From NCBI RefSeq assembly GCF_004103715.1, contig NZ_CP035282.1, forward strand, positions 3,496,501-3,560,500: DNA of 64,000 nt, given 5' to 3'. The DNA comes from Acidilutibacter cellobiosedens. Lineage in GTDB: Bacteria; Bacillota; Clostridia; Tissierellales; Acidilutibacteraceae. The notes beneath the pieces were generated by a model. The model made no database searches. It was not told the origin of the DNA and saw only the letters and a program-made list of their open reading frames with translations. Of this stretch, positions 1 through 64,000 are shown piece by piece (the first letter of the stretch is position 1; every line of letters begins with the position of its first letter). Both the position numbers and the translations under genes were made by a program.

Positions 1-91
1 TTAAGACTCCAACAACAATAGGAGCGTGCGTTTCAACAATATCAGATTCTTCTACCCAATCCATAACAGGTGATGAATATACTTTCTTCAT
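1..91 (-). CDS. N-terminal fragment of a small peptide gene, cut by the window edge
   Basis: The reverse strand opens with ATG at 91 behind a very strong GAGGAGGTGAG ribosome binding site. It reads 30 codons beginning MKKVYSSPVMDWVEESD before running off the window. The MKKxYxxPxxxxxxE opening is a pattern I associate with leader regions of short ribosomal peptide precursors (lasso-peptide and other RiPP leaders) and with short clostridial orphan peptides. No partner enzyme is visible because the downstream side lies outside the window. The start is well supported; the function is a guess. Confidence 0.55.
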   Translation of the reverse strand, partial: MKKVYSSPVMDWVEESDIVETHAPIVVGVL

Positions 92-476
92 TATGCTCAC
101 CTCCTCTCTTTCTCTTTATTCTTATACTCGCCAAAAGAATCTCTCGCTATTTGTAACCAGTAAAAAAACAAAAACACAGTATGACCCTAACGTAATATTC
201 TTATAGTAGATATTTATATATTATTAATTTCAGTATACAAATATAGTTCATAGGTAGCTCCGATCACAATAATAAATATTCTTTGTTGCCATCTTCATAG
301 GATAAAAGGTAAAACTAAGTCCACAAATAAGTATTACATTTTATAATATCAGCCCCCACCCCTATATCGTTTTCCTACCTTAATTTTATCACTCCCCCAA
401 AACATATCAATAACTTTGGACAAACAGTACTTTTATCAATATGAACAGTCTATTTATCAACATAAATTATTTCCCT
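92..476. other. Gene-free AT-rich intergenic stretch
   Basis: This interval separates the reverse-strand hydrolase gene from the small peptide gene further left. Apart from the ribosome binding site next to 91, I see no ORF, tRNA or strong hairpin. It presumably holds the promoter of the small peptide gene, but no promoter convincing enough to mark. Confidence 0.6.
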
Positions 477-1220
477 TCAACATTGACACAACTTTACCGG
501 CCTATGATCCGATATATCGGCAGACAGTACTTCACTTCTTAAAACATATGTCGAAAGTCCTCTCATAAACAAAAAATCAATCTTCGGATTGTCAGGGTTA
601 TTATAGCAGTTCAAAGTACAGACTCCTGCGGGGCCGATGTCAATCATGGGAAAACCGTGATTAATCATTATATCATAAGTGTCTGAACCTTCCCGCGCAT
701 TTAAATCTCCTCCAAGAATCAATCTTTTGTTAAAATAACCTTTATTGTTTAATATATCCTTTATCTGCTGTGCCTGAATACTGTGATCTCCTTGCAGTCC
801 CAAATGAAATGTGCCTACATATGTACAAAAATTGTCCCCATCAACCCTTGTGAGAAGAAAACTGCGGTCTTCTCTGCTGTTTACCTTGGGCAAGGAAATT
901 TTTAAAGCAGTTGTCAAAGGATAACAGCTTAAAATTGCATTCCCGTAATAGCCCGGATTCATATTTTTAGAGACAATATGCTCATAATTCCAAGCCTTTC
1001 CGGTAATTGAGGTAAGTTTGTCGGCAATATATGCGGCCTGATGAATTTTTATACCGGATCGCAAGGTGCAGGCATCTACTTCTTGAAAACAGGCAGCTGA
1101 AGCTTTGGAATCCTTAACAGCTTCTGCAATTCTGTCCAAATTTTTCGTCTTTGGGATTGGATAACTGCCGTCTTTATTCTGTCCGGCTTTAATATTCCAT
1201 GTGAGAACATTCATGTACAT
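477..1220 (-). CDS. Endonuclease/exonuclease/phosphatase (EEP) family protein
   Basis: A metal-dependent phosphoesterase of the DNase I-like EEP fold, about 247 residues. The expected catalytic landmarks appear in order: LTWNI (Asn) near the N-terminus, CFQEVD (Glu, metal ligand), a GTFHLGL histidine segment, GGDLNA (Asp-Asn pair) and a C-terminal SDHRPV. No signal peptide is visible, so it is probably cytoplasmic. I chose ATG at 1220 because GGGGAG lies at the right distance upstream; a longer frame to 1322 adds a residue run with no family character. The substrate cannot be inferred; the family spans nucleases, phosphatases and lipid phosphatases. It stands alone, with about 190 bp to the divergent DUF2207 gene. 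Confidence 0.85.
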   Translation of the reverse strand: MYMNVLTWNIKAGQNKDGSYPIPKTKNLDRIAEAVKDSKASAACFQEVDACTLRSGIKIHQAAYIADKLTSITGKAWNYEHIVSKNMNPGYYGNAILSCYPLTTALKISLPKVNSREDRSFLLTRVDGDNFCTYVGTFHLGLQGDHSIQAQQIKDILNNKGYFNKRLILGGDLNAREGSDTYDIMINHGFPMIDIGPAGVCTLNCYNNPDNPKIDFLFMRGLSTYVLRSEVLSADISDHRPVKLCQC

Positions 1221-1414
1221 TATTTTCACTCCCCGATTTTCTATTTTCATATAATAAGCTTTACTATTTATTTTGTTAATATATATACTGCCAATATATA
1301 GATAATTATGTTCTAAAAACAATTATTATTGCATCTATTACAAAAAGCTGATAAAATCTTATCGATATGAATATATTACAAGATAAGTGAAAAAAATATG
1401 CCGTACAAAAAGGA

Positions 1415-3223
1415 GTGATATCAATTAAAAAGTTATTCAGATACTTTATGCCTATAGTTTTTGTACTATTTTTGATTGTTTCCTTTTCACCAGGAGTATC
1501 AGCGGAAAGTGATATTCTTATTAACAGATGGATAGTAAATTCACAGCTTAGGAAAAACGGAGATTTATATATAGAAGAGGATTTGACATTTAAATTCAAT
1601 AGGGATTTTAACGGGGTATTCAGGGATGTCAGTTCAGAAAAAACAGACGGAATAAAAGGTGTTCAAGTTTTTCAAATGGTAAACGGAAAAGAAATTGAAT
1701 ACAAAGAAAAGGATAATGCTAAAAATGGAGATAGCAGGGTATTCAATATAGATAGAAAATCAGACAACAGCCTTATAACCATATACTCTCCTTCGGAGAA
1801 CGAAGAAAAAACATTCAGAATTAAATATACCGTTAAAAATGTTGCCGTTAAATATAATGACACGGGAGAATTGTATTATAAATTTCTTGGAGACGAAAAC
1901 GAAACTCCCATAGAATATTTTTCTGTAAATATAATACTCCCTCAGGATAGAACAGATAGAGTTAAAATATTTGCTCACGGGCCTTTAAACGGAACAATAA
2001 ATTTTAAAGGCAATGATGTTGTTCATTTGGAAGTAGAAAATGTACCTGATAGAACATTTATTGAGGGCAGGATACTTTTCCCCACGGAATTTATTTTAAA
2101 CTCCGAAAAATCGGTTGACAAAAATAATTACAACGAAATATTAAAAGAGGAAAGTCAGCTTCAAGAATCAGCAAGAGAAAAAACCATCAGAAACGAATAT
2201 ATGGGAAATGTTTTTAATTATATTTCCCTGATATCGGGAGGTATAGTTTTAATTCTCATTTCTATTTCACTGAGTAAGTTCAAAAGAGAAAATGACTTGT
2301 ATGAAAAGGTGAATCCTGATTTTATACCTGAAAAGTGCAGCCCTGCTGTAGCTTCATATCTCTGTAATATGTCCGTAACAACAAATGCGGTAATTGCAAC
2401 GATATTGGACTTAGCCAGAAGAGGGTACTTAAAAATCGAAGACGGAGGGGAATACAAGAAAAATTTAAATAATATAATCATAACTAAAATTAAAAATGAA
2501 GAGGCTGATCTATTAGACCATGAAAAATATTTTATGAATTGGATTATAGACACTATTGGAGAAAAAGGCAGAGTCACCACGGAAGAAATTGAAGATTACG
2601 GAAAGAAAAAATACAAAAGCTTTTCACAGGAATATTATCAATGGCAAAAATTGATTAAAGAAGAATCAAGAAAAAGAGGATATTTCGACGGAAAGGGAAA
2701 ACCTTGGGGCATTATGTTCATCATACTATTTCCTGTGTTATTGGTTATATCAGTTATGGATTTCGTGTTTGGGGAACCGTATGGATTTTTCCCTTTGATT
2801 ATGTCCATATTTTCCTTGATATATGGAATAATTCTTTTGCTTAGGCCGTCGGATTTAGGTAAATCCCAGCAAAGAAAATGGAAAGAGTTTATAAAATACA
2901 TGAAAGAAAAAGAAAATACACAGGAAAAGAATATCTTTAAATATCCTCCGGATACAGCTTTGATATATGCTTTGGCTTTAGGCATTAACAGAAAAACATT
3001 AAACAATTATAAAGTCCAATTTTCCGATGACTATTATTATAATAATAACGGATGGATTTACTGGTATTTTCTTATGAGTTCAACGAAAAATAACACGTTT
3101 GACAGAAGTATTAACAGTGCCTTCAGCCCTGTTGCTCCTTCTTCGGGAAACATCGGCAGCGGCGGCGGCTTCTCCGGAGGCGGAGGTGGCGGTGCCGGAG
3201 GTGGCGGTGCCGGAGGATTTTAA
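1415..3223 (+). CDS. DUF2207 domain membrane protein
   Basis: A 602-residue predicted membrane protein of the DUF2207 family, whose role is not established. An N-terminal hydrophobic signal segment (about residues 8-30) precedes an extracytoplasmic DUF2207 beta-domain (about 32-260). A transmembrane helix follows near 268-287, then a cytoplasmic part, a hydrophobic pair near 427-477, and a Gly-rich tail from about 579 made almost wholly of Gly, Ser and Ala, typical of this family. The start is uncertain: the GTG at 1415 sits directly on the AAGGAG ribosome binding site, and an ATT at 1424 has much better spacing. It is transcribed away from the EEP gene and converges on fni, overlapping its stop by 4 bp. 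Confidence 0.8.
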   Translation: MISIKKLFRYFMPIVFVLFLIVSFSPGVSAESDILINRWIVNSQLRKNGDLYIEEDLTFKFNRDFNGVFRDVSSEKTDGIKGVQVFQMVNGKEIEYKEKDNAKNGDSRVFNIDRKSDNSLITIYSPSENEEKTFRIKYTVKNVAVKYNDTGELYYKFLGDENETPIEYFSVNIILPQDRTDRVKIFAHGPLNGTINFKGNDVVHLEVENVPDRTFIEGRILFPTEFILNSEKSVDKNNYNEILKEESQLQESAREKTIRNEYMGNVFNYISLISGGIVLILISISLSKFKRENDLYEKVNPDFIPEKCSPAVASYLCNMSVTTNAVIATILDLARRGYLKIEDGGEYKKNLNNIIITKIKNEEADLLDHEKYFMNWIIDTIGEKGRVTTEEIEDYGKKKYKSFSQEYYQWQKLIKEESRKRGYFDGKGKPWGIMFIILFPVLLVISVMDFVFGEPYGFFPLIMSIFSLIYGIILLLRPSDLGKSQQRKWKEFIKYMKEKENTQEKNIFKYPPDTALIYALALGINRKTLNNYKVQFSDDYYYNNNGWIYWYFLMSSTKNNTFDRSINSAFSPVAPSSGNIGSGGGFSGGGGGGAGGGGAGGF

Positions 3224-4254
3224 ATGAGATCTTTCAATACCCCTTTAATTTTATAAGGGGTATTTTTTAATTCCGATAAATTTTCTTTTCCCAACAGAAG
3301 CATAAGCATTTTCAGTTTATATACAATCCCATGAATATATGTATAGGCCCCTTCGTAACCGCTATAGAGAAGGTGCTTTAAAATTTCTCCCGTTATGCCT
3401 ACCATTTCGGCCCCCAATATTAAAGATTTAACTACATCCTGAGAATTTCTGATTCCTCCGCTGGAAATAATATGGACATCATCTTTAAATCTTCTGCACT
3501 GAATAAGGCTTAGAGCAGTAGGTATTCCCCAAGAATAAATATCCGAAAAATCCATTTCATCGTTTCTTTCATTTTCTATTTCTATAAAATTTGTTCCGCC
3601 TGCTCCTGATATATCAACATATTTAACTCCCGCATCATATAATCTTGATAATACATTTCCCGATATTCCAAACCCTACTTCTTTTACAATAACAGGCTTG
3701 GAAAGAGAAGAAACTATATTTTTGATATTTTCCAAAATGCCTTTAAATTCTTTGTCCCCTTCTTTCATTACCAATTCCTGAGCTGTGTTCAGATGAAGCT
3801 GAACAGCATCGGCATCTATCATATCTATGGCACAATAAACATCATCTAAGGAAGAATGAGCATTTAAATTGGCTATGACTATTCCTTCCTCTCCCATATT
3901 TTCTCTTACTATTTTAAATGATTCCCTGCTCCCTTCATTTTCCAAAGCTATGGTTTGGGAACCTACCGCCATGGGAATACTAAATTTCCGAGCCAATTTT
4001 GACAAATCTCCGTTTATTTCCCGGGAAAATTCCGTTCCTCCCGTAACTGCATCTATCATTATAGGATATTCTGCATATTTCCCGAGAAATAAACATTTTG
4101 TATCTATATCCTCCAAGTTCAGCTCGGGCAATGCATTATGTTCAATATATATGTCTTCAAACAAATTGCTTCTATTATGGTTGGATTTAAGAAAATAATC
4201 TATATGTTCCTTTTTTCTTTTCTTTCTTATATGAAATTCTCCGTTGTTTTTCAT
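3220..4254 (-). CDS. fni: Type 2 isopentenyl-diphosphate delta-isomerase
   Basis: An FMN-dependent enzyme that interconverts isopentenyl and dimethylallyl diphosphate in cytoplasmic isoprenoid synthesis. The 344-residue length and landmarks fit the type 2 family: the N-terminal RKKRKKEHID segment, a GSQ segment after the first beta strands, QLHLN, VKEVGFG, the flavin-phosphate loop ISGAGGTNF and the SSGGIR motif. I start it at ATG 4254, which has a GTGAGG ribosome binding site; a GTG at 4266 lies in that site. It is probably the last gene of a minus-strand run with the glycosylase and ligase genes (gaps 53, 36 and 15 bp). Its 3' end carries the terminator of the opposite gene. Confidence 0.93.
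   Translation of the reverse strand: MKNNGEFHIRKKRKKEHIDYFLKSNHNRSNLFEDIYIEHNALPELNLEDIDTKCLFLGKYAEYPIMIDAVTGGTEFSREINGDLSKLARKFSIPMAVGSQTIALENEGSRESFKIVRENMGEEGIVIANLNAHSSLDDVYCAIDMIDADAVQLHLNTAQELVMKEGDKEFKGILENIKNIVSSLSKPVIVKEVGFGISGNVLSRLYDAGVKYVDISGAGGTNFIEIENERNDEMDFSDIYSWGIPTALSLIQCRRFKDDVHIISSGGIRNSQDVVKSLILGAEMVGITGEILKHLLYSGYEGAYTYIHGIVYKLKMLMLLLGKENLSELKNTPYKIKGVLKDLI
3236..3268 (+). terminator. Rho-independent terminator of the DUF2207 gene, inside the fni 3' end
   Basis: AATACCCCTT and AAGGGGTATT form a perfect 10-bp stem with a 9-nt loop, followed on the plus strand by a run of T. It lies 12 bp after the DUF2207 stop and wholly within the last codons of the convergent fni gene. 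Confidence 0.8.
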
Positions 4255-4307
4255 AGTATTCCTCACATTGTTTTATATAATTATCATGTGTAACATTTAA
4301 TCTTATT

Positions 4308-4919
4308 TTAACCCTTTTTTGATACAAAAGGACTGCCTTTAATATAAAATCTCAGAAGAAAATCTTTTGCTTCCTCCGCATAATCTATACCTATTCTTTT
4401 GGTCTTTATTATATCGAATTTATCGTTATTTCCTTCTTCTATATAAAAAGTATCCCCTGAAAGCATATTTCCGTTTAATTTTTTATCTATTCCCATAGCC
4501 ATACAAAGCTTTCCCGGTCCGTTTGTCAGATTTGTTATTTGAGTGGATGTCAAATCTTTATATTCTTTATTAAACCTGTTTAATGCCATAATATCGTGGC
4601 CTTCCAAGGGCTCCAATGCTCTTATGAGGACTGCCTCCGGAATTCCTTCTTTTTGAGTAACAGCATTGAGGCAGTAATACATTCCGTATATAAAATATAT
4701 ATAAGCTCTTCCCGGCGGCCCATACATGATTTCCACTCTTTTGGTCCTTCTTCCTCCGTAGGAATGGGCCCCTTTATCTGTGACTCCCATGTAGGCTTCT
4801 GTTTCTACTATTTTTCCTTTGAGAATATTTCCGTTTATATTATGAACTAAAATCTTTCCCAAAAGTTTCCTTGCTACTGTTTCGGTATTTTCCAAATAAA
4901 AATTATCATTAAGTTTCAT
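4308..4919 (-). CDS. 3-methyladenine DNA glycosylase (AAG/MPG family)
   Basis: A base-excision repair enzyme that removes alkylated purines such as 3-methyladenine. The 203-residue length is normal for the bacterial AAG/MPG family. Visible landmarks are the N-terminal VARKLLGKIL segment, the catalytic region KIVETEAYMG with its Glu, the AHSYGGRRTKR loop, MYGPPGRAYIYFIYGMYYCLN and, further on, NGPGKLCMAMGI. It lies between the ligase gene and fni on the same strand, so co-transcription is likely. Confidence 0.92.
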   Translation of the reverse strand: MKLNDNFYLENTETVARKLLGKILVHNINGNILKGKIVETEAYMGVTDKGAHSYGGRRTKRVEIMYGPPGRAYIYFIYGMYYCLNAVTQKEGIPEAVLIRALEPLEGHDIMALNRFNKEYKDLTSTQITNLTNGPGKLCMAMGIDKKLNGNMLSGDTFYIEEGNNDKFDIIKTKRIGIDYAEEAKDFLLRFYIKGSPFVSKKG

Positions 4920-4955
4920 TCTTATCTTCCTTTATATGTCGAAATAATAAAAAAA

Positions 4956-6278
4956 TCATTTTTCTTCTGCAACTATATTAGGAACGGTATAGTAATCATG
5001 AAGTCCGGAAATAATAGTACTTTTCCCCAGTCTTGTATAAAGGCCTTCAAATTTTTCATTATACATGAATATCCCCGTTATCGTTTTAAGTTTGCTAACT
5101 TTAAGTTTTCCATCCTCGAAATTGACAAATTCCCTGGTAAAGGGCTCACAGAATTCCTGGCATATATATTCCTTCCCCAAAGATTCGTCTGCTATTCTTT
5201 TCCAATCTTCTGAAGAAAAACTCTTCCCTGCATATACTCCCTTTGATGCATACAGGTCTTTAGGCTTCAATATATATTTATCCTTATTTTTCAATACCTC
5301 TTTGTATATATCTTCTCCGTTGAATTCCTCCGTATAGGGGATATGCTTTTTTATAAAATTCCTTTCCTCTTCTGTAAGAAACTGTAATGTTTCCTTTTCA
5401 TGAAGTACTTTAAATATTATTTTATTGTGCATTATCTGAGATTTAAGGGAGCCTATCATACAGACACTGCCGTCTTTATATGCATTGACCAAATCCTCTA
5501 TTTCATCGATTCTGTCTACAAATTCCTTTGTTACTATTCTCCTGTATATTAAATCAATTTTTATATCCTTAAAATACAATTTCCCGTCAATATATTTCAG
5601 CTCTCTCGGATCTGCCACTACTGCCTTAAACCCCTTATTTATGTAAGCTTTTTTAAATTCTTCAAATTCATAGGGAGTTCCGCTTTCTTTAAAGTCCACA
5701 ATAGCTACATTTGGTTTTTCTATATCAGGATTAAATTTTTTAAATATTTTAGTGCTTTCTTCGACCCATTTATATATTAATTCAAAGTAACTTATATTAT
5801 ATTTCTTCTTCATATTATTGATGGCTTTTGTATCCATCAGTATTCTTGCCAATGTATTGTCTTCATTCATGGCAGAAGATCCGTCCGTATTAAATTCACA
5901 GAACTTGAAATTATCTTTCCCGCCATAAAATATATCAAATCTTCCGATAGGTACGTTTATATGATATCCCTCATCAATCAATATGAGATCTTCCAATAAT
6001 TTGGAATATTCAAATTTAGTTCTGTACTCCGGAAAATCCATGTACCTCTTAGCCACTTTGTTGGCTATGGACATGATGATCTTACCTATATATTCGAAGT
6101 CCTTCACATCTTCCGGAGTATAAAACATAGGATGATATAAAAAGGGCACAGGTTCTCCTTTATATATGGCAGTAGAATTTCTGACTGCCTCCAATGTTTT
6201 TTTATAATCTTCATAGTATTCATAAGGATTCTTTTCAATCAAATTTATATATTCATTGTTTATTTTTTCCCAGTCCAT
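4956..6278 (-). CDS. Circularly permuted ATP-grasp ligase, glutathionylspermidine synthase-like
   Basis: A 440-residue ATP-dependent carboxylate-amine ligase candidate. The C-terminal ATP-grasp part shows the phosphate-loop-like KPKDLYASKGVYAG near residue 344 and a later CQEFCEPFTREFV. The N-terminal half has the FCEFNTDGSSAMNEDN stretch typical of glutathionylspermidine synthase-like proteins. It starts 15 bp after the glutamate-cysteine ligase gene, so the pair very likely acts in sequence, with this enzyme adding a second amino acid or amine to gamma-glutamylcysteine. Glutathione synthase activity is one option; the acceptor is not evident from sequence. Confidence 0.75.
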   Translation of the reverse strand: MDWEKINNEYINLIEKNPYEYYEDYKKTLEAVRNSTAIYKGEPVPFLYHPMFYTPEDVKDFEYIGKIIMSIANKVAKRYMDFPEYRTKFEYSKLLEDLILIDEGYHINVPIGRFDIFYGGKDNFKFCEFNTDGSSAMNEDNTLARILMDTKAINNMKKKYNISYFELIYKWVEESTKIFKKFNPDIEKPNVAIVDFKESGTPYEFEEFKKAYINKGFKAVVADPRELKYIDGKLYFKDIKIDLIYRRIVTKEFVDRIDEIEDLVNAYKDGSVCMIGSLKSQIMHNKIIFKVLHEKETLQFLTEEERNFIKKHIPYTEEFNGEDIYKEVLKNKDKYILKPKDLYASKGVYAGKSFSSEDWKRIADESLGKEYICQEFCEPFTREFVNFEDGKLKVSKLKTITGIFMYNEKFEGLYTRLGKSTIISGLHDYYTVPNIVAEEK

Positions 6279-6293
6279 CTTTATTCATCTCCG

Positions 6294-7592
6294 CTATATT
6301 ATATTATTTATAACACACCAATTCAAAGACTCTCTTTTCCCAAGTCTCATATTCCCCTCGGTTATCTTGCGGGGCGTTTTCTCTTCCCTTACCATTTCCT
6401 CCAAAGGCAAAATATAATCTAATTCTTTGCCGTTTAACCCTTTCTTTGAAATATCCAACAACCATTTTTCCAAATCATTAACTTTTCTTCCCAAGTATAT
6501 TCCGCCTAGTCCCTTCTCGATTATCTCCTTCTTTCCTTTCTTTATATCTTCTGCTTTCATGTTCTTTATATGGTCATATAAAAAATTAAGACTATCTTCA
6601 TTATAAAGAAGACCTTTCCACAATGCTATGGCAGAAAAATTCAAAGGGTAAGGGACTCCGTCCATAATCCTTATTTCAATATATTTTTTGGTTCTTACGT
6701 CGGGGAAAAACATGGTCAGCGCATGTTCCAGTTCCTCTATTGAATAATGATTCGGGTCAAACATCTCTTTAAATAATTTTTCTCCGGTAAAATGATCTCC
6801 TTTTTTATCTTCGGTAAATATAATGGGCCTGTTTAAAATATACTCCGCATATTTTGCATATCCGAAATCTTCGTCAAAGACTCCCTCTACAGTACCGCAT
6901 CTGTCTTTATCACAATTTTCCCATATATAAGTCCTGAGATTAAACTTATTCCATATTCCCCCTTCAAAATACAAACAGTTATCAAACATATCGTATATAA
7001 CAGGTGTTAAAGCATTAGCTATACGTGTTTTTTTAATATAGTCTTCCTCTGACTTGTAATCTACGGATACCTGAAGAGAAGCAGTTCCTTTCATCATATT
7101 ATGAGCATGGGAACCTTTGGTCTTAAAATATTCATACATAAAGTCGTATCTCTGCTTGGGAATAAGCCTTATATCGGATATCTTCGTATTGGGCTGGTAC
7201 CCCACAGCAATAATATTTTGATTTTTTTTCTCCAATATCGGAATTATATCATATAAAAAATCAAAATACTCTTTTTCAATATCCTTTATTTCCTTAAGAG
7301 GCTCTATACTCAGCTCAATTTGACTTCCCGGCTCTAAAGTTACAGTGGTGTTGTTTTTATTTATAAGGCCAAGAAGGTTGTTTCCTTCATACATTCCTTC
7401 CCAGCCTTTAAAAAGCAAATCCTTTAATGTCTCTTCTACTCCGTTATCTCCATAATATGAAACGGTTTTCAATGTATTTTTGTCTATAATGAAATGTTCT
7501 AATTCTACTCCCAACTTAAAATCTTCTTTTTTCTTTTCATTGTTTCTGAAATACCGAGTTATTTCTTCTATCTGCTTTTCATAATCTTCCAC
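6294..7592 (-). CDS. Glutamate-cysteine ligase, GCS2 family
   Basis: Catalyses ATP-dependent joining of glutamate and cysteine, the first step of glutathione-type thiol synthesis. The GCS2/plant-type family is indicated by GVELEHFIID near the N-terminus, LEPGSQIELSIEP, MMKGTASLQVSVDY, and a C-terminal KYIEIRIMDGVPYPLN segment. GTG at 7592 is preferred as start because AAGGGGAG lies six bases upstream; the frame can be extended to 7622 but that swallows the ribosome binding site. It is the first gene of the four-gene minus-strand run ending in fni. Pairing with the ATP-grasp gene is the main clue to pathway. Confidence 0.85.
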   Translation of the reverse strand: MEDYEKQIEEITRYFRNNEKKKEDFKLGVELEHFIIDKNTLKTVSYYGDNGVEETLKDLLFKGWEGMYEGNNLLGLINKNNTTVTLEPGSQIELSIEPLKEIKDIEKEYFDFLYDIIPILEKKNQNIIAVGYQPNTKISDIRLIPKQRYDFMYEYFKTKGSHAHNMMKGTASLQVSVDYKSEEDYIKKTRIANALTPVIYDMFDNCLYFEGGIWNKFNLRTYIWENCDKDRCGTVEGVFDEDFGYAKYAEYILNRPIIFTEDKKGDHFTGEKLFKEMFDPNHYSIEELEHALTMFFPDVRTKKYIEIRIMDGVPYPLNFSAIALWKGLLYNEDSLNFLYDHIKNMKAEDIKKGKKEIIEKGLGGIYLGRKVNDLEKWLLDISKKGLNGKELDYILPLEEMVREEKTPRKITEGNMRLGKRESLNWCVINNII

Positions 7593-7734
7593 TATTAGCT
7601 CCCCTTCACAATAAATTAGCATCTCTAAAGATTTTAAACCTATTTTAATATATATACCCTAATGTTAAAAAAATAATAGGCTTTCCCATACTAAATTAAA
7701 AATATAGAAAAGCCATGATGATATCTTAGTATTT

Positions 7735-8307
7735 CTATTGATACCTTTCCTCAACCATATTTAAAAGTATGTCATTTTTTAATTCGTCTGATTTTTCTTT
7801 CCCCGATATATATTCTATAAGTTCAAGGGCAAAATATACTGCCGCAGCAGGTCCTCTTGCAGTAATAATATTTCCGTCCCGAACTACCAAGTCTTCTTTA
7901 TAGTTGCCTCCCTTCAAATCTTCTTCAAATCCCGGATAGCTGGTTATATCTTTTCCTTCAATAATTCCCGCTTCTTTTAATACTATAGGTCCTGCACATA
8001 TTGCTCCTATCAATTTATTTTCCTTATAAAATTTCTGCACTGTATTGATTACCGCTTTACTGTTTTTCAAATTTTCAGCTCCCGGCATTCCCCCGGGGAT
8101 TATTACTCCATTGCAGTCCTCAATATTTCTTATATTATCAATAAGTAAATCAGCTTCCACAGGAATATCATGTGCTCCAATCACTATTTTGCTCTTGCTT
8201 ATGGAGCATGTTTTAACCAGTATATCTTTTCTTCTTAAATAGTCTACAACCGTTAATGCTTCCACTTCTTCAAATCCGTCGGCTAATAGTACCAATATCT
8301 CTTTCAA
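7735..8307 (-). CDS. DJ-1/PfpI family protein
   Basis: A 190-residue DJ-1-type protein (family activities include glyoxalase III/deglycase-like reactions and protection against electrophiles). The nucleophile elbow AICAGP carries the conserved Cys near residue 104, and the N-terminal LLADGFEEVEA supplies the conserved Glu. IPGGMPGAENL and TARGPAAAVYFALELIE complete the usual pattern. It is monocistronic, in a separate transcription unit about 140 bp before the thiol-ligase gene. The exact substrate is unknown. Confidence 0.9.
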   Translation of the reverse strand: MKEILVLLADGFEEVEALTVVDYLRRKDILVKTCSISKSKIVIGAHDIPVEADLLIDNIRNIEDCNGVIIPGGMPGAENLKNSKAVINTVQKFYKENKLIGAICAGPIVLKEAGIIEGKDITSYPGFEEDLKGGNYKEDLVVRDGNIITARGPAAAVYFALELIEYISGKEKSDELKNDILLNMVEERYQ

Positions 8308-8413
8308 AAAAATCCCTCCCTAAAAACTTTCTATTACTATTATATAATACCACAAAATAAATTTATAAATCAGTAATGTAAAGTGATATACTATAAATAA
8401 AAGGAGAAAACCT

Positions 8414-9772
8414 ATGATATTACCTTTAGAATATAAAGAAAAAATGAAAAAAATGTTGGGCGAAGATTATCTTTCTTTCATAAAAAGTTATGAAGATGAA
8501 AGAACATATGGCTTAAGAGTAAATACCATTAAATTATCAATAGATAATTTTTTAAATATAAATGATTTTGTTTTGAGTCCTATTCCTTGGTGTAAAGAAG
8601 GTTTTTATTATCTCCCCGGGGATAATCCGGGAAAACATCCTTATCACGAATCAGGAATGTATTACATACAGGAACCAAGCGCCATGGCAGTAGTCGAATT
8701 TCTAAATCCTCAGCCTAATGAGAGAATACTTGATTTATGTGCCGCTCCAGGCGGAAAATCCACTGCAATTGCGGGAAAAATGAAGGGAGAAGGCATCTTA
8801 ATATCTAATGAAATAAATCCTAAAAGAGCAAGGGTTCTCTCGGAGAATATCGAAAGAATGGGAATTGAAAATACTATAGTAACAAACGAGCCTCCTGAAA
8901 CTATTTCAAAAAAATTTAGGGATTTCTTTCATAAGGTATTGGTAGATGCCCCCTGTTCAGGTGAGGGAATGTTCAGAAAGGAGCCCTTGTCATCAGAAGA
9001 ATGGAGTTTGGAAAATGTTCGTACCTGTGCGGAAAGGCAGCTAAATATCTTAGAATATGCAAAAGATACGGTCATGAAAGGCGGATTATTGGTCTATTCC
9101 ACCTGTACCTTTTCTCCTGAAGAAAACGAACAGGTTATAGAAAAATTTTTAAAGAAAAACAAAGAATTTTCTTTGGAAAAGCAAAAAGATTTTTATCCAT
9201 TTGAGCATGGACAAAATAAATGGACTGTAAGTAATTTTAAAGAGATAGATAAAGCCATCAGAATATGGCCCCATAAAGTAAAAGGAGAAGGCCATTTCAT
9301 AGCGGTGATGATGAAAAACGGAGGTAGTTCTGCCCACTTCAACAAAGTTAAATATCCCCTTGATAAAAATAAATTGAGGGATTTTTATCAATTTGAGGAA
9401 GATTATCTTAAAAGGGATTTGAACGGAAATATATTCCCTTTTGGAGATAATATATATATGTTAAAGGAAAATATAGATATAAAAGGCTTAAAGGTGCTAA
9501 GGCCGGGTCTCCATATAGGAATATTGAAAAAAAACAGATTTGAGCCTTCTCATTCTCTTGCCCTTTATCTAAAAAAGGATGATTTTAAAAATTCAATATC
9601 ATTTTCCTCCCACAGTGATGAAATAATAAGATATTTAAAGGGTGAAACATTAAATTTTCATGGAACAAAAGGATGGAATTTGGTTTTGGTAGACGGATAT
9701 TCCATAGGATGGGGAAAGATGAGTAATGGAGTACTTAAAAATCATTATCCTAGGGGATTAAGGTGGCTATAA
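8414..9772 (+). CDS. 16S rRNA m5C methyltransferase, RsmF/NOL1-NOP2-Sun family
   Basis: An S-adenosylmethionine-dependent RNA cytosine-5 methyltransferase of 452 residues. The SAM-binding loop LDLCAAPGGKS is near residue 109, DAPCSGEGMF with one conserved Cys near 177, and STCTFSPEENE with the catalytic Cys near 229. The C-terminal third matches the RsmF-type extension with a PUA-like end (LPGDN-type entries earlier, LVLVDGYSIGWGK late). AAAGGAG precedes the ATG. The final codons overlap the terminator of the convergent lipoprotein gene. Confidence 0.9.
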   Translation: MILPLEYKEKMKKMLGEDYLSFIKSYEDERTYGLRVNTIKLSIDNFLNINDFVLSPIPWCKEGFYYLPGDNPGKHPYHESGMYYIQEPSAMAVVEFLNPQPNERILDLCAAPGGKSTAIAGKMKGEGILISNEINPKRARVLSENIERMGIENTIVTNEPPETISKKFRDFFHKVLVDAPCSGEGMFRKEPLSSEEWSLENVRTCAERQLNILEYAKDTVMKGGLLVYSTCTFSPEENEQVIEKFLKKNKEFSLEKQKDFYPFEHGQNKWTVSNFKEIDKAIRIWPHKVKGEGHFIAVMMKNGGSSAHFNKVKYPLDKNKLRDFYQFEEDYLKRDLNGNIFPFGDNIYMLKENIDIKGLKVLRPGLHIGILKKNRFEPSHSLALYLKKDDFKNSISFSSHSDEIIRYLKGETLNFHGTKGWNLVLVDGYSIGWGKMSNGVLKNHYPRGLRWL

Positions 9773-9824
9773 TAAAAAATAAGCATAGTTTCTACATTTT
9801 TCTGAAGGGGTTTAGAAACTATGC
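9771..9824 (-). terminator. Terminator of the reverse-strand lipoprotein gene
   Basis: GCATAGTTTCTA (9783-9794) and TAGAAACTATGC (9813-9824) form a perfect 12-bp stem. Read on the minus strand it is followed by a T-rich run (9782 down to 9771), whereas the plus strand lacks one. Confidence 0.75.
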
Positions 9825-9834
9825 CTGTGGTGGC

Positions 9835-10800
9835 TTATTTATTTTCTTCTACTTTAGCTATTGCTTGATTATGCAGCTCAATCACTTTTGCTGTAATACT
9901 GCTGTCTATTTTCAACTTATTTTGCTCTATTGCCTTTATATATTTATTAACAATATCACCGGAAATAGTATCGGCATTATTGTTCACTAATTTTTTATAG
10001 CTTGTCATTACCTCGTTGTGTATTAAGCCTGTTTGATAATCATATATGGGAGAATTATCGCCTCCCTGCAGATACATTATCAGATATTCTCCATACAATC
10101 TGGTTACTTCTTCGGATTTAACTCCTGCTTTATATTTTTTCAAATAGTTTTCGGTTTTCAACAATCTCTCTCCAAGTTCATCCCAGGATATTCCAAGTTC
10201 TGCATCTCTCATAGAAGGATCTGAGGATTCCATTGACTTTATATCAATATATTCTTTAATCCCATCCGGCAAATATTTTTCATAATCCTTATATCGGTCA
10301 TAATCAATAATAGGATAATAACTTCCTTCTCCTGCCATCAATTTGTATTTTCCGTCATATATATTTGTAATAACAGATTTTAAGCTTTTATCTTCTATAG
10401 CTTCAATCTTAGATGAGTCAAAGCTAAAAGGTCCTCCAGCTTTAATGATAAGGTCTTGTCTGTTTCCTTTAAAAAGTTCATCTATGTATTCCTGTGAAAA
10501 ATATTCCTGAGATTCTTCCAAGCCGATGATCATCTCCTGAGCATTTTCTTTGCTGACTTTGGCAATATTGGCATCGATATATTTAGCTATTTCAAAAGGT
10601 TTTTTATTGCCGGAGGTGAGCTTTCTAAATCCTTCCATAATTTTTTTCTCATTGTTTTCGGTCAGTTTTTCGGATCCGTTGGGCTTATTTTCTCCTGTAT
10701 TTGTATTTCCCCCATTTTCTTTCTTCTTATTACAGCCTATTATTAAAATAACTATTAATAGTATGATAATAAATGAAGCTATCCCTTTTTTCCATCTCAT
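9835..10800 (-). CDS. Predicted lipoprotein of unknown function
   Basis: A 321-residue secreted lipoprotein. The N-terminus is basic, then has a hydrophobic helix ending in the lipobox-like LIIGC, with Cys at about residue 23; a low-complexity Lys/Glu/Asn/Gly linker follows. The mature part is charged and helical, with no motif I recognise. It is probably anchored to the outer face of the membrane. It has its own terminator and no operon partners. The name stops at lipoprotein because nothing else is supported. Confidence 0.8.
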   Translation of the reverse strand: MRWKKGIASFIIILLIVILIIGCNKKKENGGNTNTGENKPNGSEKLTENNEKKIMEGFRKLTSGNKKPFEIAKYIDANIAKVSKENAQEMIIGLEESQEYFSQEYIDELFKGNRQDLIIKAGGPFSFDSSKIEAIEDKSLKSVITNIYDGKYKLMAGEGSYYPIIDYDRYKDYEKYLPDGIKEYIDIKSMESSDPSMRDAELGISWDELGERLLKTENYLKKYKAGVKSEEVTRLYGEYLIMYLQGGDNSPIYDYQTGLIHNEVMTSYKKLVNNNADTISGDIVNKYIKAIEQNKLKIDSSITAKVIELHNQAIAKVEENK

Positions 10801-10976
10801 AACATTACCTCTTTCATTAATCTTTGTATCCCGTTAATACAATTATACTAAAGTAAAAATTTTTTTCAAATTTATATTCTTTTTTAAGTATACCAGAATT
10901 AAATCAGTTATGAGTTACAAAAAAGTTACAAATTTTATGAAAAGGGGTATAGTATTATTAAAAGCAGGTGATAAAG

Positions 10977-12341
10977 ATGAATAATTTAGATGTTATTTTA
11001 GATAATCAAAGGGATTTTTTTAAGTCAAAAGCTTCCATAGACATAAATTTCAGAAAGGGCGCTTTAAATAAATTAAAAAATTTAATAATTTTAAATGAAA
11101 AAGAAATATTGGATGCCTTGAATTATGATCTTGGTAAATCTTCCTTTGAAGGGTATTCCACCGAAGTAGGACTCATATTAAGTGAAATAGCGTATGCAGT
11201 ATCCAATTTAAATAAATGGAGTGCCGTAAAAAAAGTAAGGACTCCTATTACAAATTTTAAATCACAAAGCTACATATATCCGGAGCCTTTCGGCAACACC
11301 CTTATAATATCTCCTTGGAACTACCCCTTTCAATTAGCTTTCGGGCCTCTTATAGGGGCTATAGCCGCCGGAAATACCGCAATTATTAAACTGTCAAGTA
11401 CTTCTGTCAATACTACCAGAATAATCGAAGAAATCATAAATAATAATTTTGACAAAGGATATTTATACGTTGTTACAGGAGAAGAAGGGAGGAAGGCAAT
11501 AGACAAAAAATTTGATTATATTTTTTATACAGGCAGCCCTTCTGTCGGAAGATTGATAATGGAAAAAGCTTCAAAGAATTTAACTCCCGTAACCCTTGAA
11601 CTTGGAGGAAAAAGCCCCTGTATTGTAGACTGGGAAGGAGATTTAAAATTGTTCGCTAAAAGAATAGTATGGGGAAAATTTCTAAACTGCGGACAGACCT
11701 GTATAGCCCCTGATTACATTTTAGTCCAAAGAAAAATAAAAGATGAACTTATAAACAATATGATATATTATATAGAAGAATTTTACGGAAAAGATCCTGA
11801 AAACAATAAAGAATACGGAAGAATAGTAAATCTCAATCATTTAAACAGATTAAAGAAACTTATTGAAAAAAGCAATATCGTATACGGGGGAAAAATAAAT
11901 TCAGATAATCTGTATTTTTCTCCAACAATACTAAAGGACGTAACTTGGGATGAACCCGTAATGAAAGAAGAAATATTCGGTCCAATCCTTCCAATCCTAG
12001 AATATGAATCCTTAGATGAAGTGATAGACATAGTAAATGAACATGAAAAACCTTTGGCTTTATATTTCTTTTCAAATAATGAGAAAAAAATTCAAAGGAT
12101 AATAAGAAATACGTCCTATGGCGGTGGGTGTATAAATGACACTATAATGCATATCGCAAATTCAAACCTTCCTTTTGGCGGTGTGGGAATGAGCGGAATA
12201 GGCAGCTATCATGGAAAGAAAAGTTTCGATACCTTTACTCACTATAAAAGTGTCCTAAGAAAAAGCACTAAAATAGATATAAATTTAAGATATCCTCCCT
12301 ACGGAGATAAGCTGAAATTTATTAAAAGGGTGTTAAAGTAA
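10977..12341 (+). CDS. Aldehyde dehydrogenase (NAD(P)-dependent, class 3-like)
   Basis: Oxidises aldehydes to carboxylic acids. At 454 residues it is the short class without the long N-terminal arm. Visible landmarks: SPWNYPFQLAFGPLIGAIAAGN, the cofactor segment FYTGSPSVGR, the general-base LELGGKSPCIVD, the catalytic Cys in NCGQTCIAPDYILV, and EEIFGPILPI. ATG 10977 is preferred to GTG 10968 because AGGTGA sits just upstream. A fragment of a second, related gene lies beyond the toxin-antitoxin locus at 13136-13210. Confidence 0.92.
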   Translation: MNNLDVILDNQRDFFKSKASIDINFRKGALNKLKNLIILNEKEILDALNYDLGKSSFEGYSTEVGLILSEIAYAVSNLNKWSAVKKVRTPITNFKSQSYIYPEPFGNTLIISPWNYPFQLAFGPLIGAIAAGNTAIIKLSSTSVNTTRIIEEIINNNFDKGYLYVVTGEEGRKAIDKKFDYIFYTGSPSVGRLIMEKASKNLTPVTLELGGKSPCIVDWEGDLKLFAKRIVWGKFLNCGQTCIAPDYILVQRKIKDELINNMIYYIEEFYGKDPENNKEYGRIVNLNHLNRLKKLIEKSNIVYGGKINSDNLYFSPTILKDVTWDEPVMKEEIFGPILPILEYESLDEVIDIVNEHEKPLALYFFSNNEKKIQRIIRNTSYGGGCINDTIMHIANSNLPFGGVGMSGIGSYHGKKSFDTFTHYKSVLRKSTKIDINLRYPPYGDKLKFIKRVLK

Positions 12342-12360
12342 TTGAGAGATTTTTTATATA

Positions 12361-12396
12361 AAAATAGCAAAGAATACGCTATCCTTTGCTATTTTT
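12361..12396 (+). terminator. Terminator after the aldehyde dehydrogenase, possibly bidirectional
   Basis: AAAATAGCAAAG (12361-12372) pairs with CTTTGCTATTTT (from 12384), ending in a T-run on the plus strand. The flanking A-run could also end transcription arriving from the toxin side. Confidence 0.8.
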
Positions 12397-12449
12397 ATTA
12401 TCCCATTTATTTTACTATGAAGATATTATATAAATTCTAATTTTATTTA

Positions 12450-12764
12450 TCAATATTGATTAATCTTTTTAACCCGTCCTCCATACATAACACGAATGAC
12501 AGTAACTGCTTTATCCTCTAACTTCGGAATATAGAATACAACGAAATTATCTACTACCATTTGATGTAGTCCTCTACTATGCCACGGCTCATTTTCAAAT
12601 GCCCTAAATCTATCAGGCATTTCATCTAAACTTTATATAGCTTTCTCAATTCTCTCTAATTGCTTAACTGCTATTCCGGGTTCAAGCAGTGTAAATGCAA
12701 TGTATTCATATATACTTCTTAAATCTGCATCTGTTTGTTCCGTTAATACTACTTTATATTTCAT
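12450..12764 (-). pseudogene. RelE/ParE-type toxin gene interrupted by one in-frame stop
   Basis: Read from ATG 12764, the minus strand encodes a 104-codon RelE/ParE-superfamily toxin, broken only by TAA at 12635-12633 (codon 44). Before it reads MKYKVVLTEQTDADLRSIYE; after it the frame continues with FENEPWHSRGLHQMVVDNF and ends IRVMYGGRVKKINQY, the usual beta-strand core and C-terminus. Its ATG overlaps the antitoxin stop (ATGA), the classic coupled toxin-antitoxin arrangement. The remainder is uninterrupted, so the lesion looks recent; CAA to TAA would be the simplest origin. The truncated 43-residue product should be inactive. A sequencing error is the main alternative. Confidence 0.8.
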
Positions 12765-13066
12765 ATCTCATAATCCTTGCGAATATCCGAAAAAGTTTTC
12801 TCTGCCGACTTTGTATTCCCTTGAACAAAATCCGCATAGCCTTCTTCAAGTTCCGCATTTAGCTCTTTCTCTGTTAAGCCGGCTGTTCCCACAGGCTTTG
12901 TTGCAGGAAGCTTAACATCAAAGGGAATTCCTCTTTGCATAACAACTTGTTTTAAAAACATATTCACTGCATTAGATACCGGAATTCCCAATTGCTTAAG
13001 AACTAACTCTGCCTGTTCCTTAAGTTTAGGTTCAATCCTTATATACAGATTTGTTGTTTTTGCCAT
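12761..13066 (-). CDS. RelB/DinJ family antitoxin
   Basis: A 101-residue type II antitoxin. The N-terminal half, LYIRIEPKLKEQAELVLKQL, is the ribbon-helix-helix DNA-binding region; GIPVSNAVNMFLKQVVMQRGIPF is the diagnostic RelB/DinJ segment. The C-terminal charged tail would wrap the toxin. ATG 13066 has GGAGGGAG nine bases upstream, better than TTG 13072. It normally neutralises and autoregulates the overlapping RelE-type gene, which here carries a stop codon. Confidence 0.88.
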   Translation of the reverse strand: MAKTTNLYIRIEPKLKEQAELVLKQLGIPVSNAVNMFLKQVVMQRGIPFDVKLPATKPVGTAGLTEKELNAELEEGYADFVQGNTKSAEKTFSDIRKDYEI

Positions 13067-13135
13067 TGCCAATCACTCCCTCCATATATTAATTATATGC
13101 TATTATATATACAAAAGCAATACATTTGCCAAAAT

Positions 13136-13210
13136 TATAATGTATACCACAAATTCAAGTTTTCCATTTGAAGGTGTAGGAATGACAACCTTTGCTATTT
13201 TTATATTTTT
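13136..13210 (+). pseudogene. Remnant of a second aldehyde dehydrogenase 3' end plus terminator arm
   Basis: From 13140 the plus strand reads MYTTNSSFPFEGVGMTT, which aligns residue for residue with the MHIANSNLPFGGVGMSG segment of the intact aldehyde dehydrogenase (about 12145-12195). Immediately after it, CTTTGCTATTTTTAT repeats the right arm of that gene's terminator. The rest of the gene is missing. The simplest reading is a former tandem paralogue, largely deleted, now separated from the intact copy by the toxin-antitoxin locus. Confidence 0.65.
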
Positions 13211-13570
13211 TTACAAAATAATAGATATTTTCGTTCCGATTTGAATGACTGGGTATTCTTTCTCTTCTACATAAAGAGTACCCGGCAGTTTTGCTTTTGT
13301 AGAACCATCAAATTTTATTGTAATATGTCCTAAATCATCTAAATTCTTTTTTACTTTTTCTCCCACCGCTGTTATTTTATAATCCTGTTCATCAAATTTT
13401 AAGGTCATACCGGGCTTTATCTCCCTTTCGCTTTTATTCATTTCAATATTAAAACAATAATCTGCCAAAGTATCCGGTGCATTTTCACCAAAGAGTATTA
13501 ATAAGTTTTCATGTTTAAACAATTCTGCATTCAAGCCAATTCCTTTTACTGTTGTTTCAAAAATTTTCAT
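13211..13570 (-). CDS. srlB: PTS glucitol/sorbitol IIA component, apparently lacking the phospho-His
   Basis: A 119-residue homologue of the cytoplasmic IIA-Gut subunit that passes phosphate from HPr to IIB. Family landmarks are present: LFGENAPDTLADYCF, ITAVGEKVKKNLDDLGHITIKFDG and PGTLYVEE. In E. coli SrlB, as I recall it, the phosphorylated His follows directly after the YCFI segment; here that position reads YCFNIE, with no His nearby. The only histidines are residues 20 and 82. Either the protein no longer relays phosphate or another residue serves. It is the last gene of the sorbitol operon, downstream of the IS110 insertion. Confidence 0.88.
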   Translation of the reverse strand: MKIFETTVKGIGLNAELFKHENLLILFGENAPDTLADYCFNIEMNKSEREIKPGMTLKFDEQDYKITAVGEKVKKNLDDLGHITIKFDGSTKAKLPGTLYVEEKEYPVIQIGTKISIIL

Positions 13571-13610
13571 CAGTTATTCCTGTTCCTTCCTATATTATAA
13601 TTATACTTTA

Positions 13611-14615
13611 TTAGCTATACAATCCAAAACTGGCAAGCCATGCAACAATCACCCGAGGCACACCGTTTAAAAATCTCGAATATAAAACAGACGGAACACC
13701 TACTTCAACAGTTTCCGCATCAGCTTCCTCTAACCCTAAGCCAACTGGAATAAAATCACAAGCATTTTGTGTATTAATTGCAAATAAAGCTGGCAGAGCA
13801 AGTTGAGGAGGAATATTTCCCTTTCCTATTTCCACTCCTATTAAAGTACCGATAATTTGTGCAATAACTGCCCCCGGACCCAATAAAGGAGACAAAACCG
13901 GCAGAGAGCAGATTAATCCGATTATAATTAATCCAATAATATTTCCCGCTAAAGGAGTCATAATATTTGCAAACCAATTTCCGACTCCTGAACCTTCTAT
14001 TATTCCGATTAGTAAAGATACAAAAGCCATGAATGGTATAACTGTAGTTAAAATTGTTTGAACCGCACTTCTTGCCGCTTGATTAAAAGTAGCTACAATT
14101 TTACCTGCTCCCATTCCTATACGGGCAATAAGACTTTTCTCAGATTTTTGTTCGGTAATCTTTTTAGTAGTATCGTACTTATATTCTCTTTTTACTTGTT
14201 TATTGCTCTTTTCAGCTTTTTCGGAAGAAGCTTCTGATTTGTCGGTTAATTCTATTTGATTTACGCCAACGGCAGACACATATATATCATCTGTAATATA
14301 TTTTGCTAAAGGTCCGCTCTTCCCTGTAGGTACAATATTTACTGTCGGTATTCCTTTCTGAGGATAAATCCCACATCTTAATGTCCCTCCACAGTCAATT
14401 ACAGCCAATGCGATTTCTTCATCGGGAATCGACGTCTTGAAACCATTAACTATTTCCATCCCTGATAACTCTGCCATTTTATCAACTATATCAGGTTTTT
14501 CTCCTCCTCCTGTTACATATAAAATTTTATATCTTTCTTCGGTCGGAGTAATTATAAGAGGTCCTCCAAAACCACCGCTTCCTTTTTTTATTTTTATACT
14601 TCTGTACTTTGCCAT
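13611..14615 (-). CDS. srlE: PTS glucitol/sorbitol IIBC component (SrlE)
   Basis: A 334-residue membrane subunit that takes phosphate from IIA on a cysteine and transfers it to incoming sorbitol. The N-terminal IIB domain carries [10 protein letters not shown] and the phospho-Cys site [15 protein letters not shown] (Cys75). A polar Lys/Glu-rich linker (about 120-165) leads to a membrane domain with several hydrophobic helices and the [21 protein letters not shown] segment. AAGGAGG precedes the ATG. In related operons srlA sits directly upstream; here an antisense IS110 separates them, so expression may depend on a promoter within the IS. Confidence 0.92.
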
Positions 14616-14799
14616 CTAAAATTCCTCCTTGTACAATATAGTTATAATCAAATTACAGTTTTCCACTGTAATAATTATCAATTTCTTAAATAATAATATA
14701 GTCTTCTTTTCTAATCATTAAATACATTTCTTTGGCTTCTCACCCTAGCCATAAAGCCAGTTTAATTTGGCCTGAACCATGAACAATATTGTATAATTA

Positions 14800-14996
14800 A
14801 TTTATGGATTTGGAGGTTGATGCAATTCCTCCTAGGACGCCTTTATGCGACTACCTGTAAAAAAGAGTATCTATCCATTCTCATAAGATTACATTATTTG
14901 GCTGGTTGAGGCCAGTTAACACTGGTTCCTCGTGTCACATGCAAGGTTGTGTACTTATTTGAGAAGGAATGGATTTCTAAATCCAAATACTTTATT
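14800..14996 (+). ncRNA. Candidate IS110 bridge RNA region
   Basis: In the IS110 group, the non-coding region before the recombinase gene encodes a bridge RNA (established for IS621). Here a perfect TATAAT at 14792-14797 precedes a structured stretch. GGAGG and CCTCC (14812-14832) close an 11-nt loop; CTGG/CCAG pairs lie near 14901-14915; CCAGT/ACTGG offers an alternative pairing; TGGATTT/AAATCCA sits just before the transposase ribosome binding site. Length (about 190 nt) and position fit. Which loops bind target or donor DNA cannot be assigned by eye. Confidence 0.45.
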
Positions 14997-15009
14997 TAGG
15001 AGGTTTCTT

Positions 15010-16299
15010 ATGGATTATCCACCTGTAGCTGGAATTGATGTTGGTAAAAATTTTAGTGAGATGTGTATTTTGTCCCCTAATAATGAGATTTATCATCGTA
15101 TTAAGATCTATCATGATTCAATTGACAGTATTAAAGAGGCTATAGGTCTATTGCAAAAAGCAGAAAAGGATTTTGCAATTAGGCCTGTCGTAGTCTTAGA
15201 ATCCACTGGGCACTATCACAAAATCCTCTTCCACTATCTTTCTGATTCTGGATTTGAGGTCTCTATCATAAACCCCATCCAATCTGATTCTATCAAAAAT
15301 ATTGGAATAAGGAAAGTAAAAAATGATAAATTTGATGCCCATAAGATTGCATTGCTTTATAGGTTTTCTTTTATTAAGACTACTGTTGTTCCTGATGATG
15401 TTATTGACTGCCTTAAAAGCCTTTGTCGCCAATATTACAAGTTAGGTGATGAACTTACTACTTACAAGAATAGGCTTATTGGCATTATTGATCAAGTAAT
15501 GCTAAACTTTACAGATGTCTTCCAAAATGTATATTCAAACACTGCCTTAGCAGTACTTGATAGGTATCCTTCACCTAAGCAAATTCTAAAGGCTAACAAA
15601 CAAACATTAATATCACTTATTGAAAAAACTTCTAAAAAAGGTTTAGCGTGGTCCACTGAAAAATATGAACTTTTGGTTTTAAAAGCTAAGGAATTTAAAG
15701 ATTTAAGCATCAATAACCCTGGAAATCTAGCCATTCTCAAAGTTAATATTTCCATGGTAAGAACCTTACAAGATGCCCAAAAAGACATACTTGACGCAAT
15801 TAATGAAATTATTTTAGCAGATTCTTTAGAAGATAATCCTGTATTGGCACCTATTATTAATCTGCTATGCAGTATTCCTGGTATCGGGATACTAACTGCT
15901 GCCACGATACTTGCTGAGGTTGGTGATTTTTCTGCATTTTCTAGCCCCAATAAACTTGTAGCTTTCTTTGGAATTGACCCCTCTGTTAATCAATCGGGTG
16001 AATTCACCGGAACCCGTAACAAAATGTCTAAAAGGGGCTCTAGATTGCTTCGTAGGGTCATCTTTACAACTGCTTTAGCCAATATTCGAAGTAAGAGAAA
16101 TGGTGACAAAACTAATCCAGTGCTCTATGAGTTCTACCAAAAAAAGTGTACAAACAAGCCCAAAAAGGTTGCATTAGGTGCTGTAATGAGAAAATTAGTA
16201 AATATTATATTCGCCGTCATGAGAGACAAAAAGCCTTTTGAGCTAAGAACCCCAGAAGAGCATGAGGAACTACTTCTTACTAGGTCTTCAGTAGCCTAA
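15010..16299 (+). CDS. IS110-family transposase (DEDD recombinase)
   Basis: A 429-residue recombinase. The N-terminal RuvC-like domain shows GIDVGK (Asp), VLESTGHYH (Glu) and KNDKFDAHKIA (Asp, Asp). A coiled middle region leads to the C-terminal Tnp domain with CSIPGIGILTAATILAEVGD, KLVAFFGIDPSVNQSG and KMSKRGSRLLRR, whose Ser is the likely nucleophile. ATG 15010 is preceded by AGGAGG at ideal spacing; the open frame extends back to 14932 but that part lies in the non-coding leader. No frameshift or stop is seen, so the element may be active. Confidence 0.92.
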   Translation: MDYPPVAGIDVGKNFSEMCILSPNNEIYHRIKIYHDSIDSIKEAIGLLQKAEKDFAIRPVVVLESTGHYHKILFHYLSDSGFEVSIINPIQSDSIKNIGIRKVKNDKFDAHKIALLYRFSFIKTTVVPDDVIDCLKSLCRQYYKLGDELTTYKNRLIGIIDQVMLNFTDVFQNVYSNTALAVLDRYPSPKQILKANKQTLISLIEKTSKKGLAWSTEKYELLVLKAKEFKDLSINNPGNLAILKVNISMVRTLQDAQKDILDAINEIILADSLEDNPVLAPIINLLCSIPGIGILTAATILAEVGDFSAFSSPNKLVAFFGIDPSVNQSGEFTGTRNKMSKRGSRLLRRVIFTTALANIRSKRNGDKTNPVLYEFYQKKCTNKPKKVALGAVMRKLVNIIFAVMRDKKPFELRTPEEHEELLLTRSSVA

Positions 16300-16470
16300 T
16301 GATCTGTATTTAATGTTTAGTTTTCAAAGAACAATTTTAAATAACAGCTTCGTTTTTTAAACCAATAATCATTGGTTTATTAGGTGTGCATTTTTTTATT
16401 ATTAATTTTTCAAAAAATATTTAATATTATTTTGCTAAAATCTATTGACTTTAATTAGCTGGTCTTTTTC

Positions 16471-17025
16471 TTATTCAGCTGTTACTTTCGGTTGTTTGCT
16501 TAACATTATATTTTGTTGTTTACAAACATAAGCTGTTGTGAAATCTGTGACCCAGCCTCCAATAAAATTCATCAGTATCCCGACTAACATATATCTAATT
16601 GCTAAATCCATGGTGTTTAATCCTAACTTTTCTATTCCTTGAGCAATACCGAGGTAAACGAAGAGTTCTCCCGGATTAATATGAGGAAATATGCCATTGC
16701 TTGTATGGCAAAATTGTGCTAAAGATGCAAAATAGCTTGGCTTATAATACTCCGGCAAAAACCTGCCCAATGTAAAGGACATGGGGTTTCCCAGCATAAA
16801 TGCAGCTAAAAAGGGTAATATTAAATATCGGGTAAACGGATTTTTTGAAGAAGCCTTTGCAATCTTTGTTACTCTTTCTTCCCCCAGGAGGCTGATTATG
16901 GTATTCATTAATACCATCAGCATTAAAACAACAGGCACTATACCTTTCATCCATCCTAAAAAGGTATTCCCTCCTGTTTCAAATAAATTCATAAATCCCT
17001 TAGCAATCTTTGCTACTGCTGCCAT
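16471..17025 (-). CDS. srlA: PTS glucitol/sorbitol IIC component (SrlA)
   Basis: The 184-residue membrane subunit that, with SrlE, forms the sorbitol channel. Landmarks are FMNLFETGGNTFLGWMKGIVP near the N-terminus, LPFLAAFMLGNPMSFTLGRFLPE, YFASLAQFCHTSNGIFPHINPGE and the IGGWVTDFTT end, with about four hydrophobic helices. It follows gutM by 17 bp. Its stop is the last operon sequence before the IS110 insertion. Confidence 0.93.
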   Translation of the reverse strand: MAAVAKIAKGFMNLFETGGNTFLGWMKGIVPVVLMLMVLMNTIISLLGEERVTKIAKASSKNPFTRYLILPFLAAFMLGNPMSFTLGRFLPEYYKPSYFASLAQFCHTSNGIFPHINPGELFVYLGIAQGIEKLGLNTMDLAIRYMLVGILMNFIGGWVTDFTTAYVCKQQNIMLSKQPKVTAE

Positions 17026-17042
17026 TATTCAACACCATCCTT

Positions 17043-17495
17043 TTAATTTTTTATTTTTAATAATTTTATCTTCGAGGTTAGCAGAGCAAGAGGACTTTTT
17101 GTTTCAGGTATTTTCTCTCCCCGGCTAACATGCAGATATACATCTCTTGCATTTAATATGGTTTTCTTAGTCAGATTGTTTTCTCCGCAATCAATTAAAG
17201 AATGCTCATTTATCAACTGAATATATTGTCCCGTCAGTGAGATAATAGGTTTAAACTTAGATAATACTGTAATTCCCTGCATTTTTACAGCTTCTAAAAT
17301 TTCCCCGTTATCATCTGTTGCCAGCATAACAATAGTACCAACATGAAATTTTCCCGGCCTTTTTCCTATCGCTACTTTTCCTTTATTTTTCAATCTACCG
17401 TATTCTTCATTAAAATGTCGAATTTGCTTTGCCCCAAAAAACACTTGCAATAAATAGGCCGAGAGTACAAACAATCCAAATATATATATATTCAC
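17043..17495 (-). CDS. gutM: GutM-family glucitol operon regulator
   Basis: A 150-residue GutM-like protein, an accessory activator of glucitol operons. An N-terminal hydrophobic helix (about residues 3-21) suggests membrane attachment. It is followed by the family segment FGAKQIRHFNEEYGRLKNKGKVAIGKRPGKF, shown here only to mark its place (residues 20-50). Its start codon overlaps the stop of the upstream PRD regulator (4 bp), so the two are translationally coupled. How GutM proteins act is not fully known. Confidence 0.87.
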   Translation of the reverse strand: MNIYIFGLFVLSAYLLQVFFGAKQIRHFNEEYGRLKNKGKVAIGKRPGKFHVGTIVMLATDDNGEILEAVKMQGITVLSKFKPIISLTGQYIQLINEHSLIDCGENNLTKKTILNARDVYLHVSRGEKIPETKSPLALLTSKIKLLKIKN

Positions 17496-19360
17496 CGCAA
17501 TATTCCCTCCCTTTTTAAAAGTGAAATAAATTCTTTTCCATTTGTTGTTTCTCCGATTTTCTGATGAATTTCTTTTCTTCTTGCTATTCGAAATATCAAA
17601 TCATACATTTCCAGTAAAGAATTCTCAGCACCATCATCTATATTTTCGGGTATTCCTGCCAAAAATACGATTTGAATACTTTGATTTCCAACAAATAGTT
17701 GATTTTTAAATACTCCTACACTCAACACTATTTTATTAAATCCTTTATTTAACGTATGGGGAAACGCAATCCCCTGCTCAAAGATAGTGGACTGTTTTTT
17801 TTCTCTTTCCTGCCATAAATTTATAAAATTAGGATTTAACTTCTTATCTTTAATCAATCTACAAATCATAAACTTAACATTATCAAAATAACTTTTTTCT
17901 TCGTCCAGAACGGTAAATGAAAAATCAATGTAAGCAATATCAAAATTTTGTTCCTGTTCTATTTTATTCCACTCGCTAATAACCCAGTTGTTATCAAATA
18001 AATTAGCCACTTGAATTACAGGTATTCTTTTATCTATTTCTATGGGAAACGTGGTAAAAACTGCAAAAAAAATTTTAAAATTTTGTTTTGTGTAATTTTG
18101 CTCCGAAAATTGCAATATAGTCACCTCAGGTCCCAAAATTTCCTGAATCTGCTTCTTTATTAACATTGACGTGCCTTTCCCAAAATTACTTACTATCGCA
18201 ATCTGTTTTTGCCTGTTTTCTCTGTCTTTATGGTATAAAATTAATTCAAAATATACGGCAAGATAACTGATTTCCGGTTGTGCCACACTTATCATTAAAC
18301 GTGACTCTATAACATTCGCAGCCATCTTCGCCAATTCATAAGAAAAAGGATATTTCTTTTCAATCTCGTCATAGAACAAATTAAACGATTCTATATGAAA
18401 TACAAGCCTGTTCACCATAAACATCAAATGATATTTCATTTCTTCAAATAACTGATTGTCATCTAATTCAAGCATAAAATTTGCCCTGATTTTCCTTATC
18501 ATATCATTGAAAAGGTCTTTTATGCCTTTTTCATATTTCTCCATACTCTCCTTCTTTACATAAGCAGAATTTCTGATATTAACCGGGAAAATGACAAAGT
18601 CTCGATCATACGGCCCCAAGGCTATGTCATATTCTTTTTCCAAATGATAAAGAAACCTCTTTATAAAGCTTGAATTTCCTTCATAATTATTATAGTAAGG
18701 TATTTCCTTGTTTATATAAAAGCCTTTTCCTACTCTGTCTAAAGTAATACCTACAACTTTTTTCATGATAGCCGTATTATAATTGCTTAACTGGTATTCT
18801 TCTGCAATTTTGTCTATATATTCGACTGTGCTTTTCTTTAGTTTGTAATCCGCAAAATAATAATCATAAACATAATATAGCAATAACAACCGTCTGTTTA
18901 ATTCGTCCCCGACAATTTTTATACCTTTGTTCGGTATTCCATATAAACTTATGCCAAAGTCTGAAATTATTTTTTTTATATTCTTCACATCTTTGTTTAC
19001 CGTTCCTCTGCTTACTTCAATTCTTTCTGCCAAACTGTCCATTGTAACAAATCCCTTGGTATTTAACAAAGTTTTTAAAATAAAAGCTATTCGCTTACTT
19101 GAAGAATTAAAGTCCATATCCTTTTTCAGTTCTCCGTTCATAATTTCTTTAAACGCCGAATAATTTTCGATATACAAATAATAGCTGCCTTTTTCCCACA
19201 ATATTGATGCTATTCCTTTAAGTTGATCATTCAATAATTCAATATTCTTTTTTAAAGTCTGAGAAGTTGTCTGAGTAATGTCACTTAGTTTTTCAACAGT
19301 AATATATTCCTTTACTAAAAGTGTATTTAAAATTAGATACCACTTTTTTACGAGAGACAC
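17492..19360 (-). CDS. PRD-containing transcriptional activator of the sorbitol operon (BglG/MtlR type)
   Basis: A multidomain regulator of about 622 residues controlled by PTS phosphorylation. It begins with two helix-turn-helix regions (ITVEKLSDITQTTSQTLKKN and FVTMDSLAERIEVSRGTVNK). PRD-type helical domains follow in the middle, then an EIIB-like segment (IAIVSNFGKGTSMLIKKQI) and a C-terminal EIIA-like domain with the potential phospho-His in GIAFPHTLNKG. I prefer GTG 19360, nine bases after GGAGG and 20 bp after the dehydrogenase stop; the frame extends to 19408 over that gene. Placement between the dehydrogenase and gutM supports a role as operon activator. Confidence 0.87.
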   Translation of the reverse strand: MSLVKKWYLILNTLLVKEYITVEKLSDITQTTSQTLKKNIELLNDQLKGIASILWEKGSYYLYIENYSAFKEIMNGELKKDMDFNSSSKRIAFILKTLLNTKGFVTMDSLAERIEVSRGTVNKDVKNIKKIISDFGISLYGIPNKGIKIVGDELNRRLLLLYYVYDYYFADYKLKKSTVEYIDKIAEEYQLSNYNTAIMKKVVGITLDRVGKGFYINKEIPYYNNYEGNSSFIKRFLYHLEKEYDIALGPYDRDFVIFPVNIRNSAYVKKESMEKYEKGIKDLFNDMIRKIRANFMLELDDNQLFEEMKYHLMFMVNRLVFHIESFNLFYDEIEKKYPFSYELAKMAANVIESRLMISVAQPEISYLAVYFELILYHKDRENRQKQIAIVSNFGKGTSMLIKKQIQEILGPEVTILQFSEQNYTKQNFKIFFAVFTTFPIEIDKRIPVIQVANLFDNNWVISEWNKIEQEQNFDIAYIDFSFTVLDEEKSYFDNVKFMICRLIKDKKLNPNFINLWQEREKKQSTIFEQGIAFPHTLNKGFNKIVLSVGVFKNQLFVGNQSIQIVFLAGIPENIDDGAENSLLEMYDLIFRIARRKEIHQKIGETTNGKEFISLLKREGILR

Positions 19361-19379
19361 TAACACCTTCCTCCATTCT

Positions 19380-20183
19380 TTAACCTCTGCTTTTCCCTCC
19401 TGCAACATTTGTAGTTATTCCTGTAATATAACTGGATCTGCCGGATAAATAATAGCATACTAAATCCGCTATCTCAGAAAGCTTTCCACTCCTCCCCAAT
19501 GGTATAGTACTTGTCCTACTATAATTTTCCCTTAGTTTTTCTACGGTAATTCCTCTTGTATATGCCAAGGCAGTTTCATATTCCAAAGTACGTAAGCCGG
19601 TCTCTTCCATTATGCCGGGAGCAATCCCCACTACTCTTATATTTGATTTCCCCAGTTCTTTCGCCCAGGACCTGGTAAAACTGTTTATGGCAGCCTTTGT
19701 AGCAGCATAACAGCTTTGACCTTCTGAACCTTCAAGGCCACTTTCAGAAGACATGTTTATAATCACTCCTGAATTTTTCCTGACAAGAACTCTCGCCACA
19801 GCTTGTGCCATTAAATAGACACCTTTTTGATTAATAGTTGTCATTTTATCAAATACATCTTCAGAAAGCTCATATTTACCATAAAAATGCTTTTTATCTA
19901 CTAACAGCCTTGGAATATTTATTCCCGCATTATTTACAAGGCCGTCTATTGTCCCTAAAGCCTTGAGAGTTTCTTCAACAACTTTTTCCGCATCCTTTTT
20001 TGACGATACATCTGTTTTTACAAACAACAAATTATCATGTTTTTTCCCATTATCATGAATATCTGCATTAACTACCTTTACCCCTTGCTCCAATAATTCT
20101 GTTATTATACTTTCTCCGATTCCTGAAGAGCCTCCCGTGACAATTACAACTTTTCCGGAAATCCCTAACCAGTCTGTTGACAT
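19380..20183 (-). CDS. Sorbitol-6-phosphate 2-dehydrogenase (SDR family)
   Basis: Oxidises the sorbitol-6-phosphate produced by the PTS to fructose-6-phosphate with NAD. It is a 267-residue short-chain dehydrogenase: cofactor loop TGGSSGIGES, the NNAGINIPR strand, catalytic Ser in NMSSESG, and Tyr-Lys in CYAATKAA. The length and the KHFYGKYELSEDVFDKM insert fit the Gram-positive GutF-type enzyme rather than generic SDRs. It is the first gene of the minus-strand operon and has AGAGGTG before the ATG. The operon context makes the substrate call firm. Confidence 0.88.
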   Translation of the reverse strand: MSTDWLGISGKVVIVTGGSSGIGESIITELLEQGVKVVNADIHDNGKKHDNLLFVKTDVSSKKDAEKVVEETLKALGTIDGLVNNAGINIPRLLVDKKHFYGKYELSEDVFDKMTTINQKGVYLMAQAVARVLVRKNSGVIINMSSESGLEGSEGQSCYAATKAAINSFTRSWAKELGKSNIRVVGIAPGIMEETGLRTLEYETALAYTRGITVEKLRENYSRTSTIPLGRSGKLSEIADLVCYYLSGRSSYITGITTNVAGGKSRG

Positions 20184-20312
20184 CTTTACACCTCTCTTTC
20201 AATAGTTTTCTGTTTACATTAAAAAGTATATATCTAAATGCAGCTTAAATTAATACACTCTTTTTAAAGCAATAAGAAAATAAGGTATACTAATTAACAA
20301 CTTAAAAACAAA

Positions 20313-20358
20313 AGGATAAAGCAAAGAACTGATTCTGATTCGTTCTTTGCTTTATCCT
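20313..20358 (-). terminator. Strong terminator of the TetR gene
   Basis: A perfect 17-bp stem (20313-20329 with 20342-20358, arms starting AGGATAAAGCAAAG) closes a 12-nt loop. On the minus strand it is followed by TTTTGTTTTT. It insulates the sorbitol operon from the upstream TetR gene. Confidence 0.88.
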
Positions 20359-20421
20359 GAATTTCTGCCTTCAAAATATTGATAATCAAAAAGTGGCTGT
20401 AATGCAAAAGTTAGTTATCAT

Positions 20422-20994
20422 TTAAATAACCGATGATCTGCCGTTAATCGCTATTTTTAATATCAATTCCGCCATTTCATTGGGATGCCTTTTCATCCCA
20501 CCCTTCAGCCACATCTGAATGACTCCGACAGCACCGCTTGCTAAAAAATAAAATATATATTCCGCATCTTCTTTATTTAAAGAATTATCTCCGATAACGG
20601 ATATAAAATGCTGCCTGCCAATAATCTTTATAATTTCCTGTTGAAATTTCATATCTCTGTTTGAATTTAGTAAAAGGTCAAAAAGTTCTGAGTTTTTCTT
20701 TATGTATTCTAAGATTTTTTCAATCATCTCCGTAGGTACAACTTTATTGTTTTTAAAATCGTATCCCTTCAAATATTGATTAATATCATCAATTACTTCA
20801 TTTTCAATCTGCTGAAGCAAATCATACTGATCTACATAATGTGCATAAAAGGTCGTGCGGTTTATATCTGCATCATCACAGATTTCTTTAACAGAGATTT
20901 TTGAAATTGGTTTTTGTTTTAGAAATTTAACAAAGCTCTCCTTAATAACCATTTTGGTATATTTTACCCTCCTGTCGATCTTTTCTGCCGCCAT
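20422..20994 (-). CDS. TetR/AcrR-family transcriptional regulator
   Basis: A 190-residue repressor candidate. The N-terminal helix-turn-helix region includes ISKISVKEICDDADINRTTFY, followed by AHYVDQYDLL; the C-terminal half is the ligand-binding helical domain of the type common in Firmicutes (LLLNSNRDMKFQQEI, FLASGAVGVIQMWLKGG). It is divergent from the ABC export module, with about 220 bp between, so it most likely controls that module and itself. The inducer is unknown. Confidence 0.88.
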   Translation of the reverse strand: MAAEKIDRRVKYTKMVIKESFVKFLKQKPISKISVKEICDDADINRTTFYAHYVDQYDLLQQIENEVIDDINQYLKGYDFKNNKVVPTEMIEKILEYIKKNSELFDLLLNSNRDMKFQQEIIKIIGRQHFISVIGDNSLNKEDAEYIFYFLASGAVGVIQMWLKGGMKRHPNEMAELILKIAINGRSSVI

Positions 20995-21094
20995 CTAAGT
21001 CCCCCCCTTATAAAAAATTTATAAACAATTTTGTCGTTTTCTAAACATTTTTTGAAAATCTGCTGTGAAACCTACACTTATTAAACATCTGATT

Positions 21095-21170
21095 GTTGTA
21101 TTTATTTCATGATGTTAGTATAATTTATTCATGTTGTGTTTGTTCCATGATGTTAGTATATTGCATTAAT
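21095..21170 (+). promoter_or_regulatory. Tandemly duplicated 38-bp promoter of the ABC module
   Basis: Two copies of a 38-bp unit start at 21095 and 21133, sharing CATGATGTTAGTATA. Each contains a full promoter: TTGTAT, 17-bp spacer, TATAAT (21096-21124), and TTGTGT, 17-bp spacer, TATATT (21134-21162). The conserved spacer may also be the operator of the divergent TetR protein. Confidence 0.72.
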
Positions 21171-21214
21171 GTTTAATCGTCAACATTATGTTGTTTAAAA
21201 TCGGAGGTGTAGAA

Positions 21215-21916
21215 ATGGCATTTATTGAGTTTGAAAATGTTGAAAAAAAATATATAGTCGGTGATTTAGCGATTACAGCAGTTGATGACTGCTCTTTTTC
21301 AATAGAAAAAAATGAATTGGTTGTTATACTCGGTCCGTCGGGGGCGGGAAAAACAACGGTGTTGAATCTGCTCGGCGGGATGGATAGTCCAAGCGACGGC
21401 AATATTACAGTTGACGGAAATGAAATCCATAAATATAACAAAAAGGAACTGATAAATTACAGGCGTAATGATATTGGGTTTGTATTTCAGTTTTATAATC
21501 TTGTGGAAAATCTAACCGCACTGGAAAATGTTGAGCTTGCGTGTCAGATATGTCCTAATTCACTTGATCCCAAAACAATTTTAGAAAAGGTCGGTTTATC
21601 GGAGCGTATAAGCAACTTTCCCTCTCAGTTGTCGGGTGGAGAACAGCAGCGTGTTGCCATAGCGAGAGCGGTCGCAAAAAATCCGAAGCTTCTCTTGTGT
21701 GATGAACCTACCGGCGCACTTGACAGCGTAACAGGACAACGGATTATTGAACTTTTACAAAAAAATTGTAAAAAAATGGGCATGACTACTGTTATAATTA
21801 CTCACAATACCGTAATTGCAGATGTTGCAGATAAAGTTATTAAAATCAAAAATGGAACGGTCAAAGATATTATTATAAATAAAAATCCCAAAAAAGCAGA
21901 AGAGATTGTGTGGTGA
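21215..21916 (+). CDS. ABC transporter ATP-binding protein (LolD/MacB type)
   Basis: A 233-residue ATPase that drives the adjacent FtsX-type permease. Walker A is GPSGAGKTT, the Q-loop follows at FVFQFYNL, the signature is LSGGEQQRVAIARA, Walker B is LLLCDEPTGALD and the switch His is in ITHNT. ATG 21215 has GGAGGTG five bases upstream; the frame extends to 21188 without a better site. It overlaps the permease gene by a few bases. This type usually exports peptides, antibiotics or lipids, or senses them. Confidence 0.93.
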   Translation: MAFIEFENVEKKYIVGDLAITAVDDCSFSIEKNELVVILGPSGAGKTTVLNLLGGMDSPSDGNITVDGNEIHKYNKKELINYRRNDIGFVFQFYNLVENLTALENVELACQICPNSLDPKTILEKVGLSERISNFPSQLSGGEQQRVAIARAVAKNPKLLLCDEPTGALDSVTGQRIIELLQKNCKKMGMTTVIITHNTVIADVADKVIKIKNGTVKDIIINKNPKKAEEIVW

Positions 21917-24900
21917 TCAGTTTGTTGTATAAAAATACCCTGATTAAAATAAAAAAATCTATTGGCAGATATCTGTCATTGTTTATTATTGTTATGGTGG
22001 GTGTAGGCTTTTTCGCAGGGGTACAGGAAAGTGCGCCTGATTTAGTTGCTGTAGCCAATCATTATTATTGCGACCATAACTTAATGGATTTTAAAATCGT
22101 CAGCTCAATGGGTCTAACAGATGGTGATGTCAATGCGCTAAAAACTTTGAAAAATGTAAACACCGTTATTCCGAGTTATTCTTTGGATGTTTTGGATCAG
22201 AATAAAGCGATTCGTGTTCATGCAATTGAAAAATCAGTCAATAGGGTTCAACTTATTTCCGGACGGATGCCTAAGACTGATAATGAATGCATTGCGGATA
22301 GTAAAGCCTATAAAATCGGTGATAAAATCAGAATAACAAGTGATGTCGGCGGAAAATTAAAAAATACCGAATTTACCGTTGTTGGTACGGCAAAATCGGT
22401 ACTATATTTGACAAATAATTATGGGAGTACCAATATTGGCGACGGAGAATTATCATCTTTTATTTTTATAAACAAGGATAATTTTATGTTAGACGCTTAC
22501 ACCGAGATCTATCTCGTTGCCGCAAGCACTAAAAACACTACTGCATATTCAAAAGATTATAATAGTGTGGCATCGCAACTTAATAATGAACTGATAAAAA
22601 TTAAACCGGAAAGGGAAAATACACGGTATCAGGAAATTTATAAAAAAGCAAATCAGGAAATAAACAAAAATGAAAAAAAACTGAACGATGAAAAGGCAAA
22701 AGGTGAAAAAAAACTGGTTGATGCAAAAGCCAAGCTTGATGACAGCACACAGAAGCTGAAAGACGGAAAAAATGAACTTGCTAAAAACGAGACAGACTTA
22801 CAAAAAAACATTAAAAGGCAAAATGCAGAGTTTGAATCCTCTAAAGCTAAAATTGCAAATGGCTGGAACGAAATCAATTCCGCGCTAATACAAAACGGCG
22901 TTAAAAAAGAGGAACTACCCACAAAAATCAACAAGTTGAATACTGCTATTGGATCTATGAAAACACAACTTAGTCAGCTTCCTTCCGGAAGTCAGGAATA
23001 TGCCAAACTCAGTGTAACTATAGATCAATATTCCAAGTCTCGTGAAGGACTCTTGAAACTCAAAGAATCAGTTGATACATTAACAGCTCAAGAAGCAAAA
23101 CTTAATAAGGGAATTGAAAACTTTAACTCCGAAATTAAAAAAGCTCAGGACAAAATCGCAAAAGGTAAAAGTGAAATAGAGGAAAATGAAAAGAAATTGA
23201 AAGACGGATATGCGGAATATAATAAGAATTTAGAAAAATTCAATACAGAAATGGCTGACGCACAGGAAAAAATTGATGATGCCAAAAAAGATTTTTCTGA
23301 TATTGAAAAAACACAATGGCATATTTTTGACCGAGATGCCGCCATCGGCTACAGCGAATTAAAATCCAGTATAGATGTGATCACCTCGATCGCCGCTGTT
23401 TTTCCCTTCTTTTTCATACTGATCGGAATGCTTATGGCGTCCAATTCAATGGCTCGTATGATAGCGGAAGAGCGAAATGAACTCGGCATATTAACCTCAC
23501 TCGGCTATAAAAATAGCAGTATTATTTCCACATATATCTTCTATGTTCTGTCTGCTTCGGGCTTAGGTGCAACAGTAGGATTTTTTGCGGGGTGCCGTAT
23601 TATACCACCGCTTATCTACTCAAATTTTTCAAATTTTAAATCTAATTTGCCGCCCCTTATCATCCAATATGATATGATGACATTTTTGCTGATTTTGACG
23701 ATTACATTAGCGCTTATGGCTTTGGTGACAATAATTTCATGCAATAAAGAATTAAAACAGAATCCTGCAGCTTTAATGCGTCCGGTTCCGCCTAAAAACG
23801 GGCAAACAATTTTTCTCGAAAAAATTGGGCCAATATGGAAACACCTTTCCTTCACATGGAAAATCACCATGAGAAACATGTTTCGATACAAAAAGAGAGC
23901 CCTTATGACCATAATAGGCGTGTCAGGTTGTACTTCTTTGTTACTTGTAGGATTTGGGCTGAAGGACAGCATGGATGGCGTTGCGGAAAAGCAGTACGGT
24001 GAAATTTTTCGTTATGATGACATGATAATTCTCAAAGATGAAACCAAAAATATCAGTAAAGATTTAGAAAATCTTTTAACAAAAGAAAAAATAGAAGAAC
24101 CTCTTTTAATAAAACAGACTGCCCTAAAATGTGAATCCAATGATAAATCACTTGATGCCTTTTTGATCGTGCCGAAGAACGAAAATATTTTTTATAAATA
24201 TTATAATCTAAAAAGTGCGGATACCGGAAGTAAGTTAGCTTTGAATGATAATGGCGTCGTGATTACACAAAGACTCTCCAAGGTTTTCAAAGTTAATAAG
24301 GGAGATAACATCACTGTAAAAGATGCTGATAACAATGCTTATCAGTTAACTGTTGCAGATGTGGCTGAAAACTATAATGCTGATTATATTTACATGAACA
24401 ACGCTTTGTATAATAAAATTTTCGACAAACCTGTATCCTACAATGCAATTGTATCAAACCATAGAGCTGGTGAAAAAGCTTTAGCCAAACATCTAATAGA
24501 CAGCGACTTGGTTTTGAATGTAGTCTTTACTAACGATATGATGCAAAATGCCCTTGGGATTAGCGAAAGCCTAAACGGTATCATTGTCTTGATTGTGGTG
24601 GTTGCTTCCCTCTTAGCAATCAGTGTGCTGTATAATTTAACATCAATCAATATAAGCGAGCGAACGCGTGAAATTGCCACTCTTAAAGTATTGGGCTTTA
24701 CCGATACGGAAACAAACGGATATATTTACCGTCAGACCTTTATCCTGACTTTAATTAGTATTGGGATAGGCCTAATTGGGGGGATTTTCCTTCATCACTT
24801 CGTTATTGATATTATTGAAATAAATGCGACTGTATTTTTCAAAAAAATTGGATGGCTCAGCTTTGTACTGGCATGTCTGATTACTCTGATATTCTCTGTA

Positions 24901-24972
24901 ATCATGCAAATCATTACTTATTTTAAGTTGCAGACAATCAACATGATTGAATCACTTAAGTCGGTAGAATAG
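21913..24972 (+). CDS. Large FtsX-like ABC permease with coiled-coil extracytoplasmic region
   Basis: About 1019 residues. A first transmembrane helix (SLFIIVMVGVGFFAG) precedes a long extracytoplasmic part whose residues 220-465 are Lys/Glu/Asn-rich heptads, clearly coiled coil. Then come three or more helices near 495-620 (FFFILIGMLMASNSMARMI), a second FtsX unit, and a C-terminal helix set (LIVVVASLLAISVLYNL onward). The GTG start overlaps the ATPase stop (GTGA), indicating coupling; GTG 21910 is an equal alternative. The TetR-ABC-permease layout resembles peptide or antimicrobial efflux modules; the substrate is unknown. Confidence 0.87.
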   Translation: MISLLYKNTLIKIKKSIGRYLSLFIIVMVGVGFFAGVQESAPDLVAVANHYYCDHNLMDFKIVSSMGLTDGDVNALKTLKNVNTVIPSYSLDVLDQNKAIRVHAIEKSVNRVQLISGRMPKTDNECIADSKAYKIGDKIRITSDVGGKLKNTEFTVVGTAKSVLYLTNNYGSTNIGDGELSSFIFINKDNFMLDAYTEIYLVAASTKNTTAYSKDYNSVASQLNNELIKIKPERENTRYQEIYKKANQEINKNEKKLNDEKAKGEKKLVDAKAKLDDSTQKLKDGKNELAKNETDLQKNIKRQNAEFESSKAKIANGWNEINSALIQNGVKKEELPTKINKLNTAIGSMKTQLSQLPSGSQEYAKLSVTIDQYSKSREGLLKLKESVDTLTAQEAKLNKGIENFNSEIKKAQDKIAKGKSEIEENEKKLKDGYAEYNKNLEKFNTEMADAQEKIDDAKKDFSDIEKTQWHIFDRDAAIGYSELKSSIDVITSIAAVFPFFFILIGMLMASNSMARMIAEERNELGILTSLGYKNSSIISTYIFYVLSASGLGATVGFFAGCRIIPPLIYSNFSNFKSNLPPLIIQYDMMTFLLILTITLALMALVTIISCNKELKQNPAALMRPVPPKNGQTIFLEKIGPIWKHLSFTWKITMRNMFRYKKRALMTIIGVSGCTSLLLVGFGLKDSMDGVAEKQYGEIFRYDDMIILKDETKNISKDLENLLTKEKIEEPLLIKQTALKCESNDKSLDAFLIVPKNENIFYKYYNLKSADTGSKLALNDNGVVITQRLSKVFKVNKGDNITVKDADNNAYQLTVADVAENYNADYIYMNNALYNKIFDKPVSYNAIVSNHRAGEKALAKHLIDSDLVLNVVFTNDMMQNALGISESLNGIIVLIVVVASLLAISVLYNLTSINISERTREIATLKVLGFTDTETNGYIYRQTFILTLISIGIGLIGGIFLHHFVIDIIEINATVFFKKIGWLSFVLACLITLIFSVIMQIITYFKLQTINMIESLKSVE

Positions 24973-25015
24973 GGGAAAATTTTATATTTACGTATAACTA
25001 CATCCTAAAAAAAAG

Positions 25016-25046
25016 GAGTCAGCGTCTATAAATTTGACACTGACTC
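25016..25046 (-). terminator. Terminator between the convergent permease and activase genes
   Basis: GAGTCAGCGTC pairs with GACACTGACTC (one mismatch). The minus-strand reading ends in eight T, so it chiefly serves the activase gene; the plus-strand side has only a weak T-rich tail for the permease. Confidence 0.8.
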
Positions 25047-25053
25047 TTTATCT

Positions 25054-28000
25054 TTAAATATTCAATGCTCTCTCATCCTTTTCTTTTTCTTCTTCCTCAT
25101 CAGCATTATGGCGAGCCGTAGAAAGCATAAGTTTTAATCTGTTCAGTTGGTTTACCTCACTTGCTCCCGGATCATAATCTATGGGAATAATATTTGCCTT
25201 AGGATACATCTCCCTTATAGATTTAATCATTCCCTTTCCCGTTACATGATTTGGAAGACACCCAAAAGGCTGAACGCATACAATATTCTCTACTTCGTTT
25301 TCAATTAACTCCAACATTTCAGCCGTTAAAAGCCAACCCTCTCCGGATTGATTTCCTAAAGAGATAAAATTTTTAACCAATCCTGCCAACTCCTTAATAG
25401 ACATTGGTGAAGAAAATCTTTCGCTCTCATTCAATGCTTTTTTTAAATCCTTCCTATAATTTTCTATATATGATATTGCAATATCACCGAAAAATTTATT
25501 TCTTTTTCTCTGAGATAAATATTCTGCTTTGAAGGTTTCATTATAAGCACAATAAAGAATAAAATCCGTCAAATCCGGAACCACAACTTCTACTCCCTCT
25601 TTTTCCAAAACATTTACAATATCATTATTGGCGGTAGGATGATACTTAACCAGTATTTCTCCAACTATCCCTACTCTTGGTTTCTGTATATCATATATAT
25701 CAATATTATCAAAATCTTCAACTATTTTCCTGATATTATTCTTATACAATTTTTTACTTCCATTCTTTAAAGATTCTTTACATCTTTGATTCCATTCCAT
25801 ATACAATGAATCTGCCGACCCTTTTACTTTTTCATAAGGTCTTACCCTGTATAATACTCTCATAAGGAGATCCCCGTATATTATTGCCATCACACCCTTT
25901 GATGCCATATCCATCGAATAGGTAAACCCGGGGTTTTCTTCCATGCCATAGGCATTCGCACTAATGACTGGAATATTTCCAAATCCGGCATCTTTTAAAG
26001 CTTTTCTTAAAAATCCAATATAATTTGATGCTCGGCATACTCCTCCTGTCTGAGTTATGATGACTGATGTATTATTTAAATCATATTTCCCGGATTTCAG
26101 AGCTTCTATAAATTGTCCTACAACTATTATTGAAGGATAGCAAGCATCATTATTTACATATTTTAACCCTTCTTCTATGGCACCTCTGTCTACAGACGGA
26201 AGCACTTCAAAATTATATCCACAATCTCTCATGGCTGTTTGAAGTAAATCAAAATGAATAGGGGACATTTGAGGCGAAAGTATGGTATGTCTTTCTTTCA
26301 TTCCCTTAGCAAAAAGTACTCTTTTAATTGGTCCTCCTACTTTATGAGGCCTGAATCCTCTTTTATCTCTTTCCATCAGCGCTGCATTCAATGAACGGAT
26401 CCTTATTTTAGCCGCTCCTAAATTATTTACTTCATCTATTTTTAATAAGGTATATATTTTTTCGTAGTTATCCAATATCTCATGTACCTGATCCGTGGTA
26501 ACAGCATCAAGACCACAACCGAAAGACGTTAATTGAACTAATTCCAAGTCATCTCTTTGAGCAACAAAACTTGCTGCTCTATACAATCTTGAATGATAAG
26601 TCCACTGATCTACTACTCTTAAAGGTCTTTCAACATTACCTAAATGAGCAATTGAATCCTCTGTGAAAACAGCCATCCCTAATGATGTAATAAGATTTGG
26701 AATTCCATGGTTTATTTCCGGGTCAATATGATATGGTCTACCCGAAAGGACTATTCCCCTGATCTTATTTTTGCTTATATAATCTAAAGTTTCCTCCCCT
26801 TTCAATTGAATATCCTTTCTATAATTAGCCTGCTCTCCCCATGCTTTTTCTACAGCTTTATCTATTTCTCTGCCTCCGATTGAAAATATTTTAAATTCTT
26901 TTTCAAGTCTGTTCTTTAAACCTTCTTTGTCGTCAAAACTAATAAACGGATTCAAAAAAAGTATATCATTCTTTTTTATATTATCCATATTATGTTTTAT
27001 AACCTCCGAATAGGAAGTAACAATCGGGCAATTTAAATGATTATTAGCAGTTTTATCTTCCTTTTTTTCATAAAATACGGAAGGATAAAAAATGAATTTA
27101 ACTTTCTTTTCAATTAAGTCTGAAATATGCCCATGGACAAGCTTAGCAGGATAACATGCGGTTTCACTGGGAATCGTACTGATTCCTTTTTCATACATGG
27201 CTCTACTCGATGGAGCCGAAAGTACAACTTTGAAATTCAGTTCCGTAAAGAAAGTAAACCAAAAGGGATAATTTTCATATATATTCAATACCCTCGGTAT
27301 TCCAACTGTACCCCTTTTTGCTTCTTCCTCATTCAAAGGTTTATAGTCAAAGGTTCTTTTATATTTATAATCATATAAGTTAGGGATATTTTTTGAAGAT
27401 TTATTTAATCCCAGAGCCTTCTCACATCTATTCCCGCTAATATATCTATTTCCATTTGAAAAAGTATGAATTGACAGTAAACAATTGTTTCCGCAACCTC
27501 CACACCTTGTCATCTTAGTATTGTAATTAAAATTGTTTAGATCTTCTATTTTTAACAATGAAGTTTCTTTTCCGTCTTCATATCGTTCTTTTGCTATCAG
27601 TGCAGCTCCCAGTGCTCCCATCAATCCTGAAATATCTGGTCTCACAACTTTTCTATGGGATATCAACTCAAAACTTCTCAATATAGAATCTCCATAAAAG
27701 GTTCCCCCCTGTACAACTATTTTTTCTCCCATTTCTTGAGGGTCCCTTATTTTTATTACTTTCTGAAGAGCATTTTTTATAACAGAATAGGAAAGGCCTG
27801 CCGCAATATCTCCTATAGTTGCTCCTTCTTTTTGAGCCTGTTTAACTTTTGAGTTCATAAATACAGTACACCTTGAACCTAAGTCCACGGGATTTTCAGC
27901 TAAAAGTCCTTCATTTAAAAAATCTTCTACCTTCATATTTAAAGATTGAGCAAAAGTCTCTATAAAAGAACCGCATCCGGAAGAACATGCCTCGTTGAGA

Positions 28001-29316
28001 AGTACACTGTCGATAACGCCGTTTTTAATCTTCATACATTTCATATCCTGCCCACCAATATCTAATATGAAGTCTACTCCCGGAAGATAAAATTCGGCTG
28101 CCTTATAATGAGCTATAGTCTCTACTTCTCCTACGTCTATTCCAAGAGCCTCTTTTATAAGATCCTCTCCATATCCTGTAACTGCAGAATAAACAATCTT
28201 ACTCTCTGCAGGAAGAACCGAATAGATCTCCTTTAATATTTGTACTACCAATTCCAAAGGTTTCCCCTGATTATTATTATAATATGAATATAATATTTTA
28301 TCATTTTCATCTATTAATACAGCTTTAGTGGTAGTTGAACCTGCATCAACCCCCAGGAAACACTTCCCTCTATAAGATCTGATATCACCTCTTAAAAGTT
28401 TTTTAGTTTCGTGATCTTTCCTGAACTTTTCCAACTCATCCCTGTTATTAAATAAAGGCTGTATTTTCTTTATACTCATATCTATAGGTCTGTCGAAATT
28501 TATTAGCTTGTCTATAAATTTTTTAAAGCTTATGGGTATCTCCTCAATAGATTCTATTGCTGCTCCTAAAGCAACAAATAGCTGTGAATTCCGGGGAACT
28601 ATTATTTCATCATCTTTGAGCCTTAAGGTTTCAATATACCTTTTTCTGAGCTCGGACAAAAAATGAAGAGGTCCTCCGAGAAATGCTATTCTTCCAGTAA
28701 TTGGTCTGCCGCAGGCTAATGTTGAAATTGTCTGATTGACTACGGACTGAAATACGGAAACAGCTATATCATTTTTTGATGCTCCCTGATTTATAAGGGC
28801 TTGTATATCTGTTTTAGCAAATACTCCACATCTGGAAGCTATAGGATATATATGCTCATAATTCTTTGCCAATTCATTCAATCCTTCTGCGTCTGTCTGA
28901 AGAAGAGATGACATCTGATCGATAAAAGCACCGGTTCCTCCTGCACATATGCTGTTCATTCTTTGCTCTACATTTCCTCTAAAATAGGTAATTTTAGCAT
29001 CTTCTCCTCCAAGTTCAATCGCTACATCTGTCTTTGGAATAAATTTTCTGATTGCAGTAGTTGAAGCTACTACTTCTTGAACAAATGGAACATCAAGCCA
29101 TTTATTAACGGAAAGTCCTCCCGAGCCTGTAACCATAACGGTTATATTTTCATCTTTAAACTTTTTATATGCTCCGAGGATAAGATTTTTTACACTACTT
29201 TTAATATCAGAAAAATGTCTCTTGTAATCACAAAAAAGAATTTCCAACTTTTCATTTAATACAACTAATTTTACGGTGGTTGAACCAATATCAATACCTA
29301 AATGTAATTTTTTCAT
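25054..29316 (-). CDS. Giant acyl-CoA dehydratase activase-like fusion protein
   Basis: A 1420-residue protein common in anaerobes and related to the ATP-driven activators of 2-hydroxyacyl-CoA dehydratases. Two BadF/BcrA-type ATPase domains open it: [15 protein letters not shown] with [12 protein letters not shown], then [16 protein letters not shown] with [12 protein letters not shown]; their cysteines would bind a shared [4Fe-4S] cluster. A DUF2229 region follows (about 660-880, with GGCGNNCLL just before it), and a C-terminal part resembles the dehydratase D component ([39 protein letters not shown]). It probably couples ATP hydrolysis to low-potential electron transfer. ATG 29316 is chosen; AAAGGAGG lies unusually far upstream. 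Confidence 0.82.
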
Positions 29317-29425
29317 ACTATTGCAGTTCTCTGCTGCTTTTCCTCCTTTATATAATTTATACAAAAGACTATATACTTATATCTATTAGCAATATTATAA
29401 TTTATACCCAACTGTCTCTATATAA

Positions 29426-29453
29426 ATTATAACATAACAAAAATACTAAACAA
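29426..29453 (-). promoter_or_regulatory. Probable promoter of the activase gene
   Basis: Read on the minus strand: TTGTTT (29453-29448), 16-bp spacer, TATAAT (29431-29426), about 110 bp upstream of the start codon. Confidence 0.5.
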
Positions 29454-29503
29454 ACACTTCAATTAATGAAAAAAGTTTCTATTAAAACATTATAAATTAA
29501 GGA

Positions 29504-29568
29504 TGCCTTTTTTGAAACCCATTTAACGGAAAGTTTATATTAAGGAATAATTTGACTTTCCTATGAAT
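29504..29568. repeat. Dispersed repeat, copy 1
   Basis: About 62 bp that recur near 32865-32930. Shared landmarks are a run of T, GAAACCCATTT, then GGAAAGT (29528-29534), TATATTAA and ACTTTCC (29555-29561). GGAAAGT and ACTTTCC are complementary, and in copy 2 the change to GGAAAAT still allows pairing through a G-U pair when transcribed on the minus strand. This copy lies downstream of the LysM gene terminator and upstream of the activase promoter. Confidence 0.65.
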
Positions 29569-29601
29569 TATAGAAAAAAGTTCTTCATAAGTTATAAAAT
29601 A

Positions 29602-29634
29602 AAACTGATACCTAATGAGGATAGGTATCAGTTT
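29602..29634 (-). terminator. Terminator of the LysM protein gene
   Basis: AAACTGATACCT and AGGTATCAGTTT form a perfect 12-bp stem with a 9-nt loop, directly after the LysM stop codon; the minus strand continues TTTTATTTTATAA. Confidence 0.82.
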
Positions 29635-29645
29635 CATTTACCTTT

Positions 29646-31412
29646 TCATTTAGAAGGTACACAGATTTTCATTCCTACTGTAAAATCACTTGGTGCAAGA
29701 TTTGGATTAGCTAACATTAAATCTGATATACTAATTTTAAATTTCATTGCAAGATGAGCCACTACCAATTTCTCCTGCGGAGCATCATGAGATGTAATCA
29801 AATAAGGATTTGTGCCAGAAGGACAAATTCCAGATTTATGAGGAGGAATACATAATTTCTGTCCTGCAACTATTTTATGCGGATCAAAATTAGGATTCAC
29901 AGAAATCAGATCATTAACGGATATATTAAATTTTATCAGTATACTTCCAAGGTTATCCCCTTCCATTATCGTATATAATGTCCCTCCAGGACATGACGGT
30001 TGTGGAGGAGTCGGTGCCGGCATACATGGTATACATATTACTTGCCCTATCTGTAGATTGTTCGGATCTATACCTGGGTTTGCTTTCAATATGTCGTCCA
30101 CGCTTACATTATATCTGTTAGCCAAATTATATATTGTGTCTCCCGCTTTTATTGTATATAACATTCCTCCTGGACATGACGGCTGAGGAGGAGTCGCTGC
30201 CGGTATACATATTACCTGCCCTATCTGTAGATTGTTCGGATCTATACCTGGATTGGCTCTTAATATGTCGTCCACGCTTACATTATATCTGTTAGCCAAA
30301 TTATATATTGTGTCTCCCGCTTTTATTGTATATAACATTCCTCCTGGACATGACGGCTGAGGAGGAGTTGCTGCCGGTATACATATTACCTGCCCTATCT
30401 GTAGATTATTCGGATCTATACCTGGATTGGCCTTCAATATATCATTTACGCTTACATTGTATCTGTTAGCCAAATTGTATATTGTATCTCCTGCTCTTAT
30501 TGTATATAATGTTCCTCCAGGGCATCTGGGTGCCGGTATACATATTACCTGCCCTATCTGTAGATTGTTCGGATCTATACCTGGATTGGCTCTTAATATA
30601 TCGTCTACACTTACATTGTATCTGTTAGCCAAATTGTATATTGTATCTCCTGCTCTTATCGTATATAATGTTCCTCCTGGACATAAAGGTTGAGGAGGAG
30701 TCGCTGCTGGTATACATACTACCTGCCCTATCTGCAAATTGTTCGGATCTACTCCGGGATTTGCCCTTAATATACTCTCAAGGCTTACTTTGTATTGTAT
30801 GGAAAGTTTATAAAACGTATCTCCTGCTCTTATTGTATGCAATGTTCCTCCAGGACATGATGGTTGTGGAGGAGTATGTGCCGGTATACATACTACCTGC
30901 CCTATCTGTAAATTATTCGGATCTACTCCGGGATTTGCTTTTAATATACTTTCAAGACTTACTCCATATTGTATGGAAAGTTTATAAAATGTATCTCCTG
31001 CTCTTATCGTATGCAATGTTCCCCCCGGACATGACGGTTGAGGAGGTACAGCCCCCGGAATACATATTACCTGCCCTATCTGTAAATTGTTCGGATCTAT
31101 AAAAGGATTAGCTCTTAAGATATCTGTTACGGTAACATTATATCTATTGGCTAAATTATATAATGTATCTCCCGCTTTTATTGTATAATAAAATCCACCC
31201 GAGCATGGAGGTTTGGGAGGAGCAGAAGCAGGTATACATACTATTTGGCCTATTTGAAGATTATTTGGATTAATTCCCGGATTTATAGCAATTATCGCTT
31301 CTACTGTTGTATTGTATTGCTGAGCAAGTTTGTATAAGGTATCCCCTGATCTTATTGTATGGGAAATACTGCCCGAAGGACACTTACCGCTTAAACCATA
31401 GAAATCGTACAT
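29646..31412 (-). CDS. Protein of nine to ten tandem LysM repeats
   Basis: A 588-residue peptidoglycan- or chitin-type glycan-binding protein made almost entirely of LysM modules. Each unit reads HTIRAGDTxYxLA...NPGIDPNNLQIGQVxCIP, joined by Pro-rich linkers (TPPQPSCPGG). I count nine good modules and one degenerate C-terminal one (ISISDLMLANPNLAP). There is no catalytic domain and no signal peptide, which recalls spore- or wall-associated LysM scaffold proteins. ATG 31412 follows AAAGGTGG; the frame extends to 31487 without a site. Adjacent units are nearly identical in DNA, pointing to recent tandem expansion. Confidence 0.88.
   Translation of the reverse strand: MYDFYGLSGKCPSGSISHTIRSGDTLYKLAQQYNTTVEAIIAINPGINPNNLQIGQIVCIPASAPPKPPCSGGFYYTIKAGDTLYNLANRYNVTVTDILRANPFIDPNNLQIGQVICIPGAVPPQPSCPGGTLHTIRAGDTFYKLSIQYGVSLESILKANPGVDPNNLQIGQVVCIPAHTPPQPSCPGGTLHTIRAGDTFYKLSIQYKVSLESILRANPGVDPNNLQIGQVVCIPAATPPQPLCPGGTLYTIRAGDTIYNLANRYNVSVDDILRANPGIDPNNLQIGQVICIPAPRCPGGTLYTIRAGDTIYNLANRYNVSVNDILKANPGIDPNNLQIGQVICIPAATPPQPSCPGGMLYTIKAGDTIYNLANRYNVSVDDILRANPGIDPNNLQIGQVICIPAATPPQPSCPGGMLYTIKAGDTIYNLANRYNVSVDDILKANPGIDPNNLQIGQVICIPCMPAPTPPQPSCPGGTLYTIMEGDNLGSILIKFNISVNDLISVNPNFDPHKIVAGQKLCIPPHKSGICPSGTNPYLITSHDAPQEKLVVAHLAMKFKISISDLMLANPNLAPSDFTVGMKICVPSK
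30001..30720. repeat. Near-identical tandem repeats within the LysM gene
   Basis: Units of about 160-195 bp recur in phase with the LysM modules; the segment CTGTAGATTGTTCGGATC and neighbouring TTATATCTGTTAGCC blocks return almost unchanged. Such identity at synonymous sites suggests recent duplication or gene conversion, and the copy number is likely to vary between strains. Confidence 0.8.
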
Positions 31413-31493
31413 ATTTACCACCTTTCTTTCTAAACTTTGTTCATTATATACTATGCAGTGAAAGCGATAATTGCTTATAGTTTTCATAATATT

Positions 31494-32825
31494 TTATGTT
31501 GCTTTTCTCTTTCCTGTCTCTTTTATTTTTAAGTACATTAGATTCCAGACAGGAATCAGATAAAGATAAAAAGCATAACCTTGATATCCAACACTGCTGA
31601 TATTAAGAGTTCTTGTAGGAATAAGTCCTCCTATATTCCAAGGAATAAAAGGTGATAATACTACCGCCGTATTTTCTATACTTACTGCAAAATCAGAATT
31701 GCTGATATTAAGTTTCTCATATGTACTTCTCATTATTTCCGCCGTAAGGACAATGGCTATAGATTGATTTCCCCCGAAGCTGCTGACTATTATACTCACT
31801 AACAAAGTAGCCAGAAAAAGAATTGAATGAGTTGAGATATTATTAAAAATCTTGTATAGTCCATCTAACATATTGGAACTTTCAATTATTCCTGCAAGGC
31901 CACAGGATATCAATACTAAAAATGAGGATTTTGCCATAGAAAGAATACCTCCGCCCTTTAATATATTCTTTAAAAAAGTATTCTTATCGATTTTATATCC
32001 GAATATTATATATTTTACCAATTTGTAAAAAGATACTTTCTGGATAAACATGGCTATTATGCAAGCTGTAACGATACTCAAAATCATTGATTTATTCACG
32101 TTTACTTTAAAACAGCTGAGAAGCAGAATAACTATTGCAGGCAAAAGCATAAGAAAGTTTATAGTAAATAATTTCTCAATCTCAAAATTCAAATTGTTTT
32201 CTGCCAGTTTCAAAGGATTGTTCAATGAAATAATAAAATAAATAAAAAAAGAAACGATAAACGGAATTATTGATGTTTTAACCATATTTTTAATATTGGA
32301 ATAAATATCCGTATCCGTTAAATTTCTGACTAAATGAGCACTGGAAGACATTGGAGAACACCTGTCTCCAAAATATGCTCCCGAAATAATGGCGCCTGAT
32401 ACAATATTAGGATTTAAGTTCCCTCCTTTCGCCATTACCATAAGTGCTACACCTACAGTTCCAACCGTTCCAAAAGCTGTCCCCAGCATATACGAAACAA
32501 CAGTACATATTAAAAAAGTATATACTATGAAAAAATCGGGATTTATGATTTTTATCCCGTAATATACGATGCTTTGGACAGTTCCCGATGCCATCCACGA
32601 AGCTGTGATAATCCCTATCAATATAAGAATTTTCGCTACTACTAAGGACTTCTTTCCTCCTTCATATGCCATTTTCAATACTGATTTAAAAGAATATCCT
32701 CTTTTTAAAGCAATGATAAAAAATATAAAAAAACATATCAGAACGGAAAACTCAATATGAAAATCTTTATATAAAAAAAATATTAGTGCAAAAAATGAAA
32801 AAGCAATTCCAACAATAAGATCCAT
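31494..32825 (-). CDS. Na+/H+ antiporter, NhaC family
   Basis: A 443-residue integral membrane antiporter exchanging Na+ for H+ (some NhaC members move malate or lactate with it). About ten to twelve hydrophobic helices are visible. The diagnostic NhaC segment SGAYFGDRCSPMSSSAHL lies near residue 150, and a second family segment, SSFGGNQSIAIVLTAEIM with NTAVVLSPFIPWN, near the C-terminus. At 443 residues it is typical. It stands alone, 80 bp before the LysM gene on the same strand. Confidence 0.9.
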   Translation of the reverse strand: MDLIVGIAFSFFALIFFLYKDFHIEFSVLICFFIFFIIALKRGYSFKSVLKMAYEGGKKSLVVAKILILIGIITASWMASGTVQSIVYYGIKIINPDFFIVYTFLICTVVSYMLGTAFGTVGTVGVALMVMAKGGNLNPNIVSGAIISGAYFGDRCSPMSSSAHLVRNLTDTDIYSNIKNMVKTSIIPFIVSFFIYFIISLNNPLKLAENNLNFEIEKLFTINFLMLLPAIVILLLSCFKVNVNKSMILSIVTACIIAMFIQKVSFYKLVKYIIFGYKIDKNTFLKNILKGGGILSMAKSSFLVLISCGLAGIIESSNMLDGLYKIFNNISTHSILFLATLLVSIIVSSFGGNQSIAIVLTAEIMRSTYEKLNISNSDFAVSIENTAVVLSPFIPWNIGGLIPTRTLNISSVGYQGYAFYLYLIPVWNLMYLKIKETGKRKAT

Positions 32826-32864
32826 TTCCTATATCATCCTCATCTATATCTATTATTTTATAAA

Positions 32865-32930
32865 GAAGGCCTTTTTGAAACCCATTTCATGGAAAATCTA
32901 TATTAATGTAAATAGGACTTTCCTATAATC
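32865..32930. repeat. Dispersed repeat, copy 2
   Basis: This matches the element at 29504-29568: GAAACCCATTT at 32877, then GGAAAAT (32891-32897), TATATTAA and ACTTTCC (32917-32923). It lies between the YtqA gene (ending 32992) and the NhaC start (32825), so it is downstream of one gene and about 40 bp upstream of the next. Confidence 0.65.
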
Positions 32931-32991
32931 TAAAATTATATCATGGCCAGTAGTTAATGGCATACTATTATATAAATTTAAAGATCATAAT

Positions 32992-33912
32992 TCACTTGAA
33001 AAATTTACCCTGATAAGAATTTCTAATACTGAGTTCTTTGTCTATATCAGATAATACCTTTAGTTTGTCAAGGCTCCATTTAGGTTCTATAAGAAGAGCT
33101 TTTTTACCATCTCCCGTTAATCTGTGGATAATCATATCCTTTGGAATAATCTCTATACTGTCACAGACCATATTTACATATTCTTCTTGAGTCAATATAT
33201 GAAAAGGATGTTCCATGTAGAATTTATGCAAATCCGTTCCTCTTTGAATATATAAAAGATGAATTTTAATTCCCCATGTATCCCTTTCGGATACATATTT
33301 TACTGATTCAAGAATATCCTGTTTGCTTTCGCCTGGAAGTCCAAATATAAGATGTGTTACAATCCTGATATTCCTCTTTTTTAATTCTTCCACAGTTTTC
33401 TCATAACAGCATAAATCATACCCCCGTCTTATAAAATTTGCGGTAGTATCATGGATAGTCTGCAGTCCAAGCTCAATCCACAGGTAAGTTTTTTTATTGA
33501 TTTCCTCAAGCAAATCCAATGCAGAAGGAGAAATACTGTCGGGTCTCGTGGCTATAGCAAGTCCTACCATTCCTTTCTGAGAAATTCCAGCATAGTATTT
33601 CTCCTTTAAATATTCCGTATCCCCATATGTATTGGTAAAGTTCTGAAAATATGCAATATATTTTCCCGTAGCCCATTTCTTAGACATAAATTCCTTCTGC
33701 TTTGCTATTTGTTCTGGTATAGAAAGATTCTTTGAAAAAGTAAATTCTCCGGAACCTTCCTCTCCGCAAAATATACATCCCTTATCTCCAGCAGTTCCAT
33801 CTCTGTTAGGACACGTAAATCCCCCGTCAACAGATAATTTCACTACTTTTGTTCCAAATATTCTTTTCAATTCATAATTTAATGAATGATATCTTTTATC
33901 GCCCCAAAGCAA
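32992..33912 (-). CDS. TIGR01212-family radical SAM protein (YtqA-like)
   Basis: A 306-residue radical S-adenosylmethionine protein. The cluster-binding cysteines sit in GGFTCPNRDGT...GCIFC, the spaced pattern of the YtqA family, and are followed by YFQNFTNTYGD, LAIATRPDSIS, WIELGLQT and THLIFGLPGES. Biochemical role is uncertain; the family is widespread in Firmicutes and resembles Elp3-type enzymes in part. The start is TTG 33912, with GAGG ten bases upstream; no ATG is better placed. Confidence 0.9.
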   Translation of the reverse strand: MLWGDKRYHSLNYELKRIFGTKVVKLSVDGGFTCPNRDGTAGDKGCIFCGEEGSGEFTFSKNLSIPEQIAKQKEFMSKKWATGKYIAYFQNFTNTYGDTEYLKEKYYAGISQKGMVGLAIATRPDSISPSALDLLEEINKKTYLWIELGLQTIHDTTANFIRRGYDLCCYEKTVEELKKRNIRIVTHLIFGLPGESKQDILESVKYVSERDTWGIKIHLLYIQRGTDLHKFYMEHPFHILTQEEYVNMVCDSIEIIPKDMIIHRLTGDGKKALLIEPKWSLDKLKVLSDIDKELSIRNSYQGKFFK

Positions 33913-33958
33913 ATTATCACAACCTCTAATCCATATAAAAATTATTCTTTAAATTAAT

Positions 33959-34789
33959 TTAAAATTTCTTAATATTATAAAGTGTTTCTTTTATTGCTCC
34001 ATTGATTTCGTCGTAATTATCTTTATAAAGCAATCTAAAATAAACACTTCTTAAAAAGTTTCTAACGTTTACTTCTAAGTTCATATCTTCGGGATATTTA
34101 CTTATTTTATTAATATTTTTAAAACTTCTTATCCAGTCTACAATATCTTTATTTCCCAATATTTTTCTATCTATTATGCTCACTATAGGAGTTGTCAATC
34201 TCTCATCTTCTCCGCTTATATAAGCATAACTATTAATAAAAATTTTCTTTTTAACCGCTTCCATTATTTCCAACAAATCCTTATATTTCATGTATCGACA
34301 TTGTACCAGCTCATTTAACGCATCTCCCGTATGAGCTGCCGAATGTGCCCAGCCTTTACCTGAAATATATCCTCTTACATCTTTTTCTTCTGACATATAT
34401 TTGATAAGCTTTTCTTTAATATTCCTTAAATCCTCTTCCAATCCCGTATTATGTATCCTATAGTAATAGATTATATCCGCAACTATTAAAACTGAAAATG
34501 ATCTTGTAAAAACCGAATCCGTTCCTTCCTCGCCAATTTTATAAAATAAATGAGAACTATCAAAAATAATATTTAATAATTTACTTAATTGATCGGTTCC
34601 AAACATACCATCCATGATCCATCTGTCAAGAACTTCATAAATCAAATTATCTCTAAGGTCCGGATCAGGATCTCCGATATATTCAATCATATTCAGTGTA
34701 AAATCAAAAATACTTATGTCATCAGGTGATCTAAAATCATTATTCTTTATTTCTCTCAATCTTTCTTTTAACTCATATTTATCATACAC
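33959..34789 (-). CDS. DUF2785 domain protein
   Basis: A 276-residue soluble helical protein of the DUF2785 family. Diagnostic stretches are MIEYIGDPDPDLRDNLIYEVLD, shown in part here, TDSVFTRSFSVL and GYISGKGWAHSAAHTGDAL. Function is unknown. It precedes the radical SAM gene by about 46 bp on the same strand and may be co-transcribed with it. Confidence 0.82.
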   Translation of the reverse strand: MYDKYELKERLREIKNNDFRSPDDISIFDFTLNMIEYIGDPDPDLRDNLIYEVLDRWIMDGMFGTDQLSKLLNIIFDSSHLFYKIGEEGTDSVFTRSFSVLIVADIIYYYRIHNTGLEEDLRNIKEKLIKYMSEEKDVRGYISGKGWAHSAAHTGDALNELVQCRYMKYKDLLEIMEAVKKKIFINSYAYISGEDERLTTPIVSIIDRKILGNKDIVDWIRSFKNINKISKYPEDMNLEVNVRNFLRSVYFRLLYKDNYDEINGAIKETLYNIKKF

Positions 34790-34877
34790 CTTGATATCAC
34801 CCCTTCATAAAAATTTAAAAAGCCTTATTGGATTTAAACTTTTACTCACATTTCCCCATCTTTTATATATAATTTAT

Positions 34878-35915
34878 TTAATTCATTTTGAAAACAACTT
34901 TAAATCCCGATTTATTTTCAACTAATTTAAAAGCTTCTTCCCAATCATCCAAAGTAAAGGAATCAGTAATCATTCTTTCAATAATATGATGATTTTCCTT
35001 CATCAACTCCAGTGCTCTTATCCAGCTGGAGGGTTTAGAACTTTGGCTTCCAATCAAAGTAAGCTGACGTCTAAAAACTATTTCAAAATTAAATGGAATT
35101 TCTCCCTTCGGAAAGGACCCAAGGCCTATAATTCCATTCTTTCTTGCTAAATTTACCGCCATTTTAAGAGTATGTTCTGATCCAACACAATCTACAGTCA
35201 CATCAGCACCGATATTATTCGTCATTTCAAATACCCTTTTTTTAACTTCTCCCTCTCCTCCGGATATAGTTTCTATACCTAATTCCGACGCCAATTTTAA
35301 CCTGTGAGCACTGTGGTTGGTTCCGCTTAAAATAACTTTTCCTCCCAGAGATTTAGCAACTAAGGAAGAAAAAAATCCTATAGCTCCAGGGCCGATTATT
35401 AATACATTATCACCTTTTTTAACCTTTATTTGTTCTTCTATTAAATGAACAGCACAGGCCAATGGTTCCATAAGAGTTGCGGTTTTTAGATTTACGCCAT
35501 CCGGCAATTTATGTAAGGATTCTTCAGGAACTATTACATATTCCGCAAAGGTACCATTTACCTTAGAACCTAATCCCTTACGGTTATCGCATATATTGTA
35601 TTCTTTAGATTTACAAAACATGCACTTTCCGCATTTTTCAAAAGTAGTTTCAAAACAAACCTCGTCTCCTACTTTGTAATCCTTAATTTTACTTCCCGTT
35701 TCAACTATAATTCCGCTCCCCTCATGTCCGATGATAACAGGTGGAATAATCTTCGCTCCAGGACCCATTACCTGATTATAATATTTTATATCAGATGCAC
35801 AAATACTGGAATATTTAATTTTTATTTTTACGGTATTATCAGATACAATCGGTTCAGGCATATCTTTTAATATCATGTCTCTTTCCTTACTTGTTCTTCT
35901 TACCAATGCTTTCAT
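34878..35915 (-). CDS. Zinc-dependent alcohol/polyol dehydrogenase (MDR family)
   Basis: A 345-residue medium-chain dehydrogenase close to sorbitol/threonine dehydrogenases. Catalytic-zinc residues lie in ICASDIKYY and IGHEGSG; the structural-zinc cysteines are CGKCMFCKSKEYNIC. The nucleotide fold begins NVLIIGPGAIGFF. ATG 35915 follows GGAGG; TTG 35918 is possible. It is separated from the iron-dependent dehydrogenase by a 160-bp region holding a striking palindrome. The substrate is not clear; the neighbouring isomerase and iron-dependent enzyme suggest a sugar or polyol pathway. Confidence 0.87.
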   Translation of the reverse strand: MKALVRRTSKERDMILKDMPEPIVSDNTVKIKIKYSSICASDIKYYNQVMGPGAKIIPPVIIGHEGSGIIVETGSKIKDYKVGDEVCFETTFEKCGKCMFCKSKEYNICDNRKGLGSKVNGTFAEYVIVPEESLHKLPDGVNLKTATLMEPLACAVHLIEEQIKVKKGDNVLIIGPGAIGFFSSLVAKSLGGKVILSGTNHSAHRLKLASELGIETISGGEGEVKKRVFEMTNNIGADVTVDCVGSEHTLKMAVNLARKNGIIGLGSFPKGEIPFNFEIVFRRQLTLIGSQSSKPSSWIRALELMKENHHIIERMITDSFTLDDWEEAFKLVENKSGFKVVFKMN

Positions 35916-36028
35916 CAATAATATTCCTCCAGATTTTTATATTTAACTTTAAATTCATTTACAACTTTATATGACCATAATTTTGATTATCCTTTATAAG
36001 CCAAAGCGTACAATATAATCATACAAAA

Positions 36029-36063
36029 ATTGGTATACAATATATATAAGTTTGTATACCAAT
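36029..36063. promoter_or_regulatory. 12-bp inverted repeat: candidate operator or terminator
   Basis: ATTGGTATACAA and TTGTATACCAAT are perfect complements 11 bp apart, between the two dehydrogenase genes. The TGGTATAC core resembles operators of GntR-family hexuronate or sugar regulators. Read on the minus strand the hairpin is also followed by five T, so it could instead terminate the iron-dependent dehydrogenase transcript. I cannot decide between the two. Confidence 0.6.
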
Positions 36064-36079
36064 TTCTATAAATACTTAT

Positions 36080-37255
36080 TTATAATGCTTTCTTGTATAT
36101 ATTTAGAATATCTTCATAAGCCAAAGGAACAAAGGACCCAACTTTCCCATTTACACCTCTGTTTTTTACAGCTCCTTTAGCCATGTTTTCCAAATTTTCT
36201 TCTCCTATCCCTACTTCTCTCAAAGCAGAAGGTATCCCTAACAAATTGAAATACTCCTTTGTTTTTTCTATTGCCCTGTGGGCTATATTGTATTCATCTT
36301 CATTTTTATCGATATTCCATACATTTATACCATATTCAACAAATTTATATAATGTATCATCATTTAACACATATTCCATCCAATAGGGTGTAAGTATCGC
36401 CAATCCTATTCCATGAGTAACATTATAATATGCGCTCAATTCATGTTCTATAGGATGCACAGTCCATGATGCATCTTTTCCATAACTTAAAAGTCCGTTT
36501 ATCGCAAGACTTGAAGCCCACATAAGATTTGCTCTTGCTTCATAATTATCGGGTTCCTTTACCGCAATAACCCCATATTTAATACAAGTCTTTAAAACAC
36601 CTTCCGCTAACTTATCTTGTAAATATGCACTCTTCGTCCTGCTAAAATAATTCTCCAATGTATGACTCATTATATCTGCAGTTCCCGAAGCTGTTTGTCT
36701 TTCAGATACCGAAAAGGTATAAGTAGGATCCATTATAGAAAATTTAGGAGCTATTTTGGGGTCTTTCAATCCTATTTTCTGCTTCGTTTCCATATTGGTG
36801 ATTACCGCCGTTGCATCCATTTCGGAACCTGTGGCCGCTATAGTCAATACCACTCCTACGGGAAGCACATCCTTTACTTTAGCTTTCCCAATCACAAGAT
36901 CCCACGGATCCCCGTCATAATAATACCCTGCCGCTATTGCCTTGGAACAATCTATTGTACTTCCTCCTCCTACGGGAAGCAAAAAATCTATTTCATTTTC
37001 TCTGCACATTTTTATTCCTTTTTTTACAGTCTCTAAGGTTGGATTAGGTTCTACTCCGCTTAATTCTTCAAAAGGTATATTCTCCTCTTTTAATATATTC
37101 ACTACTTGATCATAAACACCGCTTCTCTTAATGCTTCCCTTTCCATACACTAAAAGTACCTTTTTACCATACTTTTTAATTTCTTTTCTTAAAACTTCAA
37201 TTTGACCCTTTCCAAAAAAGATTTCAGTGGGTATAGAATAATCAAAATTTAGCAT
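36080..37255 (-). CDS. Iron-containing alcohol dehydrogenase
   Basis: A 391-residue group III dehydrogenase related to butanol dehydrogenases. Nucleotide-binding PVGGGSTIDCSKAIA is followed by TGSEMDATAVI and by metal-binding segments MSHTLENYF and HPIEHELSAYYNVTHGIGLAI, with the conserved histidines. GGAGAG precedes the ATG. It lies between the TIM-barrel isomerase and the zinc dehydrogenase on the same strand (18-bp gap from the isomerase). The substrate is unknown. Confidence 0.9.
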   Translation of the reverse strand: MLNFDYSIPTEIFFGKGQIEVLRKEIKKYGKKVLLVYGKGSIKRSGVYDQVVNILKEENIPFEELSGVEPNPTLETVKKGIKMCRENEIDFLLPVGGGSTIDCSKAIAAGYYYDGDPWDLVIGKAKVKDVLPVGVVLTIAATGSEMDATAVITNMETKQKIGLKDPKIAPKFSIMDPTYTFSVSERQTASGTADIMSHTLENYFSRTKSAYLQDKLAEGVLKTCIKYGVIAVKEPDNYEARANLMWASSLAINGLLSYGKDASWTVHPIEHELSAYYNVTHGIGLAILTPYWMEYVLNDDTLYKFVEYGINVWNIDKNEDEYNIAHRAIEKTKEYFNLLGIPSALREVGIGEENLENMAKGAVKNRGVNGKVGSFVPLAYEDILNIYKKAL

Positions 37256-37273
37256 ATGATCATCTCTCCTTCA

Positions 37274-37975
37274 TTAAATATTTTTTCTTATTCTTTTTAT
37301 CTCTTCAGCCAAACTATTAACTTTATATTCTAACGATATAACAGGGTTTAAATCAAATTTCTCTAATAAATCACTCAATAATCTTATATTTTCTTCCATA
37401 GGAGGCTTATGTTCATCGTATACCCCGTTATTCCAATGGAAATGAATATACTTTATATCGTCTTTTAAGACTTTAAACCAATTTTTAACTTGATCCTCCC
37501 CACTCATCAGTTTAGCATGACCTATATCCAGACAGATTTTAACATTAGATAAATCTATAATATCTATAAGTTCTCTCAACCAGCTTGGATCTCCTTCAAA
37601 TATATTTTCTATCACTATAGTCCCTTTAAAATTTCCTATTTCTCTTAATATGTCTCTAAAAAATTTCTTATTTAAATCATGATTAAGCTTTCTTATATAA
37701 GGCTCATTAAGAAAAGGATTGATTTGACTATGAAAAACTATGTATTGTGCCTTTAATTCCTTGGCAATGTTCAATGCAACTAAATACCTTCTATAACTTG
37801 CTTCCCTTATAGTTTTATCAGGACTTATAGGTTTTAAATCCAGAAATGGTCCATGAACTGAACATGCACCATTAAATTTCTCAAACATCATCTTATATTG
37901 AGAGACTACGTCTTCCCAACCCTTGTCCAATAAACTTGGCTCAACAAAATCCTGTATTTCAACCCCTATATTCAA
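37274..37975 (-). CDS. Sugar phosphate isomerase/epimerase-like TIM barrel, start uncertain
   Basis: A 233-residue AP-endonuclease-2/xylose-isomerase-like TIM barrel. Typical strand ends are visible: YIVFHSQ, GTIVIENIFEG, KICLDIGHAKL, YIHFHWNN and VISLEYKV, supplying metal-ligand Glu, Asp and His. The nearest usable start, TTG 37975, has poor ribosome-binding spacing and lacks the first beta strand. In-frame codons upstream to 38029 read KCVSTIDEFDGEEFDKLN, exactly where the first strand belongs, but contain no ATG, GTG or TTG. Either an ATA start is used or a frameshift has separated the N-terminus. Confidence 0.75.
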   Translation of the reverse strand: MNIGVEIQDFVEPSLLDKGWEDVVSQYKMMFEKFNGACSVHGPFLDLKPISPDKTIREASYRRYLVALNIAKELKAQYIVFHSQINPFLNEPYIRKLNHDLNKKFFRDILREIGNFKGTIVIENIFEGDPSWLRELIDIIDLSNVKICLDIGHAKLMSGEDQVKNWFKVLKDDIKYIHFHWNNGVYDEHKPPMEENIRLLSDLLEKFDLNPVISLEYKVNSLAEEIKRIRKNI

Positions 37976-38143
37976 TTTATCAAATTCTTCTCCGTCAAAT
38001 TCATCTATGGTACTTACGCATTTATTTATATTTCTTTCCGTTCTCCTCTCCCCTTTATTATTTAATCAATAATAATTATACCATAATACTCATATTTTAA
38101 TAAATCACTATAATAAAGAATTTAATCCCAATAATTTTTTTGC

Positions 38144-39052
38144 TTAATAAGGATAGACTATTTCTTCTTTCGGTTTATCCGTAGGTTCAATGCTTTCCAC
38201 TTTTATAATCGGATTTTTCTCTCCCGCAAAATCATAAGTTTCCAATATTCCTTTAACTTTTACCCATTCTTCCGACTTCAGTTCGGAAGTCTTATCATAC
38301 TGGCATACGATTCCTACAGGCTGCATATCGGCAGCACAGCATACCATCATTAGCCGTGCAACTACAAATTCATTTTCCTTTAAGGATTCATCATCTTTAT
38401 AAACAAATCCCACCATCTCTATATTTTTTCCCTCATATTTCTCAACATCATAATATAATTCCATAATCCAAGGTGCAAAATTACTGTCATCTACAATTAT
38501 GTTATTACCTTCAATTTTCAGTTGTTCCGATCCATAATCCTCTCCGGTGCCGGCAATATTATTTTCATCTGCAGATACATCACCGTTATTTTGAGAAACA
38601 TCCGAATTTGTACCGTTCGTAGTTGTATCGTCGTCAGTAGTTGTATCATCAGCAGTTATATCAATTGTATCATCAGATTTACTATTTGTATTATCCTTAT
38701 AATCGGAGCCATAATTTATTCCGTTCACTCCGTTTCCTTTAATGACCGAAGAACTTAAAACTGCCGTTTTAGGAGGTATAACAAATGACAGAAAAAGCGG
38801 AATTAAAAAAAGAATATATTTTTTTAGGTTCATACCGGGGCCCTTTGTTCTAAAAATTTCTCCTATTGTAAATAATGAAATGGCTATAAATCCGGCTACA
38901 GCAAATTTCATATAAGGTATAATTCTGGGATGAACGTATTTTTTCACATTACCGGTCTTGATTAAAATTATAAAAAATACAGAAAACCCCAAAAAAACTA
39001 TTAATTTAAATATAATTTCTATATTAATCCTATGTTTTCTCATTGTCTTCAT
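38144..39052 (-). CDS. TIGR03943/DUF1980 membrane protein (YcgQ-like)
   Basis: A 302-residue protein that family members pair with a DUF318 permease. Two to three N-terminal hydrophobic helices (about 8-85) are followed by an acidic, Thr/Asp-rich linker (about 125-165). A C-terminal domain carries the family signature VARLMMVCCAADMQPVG and a beta-rich ending. AAGGAGGGAG precedes the ATG. It starts 15 bp after the GTPase-permease fusion gene, so the two are almost surely made together. It closes the metal-homeostasis island; transport of zinc or another metal is inferred from context only. Confidence 0.82.
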   Translation of the reverse strand: MKTMRKHRINIEIIFKLIVFLGFSVFFIILIKTGNVKKYVHPRIIPYMKFAVAGFIAISLFTIGEIFRTKGPGMNLKKYILFLIPLFLSFVIPPKTAVLSSSVIKGNGVNGINYGSDYKDNTNSKSDDTIDITADDTTTDDDTTTNGTNSDVSQNNGDVSADENNIAGTGEDYGSEQLKIEGNNIIVDDSNFAPWIMELYYDVEKYEGKNIEMVGFVYKDDESLKENEFVVARLMMVCCAADMQPVGIVCQYDKTSELKSEEWVKVKGILETYDFAGEKNPIIKVESIEPTDKPKEEIVYPY

Positions 39053-39067
39053 GGAAACTCCCTCCTT

Positions 39068-40684
39068 CTAAAAAAATACCACCTTAGTAAAACACAAAAT
39101 GGAAAATATCAAATTAAACACAATAAAAAATAACTTTATTATAAATCTCTTCTTAAAACTTCCCGAAAGCATAAGCATATTTTTTATATCAGCCATAGGC
39201 CCTAATACCAAGAATCCCAATACAGAAACAATTGGAATCTGCCTTGCAAAACTTCTGGCAATAAAAGCATCCGAAGATGAACATAAAGACAGAACAAATC
39301 CTGCGGCCATCATAATTAATATGAATAATATTTCCTTATTTGTACTTTTAAAAAATATATCCTGGGGAATAAAAGTTTGGGAAATACTTGCAATCAATGC
39401 CCCTATAACCAAAAATCTTCCTGAATTTAAAAACTCTTCCCCTGCATGTCTGAATACTATAACAATTTTATCCCATATCCCGATTTTTGATACATCATAA
39501 CCACTGCAGTATATACAGTTACAAGTGTAATTATCGAAACCGGTAAAAATTGTTTTTTCATCTTCTGGAAAAATCATAAATATAATTCCTGTAAGAATAG
39601 CAACTATTATACCTATTCCTATTCTTAAAGCAACTATTAATTTTTGACCTTGGAAAGCATAAATTGTGGAAGCTATAACTATTGGATTAACTATGGGAGC
39701 CGCCAATAAAAATGTTACTGCAGCATACATGGGAACTCCCTTTTTGATAAGACGGGTAGCTACCGGAACTATAGCACAATCACATACCGGAAACAATAAC
39801 CCACCCAGCGAAGCTACAATAAAAGATAATATCTTACTTTTAGGAAAATATTTAATTATCATTTCTCTTGTGATAACAACCTGTATAATTGAAGATATGA
39901 ACACTCCAATAAGCAAAAATGGAAAGGCCTCTATTAATATACTTGTAAATATTGTACTGATTATTTGAAGTTTGGAGATATCAAAAACTACTCCTTCAGA
40001 TTTTATAAACCTCATAATAGTAAAACTTAAATATATCATTGCAAAAATCAGGAGTATAATTGATAATTTATCTCCCGGATTTTTCTTTTTATTTTTCTGT
40101 TTAAACCTACTATTTTTTATCCCTTCATATTCCGTAAAATCTTTAGGAGTACTGATATTTAATATCTTTCCATACTTATTTATTGCTCTGATCTCTTTCT
40201 TTAAATCCTTAAATTTGTGCAGCAATATTTTATCGGAATAATTCAATACTATTAAATCACTATATAAAATATTCGTTATCATATTCTGTCCTACAATACT
40301 CATAAGGGAATCAAAATTTCTGCAGTCTATCACATTAACAATCGAATTAATGACACAATGCTTTCGTACTTGAAATTTGTCCAGTACATTTAATAAATCT
40401 CTTAAATCAGATATGCCGTTTTCTTCGATAATCATTCGATTAGGTAAAAATTCATTTAAAATTACCATTATATCTTTAATTCTTATCGATTCATCTTTTT
40501 TAAATTTTTTCAAAAGTACATTCTCATTATTTATGAACTCTTTATCTACTTCCTTTTCACCGGTCTCTCTCTGTATAACCGCTACCCGCTCATTAAATTC
40601 CATAGAATTTTTCAAAACTTCATTAATTAAAGAAGTTTTACCCGAACCTAAAAATCCGGTAAAGATATCTATATAAGTAACCAT
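39068..40684 (-). CDS. CobW-type GTPase fused to a DUF318 (YraQ/YcgR) permease
   Basis: A 538-residue fusion. The first 200 or so residues are a G3E GTPase: Walker A FTGFLGSGKTSL, IVNVIDCRNF and a NKxD-like VLNYSDK. The CxCC metal motif of true CobW chaperones is absent, and the Glu-Asn-Glu stretch reads QRETGEKEVD. From about residue 205 on comes an eight- to ten-helix permease with the DUF318 signature FPVCDCAIVPVATRL and AAPIVNPIVIAST. The start is ATG 40684 with AGGTGAGG; GTG 40693 is in that site. The architecture suggests a nucleotide-gated transporter or a fused metal-delivery device. I see no frameshift that could create the fusion artificially. Confidence 0.8.
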   Translation of the reverse strand: MVTYIDIFTGFLGSGKTSLINEVLKNSMEFNERVAVIQRETGEKEVDKEFINNENVLLKKFKKDESIRIKDIMVILNEFLPNRMIIEENGISDLRDLLNVLDKFQVRKHCVINSIVNVIDCRNFDSLMSIVGQNMITNILYSDLIVLNYSDKILLHKFKDLKKEIRAINKYGKILNISTPKDFTEYEGIKNSRFKQKNKKKNPGDKLSIILLIFAMIYLSFTIMRFIKSEGVVFDISKLQIISTIFTSILIEAFPFLLIGVFISSIIQVVITREMIIKYFPKSKILSFIVASLGGLLFPVCDCAIVPVATRLIKKGVPMYAAVTFLLAAPIVNPIVIASTIYAFQGQKLIVALRIGIGIIVAILTGIIFMIFPEDEKTIFTGFDNYTCNCIYCSGYDVSKIGIWDKIVIVFRHAGEEFLNSGRFLVIGALIASISQTFIPQDIFFKSTNKEILFILIMMAAGFVLSLCSSSDAFIARSFARQIPIVSVLGFLVLGPMADIKNMLMLSGSFKKRFIIKLFFIVFNLIFSILCFTKVVFF

Positions 40685-40702
40685 AGGCCTCACCTGTTTA
40701 TT

Positions 40703-41662
40703 TTAAACAGAAAATAATTCAAATAATTTATTTTCGTTAATATTTTTCCCGGTTATCGAAAGTTTGCCTATATAATTGGCAGAAGTAGTTCTTATCTGAA
40801 TTTCTCCAGGAACATAGTCAAATTGTAACCATTTGCCTCTTTCGCTTTGAAGTATTCCTTTACCTCTTACAATCATGCCAAAGCTATCAGCGTCATTTAA
40901 CCGTTTCAACATATTTTTTAATTCTATTTTGTCAAAGATTTTAGCCGTTTCCATACTCCATGTTTTAAATATTTCATCGGCGTCATGGTCGTGATCATGA
41001 TCGTGGTCATGGTCATGACCATGTTTTTCTTCATGATTACAATTTTCTCCATGTATATGTTCTATATGGCCTTCTCCCAATCCGATAATTTGCTCTCCAG
41101 TAAGCTGAGCCCAAGGAGTAGTCACAATATCGTATTTAAAATTTAAATTTCGTATGGATTTTATAACAGAGCTGATCTTCTCCTCATCAACCACATCTGT
41201 TCTGCTCAAAAGTATTACTTTGGCATTTTTTATTTGGTCTTCGAAAAATTCACCAAAATTATTTAAATACAAATCAAATTTTAAGACATCCACTATTGTT
41301 ACAATCATATTAACTTCAACTAAATCCCTCAAGTTATTTTCCCTGCAAGCCCTAATCAATTCCGAAAGCTTTGCTACTCCCGAAGGTTCTACTATTATCC
41401 TTTGAGGACTAAACTTGTCTATTATTTCTCTTACGGATTCTCCAAAATCTCCGGCAAGGCTACAACAAATGCATCCGGAATTTATTTCTTTAATCTCTAA
41501 TCCGGCTCTTTTAAGTAATGTTCCGTCTATACCAATTTCTCCAAATTCATTTTCTATAATCGCTATTTTTTCACTGTCTAATTTTTCCTTAAGAAGTTTT
41601 TTAATTAATGTAGTTTTTCCGGCTCCTAAAAAACCAGAAACAATATCAATTTTTACCTTCAT
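40703..41662 (-). CDS. CobW-family zinc metallochaperone GTPase with His-Asp repeat
   Basis: About 319 residues. Walker A is SGFLGAGKTTL, followed by IENEFGEIGID and the metal-binding GCICCSLAG (the CxCC motif). A low-complexity HGHDHDHDHDHDHD stretch at about residues 219-232 can bind zinc or nickel; a CobW C-terminal domain follows. The start is ATG 41662, which overlaps the end of the Fur-family gene by 17 bp; the longer frame to 41794 runs antisense-free through that gene and is not credible. In context, it probably delivers zinc to client proteins when zinc is scarce. Confidence 0.87.
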   Translation of the reverse strand: MKVKIDIVSGFLGAGKTTLIKKLLKEKLDSEKIAIIENEFGEIGIDGTLLKRAGLEIKEINSGCICCSLAGDFGESVREIIDKFSPQRIIVEPSGVAKLSELIRACRENNLRDLVEVNMIVTIVDVLKFDLYLNNFGEFFEDQIKNAKVILLSRTDVVDEEKISSVIKSIRNLNFKYDIVTTPWAQLTGEQIIGLGEGHIEHIHGENCNHEEKHGHDHDHDHDHDHDADEIFKTWSMETAKIFDKIELKNMLKRLNDADSFGMIVRGKGILQSERGKWLQFDYVPGEIQIRTTSANYIGKLSITGKNINENKLFELFSV

Positions 41663-42116
41663 TAACTCCATCCCCCTTTTTATCTCCCTTACATTCAGAA
41701 CAGTATCCAAATATTTCAAGATGATGACCCATAATATCAAAATCAGTAGTATTCTCAATAAACTTTTCATAGTCACCCAAAGGGCAACCTTCAATAGGAA
41801 TCATTTTTTTACATTTTAAGCATATAAGATAATGTTTATGCCCTACGGTTTTCAGTTCAAAAACTGCTTCATCACTATTCATAATATTTAATTTAACAAC
41901 TATCCCCTTTGATTCAAAAACATTGAGTATTCTATATATAGTCGAAAAATTAATAGAATCGTCCATATTTTTGGCCCTAAAAAAAATTTCTTTTGAAGTA
42001 AGAGGATATTCCGCCTTTTTCAGTATATCCAATACGACATTTCTCTGTTTAGTATTTTTTATCTTAAAATAACTAAAAATTTCTTTATTTTCAAATTGCT
42101 TCAATCCGATCATCAT
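41646..42116 (-). CDS. Fur-family metalloregulator, probably Zur
   Basis: A 156-residue Fur-superfamily repressor. The winged helix is in the first 85 residues (LTSKEIFFRAKNMDDSINFSTIYR). Metal-binding residues are HKHY (His93, His95), CLKC (Cys99, Cys102), two histidines at 131-132 and GYCSEC (Cys139, Cys142), giving the structural zinc site. Position between znuACB and CobW genes argues for a zinc-sensing Zur. It could also be the iron sensor for the Fur-like box at 47464. The next gene starts within its last codons. Confidence 0.87.
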   Translation of the reverse strand: MMIGLKQFENKEIFSYFKIKNTKQRNVVLDILKKAEYPLTSKEIFFRAKNMDDSINFSTIYRILNVFESKGIVVKLNIMNSDEAVFELKTVGHKHYLICLKCKKMIPIEGCPLGDYEKFIENTTDFDIMGHHLEIFGYCSECKGDKKGDGVNEGKN

Positions 42117-42213
42117 CCTTTATAACTATAATATACAATATCATGATATCATAGAATAACTTCTTTGAAAAGTCAATTGATATGCAATCTCATATATTAC
42201 TTTTTTAAAATAG

Positions 42214-43050
42214 CTAATTATTCGATTTTGTATGTTTTTTTAAAAAGATATATTTTAGAACGTCCTTATAAAAAATAACAATTATTAAAATTGCAATTCC
42301 AATTAACACTATTGTACCACCCGGTTTAAAATTTGCATAATAAGATATATATAATCCTGAAATAGTAGAAAAAACAGCAAAAATTATGGAAAGAATTACA
42401 GTCTGTTTATAGCTTTTAGTAATCTGCATAGCAGATGCCACCGGGAGTACTATAAGGGAAGATATAACTAATGTACCAACTGCTCTTGAGGATATAGAAA
42501 TAGTAATGGCAGTAAGAAGAGTAAATACAAAATTTATTGACTTAACAGGAACTCCTGAAAATTTTGCAGATTCTTCATCAAAAGTCGTATAAAATAATTC
42601 CTTATATAATAATATAAAAACAAAAATAACCAAAACACTTAACCCAATAACCATAAAAAGTTCAAAATCAGTAATAGCTACAATACTTCCAAAAAGAAAA
42701 CTGTTAAGGCTGGCGGCATTCTTTACAAACCCCGATAAAATACCGGCAATTCCAACTCCCATAGATGTAATTACAGCTATTGATATTTCTGAATATCTGG
42801 GAAAAGACTTTCTTATTCTTTCCATTCCAAAAGCCGACATTATTGAAAAAATTACAGCCGATGCAATAGGATTAATTCCAAAAGCCAAGCCGGCAGTTAC
42901 ACCGGCCAAAGAAGAATGAGAAAGAGCATCGCCAATCATGGACATCCTTTTTAGAACCACTATTACTCCAATACAAGGTGTAATTACTGAAATCAAAATT
43001 CCGACAATAAAAGCTCTTTGCATAAAAGAATATTGAAAAATACTAATCAA
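42214..43050 (-). CDS. znuB: Zinc/manganese ABC transporter permease (ZnuB-like)
   Basis: A 278-residue permease of the ABC-3 family with about seven to eight helices. The family segments include PCIGVIVVLKRMSMIGDALSHSSLAGV, given here only as a landmark (residues 20-45), and RAVGTLVISSLIVLPVASA. TTG 43050, six bases after GGTGGG, is preferred; the open frame extends to 43080 into znuC. It is the last gene of znuACB. Confidence 0.88.
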   Translation of the reverse strand: MISIFQYSFMQRAFIVGILISVITPCIGVIVVLKRMSMIGDALSHSSLAGVTAGLAFGINPIASAVIFSIMSAFGMERIRKSFPRYSEISIAVITSMGVGIAGILSGFVKNAASLNSFLFGSIVAITDFELFMVIGLSVLVIFVFILLYKELFYTTFDEESAKFSGVPVKSINFVFTLLTAITISISSRAVGTLVISSLIVLPVASAMQITKSYKQTVILSIIFAVFSTISGLYISYYANFKPGGTIVLIGIAILIIVIFYKDVLKYIFLKKHTKSNN

Positions 43051-43051
43051 C

Positions 43052-43804
43052 TCAATCCCACCTTTTATCTTTAAAATCAATTAAACTCTGTCCGTATATT
43101 TCCTTTAAAATATCTTCCGTCATGCCGTTTTTTAAATCCTGTTCGAGTAACCCATTTTTCCCTAAACAGATAATTCTATTTGCAATATGTGATATTTGAA
43201 AAATATCATGAGTGATCAGTATTATCGTCAACCCATGATTTCGATTTAAATCGGTAAGAAGAGAATACACTGTTTCTTCAGATTTAGCATCAATGCCTAC
43301 AGTGGATTCATCCAAGAATAAAATTTCAGGGTTGTTGATTAATGCCTTTGCAATAAATACCCTTTGAAGTTCTCCGCCGGATAAATTCCCTATAAGGATT
43401 TTTCTATAACCCTCCATGCCTACTTTCTCCAATATCTGATACACCATTTCTTTATGGCATTTCTTAGGCCTTTTAAAAAGACCAATCTGAGAAAAAAGGT
43501 TGGCTTCAACAACTTCTTCAACAGTAGTCGGAAAACTACTGTTGAAGAAGTTCAGTTTCTGAGAAATATAGCTTATTTTGTTCCAGCTCTTTATATCCTC
43601 TATATTCTGTCCAAACATCTTTATGTTACCGCTCAAAGGAGTTAATATTTTTAGCATCAATTTCATAAGGGTACTTTTACCGGAACCATTAGCTCCGATT
43701 ATGCCCAAAAAATCCCCTCTTCTTACCGAAAAACTTACGTCCTTTAATATAAACTTCTCCCCATACCCAAAACTTAAGTTGTTTACTTCGATTATGTTAT
43801 CCAT
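43052..43804 (-). CDS. znuC: Zinc ABC transporter ATP-binding protein (ZnuC-like)
   Basis: A 250-residue ATPase powering ZnuB. Walker A GANGSGKST, Q-loop ISQKL, signature LSGGELQRVFIAKA, Walker B ILFLDESTVGID and switch His in ITHDI are present. The stop lies just before the znuB start and the gene begins 16 bp after znuA. Manganese cannot be excluded by sequence, but the Fur/CobW neighbours favour zinc. Confidence 0.9.
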   Translation of the reverse strand: MDNIIEVNNLSFGYGEKFILKDVSFSVRRGDFLGIIGANGSGKSTLMKLMLKILTPLSGNIKMFGQNIEDIKSWNKISYISQKLNFFNSSFPTTVEEVVEANLFSQIGLFKRPKKCHKEMVYQILEKVGMEGYRKILIGNLSGGELQRVFIAKALINNPEILFLDESTVGIDAKSEETVYSLLTDLNRNHGLTIILITHDIFQISHIANRIICLGKNGLLEQDLKNGMTEDILKEIYGQSLIDFKDKRWD

Positions 43805-43820
43805 TGCTACAATTTTCCTT

Positions 43821-44780
43821 TCACTGTAACGCTTTTTTAAGTACCTCCAAATTTTCTTTCATTACGGAAATATATTCTTTTCCCGCCTTTATATCATCAT
43901 CCTCCAAACCTTCCAATGGGTTAAGAACTTCTGTCTGTGCCCCTACTTCTTGAGCTATGGTCTCAGCGACTTTAGGGCTTACCAATTCTTCAAAAAATAT
44001 ATATTTTACATCATGTTCCTTTGCAAATTTTACTATCTCCGCCATTTTAGCCGGTGAAGGTTCGGCATCAGCAGTCAACCCCTCAATGGGAGTTTGCTTT
44101 AATCCGTAGGCATCGCACAAATATCCGAATGCCTGATGAGATACAATAATCTCTTTCTTCGTAAATGTAGCCACAGCGTCTTTATATTCTTGGTCCAACT
44201 CATCCAATTGTTTTACATATTCTTCATAATTTTTTTCATAATAATCCTTATTCGTTTCATCAGCTTTAACAAGTGCATCCTTTATAATTTCCATTTGTTT
44301 TTTGGCATTCATCGGATTGAGCCATACATGAGGATCATACTTTAAATTTTCATCCTCTTCATGTCCCTCTAATAGCTTTATATCTTTAGAAGTATCAACA
44401 ATAACCAATTTATCATTATCCAAAGATCCGGATATTTTATCCAGCCATCCTTCCATTCCCGCACCGTTGCAAATAAGTAGATCCGCTTTTTCAAGGTTTG
44501 CAATATCTTTAGGAGTCGGTTCCCAGTCATGGGGTTCTACCCCTGAAGGGACTAAATTCACCAAATTTATTTTATCTCCTCCTACTTTCTTTGTTAAATC
44601 ATACATTGCATAAAAGCTTGCATAGACCGAAAGTTTTTTGTTCCCATTATTATCATTTGTATTTTGTGTAACTTCACCTGTCTTTCCTTTGTCATCTTGT
44701 TTGCCGCAACCTGAAAACAACATCAAACCCATCACTATTGCCATTATTAAGCACAAAATTTTAATATTAAACTTTTTCAT
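43821..44780 (-). CDS. znuA: Zinc-binding lipoprotein (ZnuA/AdcA-type SBP)
   Basis: A 319-residue cluster A-I solute-binding lipoprotein that captures metal outside the cell. The signal peptide ends with the lipobox LFSGC. Metal-ligand histidines appear in GVEPHDWEP, the YDPHVWLNP segment and IVSHQAFGYLC. The acidic-histidine loop EGHEEDEN is short. A candidate repressor operator lies 26-50 bp upstream of the start codon. It is first in znuACB. Confidence 0.9.
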   Translation of the reverse strand: MKKFNIKILCLIMAIVMGLMLFSGCGKQDDKGKTGEVTQNTNDNNGNKKLSVYASFYAMYDLTKKVGGDKINLVNLVPSGVEPHDWEPTPKDIANLEKADLLICNGAGMEGWLDKISGSLDNDKLVIVDTSKDIKLLEGHEEDENLKYDPHVWLNPMNAKKQMEIIKDALVKADETNKDYYEKNYEEYVKQLDELDQEYKDAVATFTKKEIIVSHQAFGYLCDAYGLKQTPIEGLTADAEPSPAKMAEIVKFAKEHDVKYIFFEELVSPKVAETIAQEVGAQTEVLNPLEGLEDDDIKAGKEYISVMKENLEVLKKALQ

Positions 44781-44805
44781 TGCACATCAGACCTCCTTAA
44801 TTTTA

Positions 44806-44830
44806 AATACAAATGCGTCCCATTTGCATT
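44806..44830. promoter_or_regulatory. Candidate Zur operator before znuA
   Basis: AATACAAATG and CATTTGCATT are complementary arms (one mismatch) separated by CGTCC, centred about 38 bp upstream of the znuA start. Position and symmetry suggest a Fur/Zur-family operator, although it does not match the Bacillus Zur consensus. Confidence 0.55.
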
Positions 44831-44893
44831 TAGATTACTTATATAATATACATCAGAAGCCAAAAATATGCAATACAGTTTATAAATAAAATT

Positions 44894-45604
44894 TTAGAAT
44901 ACAAACTCCCCTTCTATTGTTTTCTTCAATTTATCTAATTCTTCTTTATTTTTTATTCTGTCTTCTAAAGAAAGACGATTTTTTATAATCCTTTGCACTT
45001 TAGTAGGTTTTTGGGTAAATATAGTAATATTATCTCCAAGGATTGCTGCTTCTTCAATATCATGAGTTACAATGATACATGTTTTATCTCTCGATTTTTT
45101 TAAATTCAAAAAAAATTTTGTAACAACTTCTTTAGTATTGATATCTAAAGATTTAAAAGGTTCATCCATTATAAGTATCTCCGAAGGATATATGAAAGCC
45201 CTTAATATACTGATTCTTTGTTTCATTCCTCCGCTTAAACTATTCGGATAATAGTCTTTATAATATTCCAATCCTACTAAATTTAAATATTTATTTATAA
45301 TCTCCCTCCTGTTTTTTTTATCAATTTTTCCTCTTATAACAAAATCTATATTATCATAAACACTTTTCCATGGAATAAGCCTATCTTCCTGAAAAACAAA
45401 TCCAATATTTTCATTTTCAAATCCAATCACTTTACCTTTATCAGCAGGAAGCATGCCGGATATGATATTAAGCAAAGTGGTTTTGCCACAACCGGACGGG
45501 CCTAATATACATGTAGTCATATTCTTTTCAAACTTAATGCTTACATCATCTAATACTTTTAAATCTCCATAACTTTTATGTATATTGCTAACCTCATATC
45601 CCAC
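44894..45604 (-). CDS. ABC transporter ATP-binding protein (SsuB/TauB/NrtD type)
   Basis: A 236-residue ATPase. Walker A GPSGCGKTTL, FVFQEDRLIPWKSV around the Q-loop, signature LSGGMKQRISILRA, Walker B ILIMDEPFKSLD and switch His in VTHDIEEA. It lies 4 bp after the permease gene, completing a three-gene SsuABC-like set. Position next to znuA suggests a metal or metallophore substrate rather than a sulfonate, but this is inference. Confidence 0.88.
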   Translation of the reverse strand: MGYEVSNIHKSYGDLKVLDDVSIKFEKNMTTCILGPSGCGKTTLLNIISGMLPADKGKVIGFENENIGFVFQEDRLIPWKSVYDNIDFVIRGKIDKKNRREIINKYLNLVGLEYYKDYYPNSLSGGMKQRISILRAFIYPSEILIMDEPFKSLDINTKEVVTKFFLNLKKSRDKTCIIVTHDIEEAAILGDNITIFTQKPTKVQRIIKNRLSLEDRIKNKEELDKLKKTIEGEFVF

Positions 45605-45608
45605 ATTA

Positions 45609-46367
45609 TCACTTCCATTTATTATTTCCGATTAATTTTCCCAAAAAGCTTAATACATAATCAAAAACATTTATAATCACTAATATAATTATAATCCACG
45701 CAAACACTCCCGGCGTATTGAGGTACATTTTTTGAAGCTGCAAGCTACTGCCTATGCCGTATTTAGGTTGGCCTAATACTTCTCCTCCTATTACCATCTT
45801 TAAACTGAGCCCCAATGTAGAAGTTAATACAGAATTAATATTAAAAAAAATGCTTGGAACATATATCTCTCTGACCATTGTAATTGTATCCACCTTATAC
45901 AGCTTTGACATCTCAACTATTTTAAAATCTATATTTGATATGCCCTTTAGAACACTTTCATACAATATTGGAAATACCATAATAAATCCTACAAATACAG
46001 GTGCCGCTTCATTGGTAAGCCATATAAGTGCCAATATAATAATAGCCATAGTTGGTACTGATTTTAAAAATTTTAATACAGGACTCATTATATAATATAC
46101 AGCTTTAAATATATAAGATAAAATACCCAATATTATTGCCGATATTAAAGAAATTAAGAAGCTTGCAAGGCTTCTTAATAATGTAGATTTTACGGTATTG
46201 ATGAAATATTCCTCTTTCACTATATCTGTTAAACTAATAAAAGTATTTTTAATAGAAGGAATTATCACTTCATTATTTACATATTTTGACGCGATTATCC
46301 AAACAAGCAGAATAGATAATCCCGAAATAATAAAATATTTCCTATCTTTCAAAATACAACCCTTCAT
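45609..46367 (-). CDS. ABC transporter permease (SsuC/TauC type)
   Basis: A 252-residue inner membrane permease with about six helices. The ABC-coupling loop is near EMSKLYKVDTITMVREIYVP, followed by GLSLKMVIGGEVLG, typical of the nitrate/sulfonate/taurine family. The start overlaps the end of the binding-protein gene by 26 bp if ATG 46367 is used; TTG 46352 is a good alternative with AAGGG upstream. The trio acts as one transporter. Confidence 0.85.
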   Translation of the reverse strand: MKGCILKDRKYFIISGLSILLVWIIASKYVNNEVIIPSIKNTFISLTDIVKEEYFINTVKSTLLRSLASFLISLISAIILGILSYIFKAVYYIMSPVLKFLKSVPTMAIIILALIWLTNEAAPVFVGFIMVFPILYESVLKGISNIDFKIVEMSKLYKVDTITMVREIYVPSIFFNINSVLTSTLGLSLKMVIGGEVLGQPKYGIGSSLQLQKMYLNTPGVFAWIIIILVIINVFDYVLSFLGKLIGNNKWK

Positions 46368-47355
46368 CAGGTAATTTTCCTCCTATAGTTTTAGGTTCAA
46401 AATTCATTAATACTTCATAATATTTTTCATATGCATCTTTACAATCTTTTGTTTCAGTAAACCTAATATTAAGTTTTTCTTTTGCATTAACTATTGCATT
46501 TTTTTCAACACTTATTCCCAATTCTTTTGCATAATCTCCCAATTGTCCTAAGTTTCCCATTGCCCAATCCGAACTCTCTTTATATTTTTCTAAAAATTTA
46601 CTCACAAATTCCGGATCGTCTTTTATTAAATCTTCTTTAATTATTAAACTTGATTGAGGATATCCTTCATCAATCCCTGTTAAGTTTGCCCATTCCTTGT
46701 TTAAATCAAAAATTACTTTTGCATTCTCTTTCTTTGTAAGTATTGTAGTAGCTAAAGGTTCCGGCAAAACCGCTAAATTTGTTTTCCCGCTAAGAAAGGC
46801 CGGTCCTAATTCCGTAGCCGCATTTAAGTAAGTGATAGTTACATCTTTATCCGGATCTATACCATTTTCAGATAAAACATATCTTAAAACTATATCCGGA
46901 GTTAAGCCTTTTCCAATAGAATATATCTCTTTTCCCTTTAAATCTTCAAAAGAATTTATTTCTTCAGTACTTATCATATACAAGGAACCCCATGTAGACG
47001 TTCCGGCTAATCTATAAGCCATACCCTTATTAAAAGCCTGAGCCGCTAAGTTGGAAGGAACTATGGCTATATCTGGTTCCCCTTTTAAAATACTTGATAC
47101 AAGTACATCGGGAGCTTTCAAAAGCTCATAATTTATAGTTACATTTTTATCTACAGCTGGATTCTCTTTATCAAGCTTTGCAGCCGTTAAAGCCGGAAGA
47201 CCATCAGGAAAACTGAATTTCAGGGTTTTAGGCTGCTCCTGCTCTTCTTTAGGGGCTGTTGAAACTTCATCCCCTGCATTTTTATTGCTGCATCCGGAAA
47301 CTATTGATAATATTAAAACTAAACTTAAAATTAACAAAAAGAATTTCTTTTTCAT
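46342..47355 (-). CDS. ABC transporter substrate-binding lipoprotein (SsuA/THI5-like)
   Basis: A 337-residue secreted lipoprotein. The signal peptide ends in the lipobox SIVSGC. The mature part has the NMT1/SsuA-like fold pattern: PDVLVSSILKGEPDIAIVPS, LAGTSTWGSLYMIS and TNLAVLPEPLATTIL. ATG 47355 follows AGAGGTGA; GTG 47367 lies in that site. A strong Fur-box-like site lies about 110 bp upstream, so the transporter is probably metal-regulated. Ligand unknown: sulfonates, thiamine precursors and metallophores are all possible. Confidence 0.85.
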   Translation of the reverse strand: MKKKFFLLILSLVLILSIVSGCSNKNAGDEVSTAPKEEQEQPKTLKFSFPDGLPALTAAKLDKENPAVDKNVTINYELLKAPDVLVSSILKGEPDIAIVPSNLAAQAFNKGMAYRLAGTSTWGSLYMISTEEINSFEDLKGKEIYSIGKGLTPDIVLRYVLSENGIDPDKDVTITYLNAATELGPAFLSGKTNLAVLPEPLATTILTKKENAKVIFDLNKEWANLTGIDEGYPQSSLIIKEDLIKDDPEFVSKFLEKYKESSDWAMGNLGQLGDYAKELGISVEKNAIVNAKEKLNIRFTETKDCKDAYEKYYEVLMNFEPKTIGGKLPDEGLYFER

Positions 47356-47463
47356 TACCAAAATCACCTCTTAGAAATTTTTGATATAAAATACCCTATA
47401 ACAAATTACTCATAAATATTATACCATCTATTTTTATATATAAATCATTTTTTATGTTATTAT

Positions 47464-47484
47464 TGAAAATAATTCTCATTTTCA
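47464..47484. promoter_or_regulatory. Fur-box-like operator upstream of the SsuABC-like operon
   Basis: TGAAAAT and ATTTTCA flank AATTCTC. Read on the minus strand it contains TGAGAATTATTTTCA, which matches the 15-bp Gram-positive Fur core TGATAATNATTATCA at nearly every defined position. It lies about 110 bp before the binding-protein gene. Confidence 0.65.
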
Positions 47485-47487
47485 TAA

Positions 47488-47510
47488 CACAAGGGGACGG
47501 TTCTTCTGTG
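47488..47510. repeat. Short GGGGACGGTTCTTC-type dispersed repeat
   Basis: CACA, then AGGGGACGGTTCTTC, then TGTG. From memory this resembles a short repeat scattered through many Firmicutes genomes and linked to REP-type elements. It directly abuts the Fur-box-like site. Confidence 0.5.
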
Positions 47511-47543
47511 CTATTTCCATCCCGCAGTTATGTGTATATATAC

Positions 47544-47599
47544 AACAAGGGGATAAGTCAGAACCACTGAAGATGGTATTTTCTGCTTTTCCCCTTGTT
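47544..47599 (-). terminator. Hairpin after the DEAD-box helicase gene
   Basis: AACAAGGGGA (47544-47553) and TCCCCTTGTT (47590-47599) are perfect 10-bp complements across a 36-nt loop, just after the stop at 47602. The T-run is weak, so terminator function is likely but not certain; it may belong to the same repeat family as the neighbouring GGGGACGG element. Confidence 0.5.
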
Positions 47600-47601
47600 C
47601 C

Positions 47602-49191
47602 TTATTTTCTTCTCGGATTTGCAACTTCTATATTTATTTTATTTCCTCTTATTTTCTTTTTTTGTAATCTGGTGAGTATTTCATCTTTTAATTCTTCAGG
47701 TACTTCGACAAAGGTGAATTTATCGTACACATCAATTTTACCTATCAATCTTCCCGAAATACCCGTTTCTTCAGTTATTGCTCCGATAATATGTCTTGGG
47801 CTTACATTTTTCTTCTTCCCAACATTTATATATAACCTTACCATCTTTGAAGAATCTACTTTAAACTTCTTTTCATTTATCTCATCATCTTTTTGTTGCT
47901 TATCTTCTCCTATATAAAGCTTCAGTACTGCAGAAGCAATATCTACGGAATCATATTCATCTTGTAACAGAGAGTCAACTATCTTTTTATAGTAGGATAA
48001 TTCATCCTTCTCCATTATCTTCTTGATTTTTTCTATAAGGATATTTGTTCTTACTTCCTTAACATCAGTTAAAGTGGGAATTTCTTGACGAGTAATTTTA
48101 GTTTTAGTATACTTTTGAATATCTTTTAACCTGTATATATCTCTTCCCACTGCAAAACTAAATGCTTTTCCGGATTTTCCGGCCCTTGCTGTTCTTCCTA
48201 TTCTATGAACATAATATTCTTCATCATGGGGAATATCATAATTAAATACAATATCTATATCATCTACATCTATACCCCTCGCCGCTACATCCGTTGCTAC
48301 AAGAATATCAATATTTCCGCTCCTAAACCTACCCATAACCTTGTCTCTTTGAGTTTGCTTTAAATCCCCGTGAAGTCCGTCTACAAAATATCCTCTGCCT
48401 TGAAGTTCCATAACTAAATCGTCTACGCCTTTTTTTGTATTGCAAAAAACCAAAGAAAGTTTTGGATTATATATATCTATAAGCCTTGATAATACTTCTG
48501 TTTTCATATTCTGCTTTAATTCAAAATAATATTGTTCAACTTCAGGAACAGTGAGTTCCTTGTGCACTACCTTTATGAATTTAGGATCTTTCTGAAATTG
48601 CTTAGCAAATTTCATTATTTCATTGGACATAGTTGCGGAAAAAAATACGGTTTGCCTCTCTTCCGGCATCTTACCTAATATAAGTTCAATGTCATCTCTA
48701 AACCCCATGTCAAACATCTCGTCTGCTTCATCTAAAACCACCATTTTTATATTTTCAACTTTCAATGTATGTCTATTTAAGTGGTCTATAACTCTCCCGG
48801 GTGTACCAACTACTACCTGAACTCCTTTTTTCAAACTTTTAATTTGTCTTTCTATAGGTTGCCCCCCATATACAGGGAGAACATAAAAATCTTTTTTATA
48901 TTTAGCAAGTTTTTTAATCTCTTCTGCTACTTGTATGGAAAGTTCTCTTGTAGGACACAAAACAATTGCTTGAAGTATTTTATCCTTTCCACTGTACATT
49001 TCAATAATAGGTATTCCAAAAGCTGATGTCTTCCCGGTTCCCGTTTGAGCCTGGCCTATCACATCTTTCCCTTCTAAAATATATGGTATTGCTTGGGATT
49101 GAATAAGAGATGCCTCCTCAAATCCCATATCAGATACTGACTTTATTACTTCTTCTGATAAATTTAAATCTTCGAATTTCATTTTCCTCAT
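47602..49191 (-). CDS. DEAD-box RNA helicase with DbpA-type RNA-binding domain
   Basis: A 529-residue ATP-dependent RNA helicase of the CshA/DeaD/DbpA group, involved in rRNA or mRNA remodelling. Motifs in order: Q-motif region EASLIQSQAIPYI, AQTGTGKTSA, PTRELSIQ, TPGRVIDHL, VLDEADEMF, FSATM, VATDVAARGID and HRIGRTARAG. The last 75 residues (VRLYINVGKKKNVSPRHIIG onward) are a DbpA-type RNA-binding domain. ATG 49191 is used; ATG 49182 is possible. It is monocistronic. Confidence 0.92.
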   Translation of the reverse strand: MRKMKFEDLNLSEEVIKSVSDMGFEEASLIQSQAIPYILEGKDVIGQAQTGTGKTSAFGIPIIEMYSGKDKILQAIVLCPTRELSIQVAEEIKKLAKYKKDFYVLPVYGGQPIERQIKSLKKGVQVVVGTPGRVIDHLNRHTLKVENIKMVVLDEADEMFDMGFRDDIELILGKMPEERQTVFFSATMSNEIMKFAKQFQKDPKFIKVVHKELTVPEVEQYYFELKQNMKTEVLSRLIDIYNPKLSLVFCNTKKGVDDLVMELQGRGYFVDGLHGDLKQTQRDKVMGRFRSGNIDILVATDVAARGIDVDDIDIVFNYDIPHDEEYYVHRIGRTARAGKSGKAFSFAVGRDIYRLKDIQKYTKTKITRQEIPTLTDVKEVRTNILIEKIKKIMEKDELSYYKKIVDSLLQDEYDSVDIASAVLKLYIGEDKQQKDDEINEKKFKVDSSKMVRLYINVGKKKNVSPRHIIGAITEETGISGRLIGKIDVYDKFTFVEVPEELKDEILTRLQKKKIRGNKINIEVANPRRK

Positions 49192-49424
49192 GTATAATTA
49201 CAACTTCCTTCCTTGTTTATTCACTTAGTATAGTATAACTTTATTATTTCAGTAACACAAGAAAAATATTATAAATTCGTCTTACCCCTAAAATAATTAA
49301 CTTATAGTTAACATAATTTTAAACGGGACTTAACATAAACAGATTAATATTATAATTGATAAAAATAAAAAAACACTTTCTAACATAACACAGGTAAACA
49401 AATAACCTACCTCCACTAAAAATA

Positions 49425-49469
49425 TTATTAAAATAGATAGGGGCAAATCATCCCTATCTATTTTAATAA
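49425..49469 (-). terminator. Strong terminator of the divergent polysaccharide deacetylase gene
   Basis: An 18-bp perfect stem (49425-49442 with 49452-49469, arms ending GATAGGG/CCCTATC) closes a 9-nt loop. It is followed on the minus strand by TATTTTTAG. The remaining 49192-49424 holds nothing I can identify. Confidence 0.85.
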
Positions 49470-49517
49470 GTTTTCTACCTACGGTTTTCCCTGTAAAATC
49501 AATGGCTCTTTCTTGTA

Positions 49518-50339
49518 TTAATCTGCATTAACTTTTTCACTGCCATCGGCAATTCTTTTGAGTTCCGATAAGTATACAAATTCTATCCCTCTATTTTTCA
49601 TTTCCTTAGACATTTTATTTATGATATTTACCGTTACTTTTCCTCCCTGACCGCCTATATGTCCTATGCCAACAGCATAGCCTTTACTTTTAGCAATATC
49701 TTCTAATTTATCCATTGCCTTTGTTATCTCTTTTTCGGATTTTGAATTATCCAAAAATATATCCCTTTCAAAGTACATTACGTTTAATTTCTCCGATATA
49801 TTTTTTGCAACGGTAATAGTTCCTGTTTTACTATCTAAAAAAAACAAATTATTTTCCTGGGCTACCTTCAATACTTCAGCCATGATTCTTTCGTCTTTAA
49901 TAGATTTGGAACCCATATGGTTATTTATTCCTTTTGCCCATTTGATTTCATCAAGACCTTCATTAACCACATTTCTTATCTCTTCGTTTGTCATAGAAGA
50001 AGTAATAGGTTTAGGTCCAAGCCATTTTTTGTTTCCGGTTTCCGATTCCATTGGAAGATGAAGAATTACTTCGAACCCGACATTGTGAAAAAGTTCCGCA
50101 TCCTCCTTAGAACATTCCAAAAACGGCATTACTGCTACAGTAACAGGAATATCCAACTTTAAAAGTTCATCTGTTCCGTCTCCGTGTTCTCCCAAGTCAT
50201 CTATTACTAAGGCTATGTACGACTTTTTATTTGCATAAGTCGAAACTGCCTTATATTTAAAAATAAATTTTGGAATAAAAATTGACATTATAATTGCTAT
50301 CACCATTATATATAGGACCTTCCTTTTAATATATAACAT
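49518..50339 (-). CDS. Divergent polysaccharide deacetylase family protein (DUF610)
   Basis: A 273-residue exported protein of the divergent polysaccharide deacetylase (YibQ-like) family. An N-terminal helix (about 8-28) is a signal or anchor. The NodB-like core shows ALVIDDLGEHGDG (metal Asp), VILHLPMESE, GINNHMGSKS and a late GIGHIGG. The fold suggests action on a cell-wall or spore polysaccharide, though activity is unproven for the family. It is monocistronic with its own terminator. Confidence 0.85.
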   Translation of the reverse strand: MLYIKRKVLYIMVIAIIMSIFIPKFIFKYKAVSTYANKKSYIALVIDDLGEHGDGTDELLKLDIPVTVAVMPFLECSKEDAELFHNVGFEVILHLPMESETGNKKWLGPKPITSSMTNEEIRNVVNEGLDEIKWAKGINNHMGSKSIKDERIMAEVLKVAQENNLFFLDSKTGTITVAKNISEKLNVMYFERDIFLDNSKSEKEITKAMDKLEDIAKSKGYAVGIGHIGGQGGKVTVNIINKMSKEMKNRGIEFVYLSELKRIADGSEKVNAD

Positions 50340-50496
50340 TAAAATAACCTCCTTATTATTATCAATAGTAAATTATATTAATGGTAATCGGGGTTATATG
50401 AAAATTTTTACAAACTATAAAAAAATCAAATATATAATGTAAACAATTAATATTTATTTAATAGGCAAAAATAGTAATTATTAAATCCTCAAAAAG

Positions 50497-50526
50497 TTGA
50501 CTTTGCAAAACTTTTCCCATTATAAT
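50497..50526 (+). promoter_or_regulatory. Sigma-A-type promoter of the broken lipoprotein gene
   Basis: TTGACT (50497-50502), 18-bp spacer, TATAAT (50521-50526), 57 bp before the start codon. Confidence 0.65.
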
Positions 50527-50582
50527 AAATATATAATATTATATAACTGAGAAGAATCAAAAAGATTAGTGAACGAATTACC

Positions 50583-51006
50583 ATGATTGCAAAGAAGTCT
50601 AAAATGTTAATTTCCGTTTTACTTATCGCTATTTTTATCATTGCCATTGCAGCAGGGTGTAAAAAACAGCCTCTTACCGCTAAAGAAGCTGTTGACCAAC
50701 TGATTCAGAGAATTACTTATAAAAATAATAAGATTACCTTTACTGTTCCGAAAAATTATCCCGAAAGTACACAGTGGAATATCATTATTGCCGGCAAATT
50801 GGAGGAAAACGGCTTCGGTATGAGCGTCCATCTGTCCAACGACAAAATGAAAACAAGTCTTGGGTTGGCAGACAAATGTATTCCATTGAAATAAAAATGG
50901 ATATACCGAGCTTCTCATGTCTGTTTCTCTGCCTGATGAGGACGGTAACACCATTGAACGCAGCATCGATCTCTTAAATGTTGACGACATAGCTTGTTCA
51001 AAATAA
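50583..51006 (+). pseudogene. Lipoprotein gene broken by frameshifts
   Basis: The frame opens with a normal lipoprotein signal ending AIAAGC and continues EAVDQLIQRITYKNNKITFTV through GFGMSVHLSN, where it goes off frame and stops at 50894. The other frames then carry the natural continuation: QNENKSWVGRQMYSIEI in one, and SVSLPDEDGNTIERSIDLL ending at 51006 in another. At least two small indels are needed to rejoin them. It still has a promoter and terminator. The original function is unknown. Confidence 0.7.
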
Positions 51007-51064
51007 AAAAAGTCACTTCATTTAAGGTTACTTTCCATAAGGATGTATTATGTTTTTAAGATTT

Positions 51065-51100
51065 GCCGTAGGATGGTTTGTTGTATCCTGCGGCTTTTCT
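51065..51100 (+). terminator. Terminator after the broken lipoprotein gene
   Basis: GCCGTAGGAT and ATCCTGCGGC pair over ten positions (one G-T) around a 10-nt loop, followed by TTTTCT. It lies about 60 bp after the pseudogene end. Confidence 0.75.
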
Positions 51101-51281
51101 CTTGTCCTAAACTCCGTCCATAAAGTTAAAAATCTCTCCTGTCGTTCGATTTTATCAAATCTTTATTTCTTTCGCTTGAATATTTTGCTTACAAGAAATA
51201 TAATAAATAAAAAGATTATCCATTTAAGAGGAAACTATAATGGAGTATATAAGTATAAAAAAGTGACAGCCAAATGAGATT

Positions 51282-51600
51282 TTACCGTACGGATAGCGAT
51301 TTATCATTGTGCAAGCTGGCATTTCCCTCACCGGCATGCAGCTTGAGGAAGTAGAGAAGATCACGGAGGGCTGGAAGTATGGTGCTGTACCTGCAACTGC
51401 TGTCCTTTATCGAAAGCGGCCGGTTTGAGAAAGGCGGTATGCGAAACCTAATCCATAAAGCACTGTGGAGCCAGCTGCCGAAACAGGAGCGGAAGCTTCT
51501 GCTGGTCATCCATCTTTCCATGCTTTTCTCTAATGCAGGCCACAGTTTAATCATTGAGCCTGACACGACATGGGCCTATGTGCTGAACAACGCCGACTAG
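51282..51600. other. GC-richer degenerate patch, probably a decayed foreign fragment
   Basis: The surrounding gene-free DNA (51101-51888) is AT-rich, but this part is close to half GC, with codon-like texture in several frames. Short open pieces read MRFYRTDSDLSLCKLAF (just upstream, from about 51274), then MQLEEVEKITEGWKYGA in another frame, then WSQLPKQERKLLLVIHLSML in a third. None is complete. It looks like remnants of a mobile-element or plasmid gene, but I do not recognise the family. Confidence 0.45.
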
Positions 51601-51723
51601 TATATATACTAAGAAAACAAAGTAATATAGACACACAGTGCAGAACGTCCACAAGTTTTGACCTGTGGACGCTCCTTTGCCAGACGCTACAACAAATCAT
51701 CAATCTTACTCATAAAAAGCAAA

Positions 51724-51814
51724 TCCTCCAGTAAAGATTATTTACAATTCTTTCATAATCATTTTGCTGTAATGCAAAATAATTTTGATTCTCGTAAACA
51801 TCTTTACTGGAGGA
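51724..51814. repeat. Large nested inverted repeat (cruciform-like)
   Basis: Perfect 15-bp outer arms, TCCTCCAGTAAAGAT (51724-51738) and ATCTTTACTGGAGGA (51800-51814), enclose an inner 7-bp hairpin ATTTTGC/GCAAAAT at 51761-51780. It lies 75 bp downstream of the small zinc-ribbon gene. It may be a tiny non-autonomous element or a complex terminator. Confidence 0.7.
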
Positions 51815-51888
51815 CTGCCAAAATCAGTATCCTTTTTTGCTTAAAGTTCTACTCCTTGATATCAATAGGTTGCTAATAAGATGGTAAC

Positions 51889-52059
51889 CTATCTTCCGAA
51901 TCCTCTGCCATTATTTCTTTGTTGTTTTCTTTTTCTTCTACATTCGGGACATCTTTGGGGTTCATTCTCAAAACCTTTTTCCTTATAAAATGTTTGCTCT
52001 CCTTCTGTAAATATAAATTCTTTTCCACAATCTTTACATACTAAAGTTTTATCTGCCAT
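51889..52059 (-). CDS. Small zinc-ribbon protein (56 residues)
   Basis: Reads MADKTLVCKDCGKEFIFTEG, then a short helix, RCPECRRKRK and an Arg/Gly tail GRGFGR. The two CxxC pairs form a zinc ribbon of the kind found in many small clostridial proteins. AAAGGAGG lies nine bases before ATG 52059. The basic C-terminus suggests nucleic-acid contact, but the role is unknown. Confidence 0.85.
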   Translation of the reverse strand: MADKTLVCKDCGKEFIFTEGEQTFYKEKGFENEPQRCPECRRKRKQQRNNGRGFGR

Positions 52060-52377
52060 TTCACCATTCCTCCTTTTACCTGGATTTAAGATTTAAAACC
52101 TAATCTACAAACAAATTCCTAATATGAGGAATGATGTGTAATGGTTTTAATCTTATATATAATAACACTTTAATCATATCATTTTTATTATTCATATACA
52201 ATATATAGAATATAAATTTTTTATATCTTTTTCTCAATATACAATATACTGTTTTAATTTACTTTTGACTTATATAAATGTAAAATTAAGTTGAATTGGA
52301 TAGTTTGGAGGAAAACGTTAAAATTATGTTTTCATTGAAATATAGATTAATATAATTGTATAAGGAGGAAAATATAA
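52060..52377. other. Gene-free AT-rich spacer
   Basis: Lies between the divergent zinc-ribbon and VOC genes. AAGGAGG before 52378 and AAAGGAGG before 52059 are the ribosome binding sites. A TATAAT near 52350 may be part of the VOC promoter; nothing else stands out. Confidence 0.55.
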
Positions 52378-52818
52378 ATGAAACCTGTAATTGACCACAT
52401 TCATATAACCGTTTCTGATTTTGAACGGGCAGAAAAATTTTATGATCTTTTAATGCCTTTATTGGGATTTGATTTAAAAAATAAAGAAAAAGATGATATC
52501 CCTGATCATGAATACAAAATTATAGAATATCATCATAATAATTTTTCCTTTGGCATTGTAAATCCACGATCCCCATATGTTAATGAGAAAATAAGCAGAA
52601 GAAAACCTGGCTCTCTCCACCATGTCGCATTTTATGTGGACACTCCTTCTGATGTTAATATACTATATGAACAAATAAAAGAAATTGGAGCCACCGTTGT
52701 ACACAAACCTCAATTTTATCCCGAATATTGTAAGGATTATTATAGTTTCTTTTTTAAAGATTCGGAAGGAATAGAACTTGAGATTGTAAATTTTGGAAGA
52801 ACAAATTATTTCGTTTAA
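52378..52818 (+). CDS. VOC-superfamily (glyoxalase-fold) protein
   Basis: A 146-residue single-domain vicinal-oxygen-chelate protein. The paired beta-alpha-beta-beta-beta units show the metal-ligand pattern: His in DHIHITVSD, His in LHHVAFYVD and Glu in GIELEIVNF. It could act as a lyase, dioxygenase or resistance protein; sequence does not tell. AAGGAGG precedes the ATG and it is monocistronic. Confidence 0.87.
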   Translation: MKPVIDHIHITVSDFERAEKFYDLLMPLLGFDLKNKEKDDIPDHEYKIIEYHHNNFSFGIVNPRSPYVNEKISRRKPGSLHHVAFYVDTPSDVNILYEQIKEIGATVVHKPQFYPEYCKDYYSFFFKDSEGIELEIVNFGRTNYFV

Positions 52819-52840
52819 TTTTATATTTCTATACGTGACA

Positions 52841-54154
52841 TCAATTCATAGGTATATCTATAATTTTGTTATACATTTTATTATATTTTATTGAGTTGAT
52901 ATTTAACGTTAATTCCTCCCCTGTTCCATTAAATCTTAATGTTCTTGTATATGTTATCATACTTTCCTTATCATTTAAAATCTTCTTCTCATGTTTCCCC
53001 GGAATAGTTCCCTGAAGTTTCAAATCCTTATCATCAGCAGTCAAGTTCACCTTTGAAAGAGCCACATTTTCTTCTGTAGTAATATTGATATATGTTTCTC
53101 CGCCCTTTTCATATACTTTATTAATTTCAACTTTCTGGCCATTTATTTCAACAGATTGTGACTTTTCATTTCTTTCAAGTTTTACTGATTCAGAAGCATC
53201 ATAATCTGCTTCAAAGCTAACAAGTTTTATCTGTAATTCTTTCAAATTCTTAGGAAGAGCATCGTATTCAAAGCTGAATTTCATTCCTTTTATATCAGTA
53301 GTCATTTCTGATCCTTGAATAGATACTTCTTTCCCATTAGCATATATTTTAATATCCAAATTATATGGTCTGATTCTTTCCCCTGTTATTTGATCTGCAG
53401 CCAATTCTATAATATTTTGAATCTTACCTTTTACAACTGTAGTAGTAGGAGATGCCGTAATAGACTGAAATCTTATAGTGGCATTATCTACTTTGACCTT
53501 TTCATTTAAATGCTTTTTTAATGTATAACCCATAGCCTTATTTCTATCCAAGACAAATGAGATTTCTCCCTTTTCATTTTCTCCCGATTTTTCTATTTCA
53601 AATTCCCATTTTAATCTCTTTTCAAAAAAATGAGGGGTACTAAAGGATGCTATCCACTTAACTTCGTTATTCTCCTTATCTATTTCTCCTTGAGCCGATT
53701 CCGTCATATATTCTCCTGCAATTCCGCTTATGTTGCTATTATCAACATTCAGGAATTCTAAAACATTGCCGCTCCTTATAGTGTAAAAAATCAAAAGCTG
53801 GTTTTCATCTAACATTACACCATCTAATGTGACTGCCGTTCCGTCCTCAAATGTATAACTCTTGCCTATTATCTGTCCTTTTCCCAGCTCATTTAGTTGA
53901 CTTAATGTTCCGTTCATAACTCCTTCATATCCCACCAATTTTTTCCCATAGAATGCTAAAGTGTCAATGTTACTTCCTAAAATAATTGCTGCAACAATTA
54001 TCGCCGCCCATTTTATTTTAAATTTTTTAGAATACTTCAAATGAGGAGGAGTATTATTTAAGGCAGATCTAAGTTTTAATTCCAATTCTTCCGGCACATT
54101 TATCATTTCCATCTCTATTCTTTTTTTTTCAAAGAATCTATCTAAATCATTCAT
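52841..54154 (-). CDS. DUF4179 anti-sigma factor-like membrane protein
   Basis: A 437-residue single-span membrane protein. The N-terminal cytoplasmic part (1-47) would bind the sigma factor; a transmembrane helix follows (about 48-66, AAIIVAAIILGSNI), then DUF4179 and a long beta-rich extracytoplasmic sensor region. The start overlaps the end of the sigma factor gene by 8 bp, so the two are coupled. The signal sensed is unknown. Confidence 0.83.
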   Translation of the reverse strand: MNDLDRFFEKKRIEMEMINVPEELELKLRSALNNTPPHLKYSKKFKIKWAAIIVAAIILGSNIDTLAFYGKKLVGYEGVMNGTLSQLNELGKGQIIGKSYTFEDGTAVTLDGVMLDENQLLIFYTIRSGNVLEFLNVDNSNISGIAGEYMTESAQGEIDKENNEVKWIASFSTPHFFEKRLKWEFEIEKSGENEKGEISFVLDRNKAMGYTLKKHLNEKVKVDNATIRFQSITASPTTTVVKGKIQNIIELAADQITGERIRPYNLDIKIYANGKEVSIQGSEMTTDIKGMKFSFEYDALPKNLKELQIKLVSFEADYDASESVKLERNEKSQSVEINGQKVEINKVYEKGGETYINITTEENVALSKVNLTADDKDLKLQGTIPGKHEKKILNDKESMITYTRTLRFNGTGEELTLNINSIKYNKMYNKIIDIPMN

Positions 54155-54674
54155 TCATCTCCACCTCCACCATTCTTTTTAAATTTTTAATCCCGGCATT
54201 TATTCTTGATTTCACAGTTCCTATAGGAATTTTCAATATCTTGGCTATGGCCTTATAGTCCATGTCTAAAAAATATCTCATTTTTATGACTTCTTGATGT
54301 TTTCGACTAAGATGAGACATGCATTTTTCAATAATCATTTCTTCTTCCACATCTTTATCTTCAAAAACACTTTCCTTCTCAAATTCACTTTCTCTATTTA
54401 TTAATATTGTTCTTCCTTTTATTTTTAAATATCTTTTACAGCAATTTACCAAAATAGTTTTACTCCAACTATAAAAGGAATCTTCTTTTTTTAATCTATG
54501 TATATTTTGATATAAAATCAAAATCATATCCTGCATAATGTCTAAAGCATCTTCTTCATTTTTTACATATATATACGCAAGTCTATAATATTCTGCTTTT
54601 CTGTCCATAATCAATTGAACTAATGCGTCTTTATCTCCATGCTGTGCTTTTTTTACCAATTCTGCCAAGTCCAT
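54147..54674 (-). CDS. ECF-type RNA polymerase sigma factor
   Basis: A 175-residue sigma-70 family protein. Region 2 is seen in YRLAYIYVKNEEDALDIMQD and FYSWSKTILVNCCKRYL; region 4 in LSRKHQEVIKMRYFLDMDYK and IAKILKIPIGTVKSRI. ATG 54674 follows GAGAGGAAG; the open frame to 54707 includes that site. With its DUF4179 partner it forms an envelope-stress-type switch, probably autoregulated. Confidence 0.9.
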   Translation of the reverse strand: MDLAELVKKAQHGDKDALVQLIMDRKAEYYRLAYIYVKNEEDALDIMQDMILILYQNIHRLKKEDSFYSWSKTILVNCCKRYLKIKGRTILINRESEFEKESVFEDKDVEEEMIIEKCMSHLSRKHQEVIKMRYFLDMDYKAIAKILKIPIGTVKSRINAGIKNLKRMVEVEMNE

Positions 54675-54882
54675 ATTTTCACTTCCTCTCAATATATAAG
54701 AGTACAAAAATAATGAAAAAGTTCATTTAAATTTAATTTCTCCATTATATTTTTTAATATCTTTTAAAATTTTTGTTTTTTGCAAGAGGAAATTCCTCAC
54801 TTTTGCAAATTTTTTTCCTCACCCCATAGGTGGGGAATTTTTGATCATTGCAGCCATCTTTCAACTTTTTATTCTGCGGTTA

Positions 54883-55608
54883 CTAAGCCGAAATACTTGA
54901 TTCTCTCATCCTGTTGCTCTCCCCGGGGAAAAGCAGCAGGTGACAGTGGTGTAAAACTCTATCCAGTATTGCGGCTGTCATATCTTTATCATAAAAAACA
55001 TTTATCCATCTTGAAAATTCAATATTAGTGTTTATAATCAGTGTTCTTTGTTCATAGCATTCGGATATAAGTTCAAACAACAGCCGGGCTCCTGTTACAT
55101 CAAGGGGTACATATCCCCATTCATCACATATAATCAGTTCCGCTTTCATAATCTTTTTCATAAAACTGCTTAAGGTTCCTTCTTTCTTTGCTTCCGACAG
55201 TCTGTTAACTAATGCTGCCGTACGGTAAAAACGGGTTTCCATCCCTTTTTTACAAGCTTCTACTCCTAATGCTATGGATAAGTGAGTTTTCCCTGTACCT
55301 ACATTTCCGTACATTATGATATTTGTTTTGCTTTCACAAAACTTTAACTCCTTTAAATACTCCGGTGTAACACCTGGAGGCAGGCTTATTTCATCAAACT
55401 TGAATCCGTTAAATGTTTTTATACTATAGAATCCTGCCTTGCTTATTAGTTTATCTATTCTTGCTGTTTTTCTGTGTTCTATTTCTTCCTGCAGTAGTTT
55501 AAGTAAAAATTCCTGATGATTTTCCCCTTCCGTTGTCTGTGCCTGTTCTGCCAGGTTTTGACTTAATCTGAGACGTTTACAGCATTCTCTGATTTCTTTA
55601 TCTAACAT
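54883..55608 (-). CDS. istB: IS21 helper ATPase IstB
   Basis: A 241-residue AAA+ ATPase that assists target capture by IstA. Walker A GNVGTGKTHLSIAL near residue 103 and Walker B AELIICDEWGYVP are intact, with the usual IstB helical N-terminus. The start codon overlaps the end of istA by 7 bp. It appears full-length. Confidence 0.93.
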   Translation of the reverse strand: MLDKEIRECCKRLRLSQNLAEQAQTTEGENHQEFLLKLLQEEIEHRKTARIDKLISKAGFYSIKTFNGFKFDEISLPPGVTPEYLKELKFCESKTNIIMYGNVGTGKTHLSIALGVEACKKGMETRFYRTAALVNRLSEAKKEGTLSSFMKKIMKAELIICDEWGYVPLDVTGARLLFELISECYEQRTLIINTNIEFSRWINVFYDKDMTAAILDRVLHHCHLLLFPGESNRMRESSISA

Positions 55609-57128
55609 GTCCTTTTACCCCATTTTTTCAATGCCTTATCATACTTTGATAAATCTGTTTTCGTAGGTTTCAGTCGGGGTATTCTGCTTTCTGTTTTCAT
55701 CGGAGGTAATTCCCTTATCTCACTGCATAAATGCCTGTGCATGCTTATCAGGCTGTCTACATCCACTGCATCATAACATAGTACTTGGGTTACTGTTTGT
55801 GCTGCATTCTCAAAACCATTTTTCTCTGTTAATGAAGCTATTACGGATAGTATCTTCCCTCTCTCGCTTCTTTTACATTTATCCAGGTATTTCTTCATAT
55901 CTTCCGGCATAATGTTATAGATACCACTATATTTTAGTGCCCCAGGACGTTTGGCAAGCTGCCTCAGATAGGGAAGCCACTTCATGCTTTGCTGTTTATG
56001 ATCTCCGTATAATCTTTTGTGCCGAACAATTTCGTTTTGATTTTCATCCATAGGTATCACATATAAAGATGTAATTTTGATTACAACACGGGTATTTGCG
56101 TATTTTGGTGAAACGGAATATTCATGTAATCCATTGTTTAAATAAAATCGCCCATATCCGTTTGTATGTACTATATGATATCCTGCTGTATCAAACTCTG
56201 TTGCAGGCAGCGGTAAAAAATTCTTTTTATCTTCTTCAAACAATTTACTGATAAAATCTGCTTTCCTGTAATGCTCCCTGTTTCCGTCTTCATTACATTT
56301 GACAAGTAATTCCTCGTTATATTTCCTTAATTCCTGAAATCTCGGAATGGGGACTAACATATTTCTCCTGTGGTATCCTACTTTTGATTCAACATTCCCC
56401 TTTTCATGCCCTGCCTCAGGATTACAGAATACAGTATCAAAACCGTAATGTTCCCGAAATCTCATGAATTTTTCAGTCAGGTTACGGCTTCCTTCTTTCA
56501 GTATTTTGGTTACAATCGTCTTCGTATTGTCAAACCATAACCGGGTTGGAACACCTCCTATATATTCGAATATTGCTTTCAATCCTTCCAACAAACATTC
56601 AATATTTTCTCCATAGAATAACTGAAGATATCCCTGATTACTGTATGGGAAAGATACATTCAGATATTTTCCGTCATGAAGTACGCCATTTTCATAAAAC
56701 TGTGCATCCCCGAAATCAACCTGTGCTTCACCCGCAGGGTGCTCCAACGGCAAATATCCTTCTTTTTCGGTATGAAAAATTTCCTTTTTCTTTAATGTTA
56801 CAAAAGCCGCTACTGTCCGGTAAGAACAGTCAAAACCTTCGATTTCTTCTTTCAGTCTGTTATAGACCCTGGTGGCTGTATGACGTTGTTTCTTTTTTGC
56901 TTTCTTATCATTCTCCAGCCATTGGGTAATAATTGACTTGTAAGGATCAAGTTTAGAAAATTCCATATTTGTTTTAACTGCAGGAACAGGCTTGTTCCAA
57001 TCATTTTTATTAATATACTCCCTTATTGTTTTTCTGTCATAACCGGTTTCACGGGATATTTGAGATATATTTTTCCCTTCCTCAAAGTAAAGTTTTCTGA
57101 TATCATATATTTGTGCCATTGTTAGCAT
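55602..57128 (-). CDS. istA: IS21 transposase IstA
   Basis: A 508-residue DDE transposase. An N-terminal helix-turn-helix (ISQISRETGYDRKTIREYI) binds the ends. The rve catalytic core shows Asp in AQVDFGDAQ, Asp in WFDNTKTIV and Glu in KGNVESKV. ATG 57128 has GGAGG at good spacing; ATG 57134 is too close. The reading frame is intact, so the element may be mobile. Confidence 0.92.
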   Translation of the reverse strand: MLTMAQIYDIRKLYFEEGKNISQISRETGYDRKTIREYINKNDWNKPVPAVKTNMEFSKLDPYKSIITQWLENDKKAKKKQRHTATRVYNRLKEEIEGFDCSYRTVAAFVTLKKKEIFHTEKEGYLPLEHPAGEAQVDFGDAQFYENGVLHDGKYLNVSFPYSNQGYLQLFYGENIECLLEGLKAIFEYIGGVPTRLWFDNTKTIVTKILKEGSRNLTEKFMRFREHYGFDTVFCNPEAGHEKGNVESKVGYHRRNMLVPIPRFQELRKYNEELLVKCNEDGNREHYRKADFISKLFEEDKKNFLPLPATEFDTAGYHIVHTNGYGRFYLNNGLHEYSVSPKYANTRVVIKITSLYVIPMDENQNEIVRHKRLYGDHKQQSMKWLPYLRQLAKRPGALKYSGIYNIMPEDMKKYLDKCKRSERGKILSVIASLTEKNGFENAAQTVTQVLCYDAVDVDSLISMHRHLCSEIRELPPMKTESRIPRLKPTKTDLSKYDKALKKWGKRTC

Positions 57129-57398
57129 CTCCATTTCCTCCTTGCAATCTAATCAATTACAAGGATAATATATTGGTCAGATGTCTGCAATGGCATTTGC
57201 AATATTGGGGAAATTACCTCTGCAAAAGTGGGGAATTCTACTTTGCAATATTGGGTAATTTTATTTTACAGCAAACAAAAATTTTACTGCTCTTAAAATA
57301 TATAAACGTAATGACAATATTTTCAGCTATTTAATCTTGCTCAAAACATATAAAACATGATATAAATAGAATAACTTATTATAAATGGAGGCAATTAG

Positions 57399-57698
57399 AT
57401 GGATATTATAAGTAAATTCAACAATCAGGAATTAATATTTATATGGTATCTTTTAATAATAAACATAATCTCATTTTTTACATTCGGAATTGATAAATCA
57501 AAATCAGAAAAAGACAAATGGAGAATAAAAGAATCTACCATGATAATTTTATCCGTTTTTGGGGGTTCCTCCGGAGGCATTATAGGAATGATAATATTTA
57601 AGCATAAGACAAACAAAAAGAAATTTTATATAGGTATCCCTATTATATTTTTAATCAACAAAATCGTGGAATTATTTATATTCGGATGTATAAAATAA
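57399..57698 (+). CDS. DUF1294 membrane protein
   Basis: A 99-residue integral membrane protein of the DUF1294 family. Characteristic stretches are SFFTFGIDKSKSE, WRIKESTMI, GGSSGGIIGMIIFKHKTNK and a C-terminal hydrophobic helix, with about three helices in all. Function unknown. It lies just outside the IS21 right end, and ends on the terminator shared with ybaK. Confidence 0.85.
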   Translation: MDIISKFNNQELIFIWYLLIINIISFFTFGIDKSKSEKDKWRIKESTMIILSVFGGSSGGIIGMIIFKHKTNKKKFYIGIPIIFLINKIVELFIFGCIK

Positions 57699-57725
57699 AT
57701 GAAGGGGTTTTTCAACCTCTTCATT
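57698..57725 (-). terminator. Terminator between DUF1294 and ybaK
   Basis: AATGAAGGGGTT and AACCTCTTCATT pair with one wobble around a 4-nt loop, overlapping the ybaK stop. The T-rich tail lies on the minus-strand side. Confidence 0.72.
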
Positions 57726-58197
57726 CAATTACATCATCCAATGCTGCTTTCGTAACTTTTTTCAAGTCTTCCACTTTCAGCTCGATTTGAACCCCTATTT
57801 TTCCTCCGCTGACTAAAATATTTTCTAAACTTTCTGCGGTGGAATTTATAAAGGTAGGATAAAGTTTTTTCATTCCAATAGGAGAACAACCGCCTCTAAT
57901 ATATCCTGTATACTTTTTAATGTCTTTAACGTGAATCATATCTATCTTTTTTTCACCACATACTTTCGCTGCTTTTTTTAGATCCAATTCTTTTTCTACG
58001 GGAATTACAAATATAAATATATTGTTATCCCTTCCCTTGGTGACTAAAGTTTTATAAACCAATGAAGGATCTTTATTTGACTTCTTGGCAACTGACAGTC
58101 CGTCAATCTTTCCATCTTTCGTTTCATAAGTAATAACATTATACAAAATATCGTTGGAATCAAGAATTCGCATGGCATTTGTTTTTATGTTGGACAT
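57721..58197 (-). CDS. ybaK: Cys-tRNA(Pro)/Cys-tRNA deacylase YbaK/EbsC family
   Basis: A 158-residue editing enzyme that hydrolyses misacylated Cys-tRNA(Pro). Landmarks are LVYKTLVTKG with the conserved Lys, IFVIPVEKELDLKKAA, YTGYIRGGCSPIGMKK and GGKIGVQIEL. Length is typical. It starts 26 bp after topB on the same strand and may share its transcript. Confidence 0.92.
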   Translation of the reverse strand: MSNIKTNAMRILDSNDILYNVITYETKDGKIDGLSVAKKSNKDPSLVYKTLVTKGRDNNIFIFVIPVEKELDLKKAAKVCGEKKIDMIHVKDIKKYTGYIRGGCSPIGMKKLYPTFINSTAESLENILVSGGKIGVQIELKVEDLKKVTKAALDDVIE

Positions 58198-58222
58198 ATT
58201 TTCACCTACTCCTGAAATGTCT

Positions 58223-60412
58223 CTATTTTAGTTTTAACCCCTTTAGAGCATCTGCCAGTTCAGTATTAATAGGTTCTTTTTTACTATTTTTCTGTTCTCT
58301 TAAATAATTGGCTACTTCTTTTTTGGAAACTGTATTCTTCTCATTTTTTCTTCTATTATCAAAAGCAGAAAGTTTCTCTCTGTATCCACAGCCGCATACA
58401 AATATTTGATTGTCTCCTTCTCCCTGTAGTTCCATTTTCTTATGACAGTTAGGACATCTCGCATTTGTTATTCTTGAAACATTTTTTCTGTATCCGCAAT
58501 CTCTGTCCTGGCAAATAAGCATCCTTCCCTTTTTCCCCTTTACTTCCAACATGAATTTTCCGCACTGGGGACATTTAATGCGAGTCATATTATCATGTTT
58601 AAATGTTTCGCTGCTGTTTTTTATATCACTAACGATTGATTTGGAATAATCTTTCATTTCTTTTACAAAACTATTGTCATCTATTTTCCCTTTAGAGATT
58701 GCCTCCAATTTTTGTTCCCACTGGGCTGTTAGCGCAGGGGATTTTAAATCATCCGGAACTAATCCTAAAAGTTGTTTTCCCTTTGAAGTAATGAAAATTT
58801 CTTTACCCTTTTTTTCTATAAGAAAGGTATTAAATAATTTTTCAATAATATCCGCTCTTGTAGCTACTGTCCCGATACCTCCCGTTTCTCCTATTATTTT
58901 AATTAAATCCTTACTTTCCCCTGCCATATATTTGGCCGGATTTTCCATAGCAGAAAGTAAAGTCCCTTCATTAAAAGGTGACGGAGGTTTAGTCTGCCCT
59001 TTAGTTTGTACGATAGAAGATATTTTTAATACATCTCCTTTATTAATCCGAGGAAGGATCTGCTGAGGAATATCTTCATTGGAATCATCTTCTTCATAAT
59101 TATTAGAATAGACTTCTTTCCATCCTTGAGCTATAACCCTTTTACCCTTAGCTATAAAATTCTCTTCCCCTATTTTTGCTCTAATTGTAGTTTGCTCATA
59201 TTCAAAGGGAGGATACAGTACCGATAAAAATCTTTTGACTACCAAATCATATATTTTCTTTTCTTTTTCATTTAACTCACTTAAGATTACCTTCTGTTCT
59301 GTGGGGATTATAGCATGATGATCTGAAACTTTACTGTTATCCACAAAGTTCTTATTGGGGTTAATGGGATTTTTTAAGGCTTTCGCTGCCGATTGTTTAT
59401 ATATTCCTACCCCGCAAGCCTCTATTCTCTCCTTTAAAGTATCAACTATGTCCGTAGTAATATACTTAGAATCCGTTCTGGGATAGGTAAGTATTTTATG
59501 ATTTTCATAAAGCCTCTGCATTATCCCCAAGGTCTCTTTTGCAGAATATCCGAAAATCCTGTTTGCATCTCTTTGTAATTCCGTCAAATCATATAATTTA
59601 GGAGAAAAAGACTTTTTATTTGCCTTTTCTACATCTGCAACTATTCCATCTTTTCCTCTAATATTTGATATTATTTCATCACATCTCTTTTTATCAAATA
59701 TCCTCATATCCTTCGTTTTACTATCCTGCCATATTAATTTTATATTCTTTGCTAAAGCTGCAATCCCATAAAAATCTTGTGATTTAAATTTTTTTATTTC
59801 TTCCTCTCTCTTTGCTACCATAGCCAAAGTAGGAGTCTGAACTCTCCCGCAAGAAAGTTGGGCGTTGTATTTACATGTTAAGGCACGAGTTGCGTTGATG
59901 CCTACAATCCAGTCAGATTCAGCTCTTGCAACAGCCGCTCTATAAAGATTTTCATATTCCCTTCCGTCTCTGAGTTTATCAAACCCTTCTTTTATTGCTT
60001 TGTCCGTAACGGAAGAAATCCAAAGTCTTTTTAGGGGTTTATGACTATGAACCTTTTCTATAATCCATCTTGCCACAAGTTCTCCTTCCCTTCCCGCATC
60101 TGTGGCAATTATAATTTGAGAAACATCTTTTCTGTTCATCTGTTCCTTTACAATATGAAATTGCTTACTGCTCTGTTTGATAACTACTAATTTCATCTGA
60201 GAAGGGAGTATCGGAAGGTCATCGATTCTCCACGTCTTATATCTTTCTTCATATTGTTCCGGATCGGCCAAAGTAACTAAATGTCCCAAAGCCCAAGTTA
60301 CAATATATTTATTTCCTTCCAAATATCCGTTCCCTTTCCTGTTACATTTTAAGACTCTTCCAATATCTCTCCCCACCGACGGTTTTTCAGCTAAAACCAA
60401 AATTTTATCCAT
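58223..60412 (-). CDS. topB: DNA topoisomerase III
   Basis: A 729-residue type IA topoisomerase that decatenates and relaxes negatively supercoiled DNA. The TOPRIM domain opens VLAEKPSVGRDI and contains IIATDAGREGELVARWI. The catalytic Tyr is in ILTYPRTDSKYI near residue 312. Two C-terminal zinc ribbons are visible (CPQCGKFMLEV...CQDRDCGY and CPNCHKKMEL...CGCGY). The chromosomal or element-borne status is not clear; nearby tRNA and IS elements make this an insertion-prone region. Confidence 0.95.
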   Translation of the reverse strand: MDKILVLAEKPSVGRDIGRVLKCNRKGNGYLEGNKYIVTWALGHLVTLADPEQYEERYKTWRIDDLPILPSQMKLVVIKQSSKQFHIVKEQMNRKDVSQIIIATDAGREGELVARWIIEKVHSHKPLKRLWISSVTDKAIKEGFDKLRDGREYENLYRAAVARAESDWIVGINATRALTCKYNAQLSCGRVQTPTLAMVAKREEEIKKFKSQDFYGIAALAKNIKLIWQDSKTKDMRIFDKKRCDEIISNIRGKDGIVADVEKANKKSFSPKLYDLTELQRDANRIFGYSAKETLGIMQRLYENHKILTYPRTDSKYITTDIVDTLKERIEACGVGIYKQSAAKALKNPINPNKNFVDNSKVSDHHAIIPTEQKVILSELNEKEKKIYDLVVKRFLSVLYPPFEYEQTTIRAKIGEENFIAKGKRVIAQGWKEVYSNNYEEDDSNEDIPQQILPRINKGDVLKISSIVQTKGQTKPPSPFNEGTLLSAMENPAKYMAGESKDLIKIIGETGGIGTVATRADIIEKLFNTFLIEKKGKEIFITSKGKQLLGLVPDDLKSPALTAQWEQKLEAISKGKIDDNSFVKEMKDYSKSIVSDIKNSSETFKHDNMTRIKCPQCGKFMLEVKGKKGRMLICQDRDCGYRKNVSRITNARCPNCHKKMELQGEGDNQIFVCGCGYREKLSAFDNRRKNEKNTVSKKEVANYLREQKNSKKEPINTELADALKGLKLK

Positions 60413-60437
60413 AAAAACATTCCTCTCATATTAAATA

Positions 60438-60468
60438 AAAACATCCTGATATCACTATAGGATGTTTT
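60438..60468 (-). terminator. Hairpin just upstream of topB (terminator or attenuator)
   Basis: AAAACATCCT and AGGATGTTTT are perfect 10-bp complements with an 11-nt loop. The minus-strand reading ends in a T-rich tail only 25 bp before the topB start, so the hairpin could attenuate topB or stop upstream transcription. Confidence 0.6.
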
Positions 60469-60580
60469 CTTATTATCTTTTATTTTAAATAAATTATATC
60501 TCTATAATAAAGAAAAATCAAATTACAGAGTTTTCTTTATTATTTCCGGTGTAAAAGTAATTTTATTCGAAATATATTCC

Positions 60581-60609
60581 TTGAAATTTATTGTCTTCTG
60601 CATTATAAT
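60581..60609 (+). promoter_or_regulatory. Promoter of the tRNA pair
   Basis: TTGAAA (60581-60586), 17-bp spacer, TATAAT (60604-60609), 20 bp upstream of the first tRNA. Confidence 0.75.
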
Positions 60610-60629
60610 TAATGTAAGGTAGTAAAAAT

Positions 60630-60703
60630 GGGGAATTAGCTCAGCTGGTCAGAGTGCTACGCTCACATCGTAGAGGTCGTTGGTTCGAGCCCAATATTCC
60701 CCA
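60630..60703 (+). tRNA. tRNA-Val (anticodon CAC)
   Basis: The cloverleaf folds fully: acceptor GGGGAAT with ATTCCCC, D-stem GCTC/GAGT, anticodon stem CTACG/CGTAG with loop CTCACAT, and T-stem GTTGG/CCAAT around TTCGAGC. The anticodon CAC reads GUG. CCA is not encoded. Confidence 0.95.
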
Positions 60704-60715
60704 CTCTTTTATTTT

Positions 60716-60788
60716 GGGGGTATAGCGCAGTTGGGAGCGCGTCTGCTTCGCATGTAGAAGGCCAGGGGTTCGAATCCCCTTATCTCCA
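60716..60788 (+). tRNA. tRNA-Ala (anticodon CGC)
   Basis: Acceptor GGGGGTA pairs with TATCTCC and includes the G3-U70 pair that identifies tRNA-Ala. The D-stem is GCGC/GCGC, the anticodon stem TCTGC/GTAGA with loop TTCGCAT, and the T-loop TTCGAAT. The anticodon CGC reads GCG only. CCA is not encoded. It is 12 bp after tRNA-Val. Confidence 0.94.
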
Positions 60789-60797
60789 CTAAGTTAT

Positions 60798-60846
60798 AAG
60801 CTACATTTTTGTTGGTAATAAACCAATGAGGATGTAGCTTTTTAAT
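60798..60846 (+). terminator. Terminator of the tRNA pair
   Basis: AAGCTACAT (60798-60806) and ATGTAGCTT (60832-60840) form a stem followed by TTTT. Confidence 0.82.
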
Positions 60847-60985
60847 ATAATTTTAAATTCATTCTTGTGTTTGGTTTATATATTACGTACAAAAACAAAC
60901 CTATTTTTAATGTTAGTCAAAAATGGGATTGTTAGTGTAAAATTACAGTAGGGAAATAGAATATATTTCCATATATAGTTGAAAA

Positions 60986-61049
60986 GAAGATATCATCCTA
61001 TTAAAATATAAGTTGAAACACCAATAAATTAAGAAAGGATGATATCTTC
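60986..61049 (+). promoter_or_regulatory. Inverted repeat covering the ISLre2 transposase ribosome binding site
   Basis: GAAGATATCATCC (60986-60998) and GGATGATATCTTC (61037-61049) are perfect 13-bp complements, ending 1 bp before ATG 61051. The right arm includes the GG of the AAAGG ribosome binding site. In the transcript this hairpin would hide the site and limit transposase synthesis. Confidence 0.7.
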
Positions 61050-61050
61050 T

Positions 61051-62478
61051 ATGTATAATAGTATACAACATTTTAATGAGTTTGGAGTAAAAAAAATTGA
61101 AAATGAGATAAAAAATTTCATGGAAGGGAATAAAAATATTGTTGGTTTAATACTTGCCTTACAAAAAATTTTATTTGAGCTTGGAAGAGATATTATAACA
61201 GAAGTATTGGAGAATATGGATGAATATCTACGTAACAGCGGAGTTAGAAAGAAAAAATGGGAAATAGTAAGAAAAGATAAAAATAGGATTTTAACAAGTT
61301 TTGGTATTGTAACATATGAAAGAACGTATTTTAAACCCAAAATGGGAGGAAAAAGGCATCATCTTGTTGATGATATGGTTGGAATAAAACCGCATGAAAA
61401 AATGAGTGAGGATGTAATAATAAATGCAGTCGATGAGGCAGCGGAAAGCAGCTATAGAAAAGCGGGAGAAAAAGCATCATATATGAATGAAATAAGTAAA
61501 CAGGCCGTGATGGATAAAATACACAACCTTGATTTTACAACAACAGAAACTAAAAAATACAAGAAGAAGGATATAAAAACATTATATATAGAAGCGGATG
61601 AAGATCATGTGCATCTACAGCAAAAAGGAATTAACAAAAGCAAGTATAATATAGCAATGCCAAAGATCGTTTATGTACATGAAGGAATAGATGCAGAAAA
61701 AAGCAGTAAAAGCAGAAAGAGGTTAAAGAATGTAAAATATTTTGGAGGGATGTATGAAAATACGGAAAAATTATGGCTTGAAGCAGCAGATTATATAGAC
61801 AAACAATACAACATGAATTATGTAGAGAAAATATATATATCGGGAGATGGAGCATCCTGGATACGCCAAGGAGTAAAGTGGATTGAAAAGAGTAAATTTG
61901 TGCTTGACGGATATCATCTGAAAAAGTGTATAATAACAGCAACCGCGCATCTAAATAATGAAATAATAAGACAGGAATTGAAAGATGCGGTTGACTGGCC
62001 GGACAGAGAAGAAGTAAAAAAAGTATTTAAAGAGATATTGAGCCTTACAGAAAATAAAACAAAGAAGGGAGCAGTAAAAAGAGCAGAACAATATATATTA
62101 AACAATTGGGACGGAATAGAGATAAGAGCAGAAGAAGGGATAGGAATAATAGGATGTAGTACGGAAGGACACGTAAGCCATATATTTTCAAGCCGTTTGA
62201 GCAGCAGACCAAAAGGATGGTCAAAAATAGGAGTCGGTAAAATGTCGAAGTTATTAATTTACAAAGGGAACGGAGGGAAAGTATATGATTTAGTAATGGC
62301 GCAAAAGATGAAAAGGGAAAAAGAAGAGAAAGAACAGATACAAGATGAATTAATAAAAGAAGCAAGAAGTATTGCGAACAGGTATAATGATACTTGGGAC
62401 ATTAGGCCGACAGCAATAGTGAGAGGAGAAAAGACAGGATTATATAACGAAATAAGAGCAATAATGGGTAGAATTTAA
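61051..62478 (+). CDS. ISLre2-family transposase (UPF0236)
   Basis: A 475-residue transposase of the UPF0236/ISLre2 family. Recognisable parts are FGIVTYERTYFKPK, HEKMSEDVIINAVDEAAESSYRKA (residue region about 115-140), TLYIEADEDHVHLQ with acidic residues, YISGDGASWIRQG, FVLDGYHLKKCI and EGIGIIGCSTEGHVSHIFSSR. The DEDHVH, DGASW and Glu of the later segment are plausible catalytic acids. ATG 61051 is taken as start; ATG 61039 is closer to the AAAGG but sits in the hairpin arm. No lesions are seen. Confidence 0.92.
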   Translation: MYNSIQHFNEFGVKKIENEIKNFMEGNKNIVGLILALQKILFELGRDIITEVLENMDEYLRNSGVRKKKWEIVRKDKNRILTSFGIVTYERTYFKPKMGGKRHHLVDDMVGIKPHEKMSEDVIINAVDEAAESSYRKAGEKASYMNEISKQAVMDKIHNLDFTTTETKKYKKKDIKTLYIEADEDHVHLQQKGINKSKYNIAMPKIVYVHEGIDAEKSSKSRKRLKNVKYFGGMYENTEKLWLEAADYIDKQYNMNYVEKIYISGDGASWIRQGVKWIEKSKFVLDGYHLKKCIITATAHLNNEIIRQELKDAVDWPDREEVKKVFKEILSLTENKTKKGAVKRAEQYILNNWDGIEIRAEEGIGIIGCSTEGHVSHIFSSRLSSRPKGWSKIGVGKMSKLLIYKGNGGKVYDLVMAQKMKREKEEKEQIQDELIKEARSIANRYNDTWDIRPTAIVRGEKTGLYNEIRAIMGRI

Positions 62479-62579
62479 GTAAAGTAAAATAAGAGGTAAG
62501 AATAGTTGTAGCAAAAAATAAAAGTTATATAATAGAGTTATAAAGTTAGCATATTAGTTAGAAAACCATAGAGATAAAA

Positions 62580-62714
62580 GATTTGGCGTAGCGGGCCATT
62601 GATATGGAGTAGCCTGCATGGTAACCTGTAAAGGAGGGTGGTACGTTTATCTATGGGTTACCCCCTTTATGTACACAAACCATGCAGGCAGAGGCTCCAT
62701 GTCAATAGCAAATC
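62580..62714 (+). ncRNA. Candidate structured non-coding RNA in the ISLre2 right end
   Basis: Nested helices can be drawn: GATTTG/CAAATC (62580-62585 with 62709-62714), ATTGATATGGAG/CTCCATGTCAAT (62598-62609 with 62695-62706, one G-U), and CCTGCATGGT/ACCATGCAGG (62613-62622 with 62679-62688). Inside these, TAAAGG-GGG pairs with CCCCCTTTA (62629-62638 with 62661-62669). A short ORF through it is not gene-like. The region lies inside the element between the transposase stop and right repeat. Function unknown. Confidence 0.5.
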
Positions 62715-62955
62715 GGCAACGAAGTAATAAAAAATTTTATACCAAAAGAAATAAAAGGAGAACTTATTTTACAAACATAGGGAATAATTGTATAAAACAA
62801 TTTATTTTTTAAAATATGGATGATATCTATATATTTTTTCCCTACAGTAACTTGACTCTATCAATGGGATTGCTTTTGATTGCCAAAAATTTTTAAATGA
62901 TATATAATAAATTTATAGGTAAGACTTAAAAATTAAAGAGAAATAGGAGGGAAAA

Positions 62956-63222
62956 ATGCCGACAATAAGTATGTTTTATGGAATTATAGTTAGAATGTAT
63001 AGAGAGCTTGGAGGAAGACACCATGTACCTCATATACATGTTTTGTACTGTGAAAATGAAGCAATATTTGATTTTGACGGAAACATAATTGACGGCAATA
63101 TCCCAAGAAAACAGCAACAATTAACCATTGCCTGGATATTAATACATCAGGAAGAATTGAAAGCTAACTGGCAGCTTTTATTAAATGGTGAAGAATTTTT
63201 TAAGATTGAACCCCTAAGATAG
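62956..63222 (+). CDS. DUF4160 domain protein
   Basis: An 88-residue protein of the DUF4160 family. The signature appears as PTISMFYGIIVRMYRE, HHVPHIHVLY and IIDGNIPRKQQQLTIAWI. GGAGGG precedes the ATG. It is followed 15 bp later by a DUF2442 gene, the usual partner. The pair often sits in accessory DNA, and a toxin-antitoxin-like role has been suspected, but function is not established. Confidence 0.87.
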   Translation: MPTISMFYGIIVRMYRELGGRHHVPHIHVLYCENEAIFDFDGNIIDGNIPRKQQQLTIAWILIHQEELKANWQLLLNGEEFFKIEPLR

Positions 63223-63237
63223 AAATGGAGGCGCGCT

Positions 63238-63480
63238 ATGTATCCAAGACCTAAAGAAGTTGAATATATTAATGAGTATAAATTACTTGTAACTTTTGAT
63301 AACATGGAAAAGCGTATATTTAATGCAGAAGAACTGTTAAATGACAAGTGGTTTGTTTCATTAAAAAACAAAGGTATATTTAAGAATGCAAGAATTAAAT
63401 ATAAAACGTTGGAATGGCCAAACGGTGTGGACATATGTCCAGATGATTTATATGAATTAAGCAAGCCTTTCATTAATTAA
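63238..63480 (+). CDS. DUF2442 domain protein
   Basis: An 80-residue protein with the DUF2442 pattern: PRPKEVEYINEYKLLVTFDN, GIFKNARIKYKTLEWPNGVDI and CPDDLYEL. AATGGAGG precedes the ATG. It is co-transcribed with the DUF4160 gene and ends before a terminator. Members resemble short DNA-binding or antitoxin-like proteins; this is inference. Confidence 0.87.
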   Translation: MYPRPKEVEYINEYKLLVTFDNMEKRIFNAEELLNDKWFVSLKNKGIFKNARIKYKTLEWPNGVDICPDDLYELSKPFIN

Positions 63481-63560
63481 AAATACTGTGTGAACGCTGA
63501 CTTCATGCAGTACGAAAGAATATTCCGAACTGCATCTATTTTGTACTAATGACACAAGTT

Positions 63561-63608
63561 ATCAGACCGAAGAAGATAAACTGTTTGTCTTTTTCGGTCT
63601 GATTTTTT
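63561..63608 (+). terminator. Terminator of the DUF4160-DUF2442 unit
   Basis: ATCAGACCGAA (63561-63571) and TTCGGTCTGAT (63593-63603) form an 11-bp stem followed by TTTTT. Confidence 0.85.
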
Positions 63609-63700
63609 ATGTTATACTAATTTATAAACGAGTAATATAACAAATAAATAAACAAGAATTTGAAGTACATATTATCTATATAACAGGAGGCGAATAAATA

Positions 63701-64000
63701 TTGCTTGTATTAGTAAAACTCAGCAACGAATATCGTACTCATTTAAATGAAATGATGGATGAATGGTTCTTGGCAAAGGAAAAGATTGTCCCTTATTCAA
63801 TTAGACGAATAGACTATAAAGATTTTGAAAAATATCTTCAAGGCTTTGAAGAGGAGGAACATGGTGTTCCCGGCTTTGTTCCCGCTACAACTTTTTTTGG
63901 GTTAGATACGGAGCGAAATATATTTATAGGTGCTGTGAATATTCGTCATCATCTTAATGAGTCGCTTCTTCTAAATGGAGGTCACATTGGAGATGGCGTC
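63701..64000 (+). CDS. N-terminal part of a GNAT-family acetyltransferase, cut by the window edge
   Basis: The first 100 codons of an acetyltransferase-like protein. TTG 63701 lies ten bases after AGGAGG. Recognisable parts are NEMMDEWFLAKEKIVPYSI, the PGFVPATTFFGLD beta-hairpin and GAVNIRHHLNESLLLNGGHIG, which leads into the acetyl-CoA-binding site of this family. The catalytic half is outside the window. Confidence 0.8.
   Translation, partial: MLVLVKLSNEYRTHLNEMMDEWFLAKEKIVPYSIRRIDYKDFEKYLQGFEEEEHGVPGFVPATTFFGLDTERNIFIGAVNIRHHLNESLLLNGGHIGDGV

Follow-up and report, generated by a model that had tools for sequence, protein, structure and literature searches.

A GTPase–permease fusion in a clostridial zinc cluster belongs to a CxCC-less sister family of CobW

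INTRODUCTION

Statements attributed here to a PMC article refer to the parts of it that were available. COG0523 proteins, the CobW family (ZagA/YciC, ZigA and YjiA among them), are GTPases of the G3E group characterised by a CxCC motif (PMC9164220). All members have CXCC in the account of PMC2770081, whose main text, in those parts, is silent on any permease or fusion. How COG0523 GTPases find their targets and hand over metal is an open question. PMC9164220 also describes FeoB, cites the MeaB fusion IcmF and shows HypB as a dimer.

The permease side of the system described below has relatives of its own. YcgR and YcgQ, which we take to be members of DUF318 and TIGR03943, are the same kind of two-gene pair. 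The pair has been named ScfAB (ScfA/ScfB), of unknown function, and no GTPase is described with it in the available text (PMC5584981). In Bacillus anthracis the ArsP_1 permease gene BAS1632 and the yciC gene BAS1633 share an upstream region to which Zur binds, and from where the box lies Zur was deduced to activate the permease gene; these genes are separate, and the parts available describe no CxCC-less GTPase (PMC6336718). Cu/Zn efflux was proposed for SO_0444 (PMC3219624). A review of Zur mentions neither YcgR nor G3E in its available main text (PMC6103462), and a CobW-related selenoprotein is listed together with SO_0444-family selenoproteins in PMC13188914.

The gene studied here lies in a window of 64,000 nucleotides (positions 3,496,501 to 3,560,500 of NZ_CP035282.1, Acidilutibacter cellobiosedens) and encodes a G3E GTPase followed by an ArsP_1 permease. 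FeoB, in which a GTPase is joined to a metal permease, has the same order of an N-terminal GTPase and then a permease, metal being the presumed substrate of our fusion; the G domain of FeoB is Ras-like (TRAFAC), and unlike FeoB the fusion has no FeoB_N match at E 0.01 (Pfam). Another precedent is IcmF, where a MeaB-type G3E chaperone GTPase is fused to its client mutase (PMC9164220). The client of IcmF is a soluble enzyme and its cargo adenosylcobalamin, whereas the permease of our fusion is a membrane protein. Ffh and FtsY of the signal recognition particle (SRP) system pair as SIMIBI GTPases, of which the first is soluble and carries cargo and the second sits at the membrane; we use this likeness as a working analogy for the pairing of CobW with its partner, for which the evidence here is genetic. 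In the literature searched, which left out most subscription papers and was available in part, we found no description of a GTPase–permease fusion. New as far as searched are a family of partner GTPases with a signature of its own, the near-obligate pairing of this family with CobW, and a second type of fusion (type II).

SEARCHES AND SAMPLES

A scan with the single fusion protein returned no relative, and an alignment query found relatives; in named genomes these numbered at least 558, of which the best 80 were used. The order sample held 41 genomes, that of the window and 40 of its order, and the class sample 391. Neighbours were counted for the 78 distinct fusions whose flanks reach at least 1300 bases upstream and 1000 downstream. 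Matches from structure searches refer to the GTPase domain or the OB-like domain only.

RESULTS

The fusion runs on the minus strand from 40684 to 39068 of the window as a frame of 538 aa with an ATG start and zero internal stops, so the single continuous frame proposed by the sequence-only reading is real. Pfam places cobW (PF02492) at residues 7–174 with 75.7 bits against a cut-off of 20.7, and ArsP_1 (PF03773) at residues 241–527 with 218.2 bits against 32.3; the AlphaFold2 model has a pLDDT of 86.3 and a pTM of 0.71. In the GTPase domain (residues 1–190, 40115..40684) the Walker A motif is intact, as that reading had it (GFLGSGKT, residues 10–17, 40634..40657), and an E-x-N-G motif, EENG (residues 87–90, 40415..40426), replaces the EPSG of CobW. 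The domain is without CxCC, and the adjacent CobW (40703..41662) keeps GCICC, again as first noticed. CobW_C (PF07683) has no match in the fusion at E 0.01, the permease following the GTPase domain; the neighbouring CobW itself scores 19.4 against PF07683, below the cut-off of 22.

The source genome, a single contig of 3.74 Mb, has one such fusion, and other genomes hold the same fusion at about 30–55% identity. Because it recurs in independent genomes the fusion is neither chance nor an assembly join, and an artefact of assembly or of an indel joining separate genes is ruled out. Nor are all relatives plain two-gene operons, although split two-gene forms do exist (nine loci).

On the minus strand the genes are ordered znuA, znuC, znuB, Fur-family gene, cobW, fusion and TIGR03943/DUF1980, with 18 bases between the cobW stop and the fusion start. 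The first product is a ZnuA zinc-binding lipoprotein (43821..44780; PF01297, 311 bits), followed by a ZnuC-like ATPase (43052..43804) and a ZnuB-like ABC-3 permease (42214..43080), both assigned by Pfam. The regulator (41646..42116; PF01475, 80 bits) is probably a Zur, although it reaches no equivalog cut-off in NCBIfam. The stand-alone CobW, a COG0523 protein, has a His-rich stretch as well as its GCICC, and the last gene (38144..39052) encodes a TIGR03943/DUF1980 permease-associated subunit with three predicted TM helices and an OB-like domain carrying CCxxD. Fusions elsewhere are typically in clusters of this composition (znuA-znuC-znuB-fur-cobW-fusion-TIGR03943) or in parts of them.

A candidate Zur operator, the palindrome GCAAATG-N5-CATTTG, lies on the minus strand upstream of znuA (44810..44827). 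With one mismatch allowed there are seven matches at six sites of the genome, against one for the reversed control. Another site lies about 150 bases upstream of a second COG0523 gene in the same genome, and one is inside cobW itself (40819–40836); not all sites look meaningful. AAATGN5CATTT occurs in 11 of 70 cluster upstream regions, compared with 3 of 1400 random stretches; for AATGCN9GCATT the counts are 10 of 70 and 7 of 1400. Either palindrome is present in 19 of the 70, some of them from near relatives, and 51 have no exact match. Four of the six promoters from which the palindrome was read (L073, L076, L090 and L037) are among the 70, so that the count is not fully independent; without those regions the figures are 10 of 66, 7 of 66 and 15 regions in all. 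A Bacillus-type Zur box was absent at up to three mismatches from nine upstream regions, in which this other palindrome came to notice. The palindrome fits a candidate operator of the Fur family.

Database searches gave 88 distinct fused ORFs, that of the window included (loci L034–L152), often in zinc clusters. Among the matches listed they are mostly from Clostridia, with a few in Synergistaceae, Anaerolineaceae and Desulfocapsaceae bins, the labels of which can be wrong. Six of the 41 order-sample genomes have full fusions (that of the window, G017, G021 with two copies, G027, G029 and G040), and the whole cluster from znuA to TIGR03943 is kept in G040, G021 and G027. The G027 copy has an in-frame TGA; selenocysteine was considered for it, but the codon aligns with residues other than Cys. 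In the class sample 28 of 391 genomes match the fusion profile at E 1e-40, and by ORF analysis 19 of the 28 carry the fusion.

The GTPase occurs in three architectures. In type I it is fused to the permease, with TIGR03943 next. In the split form, found in Clostridium (e.g. C. beijerinckii), cobW is followed by a GTPase of about 210 residues and then the permease; TIGR03943 is present at seven of nine split loci, the remaining two being short. Type II, first seen in Lacrimispora, is a protein of about 320 residues in which DUF1980_C is joined to a CxCC-less GTPase, and none of 20 examples has a hydrophobic stretch of membrane-helix length. DUF1980_C is predicted outside in type I, yet it sits within a soluble protein in type II. 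Seventy-five of the 391 class genomes have type II (81 matched, less five with type I only and one partial). A CxCC COG0523 gene adjoins type II at all 20 chosen loci (19 of the zinc-CobW type and one other COG0523), and no ArsP_1 permease, ZnuA or ZnuB was found around it in any of the 20 loci, each of 10.8–12 kb. Permease coupling is therefore not essential to the partner GTPase, and permease gating, which the sequence-only reading had put forward as possible, cannot be its whole function; the findings are better matched by a partner that docks CobW or takes over its cargo. Type II clusters in the tree beside fusions whose permeases, by pattern search, are without the CxC loop and CS[ST]SD, and it may have arisen in one step, if a type I operon lost its permease together with the membrane helices of TIGR03943. 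An order of fission and fusion read from the first GTPase tree, in which split forms were nested in fused ones, was dropped after further trees: the larger GTPase tree leaves the split clade unplaced, and permease trees put split and permease-only forms partly outside and partly within the fused forms.

In a joint alignment of 88 fused, 9 split and 20 type II domains, not one has Cys at the three CxCC positions. The aligned neighbouring CobW proteins have it in 81 of 81 and 20 of 20 cases, and five more CobW ORFs, partial in the loci as first fetched, all have CxCC once fetched whole. E-x-N shows the reverse pattern, being present in 117/117 CxCC-less domains (in 114 as E-x-N-G) and in 0/101 CobW, where the position reads EPSG (98), EPTG (2) or EASG (1). 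The P-loop has GKT in 113 domains and GKS in four, and its Lys, the switch Glu and the switch Gly are each kept in 117/117. The NKxD position varies among CxCC-less domains and is mostly SRTQ/E/D-like in neighbouring CobW (SRTD in the window), which leaves it uncertain for both proteins whether they are specific for GTP; the LNYSDK that had been read as NKxD-like is no conserved motif. With the P-loop Lys, the switch residues and E-x-N all kept the domain appears not to have decayed, and to judge by these residues it looks like a specialised NTPase.

Fused and split domains form one clade (SH-aLRT 97, 51 chosen rows, without type II), as do fused, split and type II domains together (SH-aLRT 96, 66 chosen rows). 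The CxCC-less clade has the CobW proteins of the zinc clusters as its sister group, and other COG0523 proteins branch outside both. Two order relatives meant as outgroup rows were placed within this CobW group, while the type II gene L224 has a COG0523 neighbour that came out among the other COG0523 proteins; end branches are long in the GTPase trees. The closest folds of the GTPase domain are those of HypB (Z 15.8, rmsd 3.1, 178 aligned), YjiA (VIA Z 15.5, rmsd 3.6, 205 aligned), UreG, MeaB and FtsY/Ffh (FtsY: VIA Z 14.0, rmsd 3.5, 174 aligned), and IcmF-type structures (4xc6, 4xc7 and 4xc8) are also matched. The family thus shares the G3E fold, the P-loop and the zinc-cluster context with its sister clade of COG0523/CobW; unlike them it has neither CxCC nor CobW_C, has E-x-N-G for EPSG and is fused to a permease or DUF1980_C. 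It is widespread and apparently undescribed. Lack of CxCC together with E-x-N-G is diagnostic for proteins, encoded in gene clusters of many Clostridia, that would pass as CobW-like by their Pfam cobW match.

Among the 78 well-flanked fusions CobW lies within 6 kb at 69, and TIGR03943 is present at 78, Fur at 29, ZnuA at 33 and ZnuB at 37; for the 57 fusions with at least 4500 bases upstream the counts are 50, 57, 18, 30 and 31. By the ZnuA, ZnuB and Fur counts, the complete zinc cluster is frequent, yet a large share of the fusions do not have it. CobW is present at 9/9 split loci and at 0/11 permease-only loci, a count that leaves out two ‘permease’ ORFs that are halves of the G027 copy. Nine of the 11 permease-only genomes have no CobW match at E 1e-3 (two of the nine are less than 90% complete), and the others have weak ones (G352, 2e-26; G432, 1e-18).

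Twelve distinct fusions have no CobW in the fetched stretch. A genome search, from which L141 and L144 were left out, found a close CobW elsewhere in 8/8 genomes of such loci (E 1e-98 to 9e-55). The L070 fusion has CobW directly upstream, and L049 has only a CobW fragment, on another contig. In the genomes examined the distant CobW often adjoins another partner copy (G425, G428, G429 and G430) and so need not serve the fusion; it stands alone in G181 and on one G423 contig.

In the class sample 95 genomes have the partner, and at E 1e-45 CobW is detected in 89 of them; seven genomes have CobW but no partner, and 289 have neither. The six partner genomes below that threshold all give a CobW match on a looser search: in G064, G284, G348 and G401 a CobW with CxCC adjoins the partner, in G325 a fragment lies beside the partner at a contig end, and in G326 a fragment is on another contig. 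Fisher's test of this co-occurrence gives p 1.5e-71, ignoring relatedness; in the permease tree four well-supported independent contrasts are all concordant (p 0.125), a number that puts significance out of reach. For type II, CobW is detected at E 1e-45 in 71 of the 75 genomes, and in 68 of these it lies within 2 kb; CobW is adjacent in three of the other four and a contig-end fragment in the fourth. The pairing of the CxCC-less GTPase with CobW is near-obligate, and the family, the pairing and the gene context are well supported. The division of labour first suggested from the sequence stands in outline, given partner domains without CxCC, this pairing and the zinc-cluster setting.

The permease part of the fusion (residues 203–538, 39068..40078) consists of two homologous halves (hhalign probability 96.5, E 7.5e-10). 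The CDC signature named in the sequence-only reading is part of PVCDC in half 1 (residues 299–303, 39776..39790), which aligns with CSSSD in half 2 (residues 468–472, 39269..39283); both are at helix breaks in the model. Helix breaks often serve transporters for holding an ion. Between the halves lies a Cys loop, CNCIYC (residues 388–393, 39506..39523), in which C388 and C390 are nearly invariant in an alignment of 71 rows; from the positive-inside rule the loop, modelled at low confidence, is probably cytoplasmic. On the SO_0444 model (NF033936) the permease scores 86.2 bits, below the equivalog cut-off of 300. CCxxD is present in 102/102 TIGR03943 proteins, 71 of which have three predicted TM helices. 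The predicted OB-like fold of the CCxxD domain has a best match of VIA Z 9.3 (rmsd 2.7, 91 aligned), modestly above background.

DISCUSSION

We propose that the CxCC-less GTPase is a dedicated partner of CobW, linking CobW with its metal cargo to a permease complex for zinc, probably under Zur control, and we hold the chances of this being right to be about even. As part of the same explanation, and with the same balance of confidence, the family would derive from a COG0523/CobW-like ancestor by loss of CxCC and gain of E-x-N(-G), with the P-loop kept. CobW would bind zinc at its CxCC, and the partner, tethered to an ArsP_1 permease working with TIGR03943, would meet it at the membrane in a SIMIBI-type pairing like that of HypB or Ffh/FtsY. 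Nucleotide turnover would then time the release by which metal passes between CobW and the permease at its Cys sites (the CNCxxC loop, PVCDC and CSSSD), a step expected during zinc shortage. The permease or DUF1980_C would be what the partner brings CobW to. Since G3E relatives dimerise and the closest folds are those of HypB, YjiA, UreG, MeaB and FtsY/Ffh, a CobW/partner dimer is the most economical mechanism. The direct heterodimer, the metal transfer, zinc as the substrate, the direction of transport and the control by Zur are what we infer, direction being the weakest step. On direction, export has been proposed for SO_0444, a distant relative (PMC3219624), and the Zur activation deduced for the B. 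anthracis permease gene is the reverse of what an importer induced by starvation would show (PMC6336718). Points against the partner model are the seven of 391 genomes with CobW but no partner, the type II fusion without a permease, the fusions whose distant CobW adjoins another partner copy, the differing placement of DUF1980_C predicted for types I and II, and the small number of independent contrasts.

A bolder version, which we put forward tentatively and by analogy, is that a second system like SRP and its receptor may have evolved from CobW, in which a metal-carrying soluble GTPase and its membrane-tethered sister without a metal site would form a composite heterodimer and deliver zinc to a transporter complex; with the soluble form fused to DUF1980_C, which is common in Clostridia, this pair would serve another client.

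The fused GTPase might instead act alone as in FeoB, its nucleotide cycle opening or closing the permease, while CobW only distributes zinc after import. FeoB is a precedent as a metal permease and GTPase (PMC9164220), the P-loop Lys and E-x-N are invariant in our sample, and seven well-flanked fusion loci have no nearby CobW, the distant CobW in several such genomes having its own partner. This we consider unlikely, the partner following CobW and not the permease: type II loci have an adjacent CxCC COG0523 gene in 20/20 and a permease in 0/20, type II genomes have CobW within 2 kb or adjacent in nearly all cases as counted above, and permeases without the GTPase exist at 11 loci.

We give an equally low probability to an exporter or a membrane metallation system, in which CobW and the fused GTPase hand zinc outward through the permease to TIGR03943 and extracytoplasmic enzymes, or metal is detoxified. 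Against it speak the znuABC and Fur-family genes to which the cluster is often joined and the operator-like palindrome that the clusters share, since an operon in common with a zinc importer is unexpected in detoxification; this objection does not extend to outward metallation during starvation. In its favour are SO_0444, a distant relative (86 bits against 300) required under Zn and Cu stress (PMC3219624), the predicted outside position of the CCxxD domain in TIGR03943, and the Zur activation deduced for the B. anthracis ArsP_1 gene, which would mean expression at high zinc (PMC6336718). A decaying CobW copy that merely tethers or stabilises the permease without GTP turnover would account for the lost CxCC and CobW_C, the variable NKxD position and the long end branches, and is most improbable with the P-loop Lys, switch Glu and Gly and E-x-N kept in 117/117 domains and with the domain surviving without a permease in type II.

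The fusion hints at a way in which CobW proteins could be docked to the membrane. An apparently dedicated partner joined to a permease or an OB-like domain makes the docking question testable with two or three proteins. A metal-collecting segment seems, from His content, to be found on either the permease or CobW. A His-rich loop (at least four His) is present in 8 of 10 permease-only permeases against 0 of the 61 parsed among the 88 fused (p 8e-10, not corrected for relatedness) and in 0 of 7 split permeases, and the CobW beside type II has a very His-rich C-terminal part, with a median of 39 His (n = 19) against 6 (n = 78).

Type II proteins and the neighbouring CobW

Proteins of type II, which carry the CxCC-less GTPase and DUF1980_C in one chain, were found in 75 of the 391 genomes of the class sample. 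The CobW proteins encoded beside these GTPases (loci L209-L228) have a median of 39 histidines in their C-terminal part, versus 6 for those beside type I fusions or split gene pairs. The stand-alone CobW of the window (40703-41662) and related CobW proteins mostly carry SRTQ/E/D-like sequences in place of the NKxD base-specificity motif, and GTP is therefore not assured as their preferred nucleotide. The type II GTPase gene of Lacrimispora (L174:3063-4028) adjoins cobW and is followed by genes for a Cache hybrid kinase, a CitMHS transporter and a response regulator.

TIGR03943 topology. Three transmembrane helices were predicted in 71 of 102 TIGR03943 proteins (window 38144-39052 and relatives), which places the C-terminal domain outside by prediction. 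Yet in type II the same domain is part of a protein without a membrane helix.

Variant and multiple fusions

By our own sequence patterns, the permease of the fusions at L051-L056 and L058-L060 lacks the CxC loop and CS[ST]SD, while PVCDC is kept in most; in the tree of GTPase domains, three fusions from this set were the nearest neighbours of type II. Some Clostridium genomes (G425, at L176 and L177; G423) hold several sets together, with split cobW-GTPase-permease operons and a fused copy that has no CobW of its own. In the G027 fusion (L037:6458-8083), codon 350 is an in-frame TGA, which may be an assembly error, a broken gene or a case of recoding.

Surroundings of the zinc cluster

A further COG0523 gene in the window's own genome (G000:C1:2958316-2959449; loci L185 and L004) has, ~150 bases upstream, a palindrome matching that of the zinc cluster with one mismatch. 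Adjoining the cluster is a NitT/TauT-like ABC transporter (window 44894-47367), whose counterpart in Tissierella praeacuta (L035:13662-16067; 57-60% identity) also lies near the zinc cluster; its substrate is perhaps metal-related.
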